From positions 868,001 to 932,000 of the forward strand of contig JAUHWR010000001.1 of NCBI GenBank assembly GCA_030427385.1: a DNA stretch of 64,000 bases, given 5' to 3'. The notes beneath the pieces were generated by a model. The model saw only the letters and a program-made list of their open reading frames with translations. It was not told the origin of the DNA and did not search any database. This DNA comes from Alphaproteobacteria bacterium. Its GTDB lineage: Bacteria > Pseudomonadota > Alphaproteobacteria > Micavibrionales > Micavibrionaceae. The position numbers and the translations under genes are program-made. Below are positions 1 through 64,000 of this stretch, piece after piece. How positions within the stretch are numbered: position 1 is the stretch's first letter; every line of letters starts with the position of its first letter.

Positions 1-1244
1 AATATGGCGGCACAACCGCGCTAACCGGATTCTATAAAAGCAGCTTGTTCCGCGCATTGGCAAGATATGATTTCAGTCCCGAAAGTGAATTAAGCTCTCT
101 TTCCGCTTTTTGGAAATATCGTATAAATTCCGATTTTGATTCACAATTTCAAATTGATCACAGCTTTGATGATAATGAACTGACCAAATATTCAACACAA
201 TTAAACTGGCGTTTGGATGAAGCTGTATTAACGCCGCGTGTCAGCTATGATTCGAGAGGCAATATAGAGGCGCTATTAAGCACCCGCTTTAGCGTAGCCC
301 AAGAGCCTGTAAGTGGTGATTTCATCATGACCCGCGATAGTCTGACAGATTTTGGTAGCTTAAGTGCATTTGTTTACCTTGATAAGAACGGTAATTTTCA
401 ATTTGATGAAGATGACGAGCCAATTGATCAGGCCAAAATTATTGCACCGCAAAATGGCGGCGGCGGGTTTACGGATAAAGATGGCGTCGCTTATTTAACG
501 CGTTTCCGCCCCAGCTTGATTACAGATGTTTATCTTGATAATGCGAGTTTGGAAGACCCGTTCTGGATTTCAGCGAAAAAAGGACACTCAATTATGCCCC
601 GCACAGGGAATCATTCTTATATGGAATTTCCTGTTCATATCTCCGGTGAGGTGGACGGGACAATTTATAAGAGAAATGCCGATCAAACATCGTCTCCTGC
701 CCAGAATGTTTCCGTTGCCATTTTTAATATGCGCGGCGAAATGCATCAGCAAACGCTAACCAGCCCAGACGGCTTTTATCTTTTTTCACTTATCCCGCCG
801 GGAAAATATTACTTGATGATAAATGATACAAGCATTTCCAAAGGCTATGGCCGGCCATTTCCTAAAATCATTGAAATTGGCTATGACGGAACCGTTCTTT
901 ATTCACAGGATATTGTTTTAGAGGCCGGGCGTCCCGATGTGCCAATTAATATTAAAACAGTCAAAAGTAACGAGAATAATGCGGAACAAAAAATTACATT
1001 AAATTTGGGTGAGTTTAATTCACCGCTAATGTCCGCTTATACTTGGCACAAGCTTGTAAAAGATTTTAGCTATTATTTGGGCGGCGCACAGAGAATTAGT
1101 AATGAGAATGATCCTGTTTTAAGAGCATCTTTACCAGAAAATACGATGTCGGCAGGATATAATCGCTGTTCAGCACTTGTCAGAGGAGGCGCTTTCTGCG
1201 AAGTTGAAATAAATATTGCCGGAATTTCGGAGGAGCAAGACTAG
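1..1244 (+). CDS. C-terminal part of a large surface/outer-membrane protein with SdrD-B or carboxypeptidase-regulatory-like domains (partial)
   Basis: The reading frame is already open at base 3, so the true start lies upstream of the window and only the last 414 or so residues are visible. The first 100 residues alternate polar and aromatic residues as in beta-barrel strands. A Ca-binding-like stretch follows (LDKNGNFQFDEDDEPI, near base 380), typical of SdrD B-like repeats. After that come two beta-sandwich segments of the carboxypeptidase-regulatory type, with DGFYLFSLIPPGKYYL near base 770. Two Cys lie close to the C-terminus. This architecture suits an exported protein that anchors or displays Ig-like domains; an usher-like assembly protein is possible but not shown. 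The next gene starts 5 bases downstream, so the two are probably co-transcribed. Exact family not recognised. Confidence 0.55.
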   Translation, partial: YGGTTALTGFYKSSLFRALARYDFSPESELSSLSAFWKYRINSDFDSQFQIDHSFDDNELTKYSTQLNWRLDEAVLTPRVSYDSRGNIEALLSTRFSVAQEPVSGDFIMTRDSLTDFGSLSAFVYLDKNGNFQFDEDDEPIDQAKIIAPQNGGGGFTDKDGVAYLTRFRPSLITDVYLDNASLEDPFWISAKKGHSIMPRTGNHSYMEFPVHISGEVDGTIYKRNADQTSSPAQNVSVAIFNMRGEMHQQTLTSPDGFYLFSLIPPGKYYLMINDTSISKGYGRPFPKIIEIGYDGTVLYSQDIVLEAGRPDVPINIKTVKSNENNAEQKITLNLGEFNSPLMSAYTWHKLVKDFSYYLGGAQRISNENDPVLRASLPENTMSAGYNRCSALVRGGAFCEVEINIAGISEEQD

Positions 1245-1249
1245 ACATA

Positions 1250-2272
1250 ATGTACAATAATTATCTAACCTATACGGAAAACAAGTGGCAAGAGCTTTCC
1301 GAGTTAGCGCGCCAACAAACGTTGCTTTATGGATTTTATAATAAAAACTATCGTTTGGTTTATGAAACCAAAGGATTTTTGTTCCGTTTTCCCAAAAATG
1401 ATGAGAAGCAATTTGATCCTCGTCCCTTTTATGAAGTGGATGTTTATGAGGCCATCAAACCTTATGGATTTCCAACTCCAGCCTTATATCATGCCGCGCC
1501 GGATAGGTCATTTCAGGTTCATGAATATGTTGAAGGTGCCTTAGTTGATGAAATTTATCCGCCTGGGCAAAACCTTCCGGAAGATCATATTGATCAGATG
1601 ACGGCTTTTTATGCTCGTCTGGCTAATGCTGATATTGATATTTCAAAAATTATCGCGCCCGAATGGCCTCAAAAAGGCCCGCCTTTAACATTTTTTGAAA
1701 AGCTTTTGGAGCATGCATGGATAATTTATAGAAACCATCAGGAGACTCACAAAGATATCTATGATTTTTTAAAAATTCCGAGCGATCCTTTTTCTCATTT
1801 CCTGATCAGAGCCGGTTCTTTATCCCGCCGTCCATGGCGTTTAATTCACGCAAATATTCATCGTGGGAATATGATTGAAAAAGAAAACGGACAAATCATT
1901 ATAATTGACTGGGAACTCGCCCTATATGGCGACCTTCTTTACTGCATTGCGGCTTATCTACATAGAAGTCGTTTCGATGCAGATGAGAAAGAAAAAATTG
2001 CCAAAAAAATATATAAAGCGCTCCCCGAATCTTTTCAAAATAACTTCATGAAAGATTTATCCTTTTATCTGGATTATGAGGCGTTAAATTCGGTTATTAC
2101 AGATACAGTTCGTATTCCGGATATTTATAAAAAAGGCGATGTGTCCGAAGAAATTCTTATCGAATTATCCGGCTATTACGCGGATAATTTAAATCGTATT
2201 TCGCCGCTGTTAGAGACAAGAACAACAACACCAGAGGAAGCGTTATCCTGGTTAAAAGAATGGGCGTCTTGA
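1250..2272 (+). CDS. Phosphotransferase-fold protein (APH/choline-kinase family) with altered catalytic loop
   Basis: This 340-residue protein has the layout of the aminoglycoside-phosphotransferase/choline-kinase family: an N-lobe with the hinge-like VHEYVEG, a helical C-lobe and a catalytic loop. The Brenner motif, normally HGDxHxGN, reads HANIHRGN at residues 200-207, so the usual catalytic Asp is Asn202. The metal-binding Asp is kept in IIDWE (Asp220). The family transfers phosphate from ATP to small molecules such as choline, amino sugars or homoserine; here the substrate is unknown and full activity is doubtful. It starts 5 bases after the surface-protein gene and is probably translated from the same mRNA. 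It ends 2 bases before a convergent lipoprotein gene. Confidence 0.75.
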   Translation: MYNNYLTYTENKWQELSELARQQTLLYGFYNKNYRLVYETKGFLFRFPKNDEKQFDPRPFYEVDVYEAIKPYGFPTPALYHAAPDRSFQVHEYVEGALVDEIYPPGQNLPEDHIDQMTAFYARLANADIDISKIIAPEWPQKGPPLTFFEKLLEHAWIIYRNHQETHKDIYDFLKIPSDPFSHFLIRAGSLSRRPWRLIHANIHRGNMIEKENGQIIIIDWELALYGDLLYCIAAYLHRSRFDADEKEKIAKKIYKALPESFQNNFMKDLSFYLDYEALNSVITDTVRIPDIYKKGDVSEEILIELSGYYADNLNRISPLLETRTTTPEEALSWLKEWAS

Positions 2273-2273
2273 T

Positions 2274-2858
2274 TTATTTGATCGGGGGCTGTGATTTTGG
2301 CTGATAATTCGGGGCGTCAGGCTGGTTGCTATAAAATGCGCGGCTCTGACGCTCTTCTAAAGGCGCAGGTTCATCCATATCCGAAGAATGAATGGCGGGC
2401 ATGCCACCACGTTTAGGATCAATATCTTCTATATTCGGGCTGGCAGGATTTAACGCGTAATGCGGCTGCGCTGATTTCTGATAAGGAATATTTGAAAAAT
2501 CCACGGCAATCACATCGGGGTATAAATAATGGGCATTGGTATGTTCATCCAAAGCAAATCCCGGAACAAACCCATTTCCCAGATTTAAAAAAGTATTTGA
2601 AGATAATAGAGGGCGCACCATCACGGTCTTTTGACGATTTCCATCAGCATAGCACTCAACCTCTAACTCTTGGTCTGTCTTCATCAATGTTATATCTTCC
2701 GGCGGATGGACACGATACGTTACATGCCCCGTCTTAAGTAAGCACATGCTTTCTCCCGCCCCCGGCGTTTCAAAATGAACTTTCTGCGTAGATTTATCCA
2801 TAATCGTGGAACAAGACGACAATATCAAAACGGAGGTAAGAAGCCATAAACGAGTCAT
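2274..2858 (-). CDS. Putative lipoprotein, unknown function
   Basis: The 194-residue product begins with a short basic and hydrophobic stretch ending in LILSSC, a good lipobox with Cys16 as the lipidation site. The part after it (residues 20-75) is beta-rich with two Cys, in a pattern of the type TQKV..TPG...C.L..G..TYRV.PP..., which recalls small lipoproteins carrying a PEGA-like fold. The C-terminal third is rich in Pro, Ser and Asn and looks disordered. It is expected to sit in the outer or inner membrane facing the periplasm. It lies alone on the minus strand between a convergent kinase-like gene and clpB, and has only a weak ribosome-binding site. I do not recognise the family with certainty. 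Confidence 0.6.
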   Translation of the reverse strand: MTRLWLLTSVLILSSCSTIMDKSTQKVHFETPGAGESMCLLKTGHVTYRVHPPEDITLMKTDQELEVECYADGNRQKTVMVRPLLSSNTFLNLGNGFVPGFALDEHTNAHYLYPDVIAVDFSNIPYQKSAQPHYALNPASPNIEDIDPKRGGMPAIHSSDMDEPAPLEERQSRAFYSNQPDAPNYQPKSQPPIK

Positions 2859-2912
2859 AATTATATCTTAGCAATAATCCACCTTAGACAAAAGCCGTGA
2901 TATTTTTTAGAA

Positions 2913-5510
2913 TCAGGCAACTTCCTTGATACTTTGATCAACGGTAAACGTCAGGCCGTTTTTATCGGTTGTTATCACGACAATGGCCCCGTCTGGAATC
3001 TCCCCCTGCAATATCATTTCAGCCAAATTATTTTGGACTTTGGTTTGAATGACACGCTTTAACGGACGTGCACCATAAGCAGGCTCATATCCTTGATCTG
3101 CTAACCATATTTTTGCCTTTTCATCGATATTTAGAGTGATACGTCGATCCGCCAATAATCTTTGTAAATAATCCAGTTGAATATCAACAATCCCAGACAT
3201 ACTCTCGCGGGATAATCTTTGGAATAATAGAATTTCATCAAGACGATTCAAAAATTCGGGACGGAAAGAGGCACGTACGACATCCATCACTTTACCGCGT
3301 ACATCCTCAATATTGTCATCATCCTTCAGATTTACCAAATATTCCGCGCCTAAATTTGAGGTCATAATCAGGATCGTATTTGAAAAATCAACAGTGCGTC
3401 CTTGCCCATCAGTCAAGCGCCCATCATCCAAAACTTGTAACAGAATATTAAAAACATCCGGATGCGCTTTTTCGATTTCATCAAATAATATGACTTGGTA
3501 GGGGCGGCGGCGCACAGCCTCGGTTAAATCACCGCCATCCTCATAGCCGACATATCCGGGAGGAGCGCCAATCATGCGTGCAACTGAATGCTTCTCCATA
3601 TATTCCGACATATCCAGTCGCAATAAAGCACTATCATCATCAAATAAAAATTCAGCCAGCGCTTTGGTTAATTCCGTCTTACCAACGCCTGTTGGCCCTA
3701 AAAACAAAAAGGATCCCATCGGGCGGCTTGGATCTTGTAATCCTGCACGGCTACGTCTAATCGCTTGTGACACTGCCTTAATTGCTTCACTTTGTCCTTT
3801 TACGCGATTCGATAATTTTTCTTCCATCTGCAGCAATTTGCCGCGTTCACCTTCCATCATTTTATCAACCGGAATTCCCGTCCAACGTGATACTACATCC
3901 GCAATGTCATCGGGAGTAACCTCTTCATTAATCAAACTGTTTTTGGAAACATGTTCACTTTCATCTAATTTTTTTTCTAATTGGGGAATAATGCTATATT
4001 TAAGTTTACTTGCACTTTCCCAATTCCCGTCACGCTCTGCCTTTTCCAAATCAATCCGCGCGCGGTCTAATTCTTCTGTGGCACGTTGCGCCGAATTTAG
4101 TTTCTCTTTCTCAGTTTGCCATTGTGAAGTTAAATCCGCCGATGTTGACTCTAGCCCTTTTAATTCTTCGTCCAATGCTTTCAATCTATCCTTAGATGCC
4201 GTGTCACTTTCTTTTTTTAACGCTTCACGTTCGATTTTTAATTGAATAATACGACGATCTACAACTTCAATCTCTTCCGGCTTACTATCAACCTGCATTC
4301 GCAATCGCGCCGAAGCTTCATCCATTAAATCGATCGCTTTATCCGGTAAAAAACGGTCTGTAATATATCGATTCGATAACATAGCCGCCGCGACCAGCGC
4401 GCTATCCATAATACGTACACCATGATGCAACTCATATTTCTCTTTTATACCGCGCAGAATCGAAATCGTATCTTCGACATTTGGTTCTTCAATAAATACG
4501 GGTTGAAAACGCCGCGCCAAGGCCGCATCTTTTTCAATATGTTTACGATATTCCTCTAACGTTGTGGCACCGACCATGTGTAGCTCGCCGCGGGCGAGGG
4601 CAGGTTTCAACATATTCCCGGCATCCATTGCGCCTTCCGCTTTGCCTGCGCCGACCAATGTATGTAATTCATCCAAGAATAAAACAATCTCACCTTCGGC
4701 TGATTTAACTTCATCTAATACGGCTTTAAGACGCTCTTCAAATTCACCGCGATATTTTGCGCCTGCCAATAATGCCCCTAAATCAAGCGACATTAATTTT
4801 TTACCTTGCAAAGATTCTGGCACGTCGCCATTAACGATGCGTTGCGCCAACCCTTCAATGATGGCTGTTTTTCCCACGCCCGGCTCACCTATCAAAACCG
4901 GATTATTTTTGGTCCGGCGTGATAAAACCTGTACTGTACGTCTGATTTCCTCCAAACGGCCAATGACCGGATCTAACTTACCGTCGCGCGCACGTTCCGT
5001 TACATCTTGTGCGTATTTGCTCAATGCTTCAAACGATCCTTCTGCATTGGCGGTATCTGCCGTACGTCCTTTTCGCATGTCATTGATTGCTTGATTTAGC
5101 TGTGCATCTTTGAGGCCTGACGATTCAAGCAAATCAACAATGCTCGCTTTTTTGGCAAGACTCATTGCCTGTAATAAGCGTTCGGCAGTTACAAATTTAT
5201 CACCTGCTTTTTCTGCCACATTAACCGCATTATCCATGATTTTAGAAAGATCAGGAGACAATCTTAACCCGCCGGCACCTGGGCCTTCCACGCTCGGCAG
5301 CTTTGAGATTTCACGTTCAATATCTTTTTTTAAACGTTTCGGATCTCCTCCCGCATTCTGGACTAACTTTTGGATTTGCCCATCTTCATCATCCAACATC
5401 ACACTTAACATGTGCTCTGGCTCTAAGGATTGATGATTTTGGCGCATTGCAAGCGTTTGGGCTTTTTGCATAAATCCACGTGTCTTCTCGGTAAATTTTT
5501 CAAAATCCAT
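2913..5510 (-). CDS. clpB: ATP-dependent chaperone ClpB
   Basis: ClpB is the hexameric AAA+ disaggregase that, with DnaK, rescues aggregated proteins in the cytoplasm. The 865-residue length is normal for the family. The N-terminal Clp-N repeats come first, then AAA module 1 with Walker A GEPGVGKT at residues 208-215 and Walker B near [10 protein letters not shown] long coiled-coil middle domain follows (about 400-530), which separates ClpB from ClpA/ClpC, and then AAA module 2 with GPTGVGKT near residue 605 and the ClpB C-terminal domain. The start is supported by a GAGGAT ribosome-binding site 6 bases upstream. No clear heat-shock promoter was seen. The prmC/DUF4167/clpB order is common in alphaproteobacteria. 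Confidence 0.98.
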
Positions 5511-5609
5511 AAATGATCCTCTATCTTAGAATATTTAATTTAGATATCTTTTCCGCCAATTCAAATTATACACTTCAATTTCATAAAAATTTAAATCGAA
5601 ATAATTTAT

Positions 5610-5636
5610 AAAAAAAAGACGGTAAAACCGCCTTTT
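5610..5636 (-). terminator. Intrinsic terminator after the DUF4167 gene
   Basis: Read on the minus strand, a 6-bp stem (arms 5627-5632 and 5618-5623, with one G-U pair and a 3-base loop) is followed by a run of eight T. It lies 30 bases past the DUF4167 stop and before clpB, so clpB probably has its own promoter in the remaining AT-rich gap. Confidence 0.65.
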
Positions 5637-5666
5637 AAATATAATCTGATTACGATTATTTACAAG

Positions 5667-6149
5667 TTACGCATCCTGTAATGTATCCTGATCTCTTGAA
5701 ACAGGGGTTAGAATACTGTCCGGTAAGGATAATTCATCTTCTTGTTCTTGCGTTTTTCTGCTTTGTTTTTTGCGTTGCGGCTTGGGTGCGCTTTCTGATG
5801 CTTGTTTAGCATTATGATTATCATCATCATTATTTTGCTGCGGCGCTTGCGCTTGTTCATTCGCACGCTGTTGTTCGTCTTCTCTGTTCCAGCCATTAAT
5901 TAATCGCTGATAATGTTCGGCATGTTGGAAATAACTTTCCGCCAAAACCCAATCTCCAACCGAGGTCGCGTCCTTGGCTAGGGCCATGTATTTTTCATTT
6001 ACCTGATGAGCTGTCCCGCGAATACGTACATCCGGCCCGTTACTATCAAACACCTGAGAGCGGTTATTACCGCCTCCGTTTGAACGGCGGCTATTATTAT
6101 TGCGCCCTCTGGATCTCTTATTATTGGTATTGTTATTATTTGGTCTCAT
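5667..6149 (-). CDS. DUF4167 family protein, Asn/Arg-rich, probable RNA-binding
   Basis: The first 35 residues are almost entirely Asn, Arg, Ser and Gly. They are followed by the conserved alphaproteobacterial DUF4167 core (residues about 40-90), recognisable from RIRGTAHQVNEKYMALAKDA and a following helix pair around YFQHAEHYQRLI. The C-terminal 70 residues are Gln/Asn/Lys-rich low-complexity sequence. The family has no established function; its basic disordered ends and its fixed place next to prmC and clpB suggest an RNA or ribosome link, which is inference. It is 160 residues long and followed by its own terminator. The long upstream gap (198 bases to prmC) carries a DnaA box and an AT-rich inverted repeat. 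Confidence 0.9.
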   Translation of the reverse strand: MRPNNNNTNNKRSRGRNNNSRRSNGGGNNRSQVFDSNGPDVRIRGTAHQVNEKYMALAKDATSVGDWVLAESYFQHAEHYQRLINGWNREDEQQRANEQAQAPQQNNDDDNHNAKQASESAPKPQRKKQSRKTQEQEDELSLPDSILTPVSRDQDTLQDA

Positions 6150-6179
6150 AATTTCTTTCAGCTTTTTTTCGTTAAAAAG

Positions 6180-6188
6180 TTATCCACA
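6180..6188 (+). promoter_or_regulatory. Perfect DnaA box (TTATCCACA) in the gap upstream of the DUF4167 gene
   Basis: The nonamer matches the bacterial DnaA consensus at all nine positions and lies 31 bases upstream of the DUF4167 start, outside coding sequence. An AT-rich inverted repeat follows at about 6240-6285. It may be a DnaA-regulated promoter element; occupancy is not shown. Confidence 0.5.
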
Positions 6189-6347
6189 CATACAATTTCC
6201 CGAATCACACGTACAAGGGTACATGAATTCGTAAGATAAGACGATTTAAATTTAAAACTCTTTTCTTTTAAAATTTAAACGATCGAGGCCCATCTGTTTT
6301 TGCTGTGTTACATAGAGCTTATATTTAAGCGGGAAAATCAATCAAGC

Positions 6348-7190
6348 CTACGACTCAATTTTTTTATTGTTATCCCCATGGGTAAACTCGATCACTCTAT
6401 TATGTCCTGCCAGATCCTTATGCACTTTCCTTGTGGAAAAGCCGAATTCTTCAATCAGTTTCATAACACTATCGGCTTGGTTATATCCGATTTCAAAAAA
6501 AACGAAAGTCTTTTCTGACATACAGCTTTTTATTTTATTTAATAAAATCTTGATCGAATCAAGACCATCTTCTCCTCCATCCAACGCCAGAATCGGATCA
6601 TGCCCTCTGACTTCGGGTTGAAGATTATGAATCACGTCCGACTCGATGTAGGGGGGGTTAGAGACAATCACATCGAAAGCGCCTTGCAACGGCTCTGACC
6701 AATCCGCGCATATAAATTGGCAACGATTAAAGACATTATTATGAACCGCATTTCTGCGTGCCGTTTTTAAAGCGCCTTCGGACACATCAACCCCCACACC
6801 AAAGGCACCTGTATATTCATGTAGTAATGAGATTAGAATACATCCCGATCCCGTTCCCAAATCCAGAATTGTCGTCGGCGGAGTGGGGCATGTTTTTAAA
6901 ACCGCTTCAATTAAAGTTTCCGTATCCGGACGCGGCACCAATGTATCTGCCGATAAATGAAAATTCAGCCCCCAAAACTCCCATTCCCGAAATATTCGCG
7001 CAACGGGCTCGCCCTGTATGCGACGCGCGGCTATTTTTTCAATCATTTGTGCTTGGATATCCATGACATCCATTTGCTGTGATGTTATCCAATCCTCATC
7101 TGAGATATTTAATATTTTTTGTAACAGAAGCCGTAAGTCTTTGGCGGGAATGTCATGTGAGTATTGGGTAATGATATCTTGAACAATCAT
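6348..7190 (-). CDS. prmC: Peptide chain release factor N5-glutamine methyltransferase PrmC (HemK)
   Basis: PrmC methylates the Gln of the GGQ motif in release factors RF1 and RF2, raising termination efficiency. The 280-residue product has the N-terminal helical domain (residues 1-75), a linker with the conserved LVPRPDTE (85-92), the SAM-binding motif ILDLGTGSGC (about 108-117) and the catalytic NPPY tetrad at 178-181. It starts 5 bases after prfA, whose product is its substrate, with an AAGG ribosome-binding site inside the prfA stop region, so the two are translationally coupled. Confidence 0.97.
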   Translation of the reverse strand: MIVQDIITQYSHDIPAKDLRLLLQKILNISDEDWITSQQMDVMDIQAQMIEKIAARRIQGEPVARIFREWEFWGLNFHLSADTLVPRPDTETLIEAVLKTCPTPPTTILDLGTGSGCILISLLHEYTGAFGVGVDVSEGALKTARRNAVHNNVFNRCQFICADWSEPLQGAFDVIVSNPPYIESDVIHNLQPEVRGHDPILALDGGEDGLDSIKILLNKIKSCMSEKTFVFFEIGYNQADSVMKLIEEFGFSTRKVHKDLAGHNRVIEFTHGDNNKKIES

Positions 7191-7195
7191 ACGCC

Positions 7196-8260
7196 TTACT
7201 CAATCTCTGCCAGACTTTCGGCATGATCTTCCGCAATCAGAGAGTTAATAATTTCGCCAAGTGCATTTCCGGCAATAACTTCATCCAATTTATATAAGGT
7301 TAAGTTAATACGATGATCGCTTACGCGCCCTTGCGGGAAATTATAGGTACGAATACGTTCGGATCGATCTCCCGTTCCAACTTGTGATTTACGATCTGCG
7401 GCGCGTTCCTCTTGCTGTTTGCGCCATTGTTCTTCGTAAATCCTAGAGCGCAGAACCACCATTGCCTTGGCGCGGTTTTTATGTTGTGATCGCTCATCCT
7501 GCATTTCAACTACGATACCGGTTGGAATATGGGTAATACGTACAGCGGAATCAGTTGTATTAACATGCTGCCCGCCCGCGCCTTGCGATCTATATGTATC
7601 AATACGCAAATCACGTGCTTCATCTATTTCCACATCCACATCCTCGGCTTCGGGTAATACGGCCACTGTCGCCGCCGACGTGTGAATCCGACCCTGAGTT
7701 TCTGTTTTGGGAACGCGCTGTACGCGATGTACGCCTGATTCAAATTTTAGCTTAGCAAAAACGTCTGAGCCTTTGATTTCACATGAAATTTGCTTGTAAC
7801 CGCCAACTTCACTTTCGGATGCTTCAATCATGCTCATTTGCCAACCACAAACAGACGCATATCCCTTATACATGGCATATAAATCAGCTGCAAATAATGC
7901 TGCTTCGTCACCGCCCGTGCCTGCACGAATTTCCAAAATCGCATTCTTAGAATCTGCCTCATCTTTGGGAATGAGCGCCAGCTTTATTTTATATTCCAAT
8001 TCGGGAATTAACTTTGAAAGACGCCCATAATCCTCTTGCGCCATTTCCTTCATATCAGGATCATTTAATAATTCTTGGATTTCTTCCATTTCAGTAACGG
8101 CAGAATCATAGGAAACCATCGCTTCAATAATCGGTGATAATTCCGCATATTCCTTGGAAAGTTTGACGATATCATCACCCTTTAAATCAGGTTGTGACAT
8201 CAGGGAGGATAATTCCTGATGACGTGCTTTTAAGGGGGCGAGTTTGGAGAGGAGGGACAT
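7196..8260 (-). CDS. prfA: Peptide chain release factor 1 (RF1)
   Basis: RF1 recognises UAA and UAG stop codons and triggers peptide release on the ribosome. The 354-residue protein has the codon-recognition domain with the RF1-type P-x-T tripeptide (Pro184-Lys-Thr186, within [12 protein letters not shown]), which separates it from RF2 (SPF). The catalytic GGQ is at 229-231, in [10 protein letters not shown]. The C-terminal region is normal in length. It heads the prfA-prmC pair. The ribosome-binding site is weak. Confidence 0.98.
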
Positions 8261-8315
8261 AGCATATCTATTAAAATAATTGAGGTGAAGTTACAAGAAA
8301 ACAAAATGCGCTCTG

Positions 8316-8996
8316 CTATAAATCTTTTGCAAAAACGCTGCGCTGGACTTCTTCACCCCAATTTTCAATATCTTTGTCAATTCGAAATTCCGATACATTT
8401 TTCATATGCCAGATGCCATCCGGATCTTTATAGATAGACAACATAATACAGGCCGTTTGATCCGCGCCGCTATGACCATCATGCCCTAAATTAAATTTCA
8501 ACATATCTTGATTTGTTTTTCCATCTGCCACACGGCAAGACGTGTTTAACACATCCGCAAAGGTATGTTTATTACTCTGTATTACTGAAATAAAAACAAG
8601 GTGATGAATATTATCCGGTAAATTAGCAAGCTCTACCGATACTTGCTCATCATCGCCGGAGCTGACGCCCGCTGTATCATCGCCCGAATGATAAATTGCA
8701 CCGCTTAAATCCACATTCTCTTCCGGGGACGGGGACACCGCATCTATAAGCTCTAATTCTTCATTAAAAATCAAACAGATCAGATCTAAATCATATGTTT
8801 CCTGAACGAACCCAACTGTCACATCCATTTCAACATCATAATTGCTGGTACCTTCATCAAGATCAGAAACAAAAGCTTCCGGACGCTCCGGCATAATTTC
8901 CGGCGTATCCCAAGAAATACCAACCGTAATTCTTTGTCGCCCTTGTTTGCTATATTGAAGGGGCGCGGTCTGACCTTTTTGAATAACGCTACTCAT
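8316..8996 (-). CDS. TerD-family calcium-binding stress protein
   Basis: The 226-residue product carries the TerD fold: the strand motif YDLDLICLIF near residue 68, the calcium-site segment IYHSGDDTAGVSSGDDE (about 103-119), the conserved LPDNIHHLVFISVI, and the final Trp-containing strands. TerD proteins bind calcium and appear in tellurite, phage and general stress operons. Residues 1-60 extend beyond the minimal domain. No terA, terB, terC or terZ neighbour is visible, so this is an orphan copy among translation genes. It has no ribosome-binding site; a TATAAT box ends 5 bases before the ATG, which suggests a leaderless mRNA. Confidence 0.85.
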   Translation of the reverse strand: MSSVIQKGQTAPLQYSKQGRQRITVGISWDTPEIMPERPEAFVSDLDEGTSNYDVEMDVTVGFVQETYDLDLICLIFNEELELIDAVSPSPEENVDLSGAIYHSGDDTAGVSSGDDEQVSVELANLPDNIHHLVFISVIQSNKHTFADVLNTSCRVADGKTNQDMLKFNLGHDGHSGADQTACIMLSIYKDPDGIWHMKNVSEFRIDKDIENWGEEVQRSVFAKDL

Positions 8997-9001
8997 AATT
9001 A

Positions 9002-9031
9002 ATTATAACATTGAGATGTAAAAACAGCCAA
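9002..9031 (-). promoter_or_regulatory. Promoter of the terD-like gene, probably leaderless
   Basis: On the minus strand TTGGCT (9026-9031) and TATAAT (9002-9007) are 18 bases apart, a good sigma-70 pair. Only 5 bases separate the -10 box from the ATG at 8996, so transcription would start at or next to the start codon. Confidence 0.6.
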
Positions 9032-9058
9032 ACTTAAAGTATTGGCTATTTCTATTTT

Positions 9059-10516
9059 TTATGAATTCAGCTTCTTTTTAAGAATTTGATTGACGATACC
9101 CGGATTAGCTTTCCCACCCGTTTCCTTCATAACCTGTCCCACAAAGAACCCGAATAGCTGCTCTTTGCCACCCTTATATTTGGCCAGATTATCTGGATTT
9201 GCCGCAATCACTTTGTCAATTATCACCTCGATAGCGCCTGTATCTGTGACTTGTTTTAATCCTTTTTCTTCCACAATATCCGCGGCGTTTTTGCCAGAGG
9301 CGTACATCTCCGCAAAGACATCCTTCGCAATTTTGCCTGAAATTGTATCATCTTTGATCAGGGCTATTAATCCGCCGAGCTGTTTTGCGCTAACTTTGGC
9401 GGCCTCTAAATCTTGGCCATCTTTATTCAAAGCTCCGAGCAATTCATTGATAACCCAGTTGGCCGAAAGCTTTGCATCACCACCAGTCTCCGCAACGGTT
9501 TCAAAATATTCCGCGCGCTTACGTTCTGCGATTAACACGGAAGAATCGTATAAGCTAAGGCCATATTCATTCATAAAGCGGTGCTTTTTTTGATCCGGTA
9601 ATTCGGGTAATGTTTCTTTGATTTCCGTAACCCATTTTGATTGTAACTGTACAGGCAATAAATCCGGGTCAGGGAAATAACGATAATCATGCGCCTCTTC
9701 TTTGGAACGCATAGAGCGCGTTTCCTGTTTTTCAGGGTCCCAAAGACGTGTTTCCTGAACAACTTCACCGCCTTCTTCCAAAATGTCGATTTGACGCTCG
9801 GCTTCGTAATGAATGGCTTGAGTTACTGCTTTTAAGGAATTCACATTTTTAATTTCCGCGCGGGTTCCCAACGGGCCACCAACTTTACGCACAGAAATAT
9901 TAACGTCTGCACGCATTGATCCTTCATCCATATTTCCATCACATGTTTCCAAATAACGCATGATCATCCGTAGCTTTGATAAATAGGCTACGGCTTCTTC
10001 GGGGCCACGAATATCCGGTTCGGAAACAATCTCCATCAGCGCACATCCAGAACGATTTAGATCCACGTAGGATTTTGTCGGATGCTGGTCATGAATTGAT
10101 TTTCCGGCATCTTGCTCCATATGCAAACGGGTAATCCCAATCTCCTTAACCGTGCCATCGGGTAGGTCAATTTCAATAACCCCTTTGCCCACAATAGGAT
10201 GTTCAAATTGCGATATTTGATAACCTTGCGGTAAATCCGGATAGAAATAATTTTTACGCTCAAACACAGATAACTCATTGATTTGTGCATTCAACCCTAA
10301 TCCTGTACGTACAGCCTGTTCCACGCATTTGTAATTTAATACCGGCAACATTCCGGGCATTGCCGCATCAACAAAAGAGACTTGCTCATTAGGGGCTGCG
10401 CCAAACTCAGCCTTGGCATTGGAAAAAAGCTTGGTGTTCGCAATAATTTGAGCATGTACTTCCATGCCGATTACAACTTCCCACTCTCCCGTTTCACCTT
10501 TGATTATCAATGCCAT
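9059..10516 (-). CDS. gatB: Asp-tRNA(Asn)/Glu-tRNA(Gln) amidotransferase subunit B
   Basis: GatB is the kinase and tRNA-binding subunit of GatCAB, which converts Glu-tRNA(Gln) and Asp-tRNA(Asn) to Gln- and Asn-tRNA. The 485-residue sequence has the family start [10 protein letters not shown], the signature [14 protein letters not shown] (about 90-105), and the C-terminal helical and YqeY-like tRNA-binding tail ending in [17 protein letters not shown] ribosome-binding site lies 8 bases upstream of the ATG. It is the last gene of an unusual gatC-orf-gatA-orf-gatB operon. Confidence 0.98.
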
Positions 10517-10547
10517 CCGTTCGTCTTTCCTTAAATTTTATTTATTA

Positions 10548-11216
10548 TTATTGTCCGCTTGGTCTCGCTAATAGCGAACCGGGATATTTAGTTAATGGTT
10601 CTTTTTTCTCTACCTTAATCTTGGCAACGTCCATACATATTTCAGTTATTTTTTTTGACTTTTTCACATAATACTCATTCGTCATAAAGGCAGAGATAGG
10701 ATCGGCCAATGCCTTATCTAAATTTTCTTTATTGCTCTGTGTAATTGTCCCTAAACTGCCGGTGAATACCATGCCCATACGACGATTTTGACACGCACAA
10801 AATTTCTTTTTATTGATAAAAGAATATTCATCCAGATAAACGCTTTGTTCACATTCTTCCGCAATTAATGTCTCTACGGACGTAGAGATGCATGGTGTAT
10901 AAACATATTCCAACAATTTTTGCTTTGCCGCAATGGCCTCACGACTTTCATTAAACTTTAAATCCTCAACATCGCCGCGCGTTAATTGTTCCGATAATCG
11001 CGCTGATGAGCATGCACAAAACATATCTTTTGATGTGCCTGTATCATTTTCAGGATATTTTTGCTGTAAACATTCTTTATAAAATTCATTAGCTTGCTGA
11101 TCTGTAACAGGCAAGAGACGCTCATTTCTAGTTAATGACTGGGCGTGGGAAAAACCTGCCATGACGCACATTAAAAGGGCAAACATTAACGGAGCTGTTT
11201 TAATATAATGTTTCAT
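10548..11216 (-). CDS. Secreted Cys-rich protein with two CAC-type repeats, unknown function
   Basis: The 222-residue product starts with a clear signal peptide (cleavage expected after SHAQ, near residue 26). The mature part shows two similar units. Each has a single Cys (KECLQQ; EECEQS), a spacer of 20-25 residues, then FCAC followed by a basic helix (FCACSSARLSEQL; FCACQNRRMGMVF). A lone Cys follows near the C-terminus. This spacing suggests a repeated helical hairpin held by disulphides or binding metal or heme in the periplasm, though no CxxCH heme motif is present. It begins 9 bases after gatA with a GAAGG ribosome-binding site and sits just before gatB. I do not recognise the family. 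Confidence 0.7.
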   Translation of the reverse strand: MKHYIKTAPLMFALLMCVMAGFSHAQSLTRNERLLPVTDQQANEFYKECLQQKYPENDTGTSKDMFCACSSARLSEQLTRGDVEDLKFNESREAIAAKQKLLEYVYTPCISTSVETLIAEECEQSVYLDEYSFINKKKFCACQNRRMGMVFTGSLGTITQSNKENLDKALADPISAFMTNEYYVKKSKKITEICMDVAKIKVEKKEPLTKYPGSLLARPSGQ

Positions 11217-11225
11217 TTTGCCTTC

Positions 11226-12692
11226 TTATTTATACGCTTTTGAAGTAAATCCAGCTGCCTGCTCGATTACGCCGCCAACTTTAAATAAAGTTTCCTCATC
11301 CCATGCTTTACCGATAATTTGCAATCCAAGCGGTAAGCCATTGGCATCAAGCCCCGCAGGGACGGACATACCTGGCAGACCTGCCAAATTCAATGATACC
11401 GTAAAGACATCATTCAAATACATTTTAATCGGATCATCTTCATTCTCGCCAATTGCAAACGCCGCTGAAGGTGTGGCGGGCGTAAGAAGAACATCACACT
11501 TTTTAAAGGCATCAATAAAATCCTGACGGATTAAGCGGCGAACTTGCTGCGCTTTAATGTAATACGCATCATAATACCCGGCGGAAAGAACGTACGTGCC
11601 AACCATAATACGACGTTTAACTTCGTCTCCAAACCCTGCGGCGCGGCTGGTTTCATACATATCTAATAAGGCATCCTGTTCGGTTCTCAGACCATAACGT
11701 ACACCATCATAACGCGCTAAATTCGATGATGCCTCGGCTGGCGCAATAATATAATAGGTCGGCAGCGCATATTTAGTATGGGGCAGGGACACATCAACAA
11801 TTTCCGCGCCGGCAGACTTTAACCAATCAATGCCTTGCTGCCATAGCTTTTCAATTTCCTCGGGCATATTGTCCACGCGGTACTCTTTGGGGATTCCTAT
11901 TTTCATACCGCGAATGTCACCATTCATTGCGGCAGCAAAATCAGGAACAGGAATATCCGCAGACGTACTATCTTTGGGGTCAAATCCGCTAGATGCTTCC
12001 AAAAGAATCGCCGTATCTTTTACATTTTCCGCAAATATGCCCGCTTGATCTAAGGATGATGCAAAGGCAACTACGCCCCAGCGTGAGCACCTACCGTAAG
12101 TCGGTTTTATGCCGACAATACCGCAAAAACTTGCCGGTTGGCGAATTGAGCCGCCCGTATCTGTTCCTGTGGCGCCCAAACATAACTTCGCCGCAACAGC
12201 CGCCGCTGAACCACCAGATGATCCACCAGGTGTCAGATCTTGATTACTGCCATCATTCTTTTTCCAGGGGCTTATGACATTGCCAAAGCCACTGGTTGTA
12301 TTAGCAGAACCCATGGCAAATTCGTCCAAATTGGTCTTACCAAGCATAACCGCGCCGGCATCCAATAATTTCTGGCTAACCGTTGATTCATAAGGCGGTA
12401 TAAAATTACCCAAAATTTTACTCGCCGCCGTTGTTTTTACGTTCTTGGTACAGAACAAATCCTTTATTGCTAAAGGAATCCCCTCCAGCTTACCTGCCTT
12501 TCCATTGGCAATATTTGTATCCGCTTTTTTTGCTTGTTCCATTGCCAGTTCGGGCGTTTCGGTAATATAGGCGTTCAATCCCCTGTACGTTTCCATACGT
12601 CCCAGATATTCTTCTGTAACTTCGATTGAACTAATCTCTTTATTTTTCAGCTTAGTAGAAGTTTCTTCTAATGTTAAATCTGCGATATTCAT
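11226..12692 (-). CDS. gatA: Asp-tRNA(Asn)/Glu-tRNA(Gln) amidotransferase subunit A
   Basis: GatA is the glutaminase and amidase subunit that supplies ammonia to GatB. The 488 residues contain the amidase signature around [14 protein letters not shown] (154-167) and [12 protein letters not shown] (176-187). The Ser-cisSer-Lys triad is Lys77, Ser158 and Ser182. The start codon overlaps the stop of the upstream small membrane-protein gene by 4 bases (ATGA), which indicates tight translational coupling. Confidence 0.98.
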
Positions 12693-12931
12693 TTCGCTTT
12701 ATCCTCTCCAAGTAATATTTTTACAAAAACTAAATCTACGACGACCATAATACACAGCACACTGGCGACTATATCAATTGAAGATTCATCAAATCCGGTT
12801 AATTCCATGGCTTTCTCTCGAAATCCCCATAGCAATACTGCCAAACCCAAAAACATCATACTCGTCATGGTTATAGTGCGCCGTAATAATTTTTTTTGCG
12901 CATCAGGCAGGTTTTTCATTTCATTAAACAT
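12689..12931 (-). CDS. Small two-helix membrane protein encoded between gatC and gatA
   Basis: This 80-residue protein has a basic, cytoplasmic-looking start and then two hydrophobic segments (about 20-36 and 53-73) separated by a short acidic loop (GFDESS), ending in [10 protein letters not shown]. It is tightly packed in the gat operon, starting 3 bases after gatC and overlapping gatA by 4. That packing argues that it is real and co-expressed with the amidotransferase. Function and family unknown; an inner-membrane location is predicted. Confidence 0.75.
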
Positions 12932-12934
12932 AGA

Positions 12935-13231
12935 TTACTCAATAATTTTGGGGACAACAAAATATCCGCTATTGCTCTCTGGTGCATTTGATAACACACG
13001 TACACTTCCGGAATTACCGGTATCACCATTATCTGCCTTATCATCACGCAAACGCTGCACATCATCATTTGGGTTCGCAAGCGGCGCAATGCCAGTTGTG
13101 TCAACTTCCTGTAATTGCTCAACGAAGGATATAATCCCGCTCATTTCCTTTGTGCGCTGTGCGATTTCATCTTCGCCCGATAATCTTAACCTGGCAAGAT
13201 TGGCAACCTTTATGACAGTTTTGCTGTCCAT
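12935..13231 (-). CDS. gatC: Asp-tRNA(Asn)/Glu-tRNA(Gln) amidotransferase subunit C
   Basis: GatC is the small subunit that stabilises the GatA-GatB interface. The 98-residue product has the family pattern: VIKVANLARLRLSGEDE at the start, the central helix ending in IISFVEQLQEVDT, then GIAPLANP and RLRDDKA, and a short C-terminal hydrophobic tail. A GAGGA ribosome-binding site lies 6 bases before the ATG. It leads the gat operon; its promoter must lie in the 92-base gap shared with divergent ruvX. Confidence 0.95.
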   Translation of the reverse strand: MDSKTVIKVANLARLRLSGEDEIAQRTKEMSGIISFVEQLQEVDTTGIAPLANPNDDVQRLRDDKADNGDTGNSGSVRVLSNAPESNSGYFVVPKIIE

Positions 13232-13310
13232 ATTGATCCTCTTTCATTATAATTGTGATCTCTATAAGGCTAGTAATCTAAAATGTTCTGGTACGTCTGA
13301 CAAGTTATAT

Positions 13311-13316
13311 TATACT
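13311..13316 (+). promoter_or_regulatory. Probable -10 box of ruvX, close to the ATG
   Basis: TATACT lies 7 bases upstream of the ruvX ATG and no ribosome-binding site is present, suggesting a leaderless transcript. A -35 element is not convincing. Confidence 0.35.
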
Positions 13317-13323
13317 AAAATCC

Positions 13324-13788
13324 ATGCCCATTTTCATGCCAGAGCAAATCAAAGAATTTCATCCCCCTGGACGTATCCTTGGCATGGACATCGGTCAAAA
13401 AACCATTGGACTTGCTGTCTCTGACGTTATGCACAGCATGTCTTTACCGCTAATGACCATACATAGAACGAAATATACCAAAGATATCCACACTCTTATT
13501 CCTATTCTAAAAGATTACGATATTTCGGGCTTTGTAATTGGTTGGCCACTCAACATGGATGGCAGCCGTAGCGCGGGGTGCGACCGCATCCAGTCATTTG
13601 CTGATCAAATGTTACAAGATACTGATATATTTGGGAAAAACCCGCCAATATTATTATGGGATGAACGGTTATCCACAGAAGCTGTGAAAGAAATGGTGGA
13701 TAAACCTGTGGATAAAATGAAAGCCTCCGGTCAACTCGACGCGCTCGCCGCGCAAATTATTCTACAAGGCGCTTTAGAGGCTCTTTGA
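13324..13788 (+). CDS. ruvX: Putative pre-16S rRNA nuclease / Holliday junction resolvase-like protein (RuvX/YqgF)
   Basis: YqgF is an RNase H-fold enzyme needed for 16S rRNA 5'-end maturation. The 154-residue product has the first strand motif ILGMDIGQKTIGLAVSD, the middle GFVIGWPLNMDGS, and the final WDERLSTEA and DALAAQIILQ motifs, with the Asp residues that bind metal. It is divergent from gatC. Its last 32 bases overlap the convergent metallopeptidase gene. Three DnaA-box-like nonamers fall in the codons for DERLSTEA to VDKM. Confidence 0.93.
   Translation: MPIFMPEQIKEFHPPGRILGMDIGQKTIGLAVSDVMHSMSLPLMTIHRTKYTKDIHTLIPILKDYDISGFVIGWPLNMDGSRSAGCDRIQSFADQMLQDTDIFGKNPPILLWDERLSTEAVKEMVDKPVDKMKASGQLDALAAQIILQGALEAL
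13669..13715. promoter_or_regulatory. Cluster of three DnaA-box-like nonamers inside ruvX
   Basis: TTATCCACA (13669-13677, perfect, plus), GGTGGATAA (13695-13703, one mismatch, minus) and TGTGGATAA (13707-13715, perfect, minus) lie within 47 bases. They are in coding sequence, so chance or codon constraint is possible. Confidence 0.35.
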
Positions 13789-14464
13789 TAGCGCCATATT
13801 TCATTAACTCATGCCCATGGTTACGCATCCAGAACTGTCCATTTATGAAATCATCTGACAGCTCTCGGCATAAATTCCAAAATGCCTTGCTGTGATTCAA
13901 ATGTTTTAAATGCGCCACCTCGTGTGCCACGACATAATCCAGCGCCTCAGGCGGCGCAAAAATTAAACGCCAGGAATAAGAAAGTGTTTTATCCGAAGAG
14001 CAACTTCCCCATCTTGATTTTGTATCACGGACACTTACTTTTTCTATATTTTTAGAAATACTTAGCGCTTTTTCTTGAGATTTTTTCTGAAGCACATCCT
14101 TTGCGTACGTCTTTAGCCATCTCATAATACGTACACTTGGATCGTGTTTATTAGAAAGCACAATAAGTTCATTATTTTTCAATGAAATAGACGTATTTTT
14201 TCGCGTGAGATCTAACTTTAAGTTAAGCGTTATTTCTTGACCGTTCAATGACAATGCCACGCCATGCTGAAAAGAGACGGGTTGGGGCAGGGCATCCATA
14301 CGCGCCTGCATCCAATCCTGATATTGATCGGCGAAGTCATATGCCTGCTTCATGGAACATCGCTCCGGTACAACCAAATCAAACACGCGCTCAATCGGAT
14401 CCAGCCGAAGAGCGAGCCGTTTTGCCCTTGATGAAGGTTTTACACGATAAAGATGACTCGTCAT
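13757..14464 (-). CDS. YgjP-type M48/WLM-family zinc metallopeptidase domain protein
   Basis: The protein belongs to the DUF45/YgjP group. It shows the typical core TKSRWGSCSSDKTLSYSWRL, then the zinc motif HEVAHLKHLNHSKAFW (His-Glu-x-x-His plus a downstream His), near residue 185. YgjP proteins are small cytosolic putative metalloproteases of unknown substrate. I place the start at the ATG at 14464; an in-frame TTG three codons earlier is possible. The 3' end overlaps convergent ruvX by 32 bases, which is unusual but each protein keeps conserved residues up to its end. Confidence 0.88.
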   Translation of the reverse strand: MTSHLYRVKPSSRAKRLALRLDPIERVFDLVVPERCSMKQAYDFADQYQDWMQARMDALPQPVSFQHGVALSLNGQEITLNLKLDLTRKNTSISLKNNELIVLSNKHDPSVRIMRWLKTYAKDVLQKKSQEKALSISKNIEKVSVRDTKSRWGSCSSDKTLSYSWRLIFAPPEALDYVVAHEVAHLKHLNHSKAFWNLCRELSDDFINGQFWMRNHGHELMKYGAIKEPLKRLVE

Positions 14465-14489
14465 TACCCGCAAAGTCTAACAGAAAAAG

Positions 14490-16343
14490 TTAAGCAACTA
14501 GAGCAAAATTCGCGTTATTATTTTGCTCCGGTAAATTATCGCCAAACAGATTTGTTTCTAATAATTGTTGCATATTACTTAGATTTTCCAAAGTGTAAGG
14601 CGCGGCCTTCACAGGCTCTGCATATGTTCCATTAACCATAAACTGTCCGGGATTATATCCTGCATGCTGACTACTTTCATGAATAATACTCATAATCAGA
14701 GGAATTGCATTATCGCGCGCCGCGCTTCCATATCCCCATGGACCGTAATGCCCTGTACCCGGAATAATATGATGAAAGGCCCTATTGTTTTTGGTGATAT
14801 CTGGCGTTAGAGCTTGCGCGGCCTCACATTGTGGCGGCGCCGTTATATCATCATATTCGGCGCCTATGGTATGGAGTGTTATACCGCCATCTCCTCCTAA
14901 TAAGGACGGATCAATCACTACACCATTAACTTCTAATTGCCCCTTCCCTAAAAGGCTATTTTGAAATTGCATCATGATCAGATCTTGATAAAGCTCCCAA
15001 GGTAAATGCCGATCTTGATTAAATGCCTGATAGGTTGCGATGCCTTTTGCTTCAGCATCATAATCCCCGCGCACTGCCGCGCCATGAATATTCGCAATTC
15101 CTTGCATGTGACGTCCTATTTTTGAGGCATAGAAACCATCAATTTGTGAAGATTGAACCTCTTGCCCATTTGGTAATCTACATTTAAGTTTCTGTAACCA
15201 TTCGGGTGATTTATCTTTAATAAAATCCACAATATCATTAGATGCCGCGCCGGGCACGATAGGGCTATTAATGAGAGTGATAGATAAGGGCGTACGATCT
15301 TCATTACCATCGGTTTGACGCATATAAGCCGCGGCCGCCAAGACAGACGCGCCGGGTTCGCAAATGGCAATCACGTGATAATGCCCCCCTGATAGCTCTT
15401 CGGCGACTTCGTTAATGCGCACATATTCCATGACATGCTCGGACAAACCGCGCTTGACGTCTTTTGCATAATTTTCCGGGCCAATATCTTCGGTTATCAA
15501 TACATTTGATCCGGATTTTAATATATGCTCCACCATAGGCTGGGTGAAAGATGCGGGATGCCCCGACATCGGCGCGGCCAAAACGACCAGAGGTTTATTT
15601 GGGTCAGTTTGATCTGTAGTAAATAATTTATGATGAGACAGCTTCGTACCGCCGATAATACTCATCGTAACGGGCACATCCTCACCATGCAATTCAACAC
15701 TTGGAATATTGAAATCATCAAGATGCTTATGATCACCAAATAAAACATGCCCCATTGCCGTTACGCCGCGCAGATTTGTCCACGGATTTATGCTTAATAA
15801 AACATCAACATTGGATGGAACATCCAATGCCATACGTTCCGCCAATGACATTGGAGCTTTAGATTTAGGAAGACCATCTTTTCCCTGACTTCCTTTGGCA
15901 ACTAATCCGCTAAATGTAATCGTTTCCGGAAGCTTATCTACAACTCCTCTTAAATCGCTTATTGTTTCCAAAGCACCGTCAAAATCAAAAAAGCTTGAAT
16001 TTGCTCTGGCACGATCCCAAATCGGAGACATGACGCATTTCATAGGTTCTGGTGTCATCTCAGCCGAGACATCAATCATAGCCTGTGCACTTTGCTGCCA
16101 TAGATTAAGCGGATGAAACTTCATTAAGCCTTCCGCCGCGTTTAGACTGGCCACGGCGGGTGCCCTGCATTGAATGGAATGTTGCGTTTCTGGCATATCG
16201 GGCAACCCGATTGAGGCGCCAAGCTTCAATGGCGCATCAGCAACTGGTTCCATTGCTTTGGCCCATGCGTTTAAAGGCGAAAAAATAGCCGCCGCACAAA
16301 ACTGTTCCAGCGGCCTTGCATCTAATTTATTTTGTGGTGTCAT
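14490..16343 (-). CDS. Large PhaZ-like polyhydroxyalkanoate depolymerase paralogue
   Basis: The C-terminal 380 residues match the intracellular PHB depolymerase family: LAAPMSGH (256-262), the nucleophile segment VIAICEPGASVL with Cys328 in the lipase-box position, and a late Asp region TIGAEYDDITAP with the following His in IPGTGHYGPWG. The first 240 residues are an extra N-terminal region, partly helical, including NAWAKAMEP, of a kind seen in PHA-granule-associated proteins. Whether it acts on PHB or only binds granules is not known. The start has a strong GGGAGG ribosome-binding site. A shorter paralogue lies just upstream on the same strand. No PHA synthase is in the window. Confidence 0.8.
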   Translation of the reverse strand: MTPQNKLDARPLEQFCAAAIFSPLNAWAKAMEPVADAPLKLGASIGLPDMPETQHSIQCRAPAVASLNAAEGLMKFHPLNLWQQSAQAMIDVSAEMTPEPMKCVMSPIWDRARANSSFFDFDGALETISDLRGVVDKLPETITFSGLVAKGSQGKDGLPKSKAPMSLAERMALDVPSNVDVLLSINPWTNLRGVTAMGHVLFGDHKHLDDFNIPSVELHGEDVPVTMSIIGGTKLSHHKLFTTDQTDPNKPLVVLAAPMSGHPASFTQPMVEHILKSGSNVLITEDIGPENYAKDVKRGLSEHVMEYVRINEVAEELSGGHYHVIAICEPGASVLAAAAYMRQTDGNEDRTPLSITLINSPIVPGAASNDIVDFIKDKSPEWLQKLKCRLPNGQEVQSSQIDGFYASKIGRHMQGIANIHGAAVRGDYDAEAKGIATYQAFNQDRHLPWELYQDLIMMQFQNSLLGKGQLEVNGVVIDPSLLGGDGGITLHTIGAEYDDITAPPQCEAAQALTPDITKNNRAFHHIIPGTGHYGPWGYGSAARDNAIPLIMSIIHESSQHAGYNPGQFMVNGTYAEPVKAAPYTLENLSNMQQLLETNLFGDNLPEQNNNANFALVA

Positions 16344-16455
16344 TCAAACCTCCCTAAAGGTGATAAATCTTATTTTTTTTGTTAAACAAATCTATCAAAA
16401 TTCAGGGAGCTTGTACTAGCTGCATTGCAGCATAGTTTATGGGCGCGGCCTAATT

Positions 16456-17862
16456 TTACTCGGCGGCTTCTATGAAACCAGATTCATTCTCAACCAGTTT
16501 CAACTTTGTCTTTTTCTTTGCTTCCCGCGCCATAACTGCTTCAATGCCATGTTTGCTTTCATCCCAAACCTCCGGCTTTTTGGCGGGGGATTGAATGAGA
16601 TCCGCTTCCGGAACAGGACTGGCATGTTTGTCATGCATACGAATAAAGGTGCGAAGGCGCGGCATGATATGCTCTTTCCAACGACGACCGTTAAATATAC
16701 CGTAATGTCCGACATTTTCCTGAAAGTGGTGGAATTGTTTGTCTGAAGACAGATTCGCACACAGATTATGCGCCGCAGTGGTTTGTCCATGCGCGGAAAT
16801 ATCATCTAATTGACCTTCAATTGTAAGAAGTGCTGTTTTGGTAATATCCGCGGGCACCACATCATGCAATTTACCAGTTGCCGGATCGCGCCATTTCATT
16901 TCATTTTTCGCAAGACAATGTTTCTGAAAAACGGTCTCCACAGTTTGTAAGTAAAATTCTGCGGTAATATCCATGACCGCCAAATATTCATTATAAAACG
17001 TGCGGTGTGCTTCGGCGGATTGGTCAGCGCCAATCACCAAATGATTGAAAAAATCGACATATTTACCGACATGACGATCCAAATTCATGGACATAAAACC
17101 ACCAAGTTGGATAAAACCCGGATAAACCTTGCGATTACCGCCGGGATAATAAAATGGCACCTCTGCGACAACTGAATTTTCAAACCAGCTTAAGGGACGT
17201 TGCTCGGCAAGCTCGGTCACTTTCGTTTTTGAAACGCGCGGATCAATCGGGCCGCCCATCAATATCATACTTGCCGGTTGCTTCGGATCCTTCATCGTTG
17301 CCATCAAAGACGCCGCAATTAAGACGGGAACCGCGGGCTGACAGACGGCAATCACATGCACATCGGGCCCAAGCTCACGAATAAATTCCATGGTGTAATC
17401 TATATAATCGTCTAAATTGAAACGTCCTGCAGATTTGGGAACTTGGCGTGCATCCTCCCATTCGGTGATATAAACATCATGATGCGGCAATAACGCCTCA
17501 ACAGTTCCGCGTAATAACGTGGAATAATGCCCCGACATAGGCGCAACAATTAATACTTTGGGATCATTTCGTTTGGTATGGCGGTAAAATCTGGTGAGCG
17601 TACAAAACGGCTTTTCCATGATTGTTTTTTCAGATATCCGAACTTTCTTACCGTCTATTTCCGTTTCATGTAAGCCAAATTCAGGCTTACCAAAACGGCG
17701 CGTTAAACGCGTAATCATTTCGGCGCTGGCTCCCATTGTTCGTCCTAACTGAGTATAGGAGAGGGGATTCCATGGGTTTTGAAAAATAAATCGCGCACCC
17801 TCGGCTGTAATACGGGCGGGGGTAAGAAGAGCGTGTTGTAAGTCGTGAAGATGGTAAAGCAA
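16456..17862 (-). CDS. phaZ: Intracellular polyhydroxyalkanoate depolymerase PhaZ
   Basis: This 468-residue enzyme should hydrolyse native PHB granules in the cytoplasm. It has the family N-terminus MLYHLHDLQHA, an alpha/beta-hydrolase core with IVAPMSGHY, the nucleophile segment VIAVCQPAVPVL (Cys174), the acidic IEGQLDDISAHGQT and the final NVGHYGIFNGRRW with the catalytic His. Homology at the first residues indicates that translation starts at the TTG at 17862, preceded by an AAGGA-type site. It precedes the larger paralogue by 112 bases, a gap in which I see no clear promoter or terminator. Confidence 0.93.
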   Translation of the reverse strand: MLYHLHDLQHALLTPARITAEGARFIFQNPWNPLSYTQLGRTMGASAEMITRLTRRFGKPEFGLHETEIDGKKVRISEKTIMEKPFCTLTRFYRHTKRNDPKVLIVAPMSGHYSTLLRGTVEALLPHHDVYITEWEDARQVPKSAGRFNLDDYIDYTMEFIRELGPDVHVIAVCQPAVPVLIAASLMATMKDPKQPASMILMGGPIDPRVSKTKVTELAEQRPLSWFENSVVAEVPFYYPGGNRKVYPGFIQLGGFMSMNLDRHVGKYVDFFNHLVIGADQSAEAHRTFYNEYLAVMDITAEFYLQTVETVFQKHCLAKNEMKWRDPATGKLHDVVPADITKTALLTIEGQLDDISAHGQTTAAHNLCANLSSDKQFHHFQENVGHYGIFNGRRWKEHIMPRLRTFIRMHDKHASPVPEADLIQSPAKKPEVWDESKHGIEAVMAREAKKKTKLKLVENESGFIEAAE

Positions 17863-17940
17863 AGTCCTTTTCCTTTATCCTAAAATTAAATGTAGAATTA
17901 AAATAACATGAATATAAAAAGATAGCATTAAGACATTGGT

Positions 17941-18981
17941 ATGGAAGAGCTAATAAATATAATTCAACAGATTGTAATAAATCGCGACTTAATCAGTCCG
18001 GATCGTTTTATTAATGCCGCCTTTGCATTATTATTAGCTTTGGTTGTGGGGTTTATAACGGGTCCGCGCAGTAATTCCGCAACGCCTTTTTTATGGCGAC
18101 TAATTGATATCAGCTTCGGAAAATTGGGAGACAGACTCGACAATATCAAACGAAAACCTGCCGATCTTTTAATGCGCGGCTTTTTAATTTGCGTCTTTAT
18201 GATCTTATTTATGGGGGCATTTGGTCTATGGTTAGATGAAACGTTACCCGGCCTGCCGCAATCACGCCTACTTGAAATTATTCTAATTTCTCTCACCCTC
18301 AGCATCGGCGCCGCAATACATCATGGTATGCGCCTTTATCAGGTTCTAAAAGGCGCAAAAATGAGCAATGGCACTTATTTAACGCTCGCAAGAACCAGCC
18401 GAACTGATCTATCGAGTCGCGATGAATTTACTCTAACGCGAAGTGGGGCGGAAATAATTGTGCGGCTTTTTGATAAAGCCTGCATTGCGCCGCTTATCTG
18501 GTATACTCTTGGCGGATTGCCATTATTGTTTATTTATACGTCTTTGGCGGCCTTATCCTGGAAGATTGCTTATGATGGCACCTATGACAATACAGGTAAA
18601 ATGGCGCTGCTTTTGGAAAAAATAATGGGCTTTATTCCCACCTTTTTTGCGGCATCTTTATTGGCGTTAACGACGTTAATTGTACCGTTTTCAAAACCTC
18701 TGGCGGGTATAAAGTCAATGCTATCCCCGAAAAAATATCCCTATGAGCATGGCGGCGCAGTTATTGGGACAATCTCGGATAATCTGAATATCTCGCTTGG
18801 CGGTGATGTCACACACTTAAATGGGCGGAATATGAAACGCCTCTGGTCAGGCCCCAAAAAAGCCACGGCAAAACTGCAGGCCGATCATTTAAAACGTATT
18901 CTATATATGGTGTTTATCGCCGAAATCTACATGATTGGCGCGCTTTTAAGTGCAAGTATGTGGGCCGTTATAGAATTTTAG
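17941..18981 (+). CDS. CbiB/CobD-like integral membrane protein
   Basis: The 346-residue polytopic protein resembles the CobD/CbiB family, whose members make adenosylcobinamide-phosphate. It keeps the ARxxRxDLSSRDEFTLTR block, the IAPLIWYTLGGLPLLFIY segment and a final hydrophobic helix. It lacks the family's EN..DGV and NT.DSM residues near the active site, and no other cobalamin gene is nearby, so the enzyme activity is uncertain. At least five hydrophobic helices are visible (about 25-40, 75-95, 105-125, 185-205, 230-250, and one at the end). It is divergent from phaZ, with no clear ribosome-binding site. Confidence 0.65.
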   Translation: MEELINIIQQIVINRDLISPDRFINAAFALLLALVVGFITGPRSNSATPFLWRLIDISFGKLGDRLDNIKRKPADLLMRGFLICVFMILFMGAFGLWLDETLPGLPQSRLLEIILISLTLSIGAAIHHGMRLYQVLKGAKMSNGTYLTLARTSRTDLSSRDEFTLTRSGAEIIVRLFDKACIAPLIWYTLGGLPLLFIYTSLAALSWKIAYDGTYDNTGKMALLLEKIMGFIPTFFAASLLALTTLIVPFSKPLAGIKSMLSPKKYPYEHGGAVIGTISDNLNISLGGDVTHLNGRNMKRLWSGPKKATAKLQADHLKRILYMVFIAEIYMIGALLSASMWAVIEF

Positions 18982-18996
18982 AAGCTTAGTTTTATT

Positions 18997-19506
18997 TCAT
19001 TCTGATTGAGTAATAATAATTTGAGGCAGAATGTCTGATAAAAACTCTGCTTCCTTCAATCTTACATGAATTACATCTTTTTCATTCTCCAGACTTTCAA
19101 TAAATGAATCCCAATTTTTTGATAATGTATCAATGAATCTATCATCACTTTTCCTCGCTTTGTATCGCGATATATATTCATCCTTCAATTCTTTATATGG
19201 ATAAACTTGAATAAATGGGATGTTATGAGCTTTTAGCGCATTGCGAACTACACTATGCGACGCTACAAAAATAATATCTGCATAATTCATATTTTCAGTT
19301 AAGTGATGAATATAATTTTCTGGAAAGTCAGGGTTTCGTATATTTTGCCCCTTATCATCTACGGACTTACTGGCGTCATCTTCCCATAGCCATGAATATA
19401 AACTTGAATCAGAATCCAGAATTTTCAAGGAATTTTCACGTTGAAAACTCTCTGTAAAAGCAAAGCTTTTACCTACCCCCGGAAATCCACAAATTATTAA
19501 AGCCAT
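18997..19506 (-). CDS. Small P-loop NTPase of unknown function
   Basis: The 169-residue protein starts with a Walker A motif, ICGFPGVGKS (residues 4-13), and continues like a nucleotide or polynucleotide kinase: a D-x-D motif (DSDSS) near residue 32, a Walker-B-like ADIIFVASH near 75, and a basic lid region KARKSDDRF. Similar short P-loop proteins are often carried by phages, but no phage gene is nearby. It is more AT-rich than its neighbours. A GAGG ribosome-binding site supports the ATG at 19506. It is convergent with the CbiB-like gene. Confidence 0.7.
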   Translation of the reverse strand: MALIICGFPGVGKSFAFTESFQRENSLKILDSDSSLYSWLWEDDASKSVDDKGQNIRNPDFPENYIHHLTENMNYADIIFVASHSVVRNALKAHNIPFIQVYPYKELKDEYISRYKARKSDDRFIDTLSKNWDSFIESLENEKDVIHVRLKEAEFLSDILPQIIITQSE

Positions 19507-19588
19507 TATTTTTTCCTCTTACGTAATGCTTATTAAATAGTAATGTAGGCATAATTTTGAAAATCAACAATTAACTGTAATGTAAAGC

Positions 19589-19617
19589 TTGACTTTTATC
19601 TGTCTATTTGCTTTAAA
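19589..19617 (+). promoter_or_regulatory. rpmB promoter
   Basis: TTGACT (19589-19594) and TTTAAA (19612-19617) are separated by 17 bases and followed, after a short leader with an AAGGA site, by the rpmB ATG at 19649. Three copies of GTAATG (19523, 19540, 19577) lie just upstream and may form a binding site. Confidence 0.6.
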
Positions 19618-19648
19618 TCCAAGTCGATTAAGCATAAGGATTTTGAAT

Positions 19649-19954
19649 ATGTCACGTAAATGTGCAGTTACAGGTAAAAAACCAATCGTTGGAAATAACG
19701 TTTCTCACTCAAACAGAAGAACGAAACGTCGCTTCCTTCCCAACATTCAAGAGACAGGTCTCTTCAGTGAAGCTTTGCAGAAAATTGTTCGTTTGAAAAT
19801 CTCTGCAAATGGTCTTCGCACGATTGACAAAGTCGGTGGTGTAGATGCGTTTTTAATGGGAACAGCAAAAACTAAGCTGGAGCCGGAATTAAGACCTTTG
19901 CGCGCACAAGTTGAAAAAGCATTAGACGCAAATGAAGATGCAAAAAAGGCATAG
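19649..19954 (+). CDS. rpmB: 50S ribosomal protein L28
   Basis: The 101-residue protein starts MSRKCAVTGKKPIVGNNVSHS, followed by the basic RRTKRRFLPNIQ typical of L28, and ends in a Lys/Ala-rich tail. I chose the ATG at 19649 because homologues begin at MSRKC and an AAGGA site precedes it. An earlier in-frame TTG at 19589 is the -35 box and cannot be in the transcript. The lone Cys5 suggests a zinc-free L28. A strong terminator follows. Confidence 0.97.
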   Translation: MSRKCAVTGKKPIVGNNVSHSNRRTKRRFLPNIQETGLFSEALQKIVRLKISANGLRTIDKVGGVDAFLMGTAKTKLEPELRPLRAQVEKALDANEDAKKA

Positions 19955-20010
19955 TCCCGACTTTGTATTTTTATTGACGCAAACTTGTTTAAAATATAAA
20001 TTCTAATTCT

Positions 20011-20044
20011 ACCCGCTGCTACGCCTCCTTTGCAGCGGGTTTTT
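20011..20044 (+). terminator. Intrinsic terminator after rpmB
   Basis: A 9-bp perfect GC-rich stem (20011-20019 with 20032-20040, 12-base loop) is followed by T4. It lies 56 bases past the rpmB stop and ends 24 bases before tgt. Confidence 0.8.
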
Positions 20045-20067
20045 AGTTTTAAAGTACAAAAACTGAC

Positions 20068-21258
20068 ATGCCCACATATCCTAATATTAAATACCCCAAC
20101 TTTAAATTTGATGTCACGCATCGTGCATCAAATGGCGCACGTCTTGGAACTCTAACGACTCCGCACGGCAGCATCCCGACCCCAAACTATATTTTTTGTG
20201 GGACGAAAGCTTCGATCAAAACCCTCTCTCCCATGCAAATGAAAGAGGCAAAAACAGATATAATCCTCTCAAATGCATATCATTTGATGATTCAACCCGG
20301 CGCTGAATTAGTTGAAAAGATGGGCGGTCTGCATAAGTTTATGCAGTGGGATGGCCCTATGTTGACTGATTCTGGGGGCTTTCAGGTCTTTTCGATGGGC
20401 AATCCTTCCTGCGCTGATGAAATTAAGGGCACGAACCGCCAGAAAGGAAACTCTCTACTCAAAATTACAGAGCAGGGCGCAGAGTTCCGCGCCTATACTG
20501 ATGGGCGCAAATTAATGCTTAACCCTGAAATATCGATGGATATTCAACGCAAACTTGGCGCGGATTTAATCGTACAAATGGATGAATGCACCCCATATCA
20601 AGTCACAAAGGATTATACCGCAAAATCGATGGAAATGAGCATGCGCTGGGGTGATCGTTCTTTGACTGCTTTTGAAAAAACACATGATGGCAAGCAAGGG
20701 CTATACGGCGTTGTTCAAGGTGGCATTTACGAAGATCTTCGCAAGCAAAGCGCGGAGTACGTTGCCAGCCGCCCGTTCTTTGGAACAGCAATTGGCGGCT
20801 GCCTCGGCGGTGAAGATGATGAAATGTATGGCATTTTGGAATGGTGCCAATCATTAAACCACCCTGACAGACCGATTCATTTTCTTGGCATCGGGCGAAT
20901 CAAAGATATATTTAAAGCCGTGCCGTACGGAATCGATACATTTGATTGCGTCATGCCAACCCGAATCGCACGTCATGGCAGCGCCTTAATAAAAGGACAT
21001 CCTTCGGAGAAAATTAATCTTTTGAATGCAAAATACAGAGATGATCCTGAGCCCCTTGACCCAAGCCTTGATATTCCTGCTAGCCGTGACTATTCAAAGG
21101 CATATATCCATCACTTATTTAAAGCCGGCGAAGCGCTTGCACATCAAATTGTCACGCAACATAACGTTGCGGTCATAAATAAATTGATGCGGGAAGTGCG
21201 CATGGCCATAAAAAATGATACGCTTGATCAGTTAGAAAAAGAATGGATTCCTACTTAA
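20068..21258 (+). CDS. tgt: tRNA-guanine(34) transglycosylase-like protein, zinc cysteines missing
   Basis: Tgt swaps G34 for preQ1 in GUN-anticodon tRNAs as the key step of queuosine synthesis. The 396 residues keep the substrate loop LTDSGGFQVFSMG (Asp101), GVVQGGIYEDLR, and GIDTFDCVMPTR (Asp290 and Asp293). The zinc site, normally C-x-C-x2-C-x(n)-H, reads PLDPSLDIPASRDYSKAYIHH at 329-349, so all three Cys are replaced (Leu334, Ile336, Ser339) while His remains. An insertion of about 18 residues (GNPSCADEIKGTNRQKGNSL) follows the substrate loop. It may be a zinc-independent Tgt or one with altered specificity. It has no ribosome-binding site and follows the rpmB terminator. Confidence 0.85.
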   Translation: MPTYPNIKYPNFKFDVTHRASNGARLGTLTTPHGSIPTPNYIFCGTKASIKTLSPMQMKEAKTDIILSNAYHLMIQPGAELVEKMGGLHKFMQWDGPMLTDSGGFQVFSMGNPSCADEIKGTNRQKGNSLLKITEQGAEFRAYTDGRKLMLNPEISMDIQRKLGADLIVQMDECTPYQVTKDYTAKSMEMSMRWGDRSLTAFEKTHDGKQGLYGVVQGGIYEDLRKQSAEYVASRPFFGTAIGGCLGGEDDEMYGILEWCQSLNHPDRPIHFLGIGRIKDIFKAVPYGIDTFDCVMPTRIARHGSALIKGHPSEKINLLNAKYRDDPEPLDPSLDIPASRDYSKAYIHHLFKAGEALAHQIVTQHNVAVINKLMREVRMAIKNDTLDQLEKEWIPT

Positions 21259-21271
21259 AAAGGCGAAGTAT

Positions 21272-22183
21272 ATGAAATTTGAAAATATGAGAGAGGAACT
21301 GGAACATATTCTGGATGAGCATTTAAATTGCATAAATGTAATTAACCGGAGCATCCTCTTTCCTAATGAAATGGATAAAGCGCTTTGTTCATATCAAAAT
21401 AAACCCCTTACTAATTTTTTTGAAACGCTAAAAAAAGAAGATGACTTCTTTAGTATCGGGGCGCTTGAGCGCGTTTTAGAAATTAAACTAGCGTTAGAAA
21501 AAATCAGTGAGACGTTCTGTCAAAAAATTGAAAGCGGCAAACTTGAAAAAGGAATTTATAATGAATTTCAGATGCTTTCAAATGAGTTCACTACACGGTT
21601 ACTCCGCTTTGAAACAGATTTCACAAAAGAAGGTAACGGCATAGACCCACTAACCGGTTTGCGTAATAGTAGTATTATTCTTGATGATCTAAAAAGGGGC
21701 TTAAGTGCCTGCGCCAGAAGAGGGGATTACCTTGGGATTGCCGTAGGATATATTGATAATTTTGATGACATTATTCAAAAGATTACCCAAGAGGAGCGTA
21801 ATGAGATCTTACTGTTCGTTGCCGATGTTTTAAAACAGGCCATGCGCTTATATGATGACGGCTACAGATACAAAAAAGATCTCTTTATAACCTGTTTTAA
21901 ACATACTGATCATTTGGGCGCGGTTTCTGCTGCCGAGCGCTTTGTAATTATGTTACGCGAGGCACATAACAGCGATATCGGTGACAAAATTCACAAATTA
22001 ATCGGACATGACATTACTCTGTCATATTCTGTCGCCAAGCTTGAAGTGGGTACAAATATTAATGAGTTTTTGGATCGCATCGAAAAGGATGTGCGTGAAA
22101 ATGCCGATCAACCCTCTACTATTTTAGAATATGAAGATGTTAGTAGCCTGCAAAAATTCTTGGAAGATACAGATAAAATTTAA
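21272..22183 (+). CDS. Degenerate GGDEF-domain protein with intact inhibitory-site motif
   Basis: The 303-residue protein has a helical N-terminal part (1-118) with no recognisable sensor domain, and a C-terminal GGDEF domain starting at DPLTGLRN (125-132). The signature GGDEF reads KKDLF (201-205), so diguanylate cyclase activity is not expected. Five residues upstream lies RLYD (192-195), which matches the RxxD inhibitory site that binds cyclic di-GMP, at the same spacing as in PleD. It may be a c-di-GMP receptor rather than a cyclase. It starts 13 bases after tgt with an AAGGCG site and is probably in the same operon. Confidence 0.75.
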   Translation: MKFENMREELEHILDEHLNCINVINRSILFPNEMDKALCSYQNKPLTNFFETLKKEDDFFSIGALERVLEIKLALEKISETFCQKIESGKLEKGIYNEFQMLSNEFTTRLLRFETDFTKEGNGIDPLTGLRNSSIILDDLKRGLSACARRGDYLGIAVGYIDNFDDIIQKITQEERNEILLFVADVLKQAMRLYDDGYRYKKDLFITCFKHTDHLGAVSAAERFVIMLREAHNSDIGDKIHKLIGHDITLSYSVAKLEVGTNINEFLDRIEKDVRENADQPSTILEYEDVSSLQKFLEDTDKI

Positions 22184-22317
22184 TTTTTATTGCGACTTAT
22201 ATCTAAGAGGCGCAAGAGTTTTTTTTATAGTTATCTTTAGGTTATACGATACTTGCTTCGCTATATTGGTATGTAGTATAAGAAGACATCCTTTAAATGT
22301 ATAAAAATCGGTGAATT

Positions 22318-22725
22318 ATGAATAATCTTGAGCAAAAATGCGCTGATGCCGGACTAAAAATGACCGGGCAAAGAAAGCTGATTCTTCAGGTCTTGGATAC
22401 GGCGGAAGATCATCCTTCCGTTGAAACGGTATATGAGCGCGCCAAGGAACTGGATTCATCAATATCAATGGCCACTGTTTATCGCACCCTAAACATGCTT
22501 GATGAACTTAATTTAGTCATTCGCCATGAATTTAAAGAAAACTTTTCACGTTATGAGGTCAATGAAGCGCACCATCATCACTTAATTGATTTGGAAACAG
22601 GTGACGTGATTGAATTTCAAAATGCCGAACTTGAAAAACTTAAAGAAAAAATTGCCAATGAGCTTGGCTTTGATCTGGTTGATCACCGTTTAGAGCTATA
22701 CGGCAAAAAAATAAATAAGAAATAA
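22318..22725 (+). CDS. fur: Fur-family transcriptional regulator
   Basis: The 135-residue protein has the Fur winged helix (residues 10-80, GLKMTGQRKLILQVL, then ISMATVYRTLNML) and the metal-binding region NEAHHHHLIDLETGDVIEF (81-100), with the dimerisation domain after it. It lacks the CxxC pairs of zinc-structured Fur, as many alphaproteobacterial Fur/Mur proteins do, so it could sense iron or manganese. It is followed 7 bases later by a small Cys protein and then by prfC. No palindromic Fur site could be recognised in the 134-base upstream gap. Confidence 0.9.
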   Translation: MNNLEQKCADAGLKMTGQRKLILQVLDTAEDHPSVETVYERAKELDSSISMATVYRTLNMLDELNLVIRHEFKENFSRYEVNEAHHHHLIDLETGDVIEFQNAELEKLKEKIANELGFDLVDHRLELYGKKINKK

Positions 22726-22732
22726 AAAAAAT

Positions 22733-22981
22733 ATGGCACATCAAATAGAGTCATTATCCTGTGCGGATTTATTGGCAGATGCGGACGATCCTCATAATTG
22801 CAAATGTAAGGGGATTGTTTTGAACGCATATAAAAATCTGATTGCGAAGGGGTTATCGGACGCTGAAGCGATAAAACTGGCCGTGCCTGTTTTACGCCAC
22901 CATCATGTCAGTCCTTCTTATGAGCTAAAAACGGTTGTTGAATGTTGGGTTCATGAATCACAGGCAAGAGCCGTGCATTAA
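22733..22981 (+). CDS. Small cysteine-containing protein, unknown function
   Basis: The 82-residue product contains SCADLL, a CKCKG motif near residue 23, a helix-rich centre (LSDAEAIKLAVPVLRHHH) and a late Cys in VVECWVHES. The Cys and His positions could hold a metal or cofactor, but the family is not recognised. It starts 7 bases after the Fur-like gene and ends 46 bases before prfC, so co-regulation with the Fur gene is likely. Confidence 0.6.
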   Translation: MAHQIESLSCADLLADADDPHNCKCKGIVLNAYKNLIAKGLSDAEAIKLAVPVLRHHHVSPSYELKTVVECWVHESQARAVH

Positions 22982-23027
22982 TAATCAGGCTATGGACTTT
23001 CTAATTAATTATCTATAAAACCTGCAC

Positions 23028-24599
23028 ATGCTTGAGGATATTATCCAAAATCGCCGTACGTTTGCCATCATCTCTCACCCGGATGCCGGTAAAACGACAT
23101 TAACTGAAAAGCTTTTGTTATTTGGCGGCGCCATACAGCTTGCGGGTGAAGTCAAAGCCAAAGGTGATCGCCGCCGCGCGCGTTCAGACTGGATGAAAGT
23201 GGAGCAAGAGCGTGGTATTTCCGTCGCCTCGTCTGTGATGACGTTTGTGCATGGTGATATCACTTATAACCTGTTGGATACGCCGGGCCACGAAGATTTT
23301 TCTGAGGACACATACAGGACACTCACCGCCGTGGACAGCGCAATTATGGTGCTAGATGCCGCCAAGGGGATTGAGCCGCAAACTTTAAAATTATTTGAGG
23401 TTTGCCGCCTAAGAAATATCCCCATTATCACATTTGTAAATAAGATGGACCGAGACGGGCAAGACCCCTTCGAGCTTATTGATGAAGTTGAACAGCGCCT
23501 TGCACTCGAAATATCCCCCGCCAGTTGGCCCATCGGCATGGGGCGTGATTTTAAGGGGTGTTATAATATACTTCAGGATGAATTGCTTTTATTTGATCGC
23601 GGCAAAGGGGATCATATCGACGATGCCATAACGTGCAAAGGTCTGAATGACCCTCTAATTGATAAAAAACTTGATCAATTTCAGGCAACAAAATTACGTG
23701 AAGACGTGGAAATGGTTAAAGGTGTCTGCCCGCCGATTGACCTGAATGCCTATAGGGAAGGGCACTTATCACCCATGTTTTTTGGTTCTGCCATTAATAA
23801 TTTTGGTGTGCAGGAATTATTGGGTGGTTTGGCACAATTTGCCCCGCCCCCTCAACCGCTTCAAACTGTTGAACGTATGATCGAACCGACAGAGAAAAAA
23901 GTTACTGGATTTGTTTTTAAAATTCAAGCGAATATGGATCCCAAACACCGTGATCGCATTGCCTTTACACGTATCTGCAGTGGGAATTTTAAAAAAGGTA
24001 TGAAGCTAAAACATGTTCGCTCTGGTAAAAACCTGACAATCCATTCCCCGCAATTATTTTTGGCGCAAGATCGTGCCGCTGCCGAGGAAGCATATCCCGG
24101 AGATATTATCGGCATTACCACGCATGGCGGATTACGAATTGGTGATGCTTTGACCGAAGGTGAGGATTTAACATTTAAAGGCATTCCGAATTTTGCGCCC
24201 GAACTTATGCAGCGCGTTCGACCTGATGATCCTCTCAAAGCTAAACACCTTGGCGCGGCACTACAGCAAATAGCCGAGGAGGGCGGCGCGCGGGTATTTA
24301 AACCAGTCATGGATTCGGCCTGGATCGTCGGCGTTGTAGGGTCATTGCAATTTGAGGTTTTAGCCGATCGCATTCGTACTGAATATAATATTCCCGTAAA
24401 ATTTGAAAGTACGCAGCTACATACCGCAAGATGGCTAACATCTGAAAGTAATTCAAAATTAAAGAGCTTTATTGATCTAAATCGAAGCTCAATCGCCTAT
24501 GATCATGATGATGATCCTGTATTCCTCGCCCGCAATGCTTGGCATCTTCAAGATGCCGAAGATAAAAACAAAGACATTGTTTTTGGGGCGATTAAATAA
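23028..24599 (+). CDS. prfC: Peptide chain release factor 3 (RF3)
   Basis: RF3 is the GTPase that removes RF1 and RF2 from the ribosome after termination. The 523-residue protein has the G1 loop SHPDAGKTTL (residues 16-25), G2/G3 with DTPGHEDFSEDTYR, and G4 NKMD, then the beta-barrel and C-terminal domains with the RF3-typical VGSLQFEVLADR near 430. It is convergent with the downstream gene, which ends only 2 bases away. No clear ribosome-binding site precedes the ATG. Confidence 0.97.
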   Translation: MLEDIIQNRRTFAIISHPDAGKTTLTEKLLLFGGAIQLAGEVKAKGDRRRARSDWMKVEQERGISVASSVMTFVHGDITYNLLDTPGHEDFSEDTYRTLTAVDSAIMVLDAAKGIEPQTLKLFEVCRLRNIPIITFVNKMDRDGQDPFELIDEVEQRLALEISPASWPIGMGRDFKGCYNILQDELLLFDRGKGDHIDDAITCKGLNDPLIDKKLDQFQATKLREDVEMVKGVCPPIDLNAYREGHLSPMFFGSAINNFGVQELLGGLAQFAPPPQPLQTVERMIEPTEKKVTGFVFKIQANMDPKHRDRIAFTRICSGNFKKGMKLKHVRSGKNLTIHSPQLFLAQDRAAAEEAYPGDIIGITTHGGLRIGDALTEGEDLTFKGIPNFAPELMQRVRPDDPLKAKHLGAALQQIAEEGGARVFKPVMDSAWIVGVVGSLQFEVLADRIRTEYNIPVKFESTQLHTARWLTSESNSKLKSFIDLNRSSIAYDHDDDPVFLARNAWHLQDAEDKNKDIVFGAIK

Positions 24600-24601
24600 T
24601 A

Positions 24602-26836
24602 TCAATCAGTCGTTTTACCTTGAAGCATCCTAACCAGCACGAACGCGCTTAAAATATTAGCGTAATTATCAGTCCATAGATAATGATTATCTTTTTCTTC
24701 AAACTCATTCCATCCGGAGTTTTTAAGATCGGCTAATACATCCGAGTTTTTAGATACTAAAACTGAGGACGCTTCAAAAATGTGCTCTGTTACCATTTTT
24801 TCTTCATCAAATTTATTTTTTTTGTAAACCATACTTAAGCCCAAATTATCTGAGATAGCCGAAAGAACAGGTCTTAAATCCAAATAACGATTGGAGATAT
24901 GAAATAATATTGCACCATCATCTTTTAATTTAGACATGTAAATCTGCATGGCTTCTTTTGTCATTAAATGAACCGGGATGTTATCTGAGCTAAATACATC
25001 AACTACTATAAAATCGTATTCTTTATCCGGTTGTTCATTAATTTTCAGTCGGGCATCGCCGATTAAAACGTCATACTCATTACCACAATCTTTTAGGTAT
25101 GTATAAAAACCATATTTTTCTGATAAATCGAGCATTTCTTGATCAATTTCATAGAAATCGAAATGTCGCCCGGGCGCGTCATAACATGCCAATCCGCCAG
25201 TCCCTAATCCCAAAATCGCTACGTTTTGTTTAAAATTCTGTTCCGTGAAGTGAGTAAAAGCTTCTCCGATACTAGTTGAGACATGATAATAGGCAGATGG
25301 TGCCATATTTTCAGGACTAGTCTTATACTGCATCCCATGCAACGTGGTGCCGTGTAATAAGTTACGCGTATTATTACTGTCAACGACCTTGATTGTTCCA
25401 AAGAAATTTCTGGCTATAAATATTTGCTCGGAATTCGTTTTAAAACTATTGAAGTCATGGATTGGGTGGATGATAAACAAAAATGCGATCATACTTGCAA
25501 ATAGCGCGCGCCGATCATAGCAAAATAATAAAAGAACCATCGCCAAACTAGCGACAAAGAAGTTAGGCAGAACGTAGCCATATGCCATTTTGTAGACAAT
25601 CGCAAAAGAGATAAAACAAATAGCAATGACGCCATAGACAGAGCCACGCAGGAATGATTTTTTTACTATCTCATCTTTTAATAAGTAAGGTCTAATTAGA
25701 AACGCTGAAAGAATAATGACAATGGTATACTCCCACGTATAGGTAAATAAGACAGGGGCAAGCAAGGCATTAAAAATGCCGCCCATAACCCCGCCGAGAG
25801 ACATAAAAAAGTAGAATTCAGTTAAGCGACTTGCATCTGGCTTGGCATCAACCAAATGCTTATGACACGCCAAGGCAATAATAAAAAATATGGCTAAATG
25901 GAGTAATATTTTTGCAAAAATTATCATCTCAACATCAAAGAAAATGAGACATACAAAAAAGCTGAGCCCCACGATGTACATGCTTTCAAGCGCTTTAGCA
26001 GAAAAAATCTGGCGATTAGCAAAAACAATAATAAATGTACCCACATACATCGCGAGTGGAATAATCCATAGTAATGGAACGGAGGCAATATCAGTTGTAA
26101 TATATGTTGTTACACCCAACATTAAACTTGAGGGGATAAAAGCCATTAATAACCAATATAGTCGCCGTCCCATAGAGACAGGTTGTAATGTGGATTGCGT
26201 CACCGTTGCTTCTTTTAAAACTTTATTTTTTGAACGCATATTAATAATGATTGCTATACCGGAAAGCATAATTAGGGCTATTAATATGCCGTATAATATC
26301 GACCAATATAGAGATTGCTGATCAAGTCCAAAGAATGGTTCAATTATAAAAGGATAGCAAAGAAGAGAGAGCATACTACCTACATTACTAGCGGCATAAA
26401 GAAAGTAGGGATTATCTGCATTTTTATGGCTAGAATGTGAAAACCATCTTTGAAGCAAGGGCGCGCAACCGGAGAGAATAAAAAATGGTGCGCCTATGGT
26501 CCCCAGCATAAAACCAATCTGCCACAGGGCGGGGCTCTCCATTTTATCCGGAATTTGATCGGCTTGAATGGAAAAAGGGAGGAAATACAAAAATATTAAA
26601 AAGAGTCCGGCATGGATTGAAAGCTGTATCCATAAATTCTTTATCTTTGAATTGAAATAGGCATATCCGTACCCAGCCAGCAACATGGCCTGAAAGAAAA
26701 CCATACATATATTCCATACCATGGGAGAACCACCAAGATAGGGTAATAACATTTTGCTATATAGAGGCTGAATACCAAATAATAGAAACGCACTCAAAAA
26801 GAGTGTAACTGAGAAAACAGGGACAAGAAATTTCAT
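24602..26836 (-). CDS. Fused membrane protein with C-terminal spermidine-synthase-like domain
   Basis: The 744-residue protein has about 12 to 14 hydrophobic segments in the first 480 residues. A cytosolic Rossmann-fold domain (about 490-744) follows with GLGTGGLACYD, an acidic DFYEIDQEMLDLSEKYGF, GDARLKI and VDVFSSDNIPVHLMT, as in the spermidine synthase family. This fused family is widespread, but its substrate is not established; aminopropyl transfer or methyl transfer are both possible. It sits alone, convergent with prfC. Its base composition is AT-rich, and the ATG has only a weak ribosome-binding site. Confidence 0.85.
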   Translation of the reverse strand: MKFLVPVFSVTLFLSAFLLFGIQPLYSKMLLPYLGGSPMVWNICMVFFQAMLLAGYGYAYFNSKIKNLWIQLSIHAGLFLIFLYFLPFSIQADQIPDKMESPALWQIGFMLGTIGAPFFILSGCAPLLQRWFSHSSHKNADNPYFLYAASNVGSMLSLLCYPFIIEPFFGLDQQSLYWSILYGILIALIMLSGIAIIINMRSKNKVLKEATVTQSTLQPVSMGRRLYWLLMAFIPSSLMLGVTTYITTDIASVPLLWIIPLAMYVGTFIIVFANRQIFSAKALESMYIVGLSFFVCLIFFDVEMIIFAKILLHLAIFFIIALACHKHLVDAKPDASRLTEFYFFMSLGGVMGGIFNALLAPVLFTYTWEYTIVIILSAFLIRPYLLKDEIVKKSFLRGSVYGVIAICFISFAIVYKMAYGYVLPNFFVASLAMVLLLFCYDRRALFASMIAFLFIIHPIHDFNSFKTNSEQIFIARNFFGTIKVVDSNNTRNLLHGTTLHGMQYKTSPENMAPSAYYHVSTSIGEAFTHFTEQNFKQNVAILGLGTGGLACYDAPGRHFDFYEIDQEMLDLSEKYGFYTYLKDCGNEYDVLIGDARLKINEQPDKEYDFIVVDVFSSDNIPVHLMTKEAMQIYMSKLKDDGAILFHISNRYLDLRPVLSAISDNLGLSMVYKKNKFDEEKMVTEHIFEASSVLVSKNSDVLADLKNSGWNEFEEKDNHYLWTDNYANILSAFVLVRMLQGKTTD

Positions 26837-26908
26837 TTCAAACTTTCGCGATTTTTCGAAAGTATAAGCTTAAGAATTCGGAAAGACAATATTGATATTT
26901 TATAAATT

Positions 26909-27046
26909 TTATAGTGTTCGATCTTCCATCTCATAGATGCCATCAATGCCTTGAATGCCTTGCGATAGGGCGTTATAAACATCTTTAACATCTTGTGTTG
27001 GGTTTCTTAAAGCGGCAATATCAAACTCTTGTGTTGTAATACTCAT
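26909..27046 (-). CDS. Small acidic protein (45 residues), unknown function
   Basis: I place the start at the ATG at 27046, which has a GGGAG ribosome-binding site 6-7 bases upstream; an earlier in-frame ATG at 27094 lies within the promoter. The product begins MSITTQEFDIAAL, contains TQDVKDVYNALSQG and ends in MEDRTL. It is acidic and has no signal peptide or membrane segment. Its own promoter, ribosome-binding site and short length suggest a genuine monocistronic small gene. Family not recognised. Confidence 0.55.
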   Translation of the reverse strand: MSITTQEFDIAALRNPTQDVKDVYNALSQGIQGIDGIYEMEDRTL

Positions 27047-27065
27047 TATGCATCTCCCTGTATTA

Positions 27066-27094
27066 AATATAATCATAAAGGCAAATACTTTCAA
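27066..27094 (-). promoter_or_regulatory. Promoter of the 45-residue small gene
   Basis: On the minus strand TTGAAA (27089-27094) and TATATT (27066-27071) are exactly 17 bases apart, 19 bases before the small gene's ATG. Confidence 0.5.
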
Positions 27095-27171
27095 AAGTCT
27101 TATACAATGAAATAAAATAGAAATAACTTTAATCTGTACATTATTCGTCCTATTTATTATATATATACCCC

Positions 27172-27597
27172 ATGTTAAAATTATCCAAGCTCGCGGACTA
27201 CGCTATTGTTATAATTAGCTCTTTAAACCACCATAAAGATGAGCTGGTATCTGCCTCTGTACTTGCAGGTGATGCGCGCTTACCAGAGCCCACAGTTGCC
27301 AAGGTTTTAAAATTGCTGGCGGCGGATAACATCGTTGCCTCCATCCGCGGCGTAAAAGGCGGCTATAAGCTTTCGCGCCCCTTGGACCAAATTAGTATTA
27401 AAGACATCATCACAGCACTTGATGGGCCCATCGCTTTAACGGCTTGCGTTGAAGACTCGGGCGATGGGTGTGAATTATCATCTTATTGTGCTATGCATGG
27501 GCGTTGGGATAGTGTCAATAAAGCCATCAAGCAAGCGCTTGAAGATGTCAGCGTTGCCAGCATGATCGAAAAACAGCCCGCAAAAAAGAGAGCATAA
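27172..27597 (+). CDS. Rrf2-family Fe-S regulator of the suf operon
   Basis: The 141-residue protein has the Rrf2 winged helix starting MLKLSKLADYAIVI and the wing IRGVKGGYKLSRP. Three Cys around residues 92-107 (ACVEDSGDGCELSSYC) should bind a [2Fe-2S] cluster. In this family (SUF-system regulators) the cluster state controls the operon. It leads the suf genes, 3 bases before sufB. It has no ribosome-binding site; AT-rich TATTATATATATA lies within 5-17 bases of the ATG, which fits a leaderless transcript and possible autoregulation at the promoter. Confidence 0.92.
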   Translation: MLKLSKLADYAIVIISSLNHHKDELVSASVLAGDARLPEPTVAKVLKLLAADNIVASIRGVKGGYKLSRPLDQISIKDIITALDGPIALTACVEDSGDGCELSSYCAMHGRWDSVNKAIKQALEDVSVASMIEKQPAKKRA

Positions 27598-27600
27598 AAT

Positions 27601-29073
27601 ATGTCATCAATTGAAGCAGAAACCATTGAACAGGTTGCCGCGCTCGAAAAATATAGCGCCGGCTTCTCCACAGATATTGAATCGGATATGGCGCCGAAAG
27701 GTTTAAATGAGGATATCATTCGCTTTATCTCCGCCAAAAAAAACGAGCCCGAATGGCTGCTATCATGGCGATTAAAAGCCTATGAACGCTGGCTAAAAAT
27801 GCCTGAACCACAATGGGGTAAATTAAAATTTCCTGACATTGATTATCAAGATGCCTATTATTACGCCGCGCCTAAATCGCAAGATCGTCCGAAATCTCTG
27901 GATGAAATCGATCCGAAAATTCTAGAGACGTACAAAAAACTGGGCATTCCTTTGCGTGAACAAGAAATTTTAGCTGGGATTGAAGGTACACAAAACGCCG
28001 TTGCTGTTGATGTGGTTTTTGATTCTGTCTCGGTTGCCACAACCTTCCGCAAAAAATTAAAAGAAGCCGGCGTTATTTTCTGCTCTATCAGTGAAGCTAT
28101 CAAGGATCATCCTGAGCTTGTGCGTAAATATATGGGCTCGGTTGTGCCATATTCTGATAATAAACATGCCTGTCTAAATTCCGCCGTATTTACTGATGGC
28201 TCATTTGTCTATATCCCCGAAGGCGTCCGTTGCCCCATGGAATTATCAACTTATTTCCGTATTAACCAGATAAATACAGGACAATTTGAGCGCACATTAA
28301 TTATTGCCGAAAAGGGGGCGTACGTGTCTTATTTAGAGGGCTGTACGGCTCCTATGCGTGATGAAAACCAAATGCATGCGGCAGTGGTTGAATTAATTGC
28401 TCACGAAGATGCCGAAATTAAATACTCAACCGTACAAAACTGGTATCCAGGCGATGAAAATGGCAAAGGCGGCGTTTATAATTTCGTAACCAAACGTGCC
28501 CTGTGTGAAGGCCGCAATGCAAAAGTTTCATGGACACAAGTTGAAACGGGCTCTGCAATTACATGGAAATACCCTTCCTGTATTTTAAAAGGCGACAACA
28601 GCCAAGGCGAATTTTACTCAGTCGCCATCACCAATAATTACCAGCAGGCCGATACTGGCACGAAAATGATTCATATCGGCAAAAATACCAAAAGCCGGAT
28701 CATCTCAAAAACAATTAGCGCCGGTCACTCCGATAGCACGTACAGGGGATTGGTCAAAATGATGCCCGCCGCAGAAAATGGCCGTAACTTCACCCAATGC
28801 GACAGCTTGCTTATTGGCGATCAATGCGGCGCACATACCGTACCCTATATCGAAAGTAAAAATGCCTCTGCTATGTTGGAACATGAAGCGACCACCTCTA
28901 AAATCGGCGAAGACCAGCTATTTTACTGCCAACAGCGCGGCATGAACGAAGAAGAAGCCGTCGCCCTTATCGTCAATGGATTCTGCAAAGAAGTCCTCCA
29001 AAACCTCCCCATGGAATTCGCCGTTGAGGCGCAAAAATTAGTAGGTATTAGCTTGGAGGGGAGTGTTGGGTAA
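27601..29073 (+). CDS. sufB: Fe-S cluster assembly scaffold protein SufB
   Basis: SufB is the scaffold of the SufBCD complex on which Fe-S clusters form, acting with the SufC ATPase and sulfur from SufS. The 490 residues have the family core with [21 protein letters not shown] (about 200-220), the beta-helix with [20 protein letters not shown] (Cys near 249) and [20 protein letters not shown] near the end. An AGAGAG ribosome-binding site lies 8 bases upstream. A small ORF begins inside its stop region. Confidence 0.98.
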
Positions 29074-29266
29074 AAATATAAAACTTAAAACCAAAGATTA
29101 TAAAAAAAGGACATTTTTTTTAAATAAAACAACGCAAAAATTAATTGCTATAGTCTTAGCTTTGCTGTTTGCTTTTGGCTTAATTCTTACTTATTTACAA
29201 GGTGATTTTGATCATGGGTATAGCGAACCAAGGTACACCAGAATGGCAAGACTGTTAATTTTTTAA
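29066..29266 (+). CDS. Mini membrane protein ORF between sufB and the GNAT gene
   Basis: A 66-residue ORF could start at the TTG at 29066, 6 bases after GGAGG, overlapping the sufB stop by 8 bases. The product is Lys-rich at its start and has one hydrophobic helix (about 24-44, [21 protein letters not shown]) followed by a short polar tail. The well-placed Shine-Dalgarno sequence and single membrane helix make it plausible; the rare start codon and lack of a recognised family keep confidence low. Confidence 0.4.
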
Positions 29267-29344
29267 AAATATAGATGTATAGTTAAATGAAATACATAAA
29301 CACGTATATGAAATTGGAAATTATATTTTGGAGTTACTCAACAC

Positions 29345-29902
29345 ATGCCTCTTAAATTCGTAAAACCTTCACTGGAATTTATGCCTTCTTTTATCGACAC
29401 ATTAAAGGAAGGCAATTTTTCGCATATGGCATTGAATAATTTCGGAGATAAACCCGCCGAGGAAGTTGAAAGCGATCCGCAGGCTTATCTCGACTATTTA
29501 AATGATAAATCACCTAGAAACGTAAATACGCCCGATGGAAAAACACATACTTTTAAGGATCACTATATAATATGGACTATTGATGAGAATAACCGTTTTA
29601 TTGCCGGCATATCATTCCGTTTTGATGATAATGAATTAATCAATAAATATTGCGGCCATTTCGGAATGAGCGTACGCCCCTCACTTCTTAACAAAGGATA
29701 TGGAGTAAAAGCTGCATTGGGAATGGTAGAATTTGCAATAAACGAAGCAAGAAAAAGAGACCTTACGAAACTTCTCGCAAGTGCCAATATAGACAATTCT
29801 GCGTCTTGGCGCCTGCTTGAACATTTGAACGGAAAATTAATTTTAGAACATGCCCCTTATAAGGAATGGGGAAAAGTAAAACTTTATGAATTGGATATAT
29901 AA
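29345..29902 (+). CDS. GNAT-family N-acetyltransferase inserted in the suf operon
   Basis: The 185-residue protein shows the GNAT fold: an N-terminal strand-helix unit, the central strand YCGHFGMSVRPSLLNKGYGVKAALGMV, where the pyrophosphate loop (Q/R-x-x-G-x-G/A) is replaced by LLNKGYG, and a late SANIDNSASWRLLEHL in the acetyl-CoA region. It may acetylate a small molecule or a protein terminus. It lies between sufB and sufC, ending directly before the sufC ATG (TAA then ATG), so it is part of the operon. An insertion at this position is unusual. Confidence 0.85.
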   Translation: MPLKFVKPSLEFMPSFIDTLKEGNFSHMALNNFGDKPAEEVESDPQAYLDYLNDKSPRNVNTPDGKTHTFKDHYIIWTIDENNRFIAGISFRFDDNELINKYCGHFGMSVRPSLLNKGYGVKAALGMVEFAINEARKRDLTKLLASANIDNSASWRLLEHLNGKLILEHAPYKEWGKVKLYELDI

Positions 29903-30652
29903 ATGCTAAAAATCAATAACCTACACGCAAACATAGACGACACCAAAATCCTAAAAGGTATTTCGCTTGAAATTCCGGACGGGGAGGTCCATGCGATTAT
30001 GGGGCCGAACGGGTCTGGAAAATCTACGCTATCCTACGTTTTGGCGGGGCGTGAGGATTATGAGGTTACCGAAGGTTCCATTGCGCTTGATGGCATTGAT
30101 ATGTTGGAATTATCGCCGGAGGAACGCGCCGCAGCAGGAATCTTTCTTGCCTTTCAATATCCCGTTGAGATTCCGGGCGTACAGGGGACAACTTTTTTAA
30201 AAACAGCCCTCAATGCGATCCGCAAGCAACGCGGAGAGAGCGAATTAGACGCACTGGATTTTTTAAAATTGATGAAGCAAAAAACCAAAAACCTAGGGAT
30301 TTCCGATGAAATGCTTAAACGCGCCGTTAATGTTGGCTTTTCGGGGGGAGAGAAAAAACGTAATGAAGTCTTACAAATGGCGATGCTCGATCCTAAATTC
30401 TGCGTTTTGGATGAAACCGACAGTGGCTTAGACATTGATGCGCTTAAAATTGTAGCGGATGGGGTAAATGCTATGCGCGCCGAAAACCGTTCTTTTCTTG
30501 TAATTACGCATTATCAAAGACTGCTTGATTACATCAAGCCCGATAAAGTGCATGTACTAGCAAAAGGACGTATTGTTAAATCAGGCGGCCCTGAACTTGC
30601 CCATGAGCTAGAAGAAAAAGGCTATGCAGAGTTCCTGCAGGAGGCGGCATAA
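29903..30652 (+). CDS. sufC: Fe-S cluster assembly ATPase SufC
   Basis: SufC is the ABC-type ATPase that drives conformational change in SufBCD. The 249 residues have Walker A GPNGSGKST (residues 34-42), the Q-loop FQYPVEIPG, the signature SGGEKKRNE (about 150) and Walker B CVLDETDSGLD, and the H-loop in VITHYQRLLDYI. It starts immediately after the GNAT stop and overlaps sufD by one base. Confidence 0.98.
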   Translation: MLKINNLHANIDDTKILKGISLEIPDGEVHAIMGPNGSGKSTLSYVLAGREDYEVTEGSIALDGIDMLELSPEERAAAGIFLAFQYPVEIPGVQGTTFLKTALNAIRKQRGESELDALDFLKLMKQKTKNLGISDEMLKRAVNVGFSGGEKKRNEVLQMAMLDPKFCVLDETDSGLDIDALKIVADGVNAMRAENRSFLVITHYQRLLDYIKPDKVHVLAKGRIVKSGGPELAHELEEKGYAEFLQEAA

Positions 30653-31878
30653 TGGCACAGCCAACCCCTATTAAAAAAGATCATAAATTGGATGACTATA
30701 ATATTGCAACTAACTGTAATAGCTCATTTAATGCCGCCTTACCTGAATGGTTGAAATCAGCACGTTTAAATGCGTACACAGACGTACAACAATCAGGATT
30801 ACCGACCCCGAAATGGGAAAGATTTAAATATACTAACGTTGCCCAATCCATAAAAAATAAAAACCTGTCTTATGCACCAGCAGACATCAGCACTGAAAGG
30901 GATCTAAATTTCGTTACTGATTTGACAAGTAACTTAAATGCGCTTCCTGATTGGGCGAAAAGCTTTCTATCATCCGCTCCCGCCGGACAAGAAAAGTATC
31001 AAGATATGGCTCTGTGGGACATTAATAGCGCGTTATTTGAAAACGGCCTGATAGTAAACATCCTCGCACATTCTGATCAAGACAAGCCTTTAAATTTGAC
31101 CATTAAAGGGCGTAATGGATGTCACACCCAACCAAGATTTTTGATCAATGCCGGTGAAAATTCCCATTTCACGATAAATGAAACCCATGAGGGTGAAGGG
31201 GATTTTTGGCATAATGGCGTCACCCAAATTCATGTTGGCAAAAATGCGACGCTCCGTCATTATCGTTTTCAATCAAACCCAGACAATGCCGTTCATACGC
31301 AAAATACCGCAGTGACCATTGAAGAAGGCGGTACGTATGAGTGTTTCACCATGACGATGGGGAGCGGGCTTAGCCGAAATCAAATTCATGTAAGTATTAT
31401 CGGCAGCCATGCCGAATGTATTTTAAATGGGATCAATCTGTTAAAACATGAACAAATTGGTGATACCACCATCACAATTGAGCATAAAGCGCCCAATTGC
31501 ACATCTCACCAAAATTACCGCAGCGTTTTGAATGACCAATCCAACGGTATTTTTCAAGGAAAAGTACACGTACATCAAATCGCACAGAAAACTGATGGCT
31601 ATCAAAAATCTGATACTTTACTACTATCCGATACTGCGCAAATGAATACCAAACCAGAGCTGGAAATTTATGCCGATGATGTCAAATGCTCGCATGGTAC
31701 GACAACCGGCAAGCTTGAGGATACGCCGCTCTTTTATTTAAGATCACGCGGCATACCGGAAGATGAAGCCCGCGCCTTGTTAATTCAATCTTTCCTAGGG
31801 GATATCACCGAGCGGATCAGCGACGAACATATCCGTGAGATGGCAATTAATCAGGTAATTTCATGGCTAAAAGCTTAA
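30652..31878 (+). CDS. sufD: Fe-S cluster assembly protein SufD
   Basis: SufD pairs with SufB in the SufBCD scaffold and is important for iron entry. The 408-residue sequence has the beta-helix core (INAGENSHFTINETHEGEGD, then HNGVTQIHVGKNATLRHYRF) and the family end YADDVKCSHGTTTGKLEDTPLFYLRSRGIPEDEARALL, with the conserved His in KCSHG. A GGAGG site overlaps the sufC stop, and the ATG overlaps it by one base (TAATG). The end overlaps sufS by 16 bases. Confidence 0.97.
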   Translation: MAQPTPIKKDHKLDDYNIATNCNSSFNAALPEWLKSARLNAYTDVQQSGLPTPKWERFKYTNVAQSIKNKNLSYAPADISTERDLNFVTDLTSNLNALPDWAKSFLSSAPAGQEKYQDMALWDINSALFENGLIVNILAHSDQDKPLNLTIKGRNGCHTQPRFLINAGENSHFTINETHEGEGDFWHNGVTQIHVGKNATLRHYRFQSNPDNAVHTQNTAVTIEEGGTYECFTMTMGSGLSRNQIHVSIIGSHAECILNGINLLKHEQIGDTTITIEHKAPNCTSHQNYRSVLNDQSNGIFQGKVHVHQIAQKTDGYQKSDTLLLSDTAQMNTKPELEIYADDVKCSHGTTTGKLEDTPLFYLRSRGIPEDEARALLIQSFLGDITERISDEHIREMAINQVISWLKA

Positions 31879-33110
31879 ACATGACCACGATTCAAAACCA
31901 TGACTGGCGAGATGACTTCCCAATTATGCGTACAAGTATGAATGGACAGCCGTTAATTTATCTTGATACCGCATCTTCGGCACAAAAACCGCAGGCTGTA
32001 ATTGATAAAATGACGCAAGTCATGGAAACAAATTATTCCAATATTCACAGAGGGTTATATGCTATTTCTCAGAATATAACTGAAGAATATGAATTCGTAA
32101 GATTAAAAATCAAAAATTTTCTAAATATACCAGATACTTACAGCATTATATTTACCCGAAATACGACAGAGGCAATCAATCTAGTCGCGCAGAGTTTCGG
32201 CCGTACGTTCTTGCAGGATGGAGATGAAATCATCCTATCCAGTCTGGAACATCATGCCAATATAGTTCCGTGGCAATTATTGAAAAATTACAATGACTTA
32301 AAAATTAAACCTATACCATTGCTTCAAGATAATACGCTTGATATTGAAGCGTACGCGTCTCTCTTAACAAAAAAGACGAAAATCATTGCGATCAATCATA
32401 TTTCCAATAGTCTTGGAAACATCAATAAAATAAATGATATCATATCATTAGCGAGAAATTTTAATCCTGAAATTAAAGTTATTATCGATGGATCGCAAGC
32501 TGTCGTTCATAGTCGAGTAAACTTAACAGAAATTGACGCTGACTTTTATGCTTTTACAGGGCACAAAATTTATGGGCCGAGCGGGGTAGGTGTTTTAATT
32601 GGAAAGACAGATTTACTTAATCAGATGCCGCCATATCAAGGCGGCGGTGATATGATTGAAACGGTCGGCTTTGATCATTCCACATACAAGCAAGCACCAT
32701 TTAAATTTGAGGCAGGTACACCCGCAATAACTGAGGTCATTGGCCTTGGTGCGGCGATTGATTATTTAAGTGGCATTGGAATGGATAACATTGCCGCCCA
32801 TGAACAAACTTTACTTAAGTATGCGACGCAACAAATAAAGGAAATTGACGGTATTACCATTTATGGCGATATCAGTGAAAAAGCAGCCATTATTTCTTTT
32901 ACAGCGGAATGGGCGCATATCTCTGATATTGCAATGATACTCGATCAATGCGGCGTTGCTGTGCGCTCAGGTCATCATTGCTGTATGCCATTGATGAAAA
33001 TACTTGGCATTGAGGGTACTGTACGTGCTTCATTCGGCTTGTATAATACCCATAACGATATAGATATATTTATTAAATCACTCAAAAAAGCAAAGAAGCT
33101 CCTCGCATGA
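31863..33110 (+). CDS. sufS: Cysteine desulfurase SufS
   Basis: SufS is the PLP enzyme that takes sulfur from cysteine for cluster building. The 415 residues have the family start DFPIMRTSMNGQPLIYLDTAS, the PLP Lys in FTGHKIYGPSG (about 228) and the active-site Cys loop SGHHCCMPLM (about 371), where the usual HHCAQP reads HHCCMP. No sufE or sufU partner is seen nearby. It overlaps sufD by 16 bases and the next gene by 4 (ATGA). The gene is AT-richer than sufB or sufC. Confidence 0.97.
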   Translation: MAKSLNMTTIQNHDWRDDFPIMRTSMNGQPLIYLDTASSAQKPQAVIDKMTQVMETNYSNIHRGLYAISQNITEEYEFVRLKIKNFLNIPDTYSIIFTRNTTEAINLVAQSFGRTFLQDGDEIILSSLEHHANIVPWQLLKNYNDLKIKPIPLLQDNTLDIEAYASLLTKKTKIIAINHISNSLGNINKINDIISLARNFNPEIKVIIDGSQAVVHSRVNLTEIDADFYAFTGHKIYGPSGVGVLIGKTDLLNQMPPYQGGGDMIETVGFDHSTYKQAPFKFEAGTPAITEVIGLGAAIDYLSGIGMDNIAAHEQTLLKYATQQIKEIDGITIYGDISEKAAIISFTAEWAHISDIAMILDQCGVAVRSGHHCCMPLMKILGIEGTVRASFGLYNTHNDIDIFIKSLKKAKKLLA

Positions 33111-33550
33111 AACAAGTCGCTGATGAAGAAATGGTCAAGAACGCCGTGGGCGAAGAGGAATATGATTCCCTTGCCGAACCGCCGAATTTAGAGGCACCAC
33201 GCGATCACCCCATGTGGCTCTCGGTGCAGAAAGCGCTGAAAGATATTTATGACCCCGAAATTCCGGTTAATATTTATGAGCTAGGTTTGATTTATCTGGT
33301 GGATATTCAAGATAGCAAAGAAAACCATCAGGAAGAGGGGAAGGGCGCGGCGGTGCATGATGTGTACGTGCGCATGTCTTTAACCTCTCCAGGGTGCCCT
33401 GTGGCGCAGGAAATGCCGGGATGGGTGCAGGCAGAGATCTTCTCGATTGATGGCATAGGTCAGGTTGATGTTGATATTATCTGGGATCCGACTTGGGATC
33501 CCTCTTTTATGGCAGAGACCGCCAAATTACAGTTAAACATGTTTACGTGA
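33107..33550 (+). CDS. SufT-like DUF59 (MIP18) family protein
   Basis: The 147-residue protein carries the DUF59 domain (residues 37-145) with YDPEIPVNIYELGLIYLVDI and the Cys-containing SLTSPGCPVAQEMPGWVQAE. Such proteins take part in Fe-S assembly or delivery in bacteria (SufT). The first 35 residues are acidic and less conserved. It overlaps sufS by 4 bases (ATGA) and precedes the A-type carrier, as is common in alphaproteobacterial suf operons. Confidence 0.92.
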   Translation: MKQVADEEMVKNAVGEEEYDSLAEPPNLEAPRDHPMWLSVQKALKDIYDPEIPVNIYELGLIYLVDIQDSKENHQEEGKGAAVHDVYVRMSLTSPGCPVAQEMPGWVQAEIFSIDGIGQVDVDIIWDPTWDPSFMAETAKLQLNMFT

Positions 33551-33563
33551 GCAAATAATAACC

Positions 33564-33893
33564 ATGATTCCCCCAATTACTATCACCGACAAAGCCAAAG
33601 CAGCCATTGCCACGCGTATGGAGTCGGCACCGGCCGGCACTATTGGCTTGCGCCTGCATGTTAAACCGACAGGATGTTCCGGCAATTCATATGCGATGGA
33701 ATATGTCAGCACAGATGATGACATTAGCACCGATGATGTATTTGAAGGGCTGTATATTGCCAAAACCCTGTCTTGGATGATGTTTGGTATGGAAATTGAC
33801 TATGCGAGCGATGATCTGGGCAATGAAGCCTTCCAATTTAAAAACCCCAATGAAAAAGGCCGTTGCGGTTGCGGAGAATCATTTCAAGTTTAA
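33564..33893 (+). CDS. A-type Fe-S cluster carrier (SufA/IscA family)
   Basis: The 109-residue protein has the HesB/IscA fold: ITDKAKAAIATRM at the start, GLRLHVKPTGCSGNSYAMEYV with the first Cys (about 41), and the C-terminal CGCGESF pair. These three Cys hold a [2Fe-2S] or [4Fe-4S] cluster for transfer to apoproteins. It is the last gene of the suf operon. A parS site begins 3 bases after the stop codon. Confidence 0.93.
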   Translation: MIPPITITDKAKAAIATRMESAPAGTIGLRLHVKPTGCSGNSYAMEYVSTDDDISTDDVFEGLYIAKTLSWMMFGMEIDYASDDLGNEAFQFKNPNEKGRCGCGESFQV

Positions 33894-33895
33894 AA

Positions 33896-33911
33896 TGTTT
33901 CACGTGAAACA
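33896..33911. other. parS: parS centromere site (perfect 16-bp ParB palindrome)
   Basis: TGTTTCACGTGAAACA matches the universal bacterial parS consensus at all 16 positions. It lies 3 bases past the suf operon, in non-coding DNA. ParB is expected to load here and spread; parS sites normally lie close to the replication origin. No parA or parB gene is within the window. Confidence 0.9.
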
Positions 33912-34017
33912 TATCGTGAACAAATTAAAAAGTTTTATATACTTAAGCTTTTATAAGATAAAAGTTTTTGTATAGGTTTTGGTCTGCCATTCATTCACAA
34001 TGCAATATACAGGCAAC

Positions 34018-34040
34018 AAAAAAGGGCGTGTAAACGCCCT
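34018..34040 (-). terminator. Intrinsic terminator of the 34-35 kb minus-strand cassette
   Basis: On the minus strand AGGGCGT and ACGCCCT (34034-34040 with 34023-34029) form a perfect 7-bp stem with a 4-base loop, followed by T5 and GTT. It ends the unit 35416-34067 and shields it from the parS region. Confidence 0.75.
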
Positions 34041-34066
34041 GATTTAAATGATTTAGCATTAGAAGT

Positions 34067-34188
34067 CTAAAATCCAGGACTAGGTGTACTTTTATTTTCT
34101 AGACCTAAGTCCAAACTGTTATTAGATCCATATACATCTTTTAATACTGAAAGTTCATCTGATAAACTTGTAACTGATAGTGCCATAT
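34067..34188 (-). CDS. Mini-gene with in-phase A-AAA-AAG slippery site (27 or 40 residues)
   Basis: An ATG at 34188 follows a GAGGG ribosome-binding site by 7 bases. The zero frame gives MALSVTSLSDELSVLKKM and stops after 27 residues (stop at 34105). A heptamer A AAA AAG lies in phase at 34144-34138; a -1 slip there continues as DVYGSNNSLDLGLE and on to a stop at 34067, giving 40 residues. The same pattern would arise from a lost base. It is the last gene of an unknown cassette, followed by a terminator. Function unknown. Confidence 0.4.
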
Positions 34189-34213
34189 TATATCCCTCGT
34201 TTTAAGTTACACT

Positions 34214-34828
34214 TTATTTTGCTTCTTTAAGAGCTTTAAAGTAGATCTCTCTGGCTTTTTCCTCTCCCAAAGCGTTGACCTGTACGTTATATAAATCTTC
34301 GTAGCCAAAAGCTTTAATTGCTTTTTTCACTTCATCAGAATATACATTTTCCAGATCTATTCCTATTTTACACATGTACGCTATCTTGTCAAGGAATTTT
34401 GTATGCGCTTTATTGGCGCGCTCCAAAGGATCCGCGTCGGGAGGCGGAATTTTAATTCCCATTAAGGATTGCTCTATTTCACGTAATGCGCCCCCCAATT
34501 CCAGAATTTGAGTCATATATGGCTCTGTCTGATCAGGCTCGGCAGCTAAGAAAATATCTAAAGAAGGGGTTGTAGCACTTTGTAATTTCTTGCTTTTTAT
34601 AAAATGGAACTTTACTTTATTTTCATCAGCAAGATCCAAAAGGCGCGCGCCATTTTCACTTTCGCGTAGCATCGCCTTCATTTTATTTAAGAGAGGTTCG
34701 GCATCTTTAATAGTATAAAAATGTTCCTTAGACTGTAATTCCACATGCCCAAACGATCCGGTCAGGGAGGAATAGGGAGAATCATTTGATTCTTTTTTAT
34801 CAAGGTTGTTCGGCGGTTGTTCGGTCAT
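34214..34828 (-). CDS. Hypothetical acidic helical protein, cassette gene B
   Basis: The 204-residue product has a polar, Ser/Asn-rich start (1-35), then a helical core with KDAEPLLNKMKAMLRESENGARLLDLADENKVKFHF. A second strand-helix unit follows (SLDIFLAAEPDQTEPYMTQI, then LELGGALREIEQSL), and a helical C-terminus. The core layout slightly recalls small metallopeptidase-like domains, but there is no HExxH, so no function is claimed. No signal peptide. It begins 6 bases after the 194-residue gene and is followed by the mini-gene, in one operon. Confidence 0.65.
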   Translation of the reverse strand: MTEQPPNNLDKKESNDSPYSSLTGSFGHVELQSKEHFYTIKDAEPLLNKMKAMLRESENGARLLDLADENKVKFHFIKSKKLQSATTPSLDIFLAAEPDQTEPYMTQILELGGALREIEQSLMGIKIPPPDADPLERANKAHTKFLDKIAYMCKIGIDLENVYSDEVKKAIKAFGYEDLYNVQVNALGEEKAREIYFKALKEAK

Positions 34829-34834
34829 ATCGCT

Positions 34835-35416
34835 TTAATAATCGGTTGTTGAATCTTGGTTAACTCTATTATGTAGTCCTTGCATAGACATTTTTGTATC
34901 TGTGATTGAGACAGCGCCATCTTTTGTTACGCTGATCGTTGCTGTCATGATGCTACCATCAAAATATAGTGGCACCTGTATAATAAAAGCGCTTTTATCG
35001 CTATCATAATACACATCTGTATCTTCGGGAAATTCTTCAAGAATGTGATATTGATCACGATCCCCCAGAATATTAATCTCGCCCACATCCATCTTAACAA
35101 AAATCAAATAAAAATCGAGATATGGCAGCACTGTTTCTTCGTTTAAAATCAGATTTTTTTCTGAATTAAAAAATTTGATGGCGTCAAAATCACCGTTTAA
35201 ATAGCTATAATTTTCGCCATCCCCAATATAAAACAACGAAAAAGCCGGTAATGTGGCGTAATTCGTCAGGCGATAAAGGTTTGTCGCCCTGTAAAATGGT
35301 AAATTGCGCATGCGCGCTTCTGTCGTTGCCGGAACAAACAAATTACCTAGACCGGCGGTTTTTACCGCTTCGATCATAAATCCGGTTTTTTGTTTGTCCA
35401 ATATTTGCCAAGTCAT
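34835..35416 (-). CDS. Hypothetical beta-rich protein, cassette gene A
   Basis: I place the start at the ATG at 35416; a TTG five codons earlier is also in frame. The 193-residue product begins MTWQILDKQKTGFMIE, is rich in Tyr, Phe and Asp, and looks mostly beta (YSYLNGDFDAIKFF, then AFIIQVPLYFDGSIMTATISV). It has no signal peptide, membrane segment or known motif. It leads an unrecognised three-gene minus-strand unit next to parS. The upstream gap to dusA is 60 bases. Confidence 0.65.
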   Translation of the reverse strand: MTWQILDKQKTGFMIEAVKTAGLGNLFVPATTEARMRNLPFYRATNLYRLTNYATLPAFSLFYIGDGENYSYLNGDFDAIKFFNSEKNLILNEETVLPYLDFYLIFVKMDVGEINILGDRDQYHILEEFPEDTDVYYDSDKSAFIIQVPLYFDGSIMTATISVTKDGAVSITDTKMSMQGLHNRVNQDSTTDY

Positions 35417-35476
35417 ATAGGAATCCCACAATAATATTCTTTCGTTAAGATAGTGATAATTTGATCGCGGGACAAG

Positions 35477-36463
35477 CTAATTACCTAATATTCCTAAAAA
35501 ATATCTTATAAAATCTGGATTATTTCCGGAATCCTTTGAAACTTTTGAAAGATGCTGGCGCCATGCCTTTGCACCTCTCTGTCCTTGAAACAGCCCATGC
35601 ATGTGTCTGGTAATATCGTGCAATTTAATTTGGCTATTATTTATTTCACGCTCTGCATAAATCATCATATCTCTGACGACGTCCATTTCAGAAAGCGCTG
35701 GCACATTAGCGGATGAAAATTCATTATTTATTTGATGTAATATCCATGGATTTTGATATGCCTCACGCCCGATCATCACGCCATCAACGTGTTTCATATG
35801 AGTTGTCATATCTTTTATATCTCTAATGCCGCCATTAATATGAATCTCTAAATCCGGATGGTCACTCTTTAATTGATAAACCCGTTCATAATCAAGCGGC
35901 GGAATCTCTCTGTTATCTTTGGGGCTAAGTCCGTTGAGCCACGCTTTTCGGGCATGTATAATAAATAGCGTACAGCCTGCATCTTTAATAGGTTTGATAA
36001 AATCTTCCAAAAACTGAAATTCATCCGATTGATCAATACCGATCCGGCATTTAATACCAATAGGTAATGAGCAGGCATCCCGCATTGCGCGATAGCAATC
36101 TGCAACTAATTCCGGCTCCGCCATCAAACATGCGCCAAATGCGCCTTTTTGAACACGGGGGGAGGGACAGCCGCAATTCAGATTTATGCCATCATAGCCA
36201 TAGTCTTGCGCTAATTTAGCACAGCGTGCCAAATCTTGCGGATCAGAGCCGCCAAGCTGGAGAATGACGGGTTGTTCCGCCTCATTAAACCGTAAAAAGC
36301 GATCCGTATCGCCATGTAGCAAGGCGCCGGTAGTTACCATTTCAGTATATAAGGTAACATAAGGGTTTATGAGACGATGAAAATAACGACAGTGGCGATC
36401 CGTCCAATCCATCATCGGCGCCACAGAAAATTTTGATATGTGTTGAGAAAATATATCCGACAT
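35477..36463 (-). CDS. dusA: tRNA-dihydrouridine(20/20a) synthase DusA
   Basis: DusA is the FMN enzyme that reduces uridine to dihydrouridine in the tRNA D-loop. The 328 residues have the TIM-barrel start FSVAPMMDWTDRHCRYFHRL, the FMN-contact LQLGGSDPQDLARCA, the catalytic-Cys segment NLNCGCPSPRVQKGAFGACLM (about 95-115), and the late IHINGGIRD and GVMIGREAYQNPWIL. It follows the frameshifted GNAT gene by 3 bases. Confidence 0.97.
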   Translation of the reverse strand: MSDIFSQHISKFSVAPMMDWTDRHCRYFHRLINPYVTLYTEMVTTGALLHGDTDRFLRFNEAEQPVILQLGGSDPQDLARCAKLAQDYGYDGINLNCGCPSPRVQKGAFGACLMAEPELVADCYRAMRDACSLPIGIKCRIGIDQSDEFQFLEDFIKPIKDAGCTLFIIHARKAWLNGLSPKDNREIPPLDYERVYQLKSDHPDLEIHINGGIRDIKDMTTHMKHVDGVMIGREAYQNPWILHQINNEFSSANVPALSEMDVVRDMMIYAEREINNSQIKLHDITRHMHGLFQGQRGAKAWRQHLSKVSKDSGNNPDFIRYFLGILGN

Positions 36464-36466
36464 AAA

Positions 36467-36863
36467 TTAAAGGCGCTTTATAAAAAAATGACAGGCATGT
36501 TCACCAGCATATTCAGGAACGGTTGCAAATAATTGAAATCCCATTTTTTTATAAAATGCAGGCGCTTGAAAATCGATCGTTGACGCAATTATTTTATTAA
36601 GTCCATTTTCATGCGCGTAATCTTCAACTTTTTTAATTAATTTTGTGCCTATGCCATGATTTTTGTTTTCAACATAAAAATTGGAAATTTCAAACATATC
36701 CCATGCGGCATAGCCCTCCAGCCCCCCCTAAAAAAACATCGGCTTCTTCTGCATAAAATACGACAGGTTTATAATTCACTTTAGGCTGATAGTGATCATT
36801 ATAATCTTTTAGCCTGTTCAAAATTTCATCCGTCTCCGCATAAGAGGTTCTGATTTCAAGCAT
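36467..36863 (-). pseudogene. GNAT-family acetyltransferase gene broken by a +1 shift at a G7 run
   Basis: Two overlapping reading frames together encode one GNAT. The first, from the ATG at 36863 (after an AAGGA site), gives MLEIRTSYAETDEIL through FYAEEADVFLGG. The second gives MFEISNFYVENKNHGIGTKLIKKV, with the acetyl-CoA loop NHGIGT, then AFYKKMGFQLF. They join if the run of seven G at 36722-36728 (minus strand) is read as six, giving DVFLGGLEGYAAWDMFEISNF. A T7 run lies beside it. This may be decay, phase variation, a sequencing error or programmed slippage. It lies 3 bases before dusA. Confidence 0.75.
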
Positions 36864-36932
36864 ATTTATTCCTTTCAAACTAAGACTTAACACTTTATAA
36901 GAATCAATGTCCACAACCCTTACACAATCATA

Positions 36933-36938
36933 TATAAT
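36933..36938 (+). promoter_or_regulatory. -10 box of the SH3-domain gene, leaderless layout
   Basis: A perfect TATAAT lies 6 bases before the ATG at 36945, with TCCACA 17 bases upstream as a partial -35. No ribosome-binding site is present. Confidence 0.45.
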
Positions 36939-36944
36939 CCGCCC

Positions 36945-37427
36945 ATGCGCTTCATTTTATTATCTTTTTTAATTTTGGTTACCTTCTTGCCTAATATTGC
37001 ATTCGCGGGGGATGTGCCGCGTTTTGTCTCCTTATCATCCAATGAAGTATTTTTACGCGCCGGGCCGGGCAAACAATATCCGGTTAAGTGGATTTATCAA
37101 CGCCGCGGCTATCCGGTCGAAGTGGTTAGGGAATTTGATCACTGGCGCAAAATTCAAGATCGTGAGGGTAATTCAGGATGGGTTCACAAAACATTACTGA
37201 GCGGTCAACGTACGGCGATTGTTACTACAGACACACCTAAGCAATCTATCTGGTTTCTACGTTATGATGAGACTGACTCTCAAAAAATTGCCCGCATTGA
37301 ACCCGATGCGATTCTGTTCCTTAAGGAGTGTCAGGCGAATTGGTGCCGTGCCTCCGCACAAGGAATCACAGGATGGATTGAAAGAAAATACCTTTGGGGC
37401 ATTTACGACAGCGAAAATATTGAATAG
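36945..37427 (+). CDS. Secreted SH3-domain protein
   Basis: The 160-residue protein has a signal peptide (cleavage near AFA-GDV, residue 21) and then two bacterial SH3-like units: VSLSSNEVFLRAGPGKQYPVKWIYQRRGYPVEV with WRKIQDREGNSGWVHKTLL, and a second with LFLKECQANWCRASAQGITGWIERKYLWG. Such proteins act in the periplasm, often in cell-wall contact. It is expressed from its own promoter with a leaderless layout, divergent from the GNAT pseudogene. Confidence 0.9.
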   Translation: MRFILLSFLILVTFLPNIAFAGDVPRFVSLSSNEVFLRAGPGKQYPVKWIYQRRGYPVEVVREFDHWRKIQDREGNSGWVHKTLLSGQRTAIVTTDTPKQSIWFLRYDETDSQKIARIEPDAILFLKECQANWCRASAQGITGWIERKYLWGIYDSENIE

Positions 37428-37528
37428 ACTCTAAATAAGCGTGGTGTTCGCCGCGTCCTTTTTAATCTCTAACTAACTTGTTATGTACCCCGAAAATCGA
37501 TTTGGGGTCACATCGCAATATTTTCAAA

Positions 37529-38500
37529 ATGATGTATCAAACTGACAAAGCCGCATTGCTGGGCCAATTACAGACCAGCCTATTTGCATTTTCTGCACCG
37601 CGCTCCGAACGGGCAGATGTGCATAATGTGATGCAAATTCTATCCGGCCTTTTGGTGGAGACATTATTGCTGTTCGAAGAACCTGAGCAAGGGTTGGTAC
37701 ATACTTTGCAATTAATCGGCGAGAGGTTAGATATGACGCAAGGAATAATAGAAGACCACGCATTGGAACGCGCACTCCCCGCCGATCTGGATTGTCAGGC
37801 GGAGCAGGGGCGATTATTGGCACGTGAAGTATTTGAGGATTGGCTGGACTGCTCGCATGAATTCCGCTCCTTTATTGAAACATTCACAGTTCAATCAATT
37901 TTATTGTGGGAAAAAGAGGGCGTTTCACGCGGTGATCTATATAACTACCTTTATGATACCACCATACGTTATATGTCATTTGAAATTGCCGCACAGGAGC
38001 TTTGCGATCTGGTGATTGAGGAATTAATCGGCGGATGGGGTTGGACCGTACAGGATTCGGTTGTCGGGCTCAGCGCATTATCAGGATACAAATTGGCGCA
38101 ATCATTAGAGAGCGATAAATGCATGCTGTTCTTTGGAGCGGATATTCCGGATCATCTGGATTCGATTGTGCATATCATGACTCAGGAAGCCGTACGTTAC
38201 GGCACGCCCGCCGGAAGTGACTGGCGATTTGGGCTTGCGGCAAATGATGTTCCACCAAACCCGCCATGGGATATGATGTGTACCGTTGAAGCATATGCCA
38301 ATAAGTTACTCGAAAATTTACCCCTCTATGATTTGGCCGACCATGCCGCCGCCTGTGCCAAAGCTGCCGGTCGTATGATTGCGGTTGCATCCGGCGGCGA
38401 AGAACCTGATTTTGAACCCGCCATTGTCAAACCTCTTGCCATGGCTTCAATAACCGAGAGTTACAAGGGTGTTTGCACAAAGTTACGTGCGGAAGCCTGA
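37529..38500 (+). CDS. Hypothetical acidic protein, unknown function
   Basis: The start is placed at the ATG at 37529 (MMYQTDKAALL); an in-frame TTG at 37478 is less likely. The 323-residue product is largely helical and acidic, with DVHNVMQILSGLLVETLLLF, YNYLYDTTIRYMSFE, a glycine-rich IGGWGWTVQDSVVG and a C-terminal helix bundle ending in TESYKGVCTKLRAEA. No signal peptide or membrane segment. I do not recognise it. It lies 101 bases after the SH3 gene and 79 before fabA. Confidence 0.6.
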   Translation: MMYQTDKAALLGQLQTSLFAFSAPRSERADVHNVMQILSGLLVETLLLFEEPEQGLVHTLQLIGERLDMTQGIIEDHALERALPADLDCQAEQGRLLAREVFEDWLDCSHEFRSFIETFTVQSILLWEKEGVSRGDLYNYLYDTTIRYMSFEIAAQELCDLVIEELIGGWGWTVQDSVVGLSALSGYKLAQSLESDKCMLFFGADIPDHLDSIVHIMTQEAVRYGTPAGSDWRFGLAANDVPPNPPWDMMCTVEAYANKLLENLPLYDLADHAAACAKAAGRMIAVASGGEEPDFEPAIVKPLAMASITESYKGVCTKLRAEA

Positions 38501-38579
38501 TTTTATCTCTATTCCCCTTGATCTCCCCCCTTAAAAATGAAATAAATTTCATATGAGCGATGCAATGGAAAGACACGAC

Positions 38580-39092
38580 ATGAAAACAAGTTATTCTTAT
38601 GAAGAATTAATCTCCTGTGCGAAGGCGGAATTATTCGGGCGCGGTAATCCGCAATTGCCCCTACCGCCTATGCTGATGTTTGATCGCATTACAGAGATTA
38701 ATCTGGATGGCGGCGCGTATGGCAAGGGTTATGTCGAAGCCGAGTTTGCGATTAAGCCAGATCTGTGGTTTTTTGAATGCCATTTTGATGGCGATCCCGT
38801 CATGCCGGGGTGCCTAGGGTTAGATGCATTGTGGCAATTGACAGGATTTTTTCTGGGTCATGCTGGCGGCAAAGGTTCAGGACGCGCGCTTGGCATGGGG
38901 GAAGTTAAGTTCACGGGGCAGGTTCTGCCGAATGTGAAAAAAGTGACCTATAAAATCGACATCAAACGCTTTATTAACCGCAAATTGGTGATGGGTATTG
39001 CCGATGGTCGCGTGGAAGCCGATGGCGAGTTGATTTATGATGCCAAAGATTTAAAAGTCGGATTATTTTCAAATCCTAAATTTGATGAATAA
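38580..39092 (+). CDS. fabA: 3-hydroxydecanoyl-ACP dehydratase/isomerase FabA
   Basis: FabA makes and isomerises trans-2-decenoyl-ACP, the branch point to unsaturated fatty acids. The 170-residue product has the active-site segment [24 protein letters not shown] (His near 68) and the late [17 protein letters not shown], with Asp in LGLDALW. I start it at the ATG at 38580, which has a GGAAAG site 7 bases upstream and matches the usual length; an ATG at 38553 is in frame. fabB and fabI, its normal partners, lie 2 kb away, beyond btaB-btaA. Confidence 0.97.
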
Positions 39093-39141
39093 ATTGCTTT
39101 TGGGGTGCGTCACCTGATTCAGTGCCTCATAAAAACAATAC

Positions 39142-39816
39142 TTAATTCTTCTTAATACGAGCGTAATAGGCGTAATCTTTATAGAGAGATTGCAGCTGGA
39201 CTTCGGCATTGCCCTTTGCCCCGATATCTTTGATATGGGCCAAAAGCTTGGGATTATAATGAACGTGGAATAAAGCCAACCATTTTTGTAGCGCCATACG
39301 TACAGCCGCGGGCTGGCGCTTTAGATGGCAGAAATCCACAATATGAATTTCCCCGCCTGAGGGCAGAATATCTAAGGCATGGTCAATTGCGCCTTCGGCA
39401 TCCGGAATCATGGACAACACATAGGAAAATACAATTTTATCCGGCGGTTGATTTGATTCCATTAATGTAAGGGGATCAAATTCCTGTGCCAATCCTTGCA
39501 TTAACGGTACGCGATCCGCCAATTGTAGACGGAGCAGGGACTGGCGTGCAGTTTTAAGCATTTCATCAGAGGCATCCAAACCATAAAAATGAGCCTGCGG
39601 ATATTTATATGCCATTTTTATTAAATTACGCGCCGTGCCGCAACCGATCTCGATTATATGGTCACCATCATGCGGGTTTAAATTCTCAATTAAATAATCG
39701 CGCCCAAACAAATAAAATTTACGGCTGGCATCATAGACGTGACGTGTCAGCTTATACATATTATTCATATTATCGCGGGGGGACTTATTCTGAGATGATG
39801 ATGCAGATTGAGCCAT
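39142..39816 (-). CDS. btaB: Betaine-lipid methyltransferase BtaB
   Basis: BtaB adds three methyl groups to the homoserine head group, finishing diacylglyceryl-trimethylhomoserine (DGTS), a phosphorus-free membrane lipid. The 224 residues have a class I SAM-methyltransferase core with IIEIGCGTARNLIKMA (about 54-69), FYGLDASDEMLKTAR, IVFSYVLSMIPD and HIVDFCHLKRQP. It follows btaA by 6 bases in the same direction. Assignment rests on this fold plus the btaA partner. Confidence 0.92.
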   Translation of the reverse strand: MAQSASSSQNKSPRDNMNNMYKLTRHVYDASRKFYLFGRDYLIENLNPHDGDHIIEIGCGTARNLIKMAYKYPQAHFYGLDASDEMLKTARQSLLRLQLADRVPLMQGLAQEFDPLTLMESNQPPDKIVFSYVLSMIPDAEGAIDHALDILPSGGEIHIVDFCHLKRQPAAVRMALQKWLALFHVHYNPKLLAHIKDIGAKGNAEVQLQSLYKDYAYYARIKKN

Positions 39817-39822
39817 TACAAA

Positions 39823-41082
39823 TTATTTCCTTACATAAACATGCGCTGCGCCATAAATCGCAGAGCGATCATTTTCACTAACCAACTCGCTCAGGGAATG
39901 ATCACACACCCATTGTTCTAAAATATCTTTGGGCAAAACATCCTTTAACGGATCCTCAAAATCGGCTGTGCGGAAAACGACGCGCGCATCTGGCTGTGCA
40001 ACGCGCGTTACTTCACGCCACAGATCAATTAAAACCTGATCCGACATCCAATCCTGGGCATCCAGAAAACAAAATGCGTTTCGATCCTGATCCGGTAATG
40101 ATTTTAAAAAATCAACAAGATTGATATGGTGCATATCAACTTTATCTATATGCGCCTTTAAAATTTCAAAAGAGTTGGGCTTTAGGTATGTAGGAACCGC
40201 TAGTTTATTTTTTGTATCATATTGACGCAAAAATGCCTGCCAAGCGAAATAGTTTGTTTTCGGATCGAACCCAATCGCCAATTTTTCAGTGCGATCCCGT
40301 AATGTTTTAATAACATCACCCTGACCGGCGCGTTCCAACGCATTATATTGTGCCGGCGGAATACCAAGACCGTATAAAGATGCGGGCATTTTGCCAATCC
40401 ATTTCACGACCTCTTTATCATACATGCTACCGATTTCGGCATCAAAGATCATTTTGCGATGCTCAGGATTGGACGCTTTTAAAATTTTGATAAAAGCTTT
40501 TTTTGGATTTTTGCCAAACATAGTAGAAAAACGATGTAAAAAGCCAATTAACGTTCCCAGCAATCCAAAACGATAGAAGCCTTTTTGAAAGGCGGTAATG
40601 CGGCGAATGCCTGAAAATTTTCGCCCGCTCCAGTAACTTCTGATATCAATTTGAAGATTGGGCGCAATGTAGCGATCATAGTTTTCAACATTTTCGCTTA
40701 AATTGGCATGACCAAACATTTTGAAAAACATGTCATATGTCGGCAAATGTTTAATAGAGGCGTGTTTTAAACGATTTAAAGCAACGTGATGACGGTTCAA
40801 ATCAACGGCATCAATTTTTTCAGGCTTTTGCGTAAGGTAAGTCAAAATATTACAGCCGCCCGAGGCAATACATAATATGCGGCTTTTTTCATTTAAATTT
40901 AGCGCTAACATATCCGATTCCGGATCTTCCCAAATCTGTGGATAAACCAAGCCCTCAAAGGCTTTCATAAATAAGCGATCCCATAGGTTTCGTCTGATAT
41001 GTGTCGGACTGTTTTGAACGGCACCTTTCAAAAGCTCAGCTTGCTGTCTTTTAATCTGCTTTTGTGACATCGTTGTTTTCAC
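39823..41082 (-). CDS. btaA: SAM:diacylglycerol 3-amino-3-carboxypropyltransferase BtaA
   Basis: BtaA moves the 3-amino-3-carboxypropyl group of SAM onto diacylglycerol, the first step of DGTS. The 419-residue protein is of the DUF3419 type, with YPQIWEDPESDMLALNL (about 47-63), ILCIASGGCNILTYL, IDAVDLNRHHVALN, and the late FCFLDAQDWMSD and ARVVFRTADFEDPL. It can start at the GTG at 41082 after AAGGA, or at the ATG at 41070. A perfect 14-bp palindrome lies 14 bases upstream of the GTG. Confidence 0.95.
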   Translation of the reverse strand: MKTTMSQKQIKRQQAELLKGAVQNSPTHIRRNLWDRLFMKAFEGLVYPQIWEDPESDMLALNLNEKSRILCIASGGCNILTYLTQKPEKIDAVDLNRHHVALNRLKHASIKHLPTYDMFFKMFGHANLSENVENYDRYIAPNLQIDIRSYWSGRKFSGIRRITAFQKGFYRFGLLGTLIGFLHRFSTMFGKNPKKAFIKILKASNPEHRKMIFDAEIGSMYDKEVVKWIGKMPASLYGLGIPPAQYNALERAGQGDVIKTLRDRTEKLAIGFDPKTNYFAWQAFLRQYDTKNKLAVPTYLKPNSFEILKAHIDKVDMHHINLVDFLKSLPDQDRNAFCFLDAQDWMSDQVLIDLWREVTRVAQPDARVVFRTADFEDPLKDVLPKDILEQWVCDHSLSELVSENDRSAIYGAAHVYVRK

Positions 41083-41096
41083 CCATCCTTAGGAAG

Positions 41097-41110
41097 ACTC
41101 TATATAGAGT
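41097..41110. promoter_or_regulatory. Perfect 14-bp palindrome upstream of btaA, candidate operator
   Basis: ACTCTATATAGAGT is fully self-complementary and lies 14 bases before the btaA GTG start. Its TATATA core could also be part of a -10 box. It may bind a dimeric regulator of betaine-lipid synthesis. Confidence 0.4.
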
Positions 41111-41197
41111 TAGTTCATAGAAAAATTCAAGGCTAAAATAAATTACACACCCCAGAACAACTCTTTTTATTCTAAGATAATCGTGATAAAAAGCCAT

Positions 41198-42448
41198 ATG
41201 ACTCATCATAATAAAAATTTAAATCGTGTCGTTATTACCGGAATCGGGATTGTCTCTTGTATTGGTAATAATAAAGAGGAAGTACTTACCAGCCTAAAAG
41301 CAGGAAAATCCGGAATTATTGCGGCGCCTGATTATACCGAGCTGGGCTTTCGCTCTCAAGTTTACGGCATGCCGCAGATTAATTTATCCGAGCACATTGA
41401 TAAACGTTTATGGCGATTTATGGGGGATGCTGCGGGATATGCGCATCTGTCTATGGAACAAGCCATCGCCGATGCGGGACTTGATGAAGATGATGTTTCC
41501 AATGAACGTACAGGCATCGTCATCGGATCAGGCGGCCCAAGTACATCCGTGCAGGTTGCCGCAGCAGATACCGTTCGTGAAAAAGGCGGCCCCAAACGCA
41601 TTGGCCCCTTTGCCGTTCCAAAATGTATGAGTTCAACTTGCTCAGCAACCGTTGCGACTAATTTCAAAATTAAGGGCGTGAATTATTCAATTTCATCTGC
41701 TTGCTCAACTTCGGCGCATTGTATCGGCAATGCCGCGGAACAAATTCAAATGGGTAAACAGGATGTGATGTTTGCTGGCGGCGCAGAAGATCTGCATTGG
41801 ACGCTATCGGCTCTTTTTGATGCCATGGGCGCCATGAGCAGCAAATATAACGATACCCCCTCTAAGGCGGCACGTGCCTATGACCGTGACCGTGATGGAT
41901 TCGTTATTGCGGGCGGCGGCGCGATTGTCGTTCTGGAAAGTTTAGAACACGCACAAGCACGCGGTGCAAAAATTTATGCCGAGGTCACGGGATACGGCGC
42001 AACATCGGACGGGCACGATATGGTTGCCCCCAGCGGGGAAGGCGGCATGCGCGCCATGAAACTTGCTCTTTCAACCATTGACGGCGATGTGACTTATATC
42101 AATACTCACGGCACATCTACGCCTGTTGGGGATATTGTGGAATTAAATGCCATCAAAGATGCATTCCAAGGGCGCGGACAAGATTTGCCGCATATCTCTG
42201 CCACAAAATCAATGACGGGACATTCTTTAGGCGCGGCCGGCGCACAGGAGGCAATTTATTCGTTATTAATGATGGAACATAATTTTGTTGCCCCCAGTAT
42301 CAATGTTGAAAATATTGATGATGGCGCGAAGGATTTCCCCATAGCAACGAAAATGATTGATAACGTTAACCATACAACTGTTTTGTCAAATTCCTTTGGA
42401 TTTGGCGGAACGAACTGCACTTTAGCACTCAGTAAATTTAAGGAATAA
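41198..42448 (+). CDS. fabB: 3-oxoacyl-ACP synthase I FabB
   Basis: FabB elongates the unsaturated acyl chain after FabA. The start is the ATG at 41198; an in-frame GTG at 41183 adds five residues. The 416-residue protein has [15 protein letters not shown], the Cys-His-His triad in [24 protein letters not shown] and [11 protein letters not shown], and ends in [13 protein letters not shown]. It is followed 3 bases later by fabI. Confidence 0.96.
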
Positions 42449-42451
42449 GTC

Positions 42452-43243
42452 ATGAATATAATGAACGGAAAACGTGGTTTGATTATGGGCGTGGCAAATG
42501 ATAAGTCCATAGCTTGGGGTATCGCAAGGGAGCTACATAAACATGGCGCGGAATTGGCCTTTACCTATCACGGCGATGCATTTGAAAAACGCGTACGCCC
42601 CTTGGCAGAAAGCTTAGACTCCAAAATTATCCTTAGTTGTGATGCCAGTAAAGATAGTGACTTAGACAGTGTCATGTCTGTCATCAAAAAGGAGTGGGGC
42701 AGCATTGATTTCGTAGTGCATGCCGTGGCCTATTCTGATAAAGACGAGCTTAAGGGGCGTTATGTTGATACATCCTTGAATAACTTTGTGAATTCCATGC
42801 TCATTTCTTGCTACTCGTTTACAGCATTAATGCGCCGCATCAGCCACCTCATGCCAGCCGGCGGCAGTGCGATTACGCTTTCTTATTTGGGGGCAGAGCG
42901 TGTTGTGCCGAACTACAATGTTATGGGTGTTGCCAAAGCCGCATTGGAAGCCTCTGTACGTTATCTCGCGCATGATTTTGGCGGCGATAATATTCGCGTG
43001 AATGCCATTTCAGCAGGGCCTATGAAAACCCTGGCGGGATCTGCAATCGGCAGCGCGCGTCATACATTCCGCCAATCACAAGAAAATTCCGCCCTGAGAC
43101 GTACACCCGAATTGGAGGAATTAGGCGGCACAGCACTATATTTGCTATCCGATTTGTCCAAAGCCGTAACAGGTGAAATTCATTATGTCGATTGCGGATA
43201 TCGCAGCGTGGGCGTGCCACGGGTTGCGGAAACAAGTTCTTAA
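42452..43243 (+). CDS. fabI: Enoyl-ACP reductase FabI
   Basis: FabI reduces enoyl-ACP with NADH, the last step of each fatty-acid elongation round. The 263 residues have the start GKRGLIMGVANDKSIAWGIA, the SDR-type nucleotide site, and the active-site pair with Tyr-x6-Lys in NYNVMGVAKAALEASVRYLA. AISAGPMKTLAGSAI follows. An AAGGAATAAG site overlaps the fabB stop, so translation is coupled. Confidence 0.97.
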   Translation: MNIMNGKRGLIMGVANDKSIAWGIARELHKHGAELAFTYHGDAFEKRVRPLAESLDSKIILSCDASKDSDLDSVMSVIKKEWGSIDFVVHAVAYSDKDELKGRYVDTSLNNFVNSMLISCYSFTALMRRISHLMPAGGSAITLSYLGAERVVPNYNVMGVAKAALEASVRYLAHDFGGDNIRVNAISAGPMKTLAGSAIGSARHTFRQSQENSALRRTPELEELGGTALYLLSDLSKAVTGEIHYVDCGYRSVGVPRVAETSS

Positions 43244-43253
43244 TAAGAATTAT

Positions 43254-44105
43254 TTAAGTAAAGGCAGAAGCAACGTTCGGCGTTGTAATTTGCGGCGCAC
43301 TAGGATTATTTGCAACAGGCTCGGGATTTTGCGCTAAACCGGCGGTCATAAAGGCATCCAAAGAGGAAGGCGGGCTCGACGGAATGTCAATTTCAGCGAG
43401 CTTAGTTGCATTTGGATCATCGCAATTTGGGCCCAAAAAATCACATACCTGATCATCTTGTAAATTATGAGATAAATCAACAGGATACTTATCATTCATA
43501 AAATTAGAGAATTTATCCATAAATTGATCATCAGTTACACTATTTCTTTCTTGTAGAGCTCCGGCAACTGCAGATCTAACAGACTCACCATAAATACTTT
43601 TTAAAGCAGGATTATCTTCAACATAACGAACCATCGTGACAGGATTTAAACCACCACTGTCTGTCGCTTTGGCGGTATAAACCGCAACATTGGTCGGATC
43701 AGAGGCATCGACAATAATATACCCATCGCCGGCCTCAGTTTTTTTCACATCATATCCCGGTACCCCCGCATTACTGGCCGCGATTGCCCCCATAGCATGA
43801 CTATTATCAGCTTCACTACGTTCATTAATTGCGCCTATTAGTGTGGCACCGGCAGGCCCCATTGCTTCAGTTATTAAAGCAGCACCCTTATTAATATAGG
43901 TTTGAGGGTCTGTGATTGCGTCGATTACTGTGTTCTTAATTACATCACCAATTCCCCCGGACAAATCGGGAAACCAACCTTCGGTTTCGGCTTGAATAAG
44001 TATGTCATGTGTTGGTGAGCGATCTATATCTGCAAGATGCCCAGGTATACTTATTTTATCTAAGAAATCCATAAAACCAACTACGGCTTCTATCTTTTCA
44101 CCCAT
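43254..44105 (-). CDS. Unknown 283-residue acidic protein
   Basis: The protein begins MGEKIEAVVGFMDFLDK and has no signal peptide. An alanine- and glycine-rich middle follows (GAALITEAMGPAGATLIGAINERSEA), then a predicted beta region (GYIIVDASDPTNVAVYTAKA) and a Pro/Asn/Ser-rich C-terminal tail from about residue 235, with two Cys in VCDFLGPNCDDP. The tail and the composition suggest a secreted or surface protein exported without an N-terminal signal, but this is only inference. An AAAGGT ribosome-binding site supports the start. No family recognised. Confidence 0.6.
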   Translation of the reverse strand: MGEKIEAVVGFMDFLDKISIPGHLADIDRSPTHDILIQAETEGWFPDLSGGIGDVIKNTVIDAITDPQTYINKGAALITEAMGPAGATLIGAINERSEADNSHAMGAIAASNAGVPGYDVKKTEAGDGYIIVDASDPTNVAVYTAKATDSGGLNPVTMVRYVEDNPALKSIYGESVRSAVAGALQERNSVTDDQFMDKFSNFMNDKYPVDLSHNLQDDQVCDFLGPNCDDPNATKLAEIDIPSSPPSSLDAFMTAGLAQNPEPVANNPSAPQITTPNVASAFT

Positions 44106-44167
44106 TTTGCTACCTTTTTAAAAGTGTAATTCTATTATGATAATTCATTACCATAAGGTATGCAAAT

Positions 44168-44887
44168 TTAGATTATATCCGGCATATCGGAAAAAATAGC
44201 TTTAATACCCTGTTCAAAAAGCCATTCGGCGCGCTCTTCGTCATTAATTGTATAAGCGAGAAGGGGCTTATTATAGGCGGCCAGTTGCATGATTTGCTCC
44301 TGTGTAATGGTATTGCCGTTTACATTGATGGTTGAGGCTTTCAAATGATCCGCAATATCACGCCAATTTTCAGGGATATCTGTATCCAGCAAATAACCAC
44401 GCGCCCAGTCCGGCGCTAAATCCAGACATACTTCCAGACTTTGAATGTTAAATGATGACAATAATAGGCGATCCGGCTCATCCCAGTATGTTGCAAGCAT
44501 ATCCAAAGCCGCCTCGGTTGTTTCAACCTCTCGCGACGGGCATGGTTTCATTTCCAAATTAAGCCCCATATCGCGCTCAATGATGGCATCCAGTGCCTCT
44601 TCTAAGGTTGGCACGGGCTCACCCGCAAAGCTTTCCCCAAACCAGTTTCCTGCCTCCAGATTTTGAAGCTCCTTATAGGTGATGTCTTTCATCTGAATAT
44701 CTGCGCCAGTGATCCGTTGCAAATGATCATCATGAAAAATAACAGCGACAGAATCTTTCGTTAGCTTGACATCTAGTTCCACCCACATACAGCCCATATC
44801 TGCCGCGGTGTGAATGCCGGCGATTGTGTTTTCAGGAGCATAGGCAGCCGCGCCGCGATGTCCGATAATTTTTGGAAGTATCAACAT
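44168..44887 (-). CDS. glpQ: Glycerophosphodiester phosphodiesterase
   Basis: The enzyme hydrolyses glycerophosphodiesters to glycerol-3-phosphate and an alcohol. The 239-residue protein, without a signal peptide, has the GDPD start KIIGHRGAAAYAPENTIAGI and VELDVKLTKDSVAVIFHDDHLQRIT, with the His-Glu-Asp-His residues for metal and catalysis. It is a cytosolic UgpQ-type enzyme by length. Near btaBA it could recycle head groups from phospholipids. Confidence 0.94.
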   Translation of the reverse strand: MLILPKIIGHRGAAAYAPENTIAGIHTAADMGCMWVELDVKLTKDSVAVIFHDDHLQRITGADIQMKDITYKELQNLEAGNWFGESFAGEPVPTLEEALDAIIERDMGLNLEMKPCPSREVETTEAALDMLATYWDEPDRLLLSSFNIQSLEVCLDLAPDWARGYLLDTDIPENWRDIADHLKASTINVNGNTITQEQIMQLAAYNKPLLAYTINDEERAEWLFEQGIKAIFSDMPDII

Positions 44888-44935
44888 AAATCAGGTTATA
44901 GCGTGAAGTGAGTGGGAAACGAAGCGTTTATTTTC

Positions 44936-44965
44936 TTGATCACGCATTATGATTATGTATATTAT
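44936..44965 (+). promoter_or_regulatory. Promoter of the 115-residue gene
   Basis: TTGATC (44936-44941) and TATTAT (44960-44965) are 18 bases apart and lie 25 bases before the ATG at 44991, which has an AAGGAGA site. Confidence 0.5.
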
Positions 44966-44990
44966 AAATAACAATATAAAGGAGAATTTC

Positions 44991-45338
44991 ATGTCAATAT
45001 CATTCTTTGAAGAACTAATGTTTGGTGATCCAGAAGGAGATTATGGACGAGTTTTAAGGTACAAGCATAATGATATTGAATACGACGAAGGTACTCTGAA
45101 AGGGGCGTGGGTCTTATGCCGGGTATGGGATCGCAAAACTTTTACCATAGGAGATGGCGAAACAATGACCTTTGAAAAGGGCCAAAATGTTACATTTTCT
45201 ATTAATAAAAAACTTTTAACAGGTGAAATAACCGGCCTTAAGGACGGCACAATGATTGATGTCAAATACACCGATGATGCCGGAGAAGAGCAATGGACAG
45301 GTGCTCATATTTTTGCTGATAATGTGACACCGGCTTAA
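44991..45338 (+). CDS. Small protein with a C-terminal Tudor/SH3-like domain
   Basis: I choose the ATG at 44991 because AAGGAGA lies 7 bases upstream; an earlier in-frame ATG has no such site. The 115-residue product begins MSISFFEELMFGD. Its last 55 residues form a small beta barrel (KGQNVTFSINKKLLTGEITG, then MIDVKYTDDAGEEQWTGAHI), as in DUF2945/Tudor-like families that bind nucleic acid or peptides. Match is tentative. Confidence 0.6.
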   Translation: MSISFFEELMFGDPEGDYGRVLRYKHNDIEYDEGTLKGAWVLCRVWDRKTFTIGDGETMTFEKGQNVTFSINKKLLTGEITGLKDGTMIDVKYTDDAGEEQWTGAHIFADNVTPA

Positions 45339-45351
45339 TAATATCTCTTCC

Positions 45352-45720
45352 TTATTCTTCTAAATAAAAATATGTGTTTCTATAGGATATAGCGGGCTTA
45401 AACCCGTTTTCTGCCATTTCGTTCATCATCTCTCGACCAGCATAGTAATATTGACGATCAAAAAAGCCATTACGGACAAGTTCTTCCGCAATCTGATATT
45501 TCTCAAACTCTTCTGACCAAAATGCGCGCACTTGATATAGATAAACATCGGCGGCAAATATGGTGGGCGCAATATCACTATGCTTAATCCATCCATTACG
45601 TTGCCCAATATAAAAATAACTCATCATTCCCGCGAAACAGAAAGCAATAAGCATAAGACATAGCAAAATACGCCGAAAGGATTTGTGCGCCTTCGGTAAA
45701 GGGTTGCGTTTATACGTCAT
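45352..45720 (-). CDS. Small single-pass membrane protein, unknown
   Basis: This 122-residue protein has a basic start (YKRNPLPKAHKSFRR), one membrane helix (about 18-38) and an acidic, Tyr-rich outer part (EEFEKYQIAEELVRNGFFDRQYYYAGREM). It lies 105 bases after pnp, beyond the pnp terminator, and is convergent with the Tudor-like gene. Unknown family. Confidence 0.6.
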   Translation of the reverse strand: MTYKRNPLPKAHKSFRRILLCLMLIAFCFAGMMSYFYIGQRNGWIKHSDIAPTIFAADVYLYQVRAFWSEEFEKYQIAEELVRNGFFDRQYYYAGREMMNEMAENGFKPAISYRNTYFYLEE

Positions 45721-45765
45721 ATTAACATTATAACACTAATTTATTCGAAGCATGAATTTTACAAA

Positions 45766-45803
45766 TAAAAAAGGAGCGCTTCTTGGATAGAACGCTCCTT
45801 TTA
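45766..45803. terminator. Bidirectional-type terminator downstream of pnp
   Basis: AAAAGGAGCG and CGCTCCTTTT flank a 14-base loop (45769-45778 with 45793-45802), with A/T runs on both sides. On the minus strand it ends pnp transcription. Confidence 0.8.
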
Positions 45804-45824
45804 TAACTAAATTCACTTAAAAGC

Positions 45825-47960
45825 TTACCCTTCGGCAGCTTCTTTTTCCGGCTTCGCAATTGGCTCACCAGTTTTTTGATCAACACGTTTCATGGAAAGC
45901 TTCACTTTACCGCGATCATCCATACCAATGACTAATACTTTCACCGCTTCACCTTCATTAACAACGTCAGTTGTTTTGGCTGTGCGGTCATTTTGTAGTT
46001 CAGAGATATGAACCAAGCCGTCTTTTGCGCCCATAAAGTTAACAAACGCACCAAAATCAACGCATTTTACGACTTTACCATCGTAAACCTTGCCAACCTC
46101 AGGCTCATCTGTCAGACCTTTGATCCAGTTCACCGCATCATCTAAAGATTTTTGCTCGGATGCTGCGACTTTTACGGTGCCATCATCATCGATATCAATT
46201 TTCGCGCCGGTTGTTTCGCAAATTTCGCGAATAACCTTACCGCCGGTTCCGATAATATCGCGGATTTTATCCGTTGGAACTTTTAATGTGACAATCTGTG
46301 GTGCATGCTCGGACAATCCTGTACGTGATGTATCCAACGCCTTTGCCATTTCGCCAAGAATATGCATACGTCCGTTTTTGGCTTGCTCCAAGGCAACTTC
46401 CATAATTTCCTGCGTAATGGATGTAATTTTAATATCCATTTGTAAGGACGTAATCCCATCGGCAGTTCCCGCAACTTTGAAATCCATATCCCCAAGGTGA
46501 TCTTCATCACCAAGAATATCTGTCAAAACCGCAAAATCTTTCCCTTCTTTAATCAAGCCCATCGCAATACCCGCAACCGGACGTGGCAAAGGAACACCGG
46601 CATCCATCAGAGAAAGCGACGTACCGCAAACCGTTGCCATTGAAGATGACCCGTTTGATTCAGTAATTTCGGATACAACACGCATCGTATAAGGGAAATC
46701 AGCCGCATCAGGTAATAAAGGACGAATGGCGCGCCATGCTAGTTTGCCATGACCAATCTCACGGCGACCCGGAGAGCCCATACGACCTGCTTCACCAACT
46801 GAATAAGGCGGGAAGTTATAATGAAGCATAAAACGTTCACGGTAATCGCCGTGAAGCGCATCAATCATTTGTTCATCTGACCCTGTTCCAAGCGTTGTCA
46901 CAACAATCGCCTGCGTTTCGCCGCGCGTAAATAATGCTGAACCATGCGTACGTGGCAATAAACCAACTTCTGCAACAATCGGACGTACAGTTTTAGTATC
47001 GCGACCATCAATACGGTTGCCTGTTTTCAAGATATCTCCGCGTACCACATCTGCCTCGACTGATTTAAACATGGAATTTAACAATGCCTGATCGATCCCA
47101 TTTTCTTCATCTAAAAATGCTTCAATCGCGGTATCACGAACATTACCAACCGCGGCATAACGCTCTTGCTTTTCTTTAATGCTATAGGCCTTTGACACGT
47201 CTTTTTCGAATTTCTTCTTCATGTCTTTGGCAAGCTTTTCTTTAACAGGATCAGCTTCCGGAAGATCCCATGGGTCTTTCGCGGCCATTTCGGCAAATTC
47301 GATAATGCCGTCAATCACAGATTTATAAGCCTTTTGACCATGTGCCACAGCGCCCAACATCACATCTTCAGATAACTCAGATGCTTCGGATTCAACCATC
47401 AACACACCTTCAACCGTACCGGCAACAACCAAATCAAGATTGGACTCTTTTTGCTCTTCCAATGTTGGGTTAATGACATATTCATTATTAATATAGCCCA
47501 CACGTGCCGCGCCAATCGGGCCCATAAACGGAATGCCTGAAATCGTTAGTGCTGCTGAGCAACCAACCATGGCAACCATATCCGGGTCATTTTCCATGTC
47601 ATGGGTCAAAACTGTTGCGATGACCTGAACTTCATTCAAAAATCCTTTTGGAAATAGGGGACGCACCGGACGGTCAATTAAACGTGATGTTAATGTCTCT
47701 TTCTCGGTAGGCATGCCTTCGCGCTTTTTATATCCACCCGGAATTTTACCGGCGGCGTAATATTTTTCGATATAATTTACAGTTAGCGGGAAAAAATCCT
47801 GACCCGGCTTGACACTCTTTGCACCAACAACGGTACAAAGCACACTTGTTTCACCGTAAGTTGCAATCACAGCGCCATCGGCCTGACGTGCAATCTTACC
47901 AGTTTCCAAAGTCAGCGTGCGTCCGCCAAATTCGATTTCTTTTTTAAAAATGTTAAACAT
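45825..47960 (-). CDS. pnp: Polyribonucleotide nucleotidyltransferase (PNPase)
   Basis: PNPase degrades RNA 3' to 5' by phosphorolysis in the degradosome. The 711 residues have two RNase PH domains ([19 protein letters not shown] at the start; [19 protein letters not shown] in the second), then a KH domain ([13 protein letters not shown], about 562) and an S1 domain ([21 protein letters not shown], about 627). The usual rpsO neighbour is 13.5 kb away. The 232-base leader contains hairpins. Confidence 0.98.
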
Positions 47961-47991
47961 ACTTTTCTTTCTTTCATAATATTAAGAAGCC

Positions 47992-48010
47992 CTTTTTCCC
48001 TATGAAAAAG
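47992..48010 (-). promoter_or_regulatory. Hairpin in the pnp leader
   Basis: CTTTTTC and GAAAAAG (47992-47998 with 48004-48010) form a 7-bp stem with a 5-base loop, 32 bases upstream of the pnp ATG. A second possible GCGC hairpin lies nearby at about 48012-48026. In enterobacteria pnp is autoregulated through leader stems; whether this applies here is not known. Confidence 0.35.
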
Positions 48011-48192
48011 AGCGCATGAAACGCGCAGATGCTAAACCATCAATGTTTTGAAAAGCTTTGGTCCCGGGTGGACTGTTAAAAACAAAGCCTAAATCTTTGC
48101 TCTTAATCGTCAACCTGAAAACCACATCTCGCGCCTTTCACGCCTTTTTTATGCCATGAACAATGCGCTAAGTCAAAGTCTTATTCACCTCA

Positions 48193-49317
48193 TTAAGCGG
48201 CGGCAATCTCGGGAAAGCTAATTTGTGCATCCATGAATTTTTTTGCGGCGGCGGCAACTTCAGGATCAAAGGGCAGGGAGGTTTCTATCAATTCAAACGC
48301 CCCTTTGTGATAGACCGTTTCCAGGCAGTGACCTTGCGCAACCTCTCCGGCCTGAGCCGCTGACCATGCGGGCAGAATGACATGATTATCTTTATATTTA
48401 AAATGGGGGGGATGTTCATCGCCATATATTTCTCGTAAACAAGCTTTATCTTTACCCATTATTTTTGAGATTTGGCTTAAAACAACATCCATATGCACCA
48501 TTTGAAAGTGTCCCTTATCATCGGTTTGGATATTTCCCCCTAAGCATGAGCCATCGGGTAATTTACATGTCAATATTTTGGGCGCGCGTATGCGCTCTGT
48601 GCGAATTACTGCATCACCGGTTTCATTTCCAGTTTCAAACTTCATTTTGCTCTCAGGCTTATTATGCGCCACAGCAATCCACGCATCTAACATTGATTTT
48701 CGTGGCTTTGTTTCAGGCTTGCCTTTTTTGGAATACTTATCGACTTCAACTTTTTCCTTGAACCAGCCATAGAGCGCCTCGGCATGTTCAGTGGGGATAT
48801 AATTACGTATAATTTTGGCGGTGTTTTTATATGTGTCTGCCCAATCGCGTTCAATGCCAAAAGAATCAATTAATAAATTTGCGCCCGGAACCAGAAGTAC
48901 TTCCTGATTATAAAACGGATTTAAGCGAACCTCTGCTATTCGTCCCATTTGATGAGCATGGCTATAAGCTGAGGAATTCGTTGCTATTTCAATCTCTGAG
49001 CGGGGAAAATTATAAGCATCATGATTTCCAACCAGACCATGATCTATATGCTGTACAGCCGATAATGCATTCCATGCATCCGCCGAATCTTTATTACTCA
49101 TATCACCCAGACATACAATTCGTGTCGTAATGCCGTCGGATTCTTCTAATTGAAATGCATGAAGACGTAATTGGTGAATGTGATCCATTGCACTGCGACC
49201 ATCTACACGCTGTGCAGGTTTATCGTCTTTATGAACGTCCTCACCGTGATGGGCGCATGTAAAATATATTGTTCTTAAACTATTGCAATCACTTGCATTT
49301 TCCTGCATATGAGCCAT
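48193..49317 (-). CDS. Calcineurin-like phosphoesterase, degenerate
   Basis: The start is the ATG at 49317, which follows GGGAGGG by 8 bases. The 374-residue product has two of the metallophosphoesterase motifs, VCLGDMSNKDS and LVGNHDAY, and a later His (VAHNKPES). The first motif (D-x-H) reads TCAHHGED, and no GHxH is seen, so catalytic metal binding may be reduced. The protein is cytosolic with no signal peptide. It follows sodB, separated by a strong hairpin that covers its ribosome-binding site. Substrate unknown. Confidence 0.6.
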   Translation of the reverse strand: MAHMQENASDCNSLRTIYFTCAHHGEDVHKDDKPAQRVDGRSAMDHIHQLRLHAFQLEESDGITTRIVCLGDMSNKDSADAWNALSAVQHIDHGLVGNHDAYNFPRSEIEIATNSSAYSHAHQMGRIAEVRLNPFYNQEVLLVPGANLLIDSFGIERDWADTYKNTAKIIRNYIPTEHAEALYGWFKEKVEVDKYSKKGKPETKPRKSMLDAWIAVAHNKPESKMKFETGNETGDAVIRTERIRAPKILTCKLPDGSCLGGNIQTDDKGHFQMVHMDVVLSQISKIMGKDKACLREIYGDEHPPHFKYKDNHVILPAWSAAQAGEVAQGHCLETVYHKGAFELIETSLPFDPEVAAAAKKFMDAQISFPEIAAA

Positions 49318-49322
49318 AACAA

Positions 49323-49371
49323 AAACCCTCCCTTTTTGTTGCCTAAGGTGAGTAACAAAAAGAAAGGGTTT
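49323..49371 (-). terminator. 18-bp hairpin after sodB that also covers the next gene's ribosome-binding site
   Basis: The two 18-base arms (49323-49340 and 49354-49371) pair at every position in the minus-strand RNA, with two G-U pairs and a 13-base loop. The hairpin starts 20 bases after the sodB stop and is followed by TTGTTATG. It looks like a sodB terminator, yet its 3' arm contains GGGAGGG, the Shine-Dalgarno sequence of the downstream gene. Confidence 0.7.
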
Positions 49372-49390
49372 AATGCAAGAAAAAAAAGGC

Positions 49391-50011
49391 TTATGCCGCG
49401 ATTTTTTGCGGACCTTTTTCAAATAGCTCGGCTACATAATCCCAATTCACCAAATTATCAACGAATGCTTCCAAATATTTCGGGCGGGCATTACGATAAT
49501 CAATGTAATAAGAATGCTCCCATACGTCACAACCTAAGATAGGTGTCTTACCGTGAATAAGTGGGTTTTCACCATTGGGTGTATTCGTTACTTCCAATTT
49601 GCCGGTTTTGTTATCTTGCGCCAACCAGACCCATCCTGACCCGAATTGACCCGTTCCTTTTTTAACGAACTCATCGCGAAAACTTTCATATCCGCCAATA
49701 TCACTATCAATTTTTGATTGCAATGATCCGGGAAGTGACGTGCCGCCGCCGCCTGACTTCATCCAGTTCCAAAAATGCAGATGGTTGTAATGTTGCCCCA
49801 GTTGATTAAACAAACCAGGCTTATTTTTATATGCCCAAACCATGGCATCTTCCAAAGATGCATTTTCTTGACCTGTACCTTGAATCAATTCATTGCCTTT
49901 ATCGACATAGGCTTTATGGTGTTTATCATGATGATATTCTAATGTCTCCGAAGACATATAAGGGCCAAGCGCATCATAGGAATAGGGAAGATCAGGTAAT
50001 TTAAATGTCAT
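49391..50011 (-). CDS. sodB: Superoxide dismutase [Fe or Mn]
   Basis: The enzyme disproportionates superoxide in the cytoplasm. The 206-residue protein starts FKLPDLPYSYDALGPYMS and has the metal ligands in YHHDKHHKAYVD (His27), NHLHFW (about 80), and CDVWEHSYYIDYRNARPKYLEAF (Asp and His about 165). The QFGSGWVWL segment fits the iron type. A strong GGAG ribosome-binding site is present. It is divergent from the NDUFAF6-like gene. Confidence 0.96.
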   Translation of the reverse strand: MTFKLPDLPYSYDALGPYMSSETLEYHHDKHHKAYVDKGNELIQGTGQENASLEDAMVWAYKNKPGLFNQLGQHYNHLHFWNWMKSGGGGTSLPGSLQSKIDSDIGGYESFRDEFVKKGTGQFGSGWVWLAQDNKTGKLEVTNTPNGENPLIHGKTPILGCDVWEHSYYIDYRNARPKYLEAFVDNLVNWDYVAELFEKGPQKIAA

Positions 50012-50084
50012 TTTGTTTCTCCTTTTTGTTCGATGATCATATATTATCTTACCAATAACCTAAGCAGTTAGTTTCAAATAGCAA

Positions 50085-50825
50085 ATGGAAAAATTAGATA
50101 CTTATCTCCGTGAAGAACTACAAAAATGTGACCCTGATCGCTATCTGGTTAGCCTTTTTGCGCCGAAAGATCGGCGTGAAGCCTTATGGGCGTTATTTCT
50201 TTTTAATCATGAGATTTCCAAAACGCGTTTTGTCGTCACCGAAACCCAGCTCGGCCTTATACGTTTGCAATGGTGGCGGGAGGAAATTGACAAGCTTTAC
50301 AAACAACATTTGGCACCCGATCACCCTGTTCTTCAAGGCTTAGAAGCCGCCATACGTAATTATGCCCTGCCTAAAGCGTTGTTTGATAATATGATCTTTG
50401 CACGCGAATTTGATTTGGAAGATGTCAGTCCGCAAGGGTTAGAGGGGCTGATTAATTATGCCGATTTGACGACGACGCCGCTCAATAAACTGGCTCTTCA
50501 AATTTGCGGTGATGACCCAATGGAGGAGGTCGTGCAGGATATTTCAGTTTTTTCGGCTCTACTTCACTTATTCCGGCTTATTCCCGTCCATCAAAAACAT
50601 AATTTTATTCTGCTGCCGGAAACGATGCAGGAAGCGGTTCAGGAGAAGTTGATGACCTACATTAAGATTAAGCCGCAATCACCTTTATTAAAAGCGCAAT
50701 ATGCATTATCGAAGATTTATCTGAAACAACTCAAATCGGTTCATTTTGATGTCAATGACCCTATATTGAATAAGCCGCCTAGGTTCAAAGAATTACGGGT
50801 TGCTTTGTCCGTATCATGTCTTTAA
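50085..50825 (+). CDS. Squalene/phytoene-synthase-fold protein, NDUFAF6-like
   Basis: The 246-residue protein belongs to the squalene/phytoene synthase superfamily, with CDPDRYLVSLFAPKDRREALWALFLFNHEISKTR at its start (given here only by its ends, CDPDRY and SKTR). It lacks the two Asp-rich DxxxD motifs of true prenyl synthases, like NDUFAF6 of mitochondrial complex I assembly and its alphaproteobacterial relatives. A role in complex I assembly is a reasonable guess. The 3' end overlaps convergent carA by 41 bases. Confidence 0.75.
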   Translation: MEKLDTYLREELQKCDPDRYLVSLFAPKDRREALWALFLFNHEISKTRFVVTETQLGLIRLQWWREEIDKLYKQHLAPDHPVLQGLEAAIRNYALPKALFDNMIFAREFDLEDVSPQGLEGLINYADLTTTPLNKLALQICGDDPMEEVVQDISVFSALLHLFRLIPVHQKHNFILLPETMQEAVQEKLMTYIKIKPQSPLLKAQYALSKIYLKQLKSVHFDVNDPILNKPPRFKELRVALSVSCL

Positions 50826-51960
50826 AGCGCTCAAACAAGTAATAACTATCTTGAGGGCCGGGGGAGGCTTCGGGGTGGTATTGCACCGAAAATGCCGGAT
50901 AATCTTTGACAAATAATCCTTCATTAGAGCCATCGAATAAGCTGATATGAGAGGCCGCCACATTCGCAGGCAGCGTTTTTTCCAGAACAGCAAAGCCATG
51001 ATTTTGTGATGTGATCTCCACCAGACCAGTTTTTAAATCTTTCACCGGTTGATTTGCGCCGCGGTGACCCAGATGCATTTTCTCGGTTTTCGCACCGAGC
51101 GCCAGAGCAAGCAATTGATGACCCAGACAAATACCGAAAATCGGAATGTTTTTAGTCATGAGTTCCTTAATCATCGGCACCGCATACATCGCCGTTGCCG
51201 CCGGATCGCCAGGGCCATTTGATAGAAAGACGCCATCGGGTTGATGTGCCAAGATATCCTCAGCGCTGGATTGAGCGGGCACAACAGTTACGCGGCATCC
51301 CGCCCCGACAAGACAGCGCAAGATATTGCGCTTTGCGCCGTAATCAACGGCGACGACATGAAATTCAGGGTTTTCAGCAGTGGCATATCCTTTATCGAGC
51401 GACCATAAGCCTTCCTCCCATTTATAACTTTGGGTACAGGACACATCCTTGGCAAGATCCAGACCTTCTAATCCGCTCCATGCTTTTACGTCCTTAAGGA
51501 TTTGATCAATGTCAAAGTTGCCATCAGGATGATAAACGACCGCCCCCTTTGGCGCGCCATTATCACGAATATATTGGGTCAGGGCGCGTGTGTCGATCCC
51601 GCTAATTCCGACCAGATTATATTCTTCCATCCACTCAACCAGCGTTTTTGTATTACGCCAATTTGAGGGCGCGGTCGGATCTTCGCGGACAATCATTCCA
51701 AGCGCGTACGGATTGGTGGTTTCAATATCTTCGTTATTCGTACCTACATTTCCAATATGGGGGAATGTGAAATTAATAATCTGCCCCGCATAGCTGGGGT
51801 CGGTCATAATTTCCTGATACCCCGTCATGGAGGTATTAAAACAAATCTCTCCGATTTTTTGTAATTGAGCGCCAAAGCCATAGCCTTTAAAGGTTGTGCC
51901 GTCTTCCAAAACGATAATCGCGGTTGGAATTTTCTTTGTGTGTGATTGTTCTCTAGACAT
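50785..51960 (-). CDS. carA: Carbamoyl-phosphate synthase small subunit
   Basis: CarA hydrolyses glutamine and passes ammonia to CarB for carbamoyl phosphate, used in arginine and pyrimidine synthesis. The 391 residues have the N-terminal domain with TFKGYGFG and FNTSMTGYQEIMTDPSYAGQ, then the class I glutaminase domain with the nucleophile in FGICLGHQLLALALG (about 272) and the His-Glu in SVQYHPEASPGP near the end. carB is not in the window. It is divergent from yqeY. Confidence 0.97.
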   Translation of the reverse strand: MSREQSHTKKIPTAIIVLEDGTTFKGYGFGAQLQKIGEICFNTSMTGYQEIMTDPSYAGQIINFTFPHIGNVGTNNEDIETTNPYALGMIVREDPTAPSNWRNTKTLVEWMEEYNLVGISGIDTRALTQYIRDNGAPKGAVVYHPDGNFDIDQILKDVKAWSGLEGLDLAKDVSCTQSYKWEEGLWSLDKGYATAENPEFHVVAVDYGAKRNILRCLVGAGCRVTVVPAQSSAEDILAHQPDGVFLSNGPGDPAATAMYAVPMIKELMTKNIPIFGICLGHQLLALALGAKTEKMHLGHRGANQPVKDLKTGLVEITSQNHGFAVLEKTLPANVAASHISLFDGSNEGLFVKDYPAFSVQYHPEASPGPQDSYYLFERFKDMIRTKQPVIL

Positions 51961-52013
51961 GAAACCATAACATATATAATTTGATGCTAATTACAATATT
52001 AAAGGATGGTTTT

Positions 52014-52475
52014 ATGGACAAAAGAGGTGAATTTAATACGGCAATGAAGGAAGCCATGCGTAATAAGGATGCCATTGCCCTTGCGACCATCCGTTTAATC
52101 ATGGCGGCACTAAAGGATAAAGATATTGTTGCCCGCGGCGATGGTAAGGTTGAAGGCATTACAGAAGCCGAAATTTTATCCATGTTACAATCCATGATTA
52201 AACAACGCATTGAATCCGCCAAAACTTATGCCGAAGCTGAGCGTTTTGATCTAGCGGAACGCGAAGAAATTGAGATCAAGGTCATCACTCAATTTTTACC
52301 GCAACAATTATCTGACTCTGAGATCAGTGCGAACATTGATTCACTGATCAATGAGCTTCAGGCCAATAACATAAAGGATATGGGGCGCGTCATGGCGGAG
52401 TTAAAAGCCCGCTATGCCGGTCAAATGGATATGGGTAAAGCCAGCGGGATGATCAAACAAAAACTCGCCGCATAA
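52014..52475 (+). CDS. GatB/YqeY domain protein
   Basis: The start is the ATG at 52014 with an AAGGA site; an earlier ATG at 51981 lies in the leader. The 153-residue protein, MDKRGEFNTAMKEAMRNKD, has the full YqeY fold with helices and the late tail AELKARYAGQMDMGKASGMIKQKLAA, which resembles the tRNA-binding tail of GatB. It may bind tRNA; function is not settled. In alphaproteobacteria it often sits next to carA, as here. Confidence 0.92.
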   Translation: MDKRGEFNTAMKEAMRNKDAIALATIRLIMAALKDKDIVARGDGKVEGITEAEILSMLQSMIKQRIESAKTYAEAERFDLAEREEIEIKVITQFLPQQLSDSEISANIDSLINELQANNIKDMGRVMAELKARYAGQMDMGKASGMIKQKLAA

Positions 52476-52506
52476 ATATAATTAGGTGTAATCAAGGTAA
52501 TTATTC

Positions 52507-53463
52507 ATGAAATTTTTTCTGATACTTTTTCTATTTCTTCTGCCATTTCAGGCACAGGCAAAACAATCTTTTGATGCGTGGTTAAAAACTTTTAAAGCCA
52601 GAGCCGCGCAACAGGGCATATCACAAAGTACGTTAACGCTGGCGCTGGCAAATATCAGCCCCAACATGCGTGTGATTGAATTGGACGGTAATCAACCAAG
52701 TGCCAAATGGACGTTCGCCAAATATCGTAACAAAATTGTGGATCCTGTCCGGATTAAAAAGGGACGGGAAATGTACCAAAAACATTATAAAGCCCTGAAA
52801 CAAACAGAAGCAAAATACGGTGTTCCGGCGGAAATCATTGTCGCGCTTTGGGGGGTAGAATCAAATTTCGGTGTTAACACCGGCGGCTTTGATGTTATTC
52901 CCGCATTGGCAACCTTGGCATGGGATGGGCGACGTGAAAAATTATTTACCGATGAACTAATTGCCGCGCTAAAAATTATTGATGCCGGTCATGTCACACA
53001 TAATAACATGAAGGGATCATGGGCGGGTGCCATGGGGCAATGCCAATTCATGCCGTCCAGCTTTATGCGTTTGGCGCAGGATGGAAACGGCGATGGCAAA
53101 AAAGATATATGGGGAACGGAAGAAGATGTTTTTGCCTCGGCTGCCAATTATTTATCCAAAAGCGGATGGCAATCTGGATATAGATGGGGACGTGAAGTAG
53201 TTATCCCCAAGAATTTTCCTAAAAATCTGGAGGGAATGGACGTAAAAAAACCGCTATCTTTTTGGCAAAAATCAGGTGTACGCCTTCCCGGCGGGGGAAA
53301 ACTTCCACAATCTGATAATATTTCCGCGTCCTTGATTGCGCCTGATGGGATTGGCGGCGATGCATTCCTTGCGTATGATAATTTCAGAGTGATAATGAAA
53401 TGGAACAGATCAACATACTTTGCGACATCCGTCGGATTAATTGCTGATCAAATCGCACGTTAA
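52507..53463 (+). CDS. mltB: Lytic murein transglycosylase (MltB family)
   Basis: The enzyme cleaves peptidoglycan glycan strands with formation of anhydro-muramic ends in the periplasm. The 318 residues have a signal peptide (to about 18, FQAQA-KQ), then the SLT-type domain with catalytic Glu118 in ALWGVESNFG, and the later SWAGAMGQCQFMPSSFMRLAQDGNGDGKKDIWG region (shown only by its ends, SWAGAMGQCQ and KKDIWG). No lipobox, so it is a soluble form. An AAGG site precedes the ATG. It is followed by rlpA. Confidence 0.93.
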   Translation: MKFFLILFLFLLPFQAQAKQSFDAWLKTFKARAAQQGISQSTLTLALANISPNMRVIELDGNQPSAKWTFAKYRNKIVDPVRIKKGREMYQKHYKALKQTEAKYGVPAEIIVALWGVESNFGVNTGGFDVIPALATLAWDGRREKLFTDELIAALKIIDAGHVTHNNMKGSWAGAMGQCQFMPSSFMRLAQDGNGDGKKDIWGTEEDVFASAANYLSKSGWQSGYRWGREVVIPKNFPKNLEGMDVKKPLSFWQKSGVRLPGGGKLPQSDNISASLIAPDGIGGDAFLAYDNFRVIMKWNRSTYFATSVGLIADQIAR

Positions 53464-53479
53464 ATAACGAAGATCTATT

Positions 53480-54448
53480 ATGACGCAATTTAAACTTTTT
53501 CTTCTATTAAGCCTGCCACTGACAATGCTGTTCGGATGTACGCAAACCCAGCTTGGCGCTCATGTCGGCAAGCAAGTTTATACCGAATCAAAATCCAGAG
53601 GCACATTTAAGGTTGGAACACCTTACAAAATTAAAGGGCGGCAATATCAACCAAAAGAGACCTACAGCCATACTGAAACCGGCACCGCATCATGGTATGG
53701 CCCTGGTTTTCATGGTAAAAAAACGGCCAATGGCGAAATATTTAATAAGTTCGAATTGACCGCCGCACACAGAACCCTTCAAATGCCCAGTTTGATTGAG
53801 GTCACAAATTTAAATAATGGAAAATCCATTGTGTTGCGCGTGAATGACCGCGGCCCCTTTGCACATGATCGTATTTTAGATGTATCAGAGCGCGGCGCTG
53901 AGTTGTTAGGATTTAAACATCAAGGTACCGCCAAAATTAAAATTAAAGTCCTTACGGAAGAAAGTAAGGATATTGCCGATATAGCAAAAACAGGGAGAAG
54001 TACCAAAGGCATGGAAGTTGCTTATAATCAGGCAGGACGCTCCACAATATCTAAACATACGCCGCCCCATATTGATCCATCCACTATTCCCCAATATGAG
54101 CCTATGGCGGTCACAAACGTTGAAGAAGAAGTTTTATATGATCCGTTTATTCCGGGGCATACTGATAAGAGCGGGCGTTTTCTTCCGGACCCTGTTGTTA
54201 AAAATACAATTAATCCTACAGGAAAAATTTACATACAGGCAGGGTCATTTGGTAATCCCAATAATGCGCGCAACTTATCTGGTCGTCTGGGCACCATTGC
54301 CGCATCAAGCGTGACGCCAGTTGAGGTTGGCGGCAGCACGTATCACCGCGTACGTTTGGGACCATTCCCCGACCTCTCACAGGCGAAAAGCGCCCTAAGC
54401 CGCGTTGCCGCAAGCGGTCAAAACAGCGCAATTATAGTTGTGGAGTAA
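53480..54448 (+). CDS. rlpA: Septal ring lytic transglycosylase RlpA (DPBB and SPOR domains)
   Basis: RlpA is an outer-membrane lipoprotein that cleaves denuded glycan at the septum. The 322 residues have the lipobox MLFGC (Cys20), the double-psi beta-barrel with ETGTASWYGPGFHGKKTANGE (about 69-89) and VNDRGPFAHDRILDVSERGAELL, a long linker and a C-terminal SPOR domain (KIYIQAGSF through VRLGPFPDLSQAKSAL) that binds septal peptidoglycan. The 17-base end overlaps a convergent small gene. Confidence 0.95.
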   Translation: MTQFKLFLLLSLPLTMLFGCTQTQLGAHVGKQVYTESKSRGTFKVGTPYKIKGRQYQPKETYSHTETGTASWYGPGFHGKKTANGEIFNKFELTAAHRTLQMPSLIEVTNLNNGKSIVLRVNDRGPFAHDRILDVSERGAELLGFKHQGTAKIKIKVLTEESKDIADIAKTGRSTKGMEVAYNQAGRSTISKHTPPHIDPSTIPQYEPMAVTNVEEEVLYDPFIPGHTDKSGRFLPDPVVKNTINPTGKIYIQAGSFGNPNNARNLSGRLGTIAASSVTPVEVGGSTYHRVRLGPFPDLSQAKSALSRVAASGQNSAIIVVE

Positions 54449-54626
54449 GCGAAGGCATAGAATTATCAGATTGAGGTAAATCCGGAGTAGCCGTGTCAAT
54501 ATATCCATCTGCACCCGGACTTAAGGGGCGTCCGACTCTGTTAACACCTAAAACAGGTCTGCCTAACTTATCTTTGAAAGGTGGAAGACTTGAATAGCCT
54601 ATATTGAAATTATTTCGATCTTCCAT
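54432..54626 (-). CDS. Small protein (64 residues), unknown function
   Basis: The ORF begins MEDRNNFNIGY, with an AAGG ribosome-binding site 8 bases upstream and its own promoter-like pair. It contains GRPVLGVNRVGRPLSPG and a Pro/Ser-rich end. It has no hydrophobic segment. Independent signals favour a real gene, but the 17-base overlap with rlpA and the lack of a family leave doubt. Confidence 0.45.
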   Translation of the reverse strand: MEDRNNFNIGYSSLPPFKDKLGRPVLGVNRVGRPLSPGADGYIDTATPDLPQSDNSMPSLTPQL

Positions 54627-54656
54627 ACGCGAACCTTACATAATTACCTTCCTATT

Positions 54657-54685
54657 TATATAATACTTTCTTACATACAACACAA
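54657..54685 (-). promoter_or_regulatory. Possible promoter of the 64-residue small gene
   Basis: On the minus strand TTGTGT (54680-54685) and TATATA (54657-54662) are 17 bases apart, about 30 bases before the ATG at 54626. Confidence 0.35.
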
Positions 54686-54728
54686 ATTTGTCCGTGATTT
54701 TGTGGCGCGGGCTGTGTATGCTTTTTCT

Positions 54729-55859
54729 ATGTTTAGAATCATCCTACTTACTTTTCTTCTTTTTGTGTTTCCCATACAGATCTCGCTTGCGCAAGACTTA
54801 CAAACTGCGGCAGAGGAGGCTTATATCATCGATTTTGATACAGGGAGCGTGCTGTATAAAAAGAATGAAGATGAAAAAATGCCTACATCTTCGATGAGTA
54901 AAGTTATGACCATGCTCGCCGTTTTCGAAGCTTTGGAAGATGGACGCTTAAAGCTGGATGAAGAACTAATGGTTAGCCAAAAAGCATGGGAAAAAGGCGG
55001 CTCCAAAATGTTTGTGGAGGTTGGCAAAAAAGTCAAAGTTGAAGATCTTATTCGTGGCGTGATTGTTCAATCGGGTAATGATGCAACCATTGTTTTGGCG
55101 GAAGCATTGGCGGGAACCGAGGAGGCATTTGGCAAACAAATTACTGATCTGGCGCATAAGCTGGGTATGGATAATACTAATTTTACCAATGCAAGCGGCT
55201 GGCCTGATGATAATCATTACTCAACTGCAAAAGATCTGGCGATTTTAACGCGCTACATGATCAAAACTTATCCGCAATACTACCATTATTTTGCGGAGCC
55301 TGACTTTGAATATAATGGCATTACCCAAGGCAATCGTAATCCTCTATTGACGCGCGATATTGGCGCAGATGGTGTTAAAACAGGTCATACAGAAGGGGCA
55401 GGTTATGGTTTAATTGGATCAGGTATCCGCGAAGATCGCCGCGTTATTATGGTTTTAAATGGCATGACAAGCATGCAGGAACGAGCCGATGAAGGGGCGC
55501 GCCTGATGGAATGGGCGCTACGTAATTTTAAAAATAAGAAACTTTTTAGTGAAGGACAAATTGTCTCCCATGCGAATGTTGTTTTGGGAACTAAAGAAAC
55601 TCTTGCTCTACGCGTTGATGAAACAATTTACTTGACCGTTCCACTTAGTGGATCCGATGAAATCACAGCCTCTGCTACCTTTGATAACCCCGTGACAGCA
55701 CCAATTATGGAAGGGGCGCGCCTTGGCACGCTTAAGATATATATTCCTAATTTTGGACACATTGAAAAACCATTATTTGCAGCAGAAACAATTGAAGAAC
55801 TTGGTTTCTTTAATAAGGTTATGGCAAAATTTTCTCTGTTAATTAAACAGAACTTATAA
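54729..55859 (+). CDS. D-alanyl-D-alanine carboxypeptidase (PBP5/6 type)
   Basis: The enzyme trims the terminal D-Ala of peptidoglycan stem peptides. The start is taken at the ATG at 54729 (MFRIILLTFLL), giving a signal peptide to about residue 22. The 376 residues show the S-x-x-K motif (Ser55-Met-Ser-Lys58), the SGN motif (VQSGND, about 116) and KTG (GVKTGHTEGAG, about 217), then the PBP5-type C-terminal domain. A membrane-anchoring tail is not obvious. It is followed by tmk. Confidence 0.94.
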   Translation: MFRIILLTFLLFVFPIQISLAQDLQTAAEEAYIIDFDTGSVLYKKNEDEKMPTSSMSKVMTMLAVFEALEDGRLKLDEELMVSQKAWEKGGSKMFVEVGKKVKVEDLIRGVIVQSGNDATIVLAEALAGTEEAFGKQITDLAHKLGMDNTNFTNASGWPDDNHYSTAKDLAILTRYMIKTYPQYYHYFAEPDFEYNGITQGNRNPLLTRDIGADGVKTGHTEGAGYGLIGSGIREDRRVIMVLNGMTSMQERADEGARLMEWALRNFKNKKLFSEGQIVSHANVVLGTKETLALRVDETIYLTVPLSGSDEITASATFDNPVTAPIMEGARLGTLKIYIPNFGHIEKPLFAAETIEELGFFNKVMAKFSLLIKQNL

Positions 55860-55877
55860 GGTTACGAGAAACATATA

Positions 55878-56501
55878 ATGACGAGACGTTTCATTACGTT
55901 TGAAGGCGGCGAGGGTGCGGGTAAAACCACGCAGATACAGATTCTCGCCGAAAGATTGAGGCAAAACGGAACAGATGTCATCACCACCAGAGAGCCAGGC
56001 GGCGTGCCGGAAGCAGAAAAAATTCGTGATCTTCTGGTACAAAAAGATGGCGGGCGTTGGGATGCACTTAGTGAGTGTATGTTATTTTTTACGGCGCGGC
56101 GTATGCATATCAATACACTCATTGAACCTGCTTTACAGGAAGGTAAAACCGTTATTTGTGATCGCTTTACAGATTCCACCATCGCATATCAGGGCTATGG
56201 GCATAATTTTGATCTAAATAAAATTCAACAGGTACAAAACATTAGTATCGGCAACTTTAAGCCCGATCAAACGTTCTTGCTCGATTTGCCTGTTGAGATG
56301 GGTTTAAAACGTTCAAAAAAACGCTTATCCGATCAACTTTCAAATGAAGATAAATTTGAAGATTTGGACATAGCATTTCATGAACGCCTGCGTCAGGGTT
56401 TTTTGACATTGGCACATAATGAACGAGAGCGATTTCATATTATAGATGCACAAAATGATATAGACACGATTGCCGCCGATATATGGGAGAATATCAAATG
56501 A
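55878..56501 (+). CDS. tmk: Thymidylate kinase
   Basis: Tmk phosphorylates dTMP to dTDP. The 207 residues have the P-loop FEGGEGAGKTTQ (residues 6-17), the TTREPGG motif and the lid region CDRFTDSTIAYQGYG. It ends with a 4-base overlap with holB (ATGA), and the two form a short co-expressed unit that is common in alphaproteobacteria. Confidence 0.97.
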   Translation: MTRRFITFEGGEGAGKTTQIQILAERLRQNGTDVITTREPGGVPEAEKIRDLLVQKDGGRWDALSECMLFFTARRMHINTLIEPALQEGKTVICDRFTDSTIAYQGYGHNFDLNKIQQVQNISIGNFKPDQTFLLDLPVEMGLKRSKKRLSDQLSNEDKFEDLDIAFHERLRQGFLTLAHNERERFHIIDAQNDIDTIAADIWENIK

Positions 56502-57646
56502 GTAGTTTATTTGATCCCGATGAGGAACCGTTTGATCCCTATGATCAGGATGACATAGCCACTGGCGATACTATAGCGCCTTTCTTACCTGCAAAAGAAA
56601 GTAGCGTTTTTTTCTCAGATCAAAATCTGGATGAGTCTTTTATTGCGTCCTTATCAAAAGACACTTTGCCACATGCTATTATTTTATCGGGACCAAAAGG
56701 GATCGGAAAGGCGACTTTTGCGTATCGTTTGGCGCGCTTTTTATTTAAATATGGCAAGCAAGAAACAGATGCCAATAGCTTATTTGGGGATGCAGCGCCC
56801 ATTGAATATCCGAAAACTATGGACATGAATGCCGACGACCCTGTCTTTAGACGCATCGTTAGTGGCGGCTATCCTGATTTTATGGCGCTAGAACCATTGG
56901 AAGATAAAAAGGGGCTGGATGTTGCACAAATACGCAAAGTTGCCCCCTTTCTGAGACGTACAGCCTCTGAAGATGGTGGATGGCGTATTGTGCTGGTGGA
57001 TGATGCCGATACCATGAACCGCAGTGCACAAAACGCCTTATTAAAAATTCTGGAAGAGCCGCCCGCAAGAGCTATGCTCATTTTAGTAACCCATAATATT
57101 GGCGCATTTTTGCCAACCATCCGTTCACGATGTCGCCTGTTAGATATTGACCCGCCCAATTTTGAATTGTTCTTATCACTCTTACAACGTCAAAATCCTG
57201 ATATTTCCTCTAACGAGGCGTTCTTGCTTTATGAATATTCATCCGGCAGTATTGGCAAGGCCTTGCAATTTATAGACTTCCAGGGTTTGGAAACATTTAA
57301 TGAACTTATCACGCATCTAAGTTCATTTCCTGAACCTGATTTTGAAAAAATCCATTTCTTCTGTGAGCAATTTGGTAAATCCGGAAAAGAACAAATTTGG
57401 CGAAATTTTTCGGATCTGATCCAATGGATATTTCAAACGCTTGCGCTGTCAAAAGCACGAAATAAGGATTTAATCACGCAATTATCTCCTTTATCTACCA
57501 TGAATAATCTTTGGTCGCTTGAAGAACAGTTGGAAATATGCCAAATGTTAGAGAGTAAATTACATCGAGCCGATTTTGCCAATCTGGATAAAAAGCAAAC
57601 CGCGCTTGAAATATTTATGCTTTTACATCAACATCTGGCGAAATGA
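56498..57646 (+). CDS. holB: DNA polymerase III subunit delta' (clamp loader)
   Basis: The delta' subunit is the stator of the clamp loader. The start is placed at the ATG at 56498, overlapping the tmk stop (ATGA) with a GGGAG site. The 382-residue protein has the AAA core with the degenerate P-loop GPKGIGKATFA, NALLKILEEPPARAMLIL, the sensor-1-like SRCRLLDIDPP (Ser-Arg-Cys), and no Walker activity expected for delta'. Confidence 0.93.
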   Translation: MSSLFDPDEEPFDPYDQDDIATGDTIAPFLPAKESSVFFSDQNLDESFIASLSKDTLPHAIILSGPKGIGKATFAYRLARFLFKYGKQETDANSLFGDAAPIEYPKTMDMNADDPVFRRIVSGGYPDFMALEPLEDKKGLDVAQIRKVAPFLRRTASEDGGWRIVLVDDADTMNRSAQNALLKILEEPPARAMLILVTHNIGAFLPTIRSRCRLLDIDPPNFELFLSLLQRQNPDISSNEAFLLYEYSSGSIGKALQFIDFQGLETFNELITHLSSFPEPDFEKIHFFCEQFGKSGKEQIWRNFSDLIQWIFQTLALSKARNKDLITQLSPLSTMNNLWSLEEQLEICQMLESKLHRADFANLDKKQTALEIFMLLHQHLAK

Positions 57647-57655
57647 CCCTTTTTT

Positions 57656-59206
57656 ATGAGCGATAAAACCTTTTATATTACTACTCCGATTTACTATGTG
57701 AATGGCGATCCGCATATGGGGCATGTCTATTGCACTGTCTCTTGCGATGTTTTAGCTCGCTTCAAAAGGCTAGACGGGTTTCGTACGCATTTTTTAACCG
57801 GTACAGATGAACATGGCTTAAAAGTTTATCAATCTGCGCGTGATAAAGATATGTCCCCGCAGGAAGTGACCGATTTACACTCCCAAAATTTCCGTGACTT
57901 ACAACCTTTATTCAATTTATCCAATGATGACTTCATACGTACAACCGAAGATCGCCATAAAAAAGGCGCGCAAGCTCTTTGGAGTAAATTAGAGGAGGCG
58001 GGAGATATCTATCTTGACAGTTATGCCGGCTGGTATGCTGTGCGCGATGAGGCATATTATAATGAGGATGAATTATATGACGATGAAAAGGGTGTAAAAC
58101 GCGCCCACGCCAGCGGTGCAGAGGTCAAATGGGTCGAGGAGGAGAGTTATTTCTTCAAACTATCCGAATGGCAAGATCGCCTATTAGAATTTTATGAGCA
58201 GCATCCGGATTTCATTCACCCCAGTTCCTCAAAAAATGAGATTATCAGCTTTGTGAAGGGCGGCTTAAAGGATTTATCCATCAGCCGCACAACATTTGAT
58301 TGGGGCGTTCCGGTGCCCGGCAATGAAAAACACGTCATGTATGTTTGGATTGACGCGCTCGCCAATTATATGACCGCATTGGGCTATCCCGAAAAAACTG
58401 ATTTATTCAACACATTCTGGCCCGCAGATATTCATATGGTCGGCAAAGAAATTACGCGTTTTCACTGTGTGTATTGGCCGGCTTTTTTAATGTCTGCAGG
58501 ACTTTCCACGCCCAAAGCCGTTTTTGGACATGGCTGGATGACCGTTGAAGGTGAAAAAATGTCCAAATCTGTCGGCAATGTGATCACGCCTCAGACTTTA
58601 ATTGATCGTTATGGCCTTGATCCGGCGCGTTTCATTTTATTACGAATTGCGCCGTTTGGAAATGATTGCGATTTTTCCCATGAAACTGCGGTTAATCTGA
58701 TTAATGCGGAATTAGCAAATGGGCTTGGAAACCTTGCCCAGCGCACGCTCTCTATGATTATCAAAAACTGCGATGAACAAATCGGCGCTCGCGACAATCT
58801 CACCCTAGAGGATGAAGCATTATTATCCCAAGCTTATCAAATGTTAGAGGGTGTACGTGTTGAATTTGATGCTGTACGTCTCCATAAAGGAATGGAAATA
58901 ATCTGGAAGGTGGTCTCCGCCGCGAATGGATATATTGATTCCCAAGCGCCATGGGCCCTGAAAAAAACGGATATAGCCCGCATGAAAGTTGTATTATCGG
59001 TGTTATCCGAAGTTATTCGCTGCCTTGGGTTAATTATCCAACCCATTATGCCTGATAGCGGCGGAAAAATACTCGATCAGCTTAAAGTCCCCGAAGATCA
59101 ACGCAGTTTTGAATATCTCTCACCGAATCATGCCCTTAGCGAGAATATTACTATCGACCCGCCTCAGGGCGTGTTCCCACGATTGGTTGAGGAGGATGCC
59201 GCATAA
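57656..59206 (+). CDS. metG: Methionine-tRNA ligase
   Basis: The class I synthetase charges tRNA(Met). The 516 residues have the HIGH motif as HMGH (20-23), and GEKMSKSVGN (about 302) as the KMSKS loop, with the anticodon domain after it. It lacks the C-terminal tRNA-binding extension of long MetRS forms. It lies 9 bases after holB and overlaps tatD by 1 base. Confidence 0.97.
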   Translation: MSDKTFYITTPIYYVNGDPHMGHVYCTVSCDVLARFKRLDGFRTHFLTGTDEHGLKVYQSARDKDMSPQEVTDLHSQNFRDLQPLFNLSNDDFIRTTEDRHKKGAQALWSKLEEAGDIYLDSYAGWYAVRDEAYYNEDELYDDEKGVKRAHASGAEVKWVEEESYFFKLSEWQDRLLEFYEQHPDFIHPSSSKNEIISFVKGGLKDLSISRTTFDWGVPVPGNEKHVMYVWIDALANYMTALGYPEKTDLFNTFWPADIHMVGKEITRFHCVYWPAFLMSAGLSTPKAVFGHGWMTVEGEKMSKSVGNVITPQTLIDRYGLDPARFILLRIAPFGNDCDFSHETAVNLINAELANGLGNLAQRTLSMIIKNCDEQIGARDNLTLEDEALLSQAYQMLEGVRVEFDAVRLHKGMEIIWKVVSAANGYIDSQAPWALKKTDIARMKVVLSVLSEVIRCLGLIIQPIMPDSGGKILDQLKVPEDQRSFEYLSPNHALSENITIDPPQGVFPRLVEEDAA

Positions 59207-60021
59207 TGTGGATCGATTCTCACTGCCACCTTGATCATAATCGTTTTCTGAATCTCGGCGGCGGATCAGAGATTGTAAGCCGCGCACAGGCGCAGGACGT
59301 ATCGGGCATGCTCTCCATAAATTGTGAAATTGCAGCCGAGTTTGATGAATTACTGGATTTGGTCAAGCCCCAGAAAAATGTTTGGTGCACAATTGGCACG
59401 CACCCACATGATAGCGGGGTTGAAGCTGAAAAGAATATCACCCTTGAGCAGCTATGTAGGAAGGCACTCTCGCATGAGAAAGTGGTCGGTATAGGCGAAA
59501 GCGGATTGGATTATTTTTATAAAAACAGCCCCGTTGATGACCAGCAGGCAAGCTTTCGCAAGCATATTCGTGCCTGTATAGAGACAGATATGCCATTAGT
59601 TATTCATGCCCGTGATGCCGATGAAGACATTATACGCATCGTGCGTGAAGAAGCGGGAAAAGATAATCAGAAAAATTTGCGCGGCGTCTTTCATTGTTTT
59701 AGCTCCGGCGCAGAATTGGCACGTCAAGGCGTTGATTTTGGATTTTACGTGTCATTTTCAGGAATATTAACATTTAAAAAATCGACTGAGCTACGCGACA
59801 TTGCGAAAAATGTGCCTCTTGATCGGCTATTAGTGGAAACGGATGCGCCTTTTTTGGCACCTGAACCACATCGTAAGGAAATGAATGAGCCTAAATATGT
59901 GCCTTTTACGGGACAAGTTTTGGCGGATATTCATAATTTGACCTCCAAAGAAATGGCCGAGCAAACCAAAAATAACTTCTTTGACCTGTTTACTAAGGCG
60001 GCACAAACATGGGTCAATTAA
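59206..60021 (+). CDS. tatD: TatD-family metal-dependent hydrolase
   Basis: TatD enzymes are metal-dependent nucleases. The 271 residues have the start WIDSHCHLDH with two His ligands, GIGESGLDYFY, MPLVIHARDADED, FHCFSSGAELA, and VETDAPFLAPEPHR. Its start codon overlaps the metG stop, and its end overlaps the next gene by 13 bases. Confidence 0.96.
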   Translation: MWIDSHCHLDHNRFLNLGGGSEIVSRAQAQDVSGMLSINCEIAAEFDELLDLVKPQKNVWCTIGTHPHDSGVEAEKNITLEQLCRKALSHEKVVGIGESGLDYFYKNSPVDDQQASFRKHIRACIETDMPLVIHARDADEDIIRIVREEAGKDNQKNLRGVFHCFSSGAELARQGVDFGFYVSFSGILTFKKSTELRDIAKNVPLDRLLVETDAPFLAPEPHRKEMNEPKYVPFTGQVLADIHNLTSKEMAEQTKNNFFDLFTKAAQTWVN

Positions 60022-60809
60022 AAATCACAATTCTTGGTTGCGGCGCGTCGGGGGGCGTTCCCGCGATTGGTAATAATTGGGGAGAATGCGATCCGACTAA
60101 TCCACGTAATAATCGCATGCGCTCATCAATATCAATACAATCTGAAAATACAACGATTGTAGTTGATACAGGGCCGGATTTTAGACACCAAATTAACCGT
60201 GCCAATATTTCCAAAATTGATGCCATTTTATATACGCATGCCCATGGTGACCATGTGGCGGGTATTGATGAACTGCGCGCTTTTCAAAGACGCTACAAAA
60301 AGGCCATTCCTGTCTATAGCAATCAAGTCACCATAGATAAATTATCTCGCCAGTTTGATTATATGTTTAAGGATATCAGTAACGGCTTTTATCCGAAGGT
60401 TCTTGATCCTTATATCTTTAAAGACACTGATTACACTCTGCCACAAACTATCGGTGATATTAATTTTGTTCCTGTCGAACAAGATCATGCCACTTGTATT
60501 TCTTTGGGCTTTCGTTTTGGCAATATTGGCTATTCAACGGATATGATTAACTTGTCTGATGAGTCCATAAGCGCGTTTAAAGGCATTGATACATGGATAG
60601 TGGACGGGGCGGGGTATTTTTATGATCCAATTACCGTGCATGCCAATGTGCCGCGATTATTAGAATTGAATGAAAAAATTGGCGCAAAGAAAATTTATTT
60701 AACGCATATGTCTCTCATGATGGATTTCGAAGATATGCTAAAGCGGCTTCCCGATGGATTTTATCCCTGTTATGATGGATTAGAATTTTTGACCGACAAC
60801 ATATTATAA
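60009..60809 (+). CDS. MBL-fold metallo-hydrolase (PhnP-related)
   Basis: This 266-residue protein has the ILGCGASGGVPAIG start and the zinc motif HAHGDHVAG (about 77-85), with later His and Asp (YSTDMINLS, LTHMSLMMD). It resembles PhnP-type phosphodiesterases that sit beside tatD in alphaproteobacteria. Substrate not known. It overlaps tatD by 13 bases and is followed 17 bases later by gpmA. Confidence 0.92.
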   Translation: MGQLKITILGCGASGGVPAIGNNWGECDPTNPRNNRMRSSISIQSENTTIVVDTGPDFRHQINRANISKIDAILYTHAHGDHVAGIDELRAFQRRYKKAIPVYSNQVTIDKLSRQFDYMFKDISNGFYPKVLDPYIFKDTDYTLPQTIGDINFVPVEQDHATCISLGFRFGNIGYSTDMINLSDESISAFKGIDTWIVDGAGYFYDPITVHANVPRLLELNEKIGAKKIYLTHMSLMMDFEDMLKRLPDGFYPCYDGLEFLTDNIL

Positions 60810-60826
60810 AATAGAGGATATCTCAC

Positions 60827-61462
60827 ATGAATTATCTCGTATTAATGCGCCATGGCGAAAGCCAATGGAATTTGGAAAACCGTTTTACCGGCTTTCATAA
60901 TATTGATCTCTCCGATGCCGGCCGCAAGGAAGCCGCGGAGGCAGGACAAGCCTTGAAAAAGCTAGGTGTCACCTTCGATCAAGTGTTCACTTCAACACTG
61001 CAACGCGCCTATCATACCGCTGAAATCGCGCTAAAAGAAGCTGGGCAGGCGGATTTGCTAGACACCATGATCAAGCATGATGACCTGCGTGAGCGCGATT
61101 ATGGTGATCTGACAGGTCTTAACAAAGATGAAACCCGTGCAAAATATGGTGATGAGCAGGTACATATCTGGCGCCGTTCTTACGATGTGAACCCGCCGGG
61201 CGGCGAATGTCTGCAAGACGTGGTCGAAAACCGTGTTCGTCCGTATTATGAAGCAGAAATAAAACCAATGCTGGATCAGGGTCAAAACATTCTAATCGCC
61301 GCGCATGGAAATTCCCTGCGTGCCATGTTGATTATTTTAGGCGTTGAAACACCGGAGAGTATCAACGCCGCGGAAATCCCGACCGGCGCGCCGCTGATTT
61401 TCGAACTTGAAAACGGTAAAATCCAAAAACGTTATTTTTTGAGTGAAAAAGAAGCCGCTTAA
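60827..61462 (+). CDS. gpmA: 2,3-bisphosphoglycerate-dependent phosphoglycerate mutase
   Basis: The enzyme interconverts 3- and 2-phosphoglycerate in glycolysis. The 211 residues have the phospho-His motif LMRHGESQWN (His9), FTGFHNIDLSDAGR, the LRERDYGDLTGLNKDE segment and the second catalytic His in IAAHGNSLR. The length is on the short side for the dPGM family. A GAGG site supports the start. Confidence 0.95.
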   Translation: MNYLVLMRHGESQWNLENRFTGFHNIDLSDAGRKEAAEAGQALKKLGVTFDQVFTSTLQRAYHTAEIALKEAGQADLLDTMIKHDDLRERDYGDLTGLNKDETRAKYGDEQVHIWRRSYDVNPPGGECLQDVVENRVRPYYEAEIKPMLDQGQNILIAAHGNSLRAMLIILGVETPESINAAEIPTGAPLIFELENGKIQKRYFLSEKEAA

Positions 61463-61471
61463 AAAGCTAAT

Positions 61472-61500
61472 AAAAAAACCGCCATTAGGCGGTTTTTTTT
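61472..61500. terminator. Bidirectional terminator between gpmA and rpsO
   Basis: CCGCC and GGCGG (61479-61483 with 61488-61492) form a 5-bp GC stem with a 4-base loop, flanked by A7 on one side and T8 on the other. It ends both gpmA (plus) and rpsO (minus). Confidence 0.85.
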
Positions 61501-61510
61501 ATTATTCTGA

Positions 61511-61780
61511 TTAACGACGGATGCCGTTCTTTTTGATAATTTCTTGGTAGCGATCTTCGCTTTTTCCTCGGACGTAGTCAAGTAACTTACGTCGACGTGC
61601 TACCATCGCAAGCAAGCCGCGACGTGAGTGGAAATCCTGTTTGTGTTCTTGCATGTGGTTAGACAAATTTGTAATGCGTTCGGTTAAGATCGCGATTTGA
61701 ACCTCTGGTGAACCGGTATCGGCTTTGCCAGTTGCATTGTCTTTAATAACTTCTGTTTTACGTTCTAGTGTAATCGACAT
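61511..61780 (-). CDS. rpsO: 30S ribosomal protein S15
   Basis: The 89-residue protein has the S15 core [23 protein letters not shown], then [26 protein letters not shown], with the final [10 protein letters not shown] perfect AAAGGAG site is present. It follows truB and is the last gene before a terminator; pnp, its usual neighbour, is far away. Confidence 0.98.
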
Positions 61781-61801
61781 CGTTTTCTCCTTTGTTGGTT
61801 G

Positions 61802-62734
61802 TTATGGTTTGAATACGCGGATGGGCTCTATACGCGGACCTGTGACATTCACCAATGCGACCAATTTATCATTATAGATCGCGGCGGCTTCATCGCCTTC
61901 TTCGGTGTTAATCCCTGACATGAGTAATCGGTCATAATCAGGTCTTGCCACGAAAGAAAGTACATTTCCGTTTCTAAGCTTATTTGCCTCCGCCTCAGTC
62001 AGAGCCAGTGCCGGGATGTCGTCTAGCACAGTCTCCAGCGGGTGCAACACGCCTTCAAGATTGGTTTTATCGTCCATTTGCTCCAGAAAGTCAAGCGAAA
62101 CCGCATCTCTTTCATGAAAAGGGCCGACGGCGGTGCGGCGCAAAGCTGTCACATAGCCTTCCGTGCCTAATCTATGAGCTAAATCGCGGGCAATGGCACG
62201 CACGTACGTGCCTTTTCCGCACACACATTCCAAACGTAATGTGTCTGGCGTAATCTCTAAAACATCCAGTTTTTCGATATAAACAATTCGTGATTTAATC
62301 TCAACATCATGCCCCGCACGCGCCAAATCATAAGCGCGCTGTCCATCAATTTTAACGGCGGAATATTTTGGCGGAATTTGCTCGACGTCACCAATAAAGG
62401 CGGGCAGGGCGGATGTGATGTCTTCAACGCTAGGGCGTTTATCGGATGTGGCGATAATTTCACCTTCTGCGTCATCTGTGTCCGTACGTGTGCCCCATTT
62501 GATGGTAAATACATAGGTTTTTAGTGATTCCTGTACCAGATATACAAGCTTTGTGGCATCCCCCAGCGCCAAAGGTAAAATGCCGGTCGCCAAGGGGTCT
62601 AATGTTCCTGAATGTCCTGCTTTTTTGGGATTAAGAATGCGCTTCACCGCGCCAAGCGCCTGCGTTGATCCCATTTCCAAAGGTTTATCCAAATTAATCC
62701 ACCCCGTGAGGGCTATTCCGTTTTTACGTGCCAT
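61802..62734 (-). CDS. truB: tRNA pseudouridine(55) synthase TruB
   Basis: TruB makes the pseudouridine at position 55 of all tRNAs. The 310-residue protein has LDKPLEMGSTQALGAVKRI, the catalytic Asp in GHSGTLDPLATGILPLALG (about 42), and YSAVKIDGQRAYDLAR. A C-terminal domain of about 60 residues follows. It sits in the usual infB-rbfA-truB-rpsO order. Confidence 0.97.
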   Translation of the reverse strand: MARKNGIALTGWINLDKPLEMGSTQALGAVKRILNPKKAGHSGTLDPLATGILPLALGDATKLVYLVQESLKTYVFTIKWGTRTDTDDAEGEIIATSDKRPSVEDITSALPAFIGDVEQIPPKYSAVKIDGQRAYDLARAGHDVEIKSRIVYIEKLDVLEITPDTLRLECVCGKGTYVRAIARDLAHRLGTEGYVTALRRTAVGPFHERDAVSLDFLEQMDDKTNLEGVLHPLETVLDDIPALALTEAEANKLRNGNVLSFVARPDYDRLLMSGINTEEGDEAAAIYNDKLVALVNVTGPRIEPIRVFKP

Positions 62735-62783
62735 GGGCGGGTTGTAGCATAGAAGTTAGAAATTAGAAATGAGAAGATGATAT

Positions 62784-63161
62784 TTATTCCGCATCGGATT
62801 TCGGCAGATTATCAAAGATCCGCTCCAAGCGGTTGACAGCTTCTTGCGATGTATCTTGGACAAACATCACCCGCGGCGTGAATTTTGAATCTAGCTTATT
62901 ATTCAACTCCTTTTGAAAATAGGTTGAAGCAAGGTTCATACCCGCCAGAACTTCGGTCAAATCCGTATCACCCAAAATAGACACATACGCCTTCGCATTT
63001 TTGAGATCCGGAGTCATCCGCACTTCATTAATCGAGAGCATATGCGCCGATTCCATTAAGCTGACATCATGAAATTTCCCGCGCCGCAGTGTATCCGAGA
63101 GAACATGACGAACCTGTTCCCCCATACGGAGTTGACGCTGTGATGGCATGTTATTTTTCAT
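62784..63161 (-). CDS. rbfA: Ribosome-binding factor A
   Basis: RbfA is a KH-fold factor for 30S maturation and cold adaptation. The 125-residue protein starts MKNNMPSQRQLRMGEQVRHVLSD and has NEVRMTPDLKNAKAYVSILG and PRVMFVQDTSQEAVNRLERIF. It starts 12 bases after infB. Confidence 0.96.
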   Translation of the reverse strand: MKNNMPSQRQLRMGEQVRHVLSDTLRRGKFHDVSLMESAHMLSINEVRMTPDLKNAKAYVSILGDTDLTEVLAGMNLASTYFQKELNNKLDSKFTPRVMFVQDTSQEAVNRLERIFDNLPKSDAE

Positions 63162-63173
63162 GGCTTGTCCTTA

Positions 63174-64000
63174 TTAATCCAGTTTACGCGTTTCCATGAC
63201 CACTTCGAAGCATTCAATGATATCGCCTTCTTGAATGTTTTCGTAATTTTCAAACGCCATACCGCATTCCATGCCTTCTTTCACTTCTTTCACTTCGTCC
63301 TTAAAGCGCTTCAGGGTTTTCAGCTTGCCTTCATGGATTACAACATCATCACGAAGCAGACGTACACCCGCGCCGCGTTTCACGAAGCCATTTGTGACCA
63401 TACAACCACCAATTTTACCGACTTTGGTAATATTAAAGACCTCACGAATTTCGGCATTCCCGATATGTTGTTCACGACGTAGCGGTGACAACATGCCGGA
63501 CAGAACATCCTTCACATCATCAATCACGTTATAGATCACATTATAATAATGCAGATCGATATTTTCCTGCGTTGCAAGTGTACGTGCCTGTGCATTTGCC
63601 CGCACGTTAAAACCGATAATCATGGCATTTGATGCCGCCGCCAACGTGATATCAGATTCGGTAATTCCGCCAACGCCAGACATTAAAATATTAACGCCCA
63701 ACTCTTCGTTATCCTCAACCATTTTATGCAAGGAGCCAATGATTGCCTCAACTGAACCATGCACGTCTGCTTTCAGAACAATCGGCAGAATTTGTTTCTG
63801 ACCTTTTGCTTTGGCGGCCGTAATCATGTCTTCAAATGATTGTCCCGCAACAGCGCCGGCAATGGTGTCACGCTCAGCCTTCTTACGGGCGCGGTAACCC
63901 GCAATCTCACGTGCTTTCGCTTCAGTTTTCACAACGGCCATACGGTCGCCAGATTCCGGCGTACCATTTAGCCCCAAAACCTCAACCGGCATGCCTGGAA
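63174..64000 (-). CDS. infB: Translation initiation factor IF-2, C-terminal part (partial)
   Basis: The gene continues past the right end of the window; 275 C-terminal residues are visible, without the GTPase domain. They include [14 protein letters not shown], the domain III segment [15 protein letters not shown] and [27 protein letters not shown] (shown by its ends), and the final [16 protein letters not shown]. These match the part of IF-2 that binds initiator tRNA. It leads the infB-rbfA-truB-rpsO operon. Confidence 0.97.

Follow-up and report, generated by a model that had tools for sequence, protein, structure and literature searches.

Clustering close to the replication origin is a usual, albeit not a required, trait of parS sites, and the consequences of placing such sites elsewhere have been described in several bacteria. 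Parts of one study report that extra parS sites in Caulobacter are best tolerated near the native cluster and strongly disfavoured mid-arm, and that sites near the terminus (ter) are reportedly strongly discouraged in Bacillus subtilis and Pseudomonas aeruginosa (PMC5815017). Excerpts of another describe major chromosome disturbance when B. subtilis lacking its eight origin-domain sites carries a parS near the terminus, and only partial restoration of function by a distant perfect parS in P. aeruginosa (PMC4368675). Given that terminal sites are discouraged in the latter two species, a selected ter-side parS needs explaining. A natural perfect parS on the terminus side, together with the scattered two-part sites described below, provides a way to ask how cells tolerate or use origin-distal ParB loading, and the scattered sites raise the question of whether something gates that loading. 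A further system of relevance is the SOS box of Caulobacter, a direct repeat of the form GTTC-N7-GTTC that is also present in related bacteria (according to portions of PMC9578287).

The window parS and its chromosomal position

The window, by which we mean the whole 64,000-base stretch analysed, corresponds to positions 868001-932000 of a main contig of 2,130,879 bases, the circularity of which is assumed. Read directly, positions 33896-33911 are TGTTTCACGTGAAACA, an exact copy of the 16-bp palindromic parS with 0 mismatches, as an earlier note on this DNA had claimed. A mismatch scan finds no other parS match at up to 3 mismatches within the window, and shuffled windows contain 0.35 such matches on average. 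The note's judgement that a chance match is negligible agrees with the 2.3e-5 exact copies expected from base composition per 64 kb; the corresponding expectation for the main contig is 0.00076, against which seven exact copies are found, and the window match is therefore real rather than a product of chance. The features surrounding it are as follows.

30652-33550, plus strand: sufD, sufS and sufT-like genes of the suf operon (SufBD core, class-V aminotransferase, FeS_assembly_P)
33564-33893, plus strand: sufA-type gene, last in the suf operon (Fe-S_biosyn, PF01521)
33895-33924, plus strand: composite 30-bp element, identical, inverted, to chromosome positions 312416-312445
33896-33911, palindrome without strand: exact 16-bp parS (sequence scan)
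33916-33922, plus strand: second part of the composite, GTGAACA, with its GAAC at 33918-33921
33945-33967, plus strand: A+T-rich hairpin followed by a U-rich stretch, a possible weak suf terminator (folding)
34023-34040, minus strand: terminator-like hairpin that belongs to the minus-strand cassette and faces parS (terminator scan and folding)
34067-34186, minus strand: 39-residue reading frame, with a small frame at the equivalent place in the sister species (by eye)
34214-34828, minus strand: 204-aa gene, convergent to sufA, no match in a Pfam search

The site thus occupies a non-coding gap between the convergent 3' ends of sufA and the minus-strand cassette. The earlier placement in the gap just past the last suf gene holds: the stop codon of sufA has its last base at 33893, leaving two bases before parS. 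That the cassette's terminator faces parS is borne out by the terminator-like hairpin at 34040-34023. The match also stretches beyond the 16-mer noted earlier, as bases 33895-33924 recur exactly elsewhere. The candidate suf terminator region (33940-33980) folds at -8.6 kcal/mol and is absent from the terminator scan list. As a transcription terminator, the parS hairpin itself was rejected; it folds (-6 kcal/mol) but has no T run, and it too is absent from the scan. The cassette (window 34061-35431) comprises the 39-aa frame and two proteins of 204 and 198 aa, neither with a Pfam match, and its small frame and 204-aa gene have apparent counterparts, identified by eye, in the sister species. Near the window, 5 matches to a loose dif consensus were found where 6.0 are expected.

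Genome-wide there are seven exact, two one-mismatch and three two-mismatch parS copies. Further parS sites therefore exist, whose absence the earlier note would have counted against its reading, but their cluster lies far from the window: five exact sites and one with a single mismatch are grouped at 1.923-1.927 Mb, within an mnmE-mnmG-rsmG stretch followed by parA and parB (names taken from translations, with ParB confirmed by Pfam). The window parS, at 0.902 Mb, is 1,024,531 bases (48% of the chromosome) from this parAB-side cluster and 41 kb from its antipode. GC skew was sampled over 744,000 bases. Between 1.02 and 1.93 Mb, 11 of 12 samples are negative; the skew crosses zero from negative to positive near 1.945 Mb (the minimum); from 1.935 Mb via the contig end to 0.77 Mb, 13 of 14 samples are positive; and between 0.77 and 1.02 Mb, a turn-back zone inside which the window falls, the sign flips repeatedly. 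On the evidence of both cluster distance and skew, the segment is terminus-side and not origin-side, and the window parS is near the terminus, opposite the replication origin. The earlier view of an origin-proximal segment consequently fails, with the cluster nearly half a chromosome away and the skew minimum likewise far from the window, and the site departs from the usual origin-proximal clustering.

The kind of site is nevertheless as the earlier note supposed, since the 16-mer is exact and the same genome possesses parAB and a ParB with parS-type contact residues. One HTH_ParB match is present on the main contig and a second on a 56-kb contig, in which no parS-like site occurs at up to 2 mismatches. 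In our own alignment, in which the Caulobacter chain is numbered ten below the paper, the chromosomal ParB keeps Q162, G170, K171, S172, R173, N178, G201 and R204 of Caulobacter ParB (parS contacts), and has M at position 179 and T at position 184, where Noc has lysines. Given these residues, the window parS is likely bound by the chromosomal ParB. A second ParB paralogue as reader was rejected, there being none on the main contig of this genome. The smaller contig (55,987 bases) is likely a mobile plasmid, encoding a large ParB-like protein, a Y-family polymerase and a DUF3363 protein, the last of which we take to be relaxase-like.

Scattered parS sites with a second part

An ABC-permease gene ends 41 bases before a second lone exact parS, located at 312429, and the 30 bases of 312416-312445 are shared exactly (0 mismatches, inverted) with the window site. 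The element runs in the order parS, spacer TATC, GTGAACA, such that GAAC starts six bases after parS and the other strand reads GTTC-N7-GTTT. At up to 3 mismatches, a search of 104 family genomes (Micavibrio-like Alphaproteobacteria, as inferred from relatives that include Micavibrio sp. and other Alphaproteobacteria, with identities reaching 65%) lists 24 copies in 8 genomes, including seven in genome G075 and eight in G076. GAAC is intact in all 24 listed copies and the 14-base parS core in 21, differences being mainly in the spacer. A strict pattern, TGTTTCACGTGAAACA-N6-GAAC, recovers 26 copies from the 142 genomes of the order, again in 8 genomes and all within this family. Within the second part only GAACA is strongly conserved, the preceding bases varying.

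Exact parS occurs in 67 of the 104 family genomes, at 186 sites, 184 of which enter the association count (the two left out belong to G086, a genome without the composite). Sites were classed as clustered where another exact parS lies within 12 kb, a limit picked after the lists were seen. GAAC at +6 accompanies 26 of 68 single exact sites versus 0 of 116 clustered ones (Fisher p = 1.5e-13), although this p-value overstates the case because it treats related sites as independent: of the 26 composites, 19 come from one genus (g30) and some are orthologous to each other. Among single sites, the composite is found at 23 of 32 in genomes that also have a cluster and at 3 of 36 in genomes without one. 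The spacing is likewise fixed: over offsets 0-23 in the flanks of orphan sites, 25 of 30 GAAC occurrences stand at offset 6 (155 flanked sites, with one G076 composite on contig C90 entered as ori-side, probably through the likeness of a Der-type GTPase to MnmE, an entry that has no bearing on the comparison of single and clustered sites). In an exploratory comparison with local GC skew, 9/9 G075 composites are oriented with the leading strand (p = 0.004, several skews being weak), as are 15 of the 19 measured among all 26 (p = 0.019, likewise exploratory, the window copy being unscored); the four with the opposite polarity are the G067 copy, the 312-kb copy and two of the four G076 copies that were measured. 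A phage origin of the composite was rejected, given that viral contigs show no excess of it (40 stretches versus 42 for a control 4-mer).

Our literature search on scattered parS, which left most subscription journals outside its reach, returned no title on a one-sided second motif. A second kind of scattered parS was also observed, in which six copies in G039 centre a longer inverted repeat, ATAGGAAT-parS-ATTCCTAT, one of them with a mismatch and most flanked by A and T runs; two copies in G048 are partly similar.

The placement of the composites points to selection on the class, as judged from alignments, and not to insertion. In sufD of G075 and G076 the element lies in the last codons, encodes VSRET and aligns to relatives without an indel. 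Within rimM it encodes LYVSRETLP in the same two genomes and LFVSRETLP in G073, and the G078 sequence, LYVPRETLP, has two mismatches in the 16-mer and keeps GAAC; the in-frame element is thus exact in three species and bears parS mismatches in a fourth. It also recurs in frame in ileS of two genera, represented by G075 and G099, which are 60% identical there and share WVMFHVK (for rimM and ileS, the alignments comprise carriers of the element alone). Other composites lie inside hisD, at the start of a ybgC-type thioesterase, and just past the ends of purA-, aroA-, metF- and dksA-type genes. By reading, 19 of the 26 are within a gene or no more than 36 bases past a gene end, which argues that the scattered composites are mostly not promoter elements; the remaining seven include those that precede a polymerase frame and a SufE frame by 11-12 bases.

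As a separate observation, five of the 26 composites lie at suf genes, in differing positions: at sufA in the window genome, at the 3' end of sufD in G075 and G076, and beside the SufE gene in G065 and G075. This is a raw count, noticed post hoc.

The window copy itself is not conserved. By eye, the sister species (G001) shares the surroundings of the window copy, with sufT, sufA, a small frame and a gene corresponding to the 204-aa one in the same order; in its spacer past sufA, a plain hairpin stands in place of parS. At up to 3 mismatches, parS stands behind suf only at the window's own locus among 30 family loci, read out of 95 genomes with a SufT match (loci at contig ends being covered to the contig end), and at none of 80 named suf loci, so that conservation of parS behind suf was rejected. 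The window parS was either lost in G001 or is recent in the window genome. From these comparisons the class looks selected, the window copy itself not necessarily so.

Readings of the two-part element

We regard it as fairly probable that the window site acts as an origin-distal parS at which the single chromosomal ParB nucleates, and that it belongs to a scattered two-part class. In that class a perfect parS is paired, on one side, with a conserved GAAC at a distance of about one helical turn. As at any parS, ParB-CTP would be expected to load there as a sliding clamp, and a small local ParB complex would form near the terminus, possibly bringing SMC. The second part may tune the lone site, either as a third ParB contact or through a competing or co-binding protein.

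The first of these forms, an extended parS in which a third ParB half-site stabilises a lone site, is a tentative but live possibility. GTGAACA resembles the parS arm GTGAAACA minus one A, the arm ends are 11 bases apart, or about one helical turn, and P. aeruginosa ParB binds the half-parS sequences GTTTCAC and GTTCCAC (PMC10419367). However, GAACA alone is strongly conserved, GTGAAC occurring in 11 of 26 composites and GTTCCAC, on the other strand, in 1 of 26, and the window extension reads GTTCACG, which is neither of these half-sites.

Somewhat doubtful is the view that the window copy is a relic without function, or else a transient site that happens to lie where the ter region tolerates parS. 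The absence of parS from the sister species is in keeping with this, as is a limited zone within about 100 kb of ter in which extra parS is tolerated in Caulobacter Tn-seq data (from sections of PMC5815017). Against this, two distant copies agree exactly over 30 bp and the second part is found across the family, which favours selection, albeit on the class and not necessarily on this copy.

We consider it unlikely that the composite is a variant LexA (SOS) operator or a parS that LexA can cover, LexA binding across one parS arm and thereby blocking or gating ParB loading. GTTC-N7-GTTT is one base off the alphaproteobacterial SOS box and has the same 11-base repeat geometry. Among 28 of 30 genomes surveyed (2 with partial recA loci were left out), 20 recA promoters have, within 260 bases, a strict GTTC/GAAC-N7 repeat (a raw count), and one of these 20, from G003, reads TGTTCCACGTGGAACA-TTTCAT-GAAC. 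In place of the strict repeat, the recA promoter of the window genome (1542249 on the main contig) has GTTC-N7-GTTTCGCGTGAAAC-N7-GAAC, so that a parS with one mismatch is flanked at +6 by GAAC in both directions; the other seven of the eight recA promoters without the strict repeat contain no parS-like site. Moreover, in G099 one composite and the start of a Y-family polymerase frame are separated by 11 bases, and T precedes GTTC in 24/26 composites and 28/31 SOS boxes, but also in 11/17 controls. Against this reading, the lexA promoter of the window genome has a canonical SOS box (a box is close upstream in 13 of 20 lexA loci), and G075, the genome richest in composites, has canonical boxes at recA and lexA and its composites elsewhere. 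The predominantly genic or post-genic placement of the class is a further point against it. The composite spacers score -0.63 on average versus 7.46 for SOS boxes and do not differ significantly from the 17 controls (p = 0.19), and the perfect other parS arm goes unexplained by LexA. The window site itself reads GTTC-N7-GTTT where the SOS box has GTTC-N7-GTTC, and sits between convergent gene ends and not at the promoter of a damage gene. As the candidate reader of GAAC, we rank ParB contact slightly above LexA.

More improbable is a regulated second class of centromere site away from the origin, with an SOS-type half-box overlapping parS, in which a GAAC-reading protein, e.g. LexA, would mask parS during normal growth, and its removal, e.g. 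after DNA damage, would let ParB load chromosome-wide, including at the terminus. Finally, a small mobile or palindromic repeat carrying parS by accident is very improbable: there are several similar copies per genome (in G075 and G076 as above), but the sufD copies align to relatives with no sign of an insertion, both parts persist despite variation in the spacer, and copies outside orthologous places share little beyond the element, with the exception of two G076 loci (L078 and L083) that have a common 3' flank.

Comparison with known systems

An origin-distal nucleation site for ParB, the reading we prefer, has its closest relative in the chromosomal Spo0J/ParB parS, with which the window site shares the exact 16-mer in a genome that likewise has a parAB operon and a parS-type ParB. 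It differs in being lone, near the terminus, and flanked on one side by the GAAC that clustered family sites lack. The Noc binding motif differs from the parS composite. Noc sites are likewise scattered sites of a ParB-family protein (PMC7383237), whereas the ParB of the window genome carries R173 and G201 in place of the Noc residues, and the main contig holds no second HTH_ParB match. The alphaproteobacterial SOS box has the same direct-repeat spacing as the composite (excerpts of PMC9578287), yet the second half of the composite is GTTT, a part of parS, and most copies lie off promoters. In P. aeruginosa, dispersed parS and half-parS are likewise ParB sites away from the origin (PMC4368675 and PMC10419367, in part). 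According to the same partial accounts, the distant full sites there diverge by more than 1 base and the bound half-sites number in the hundreds, whereas here the parS is perfect and accompanied by a second part at a fixed distance.
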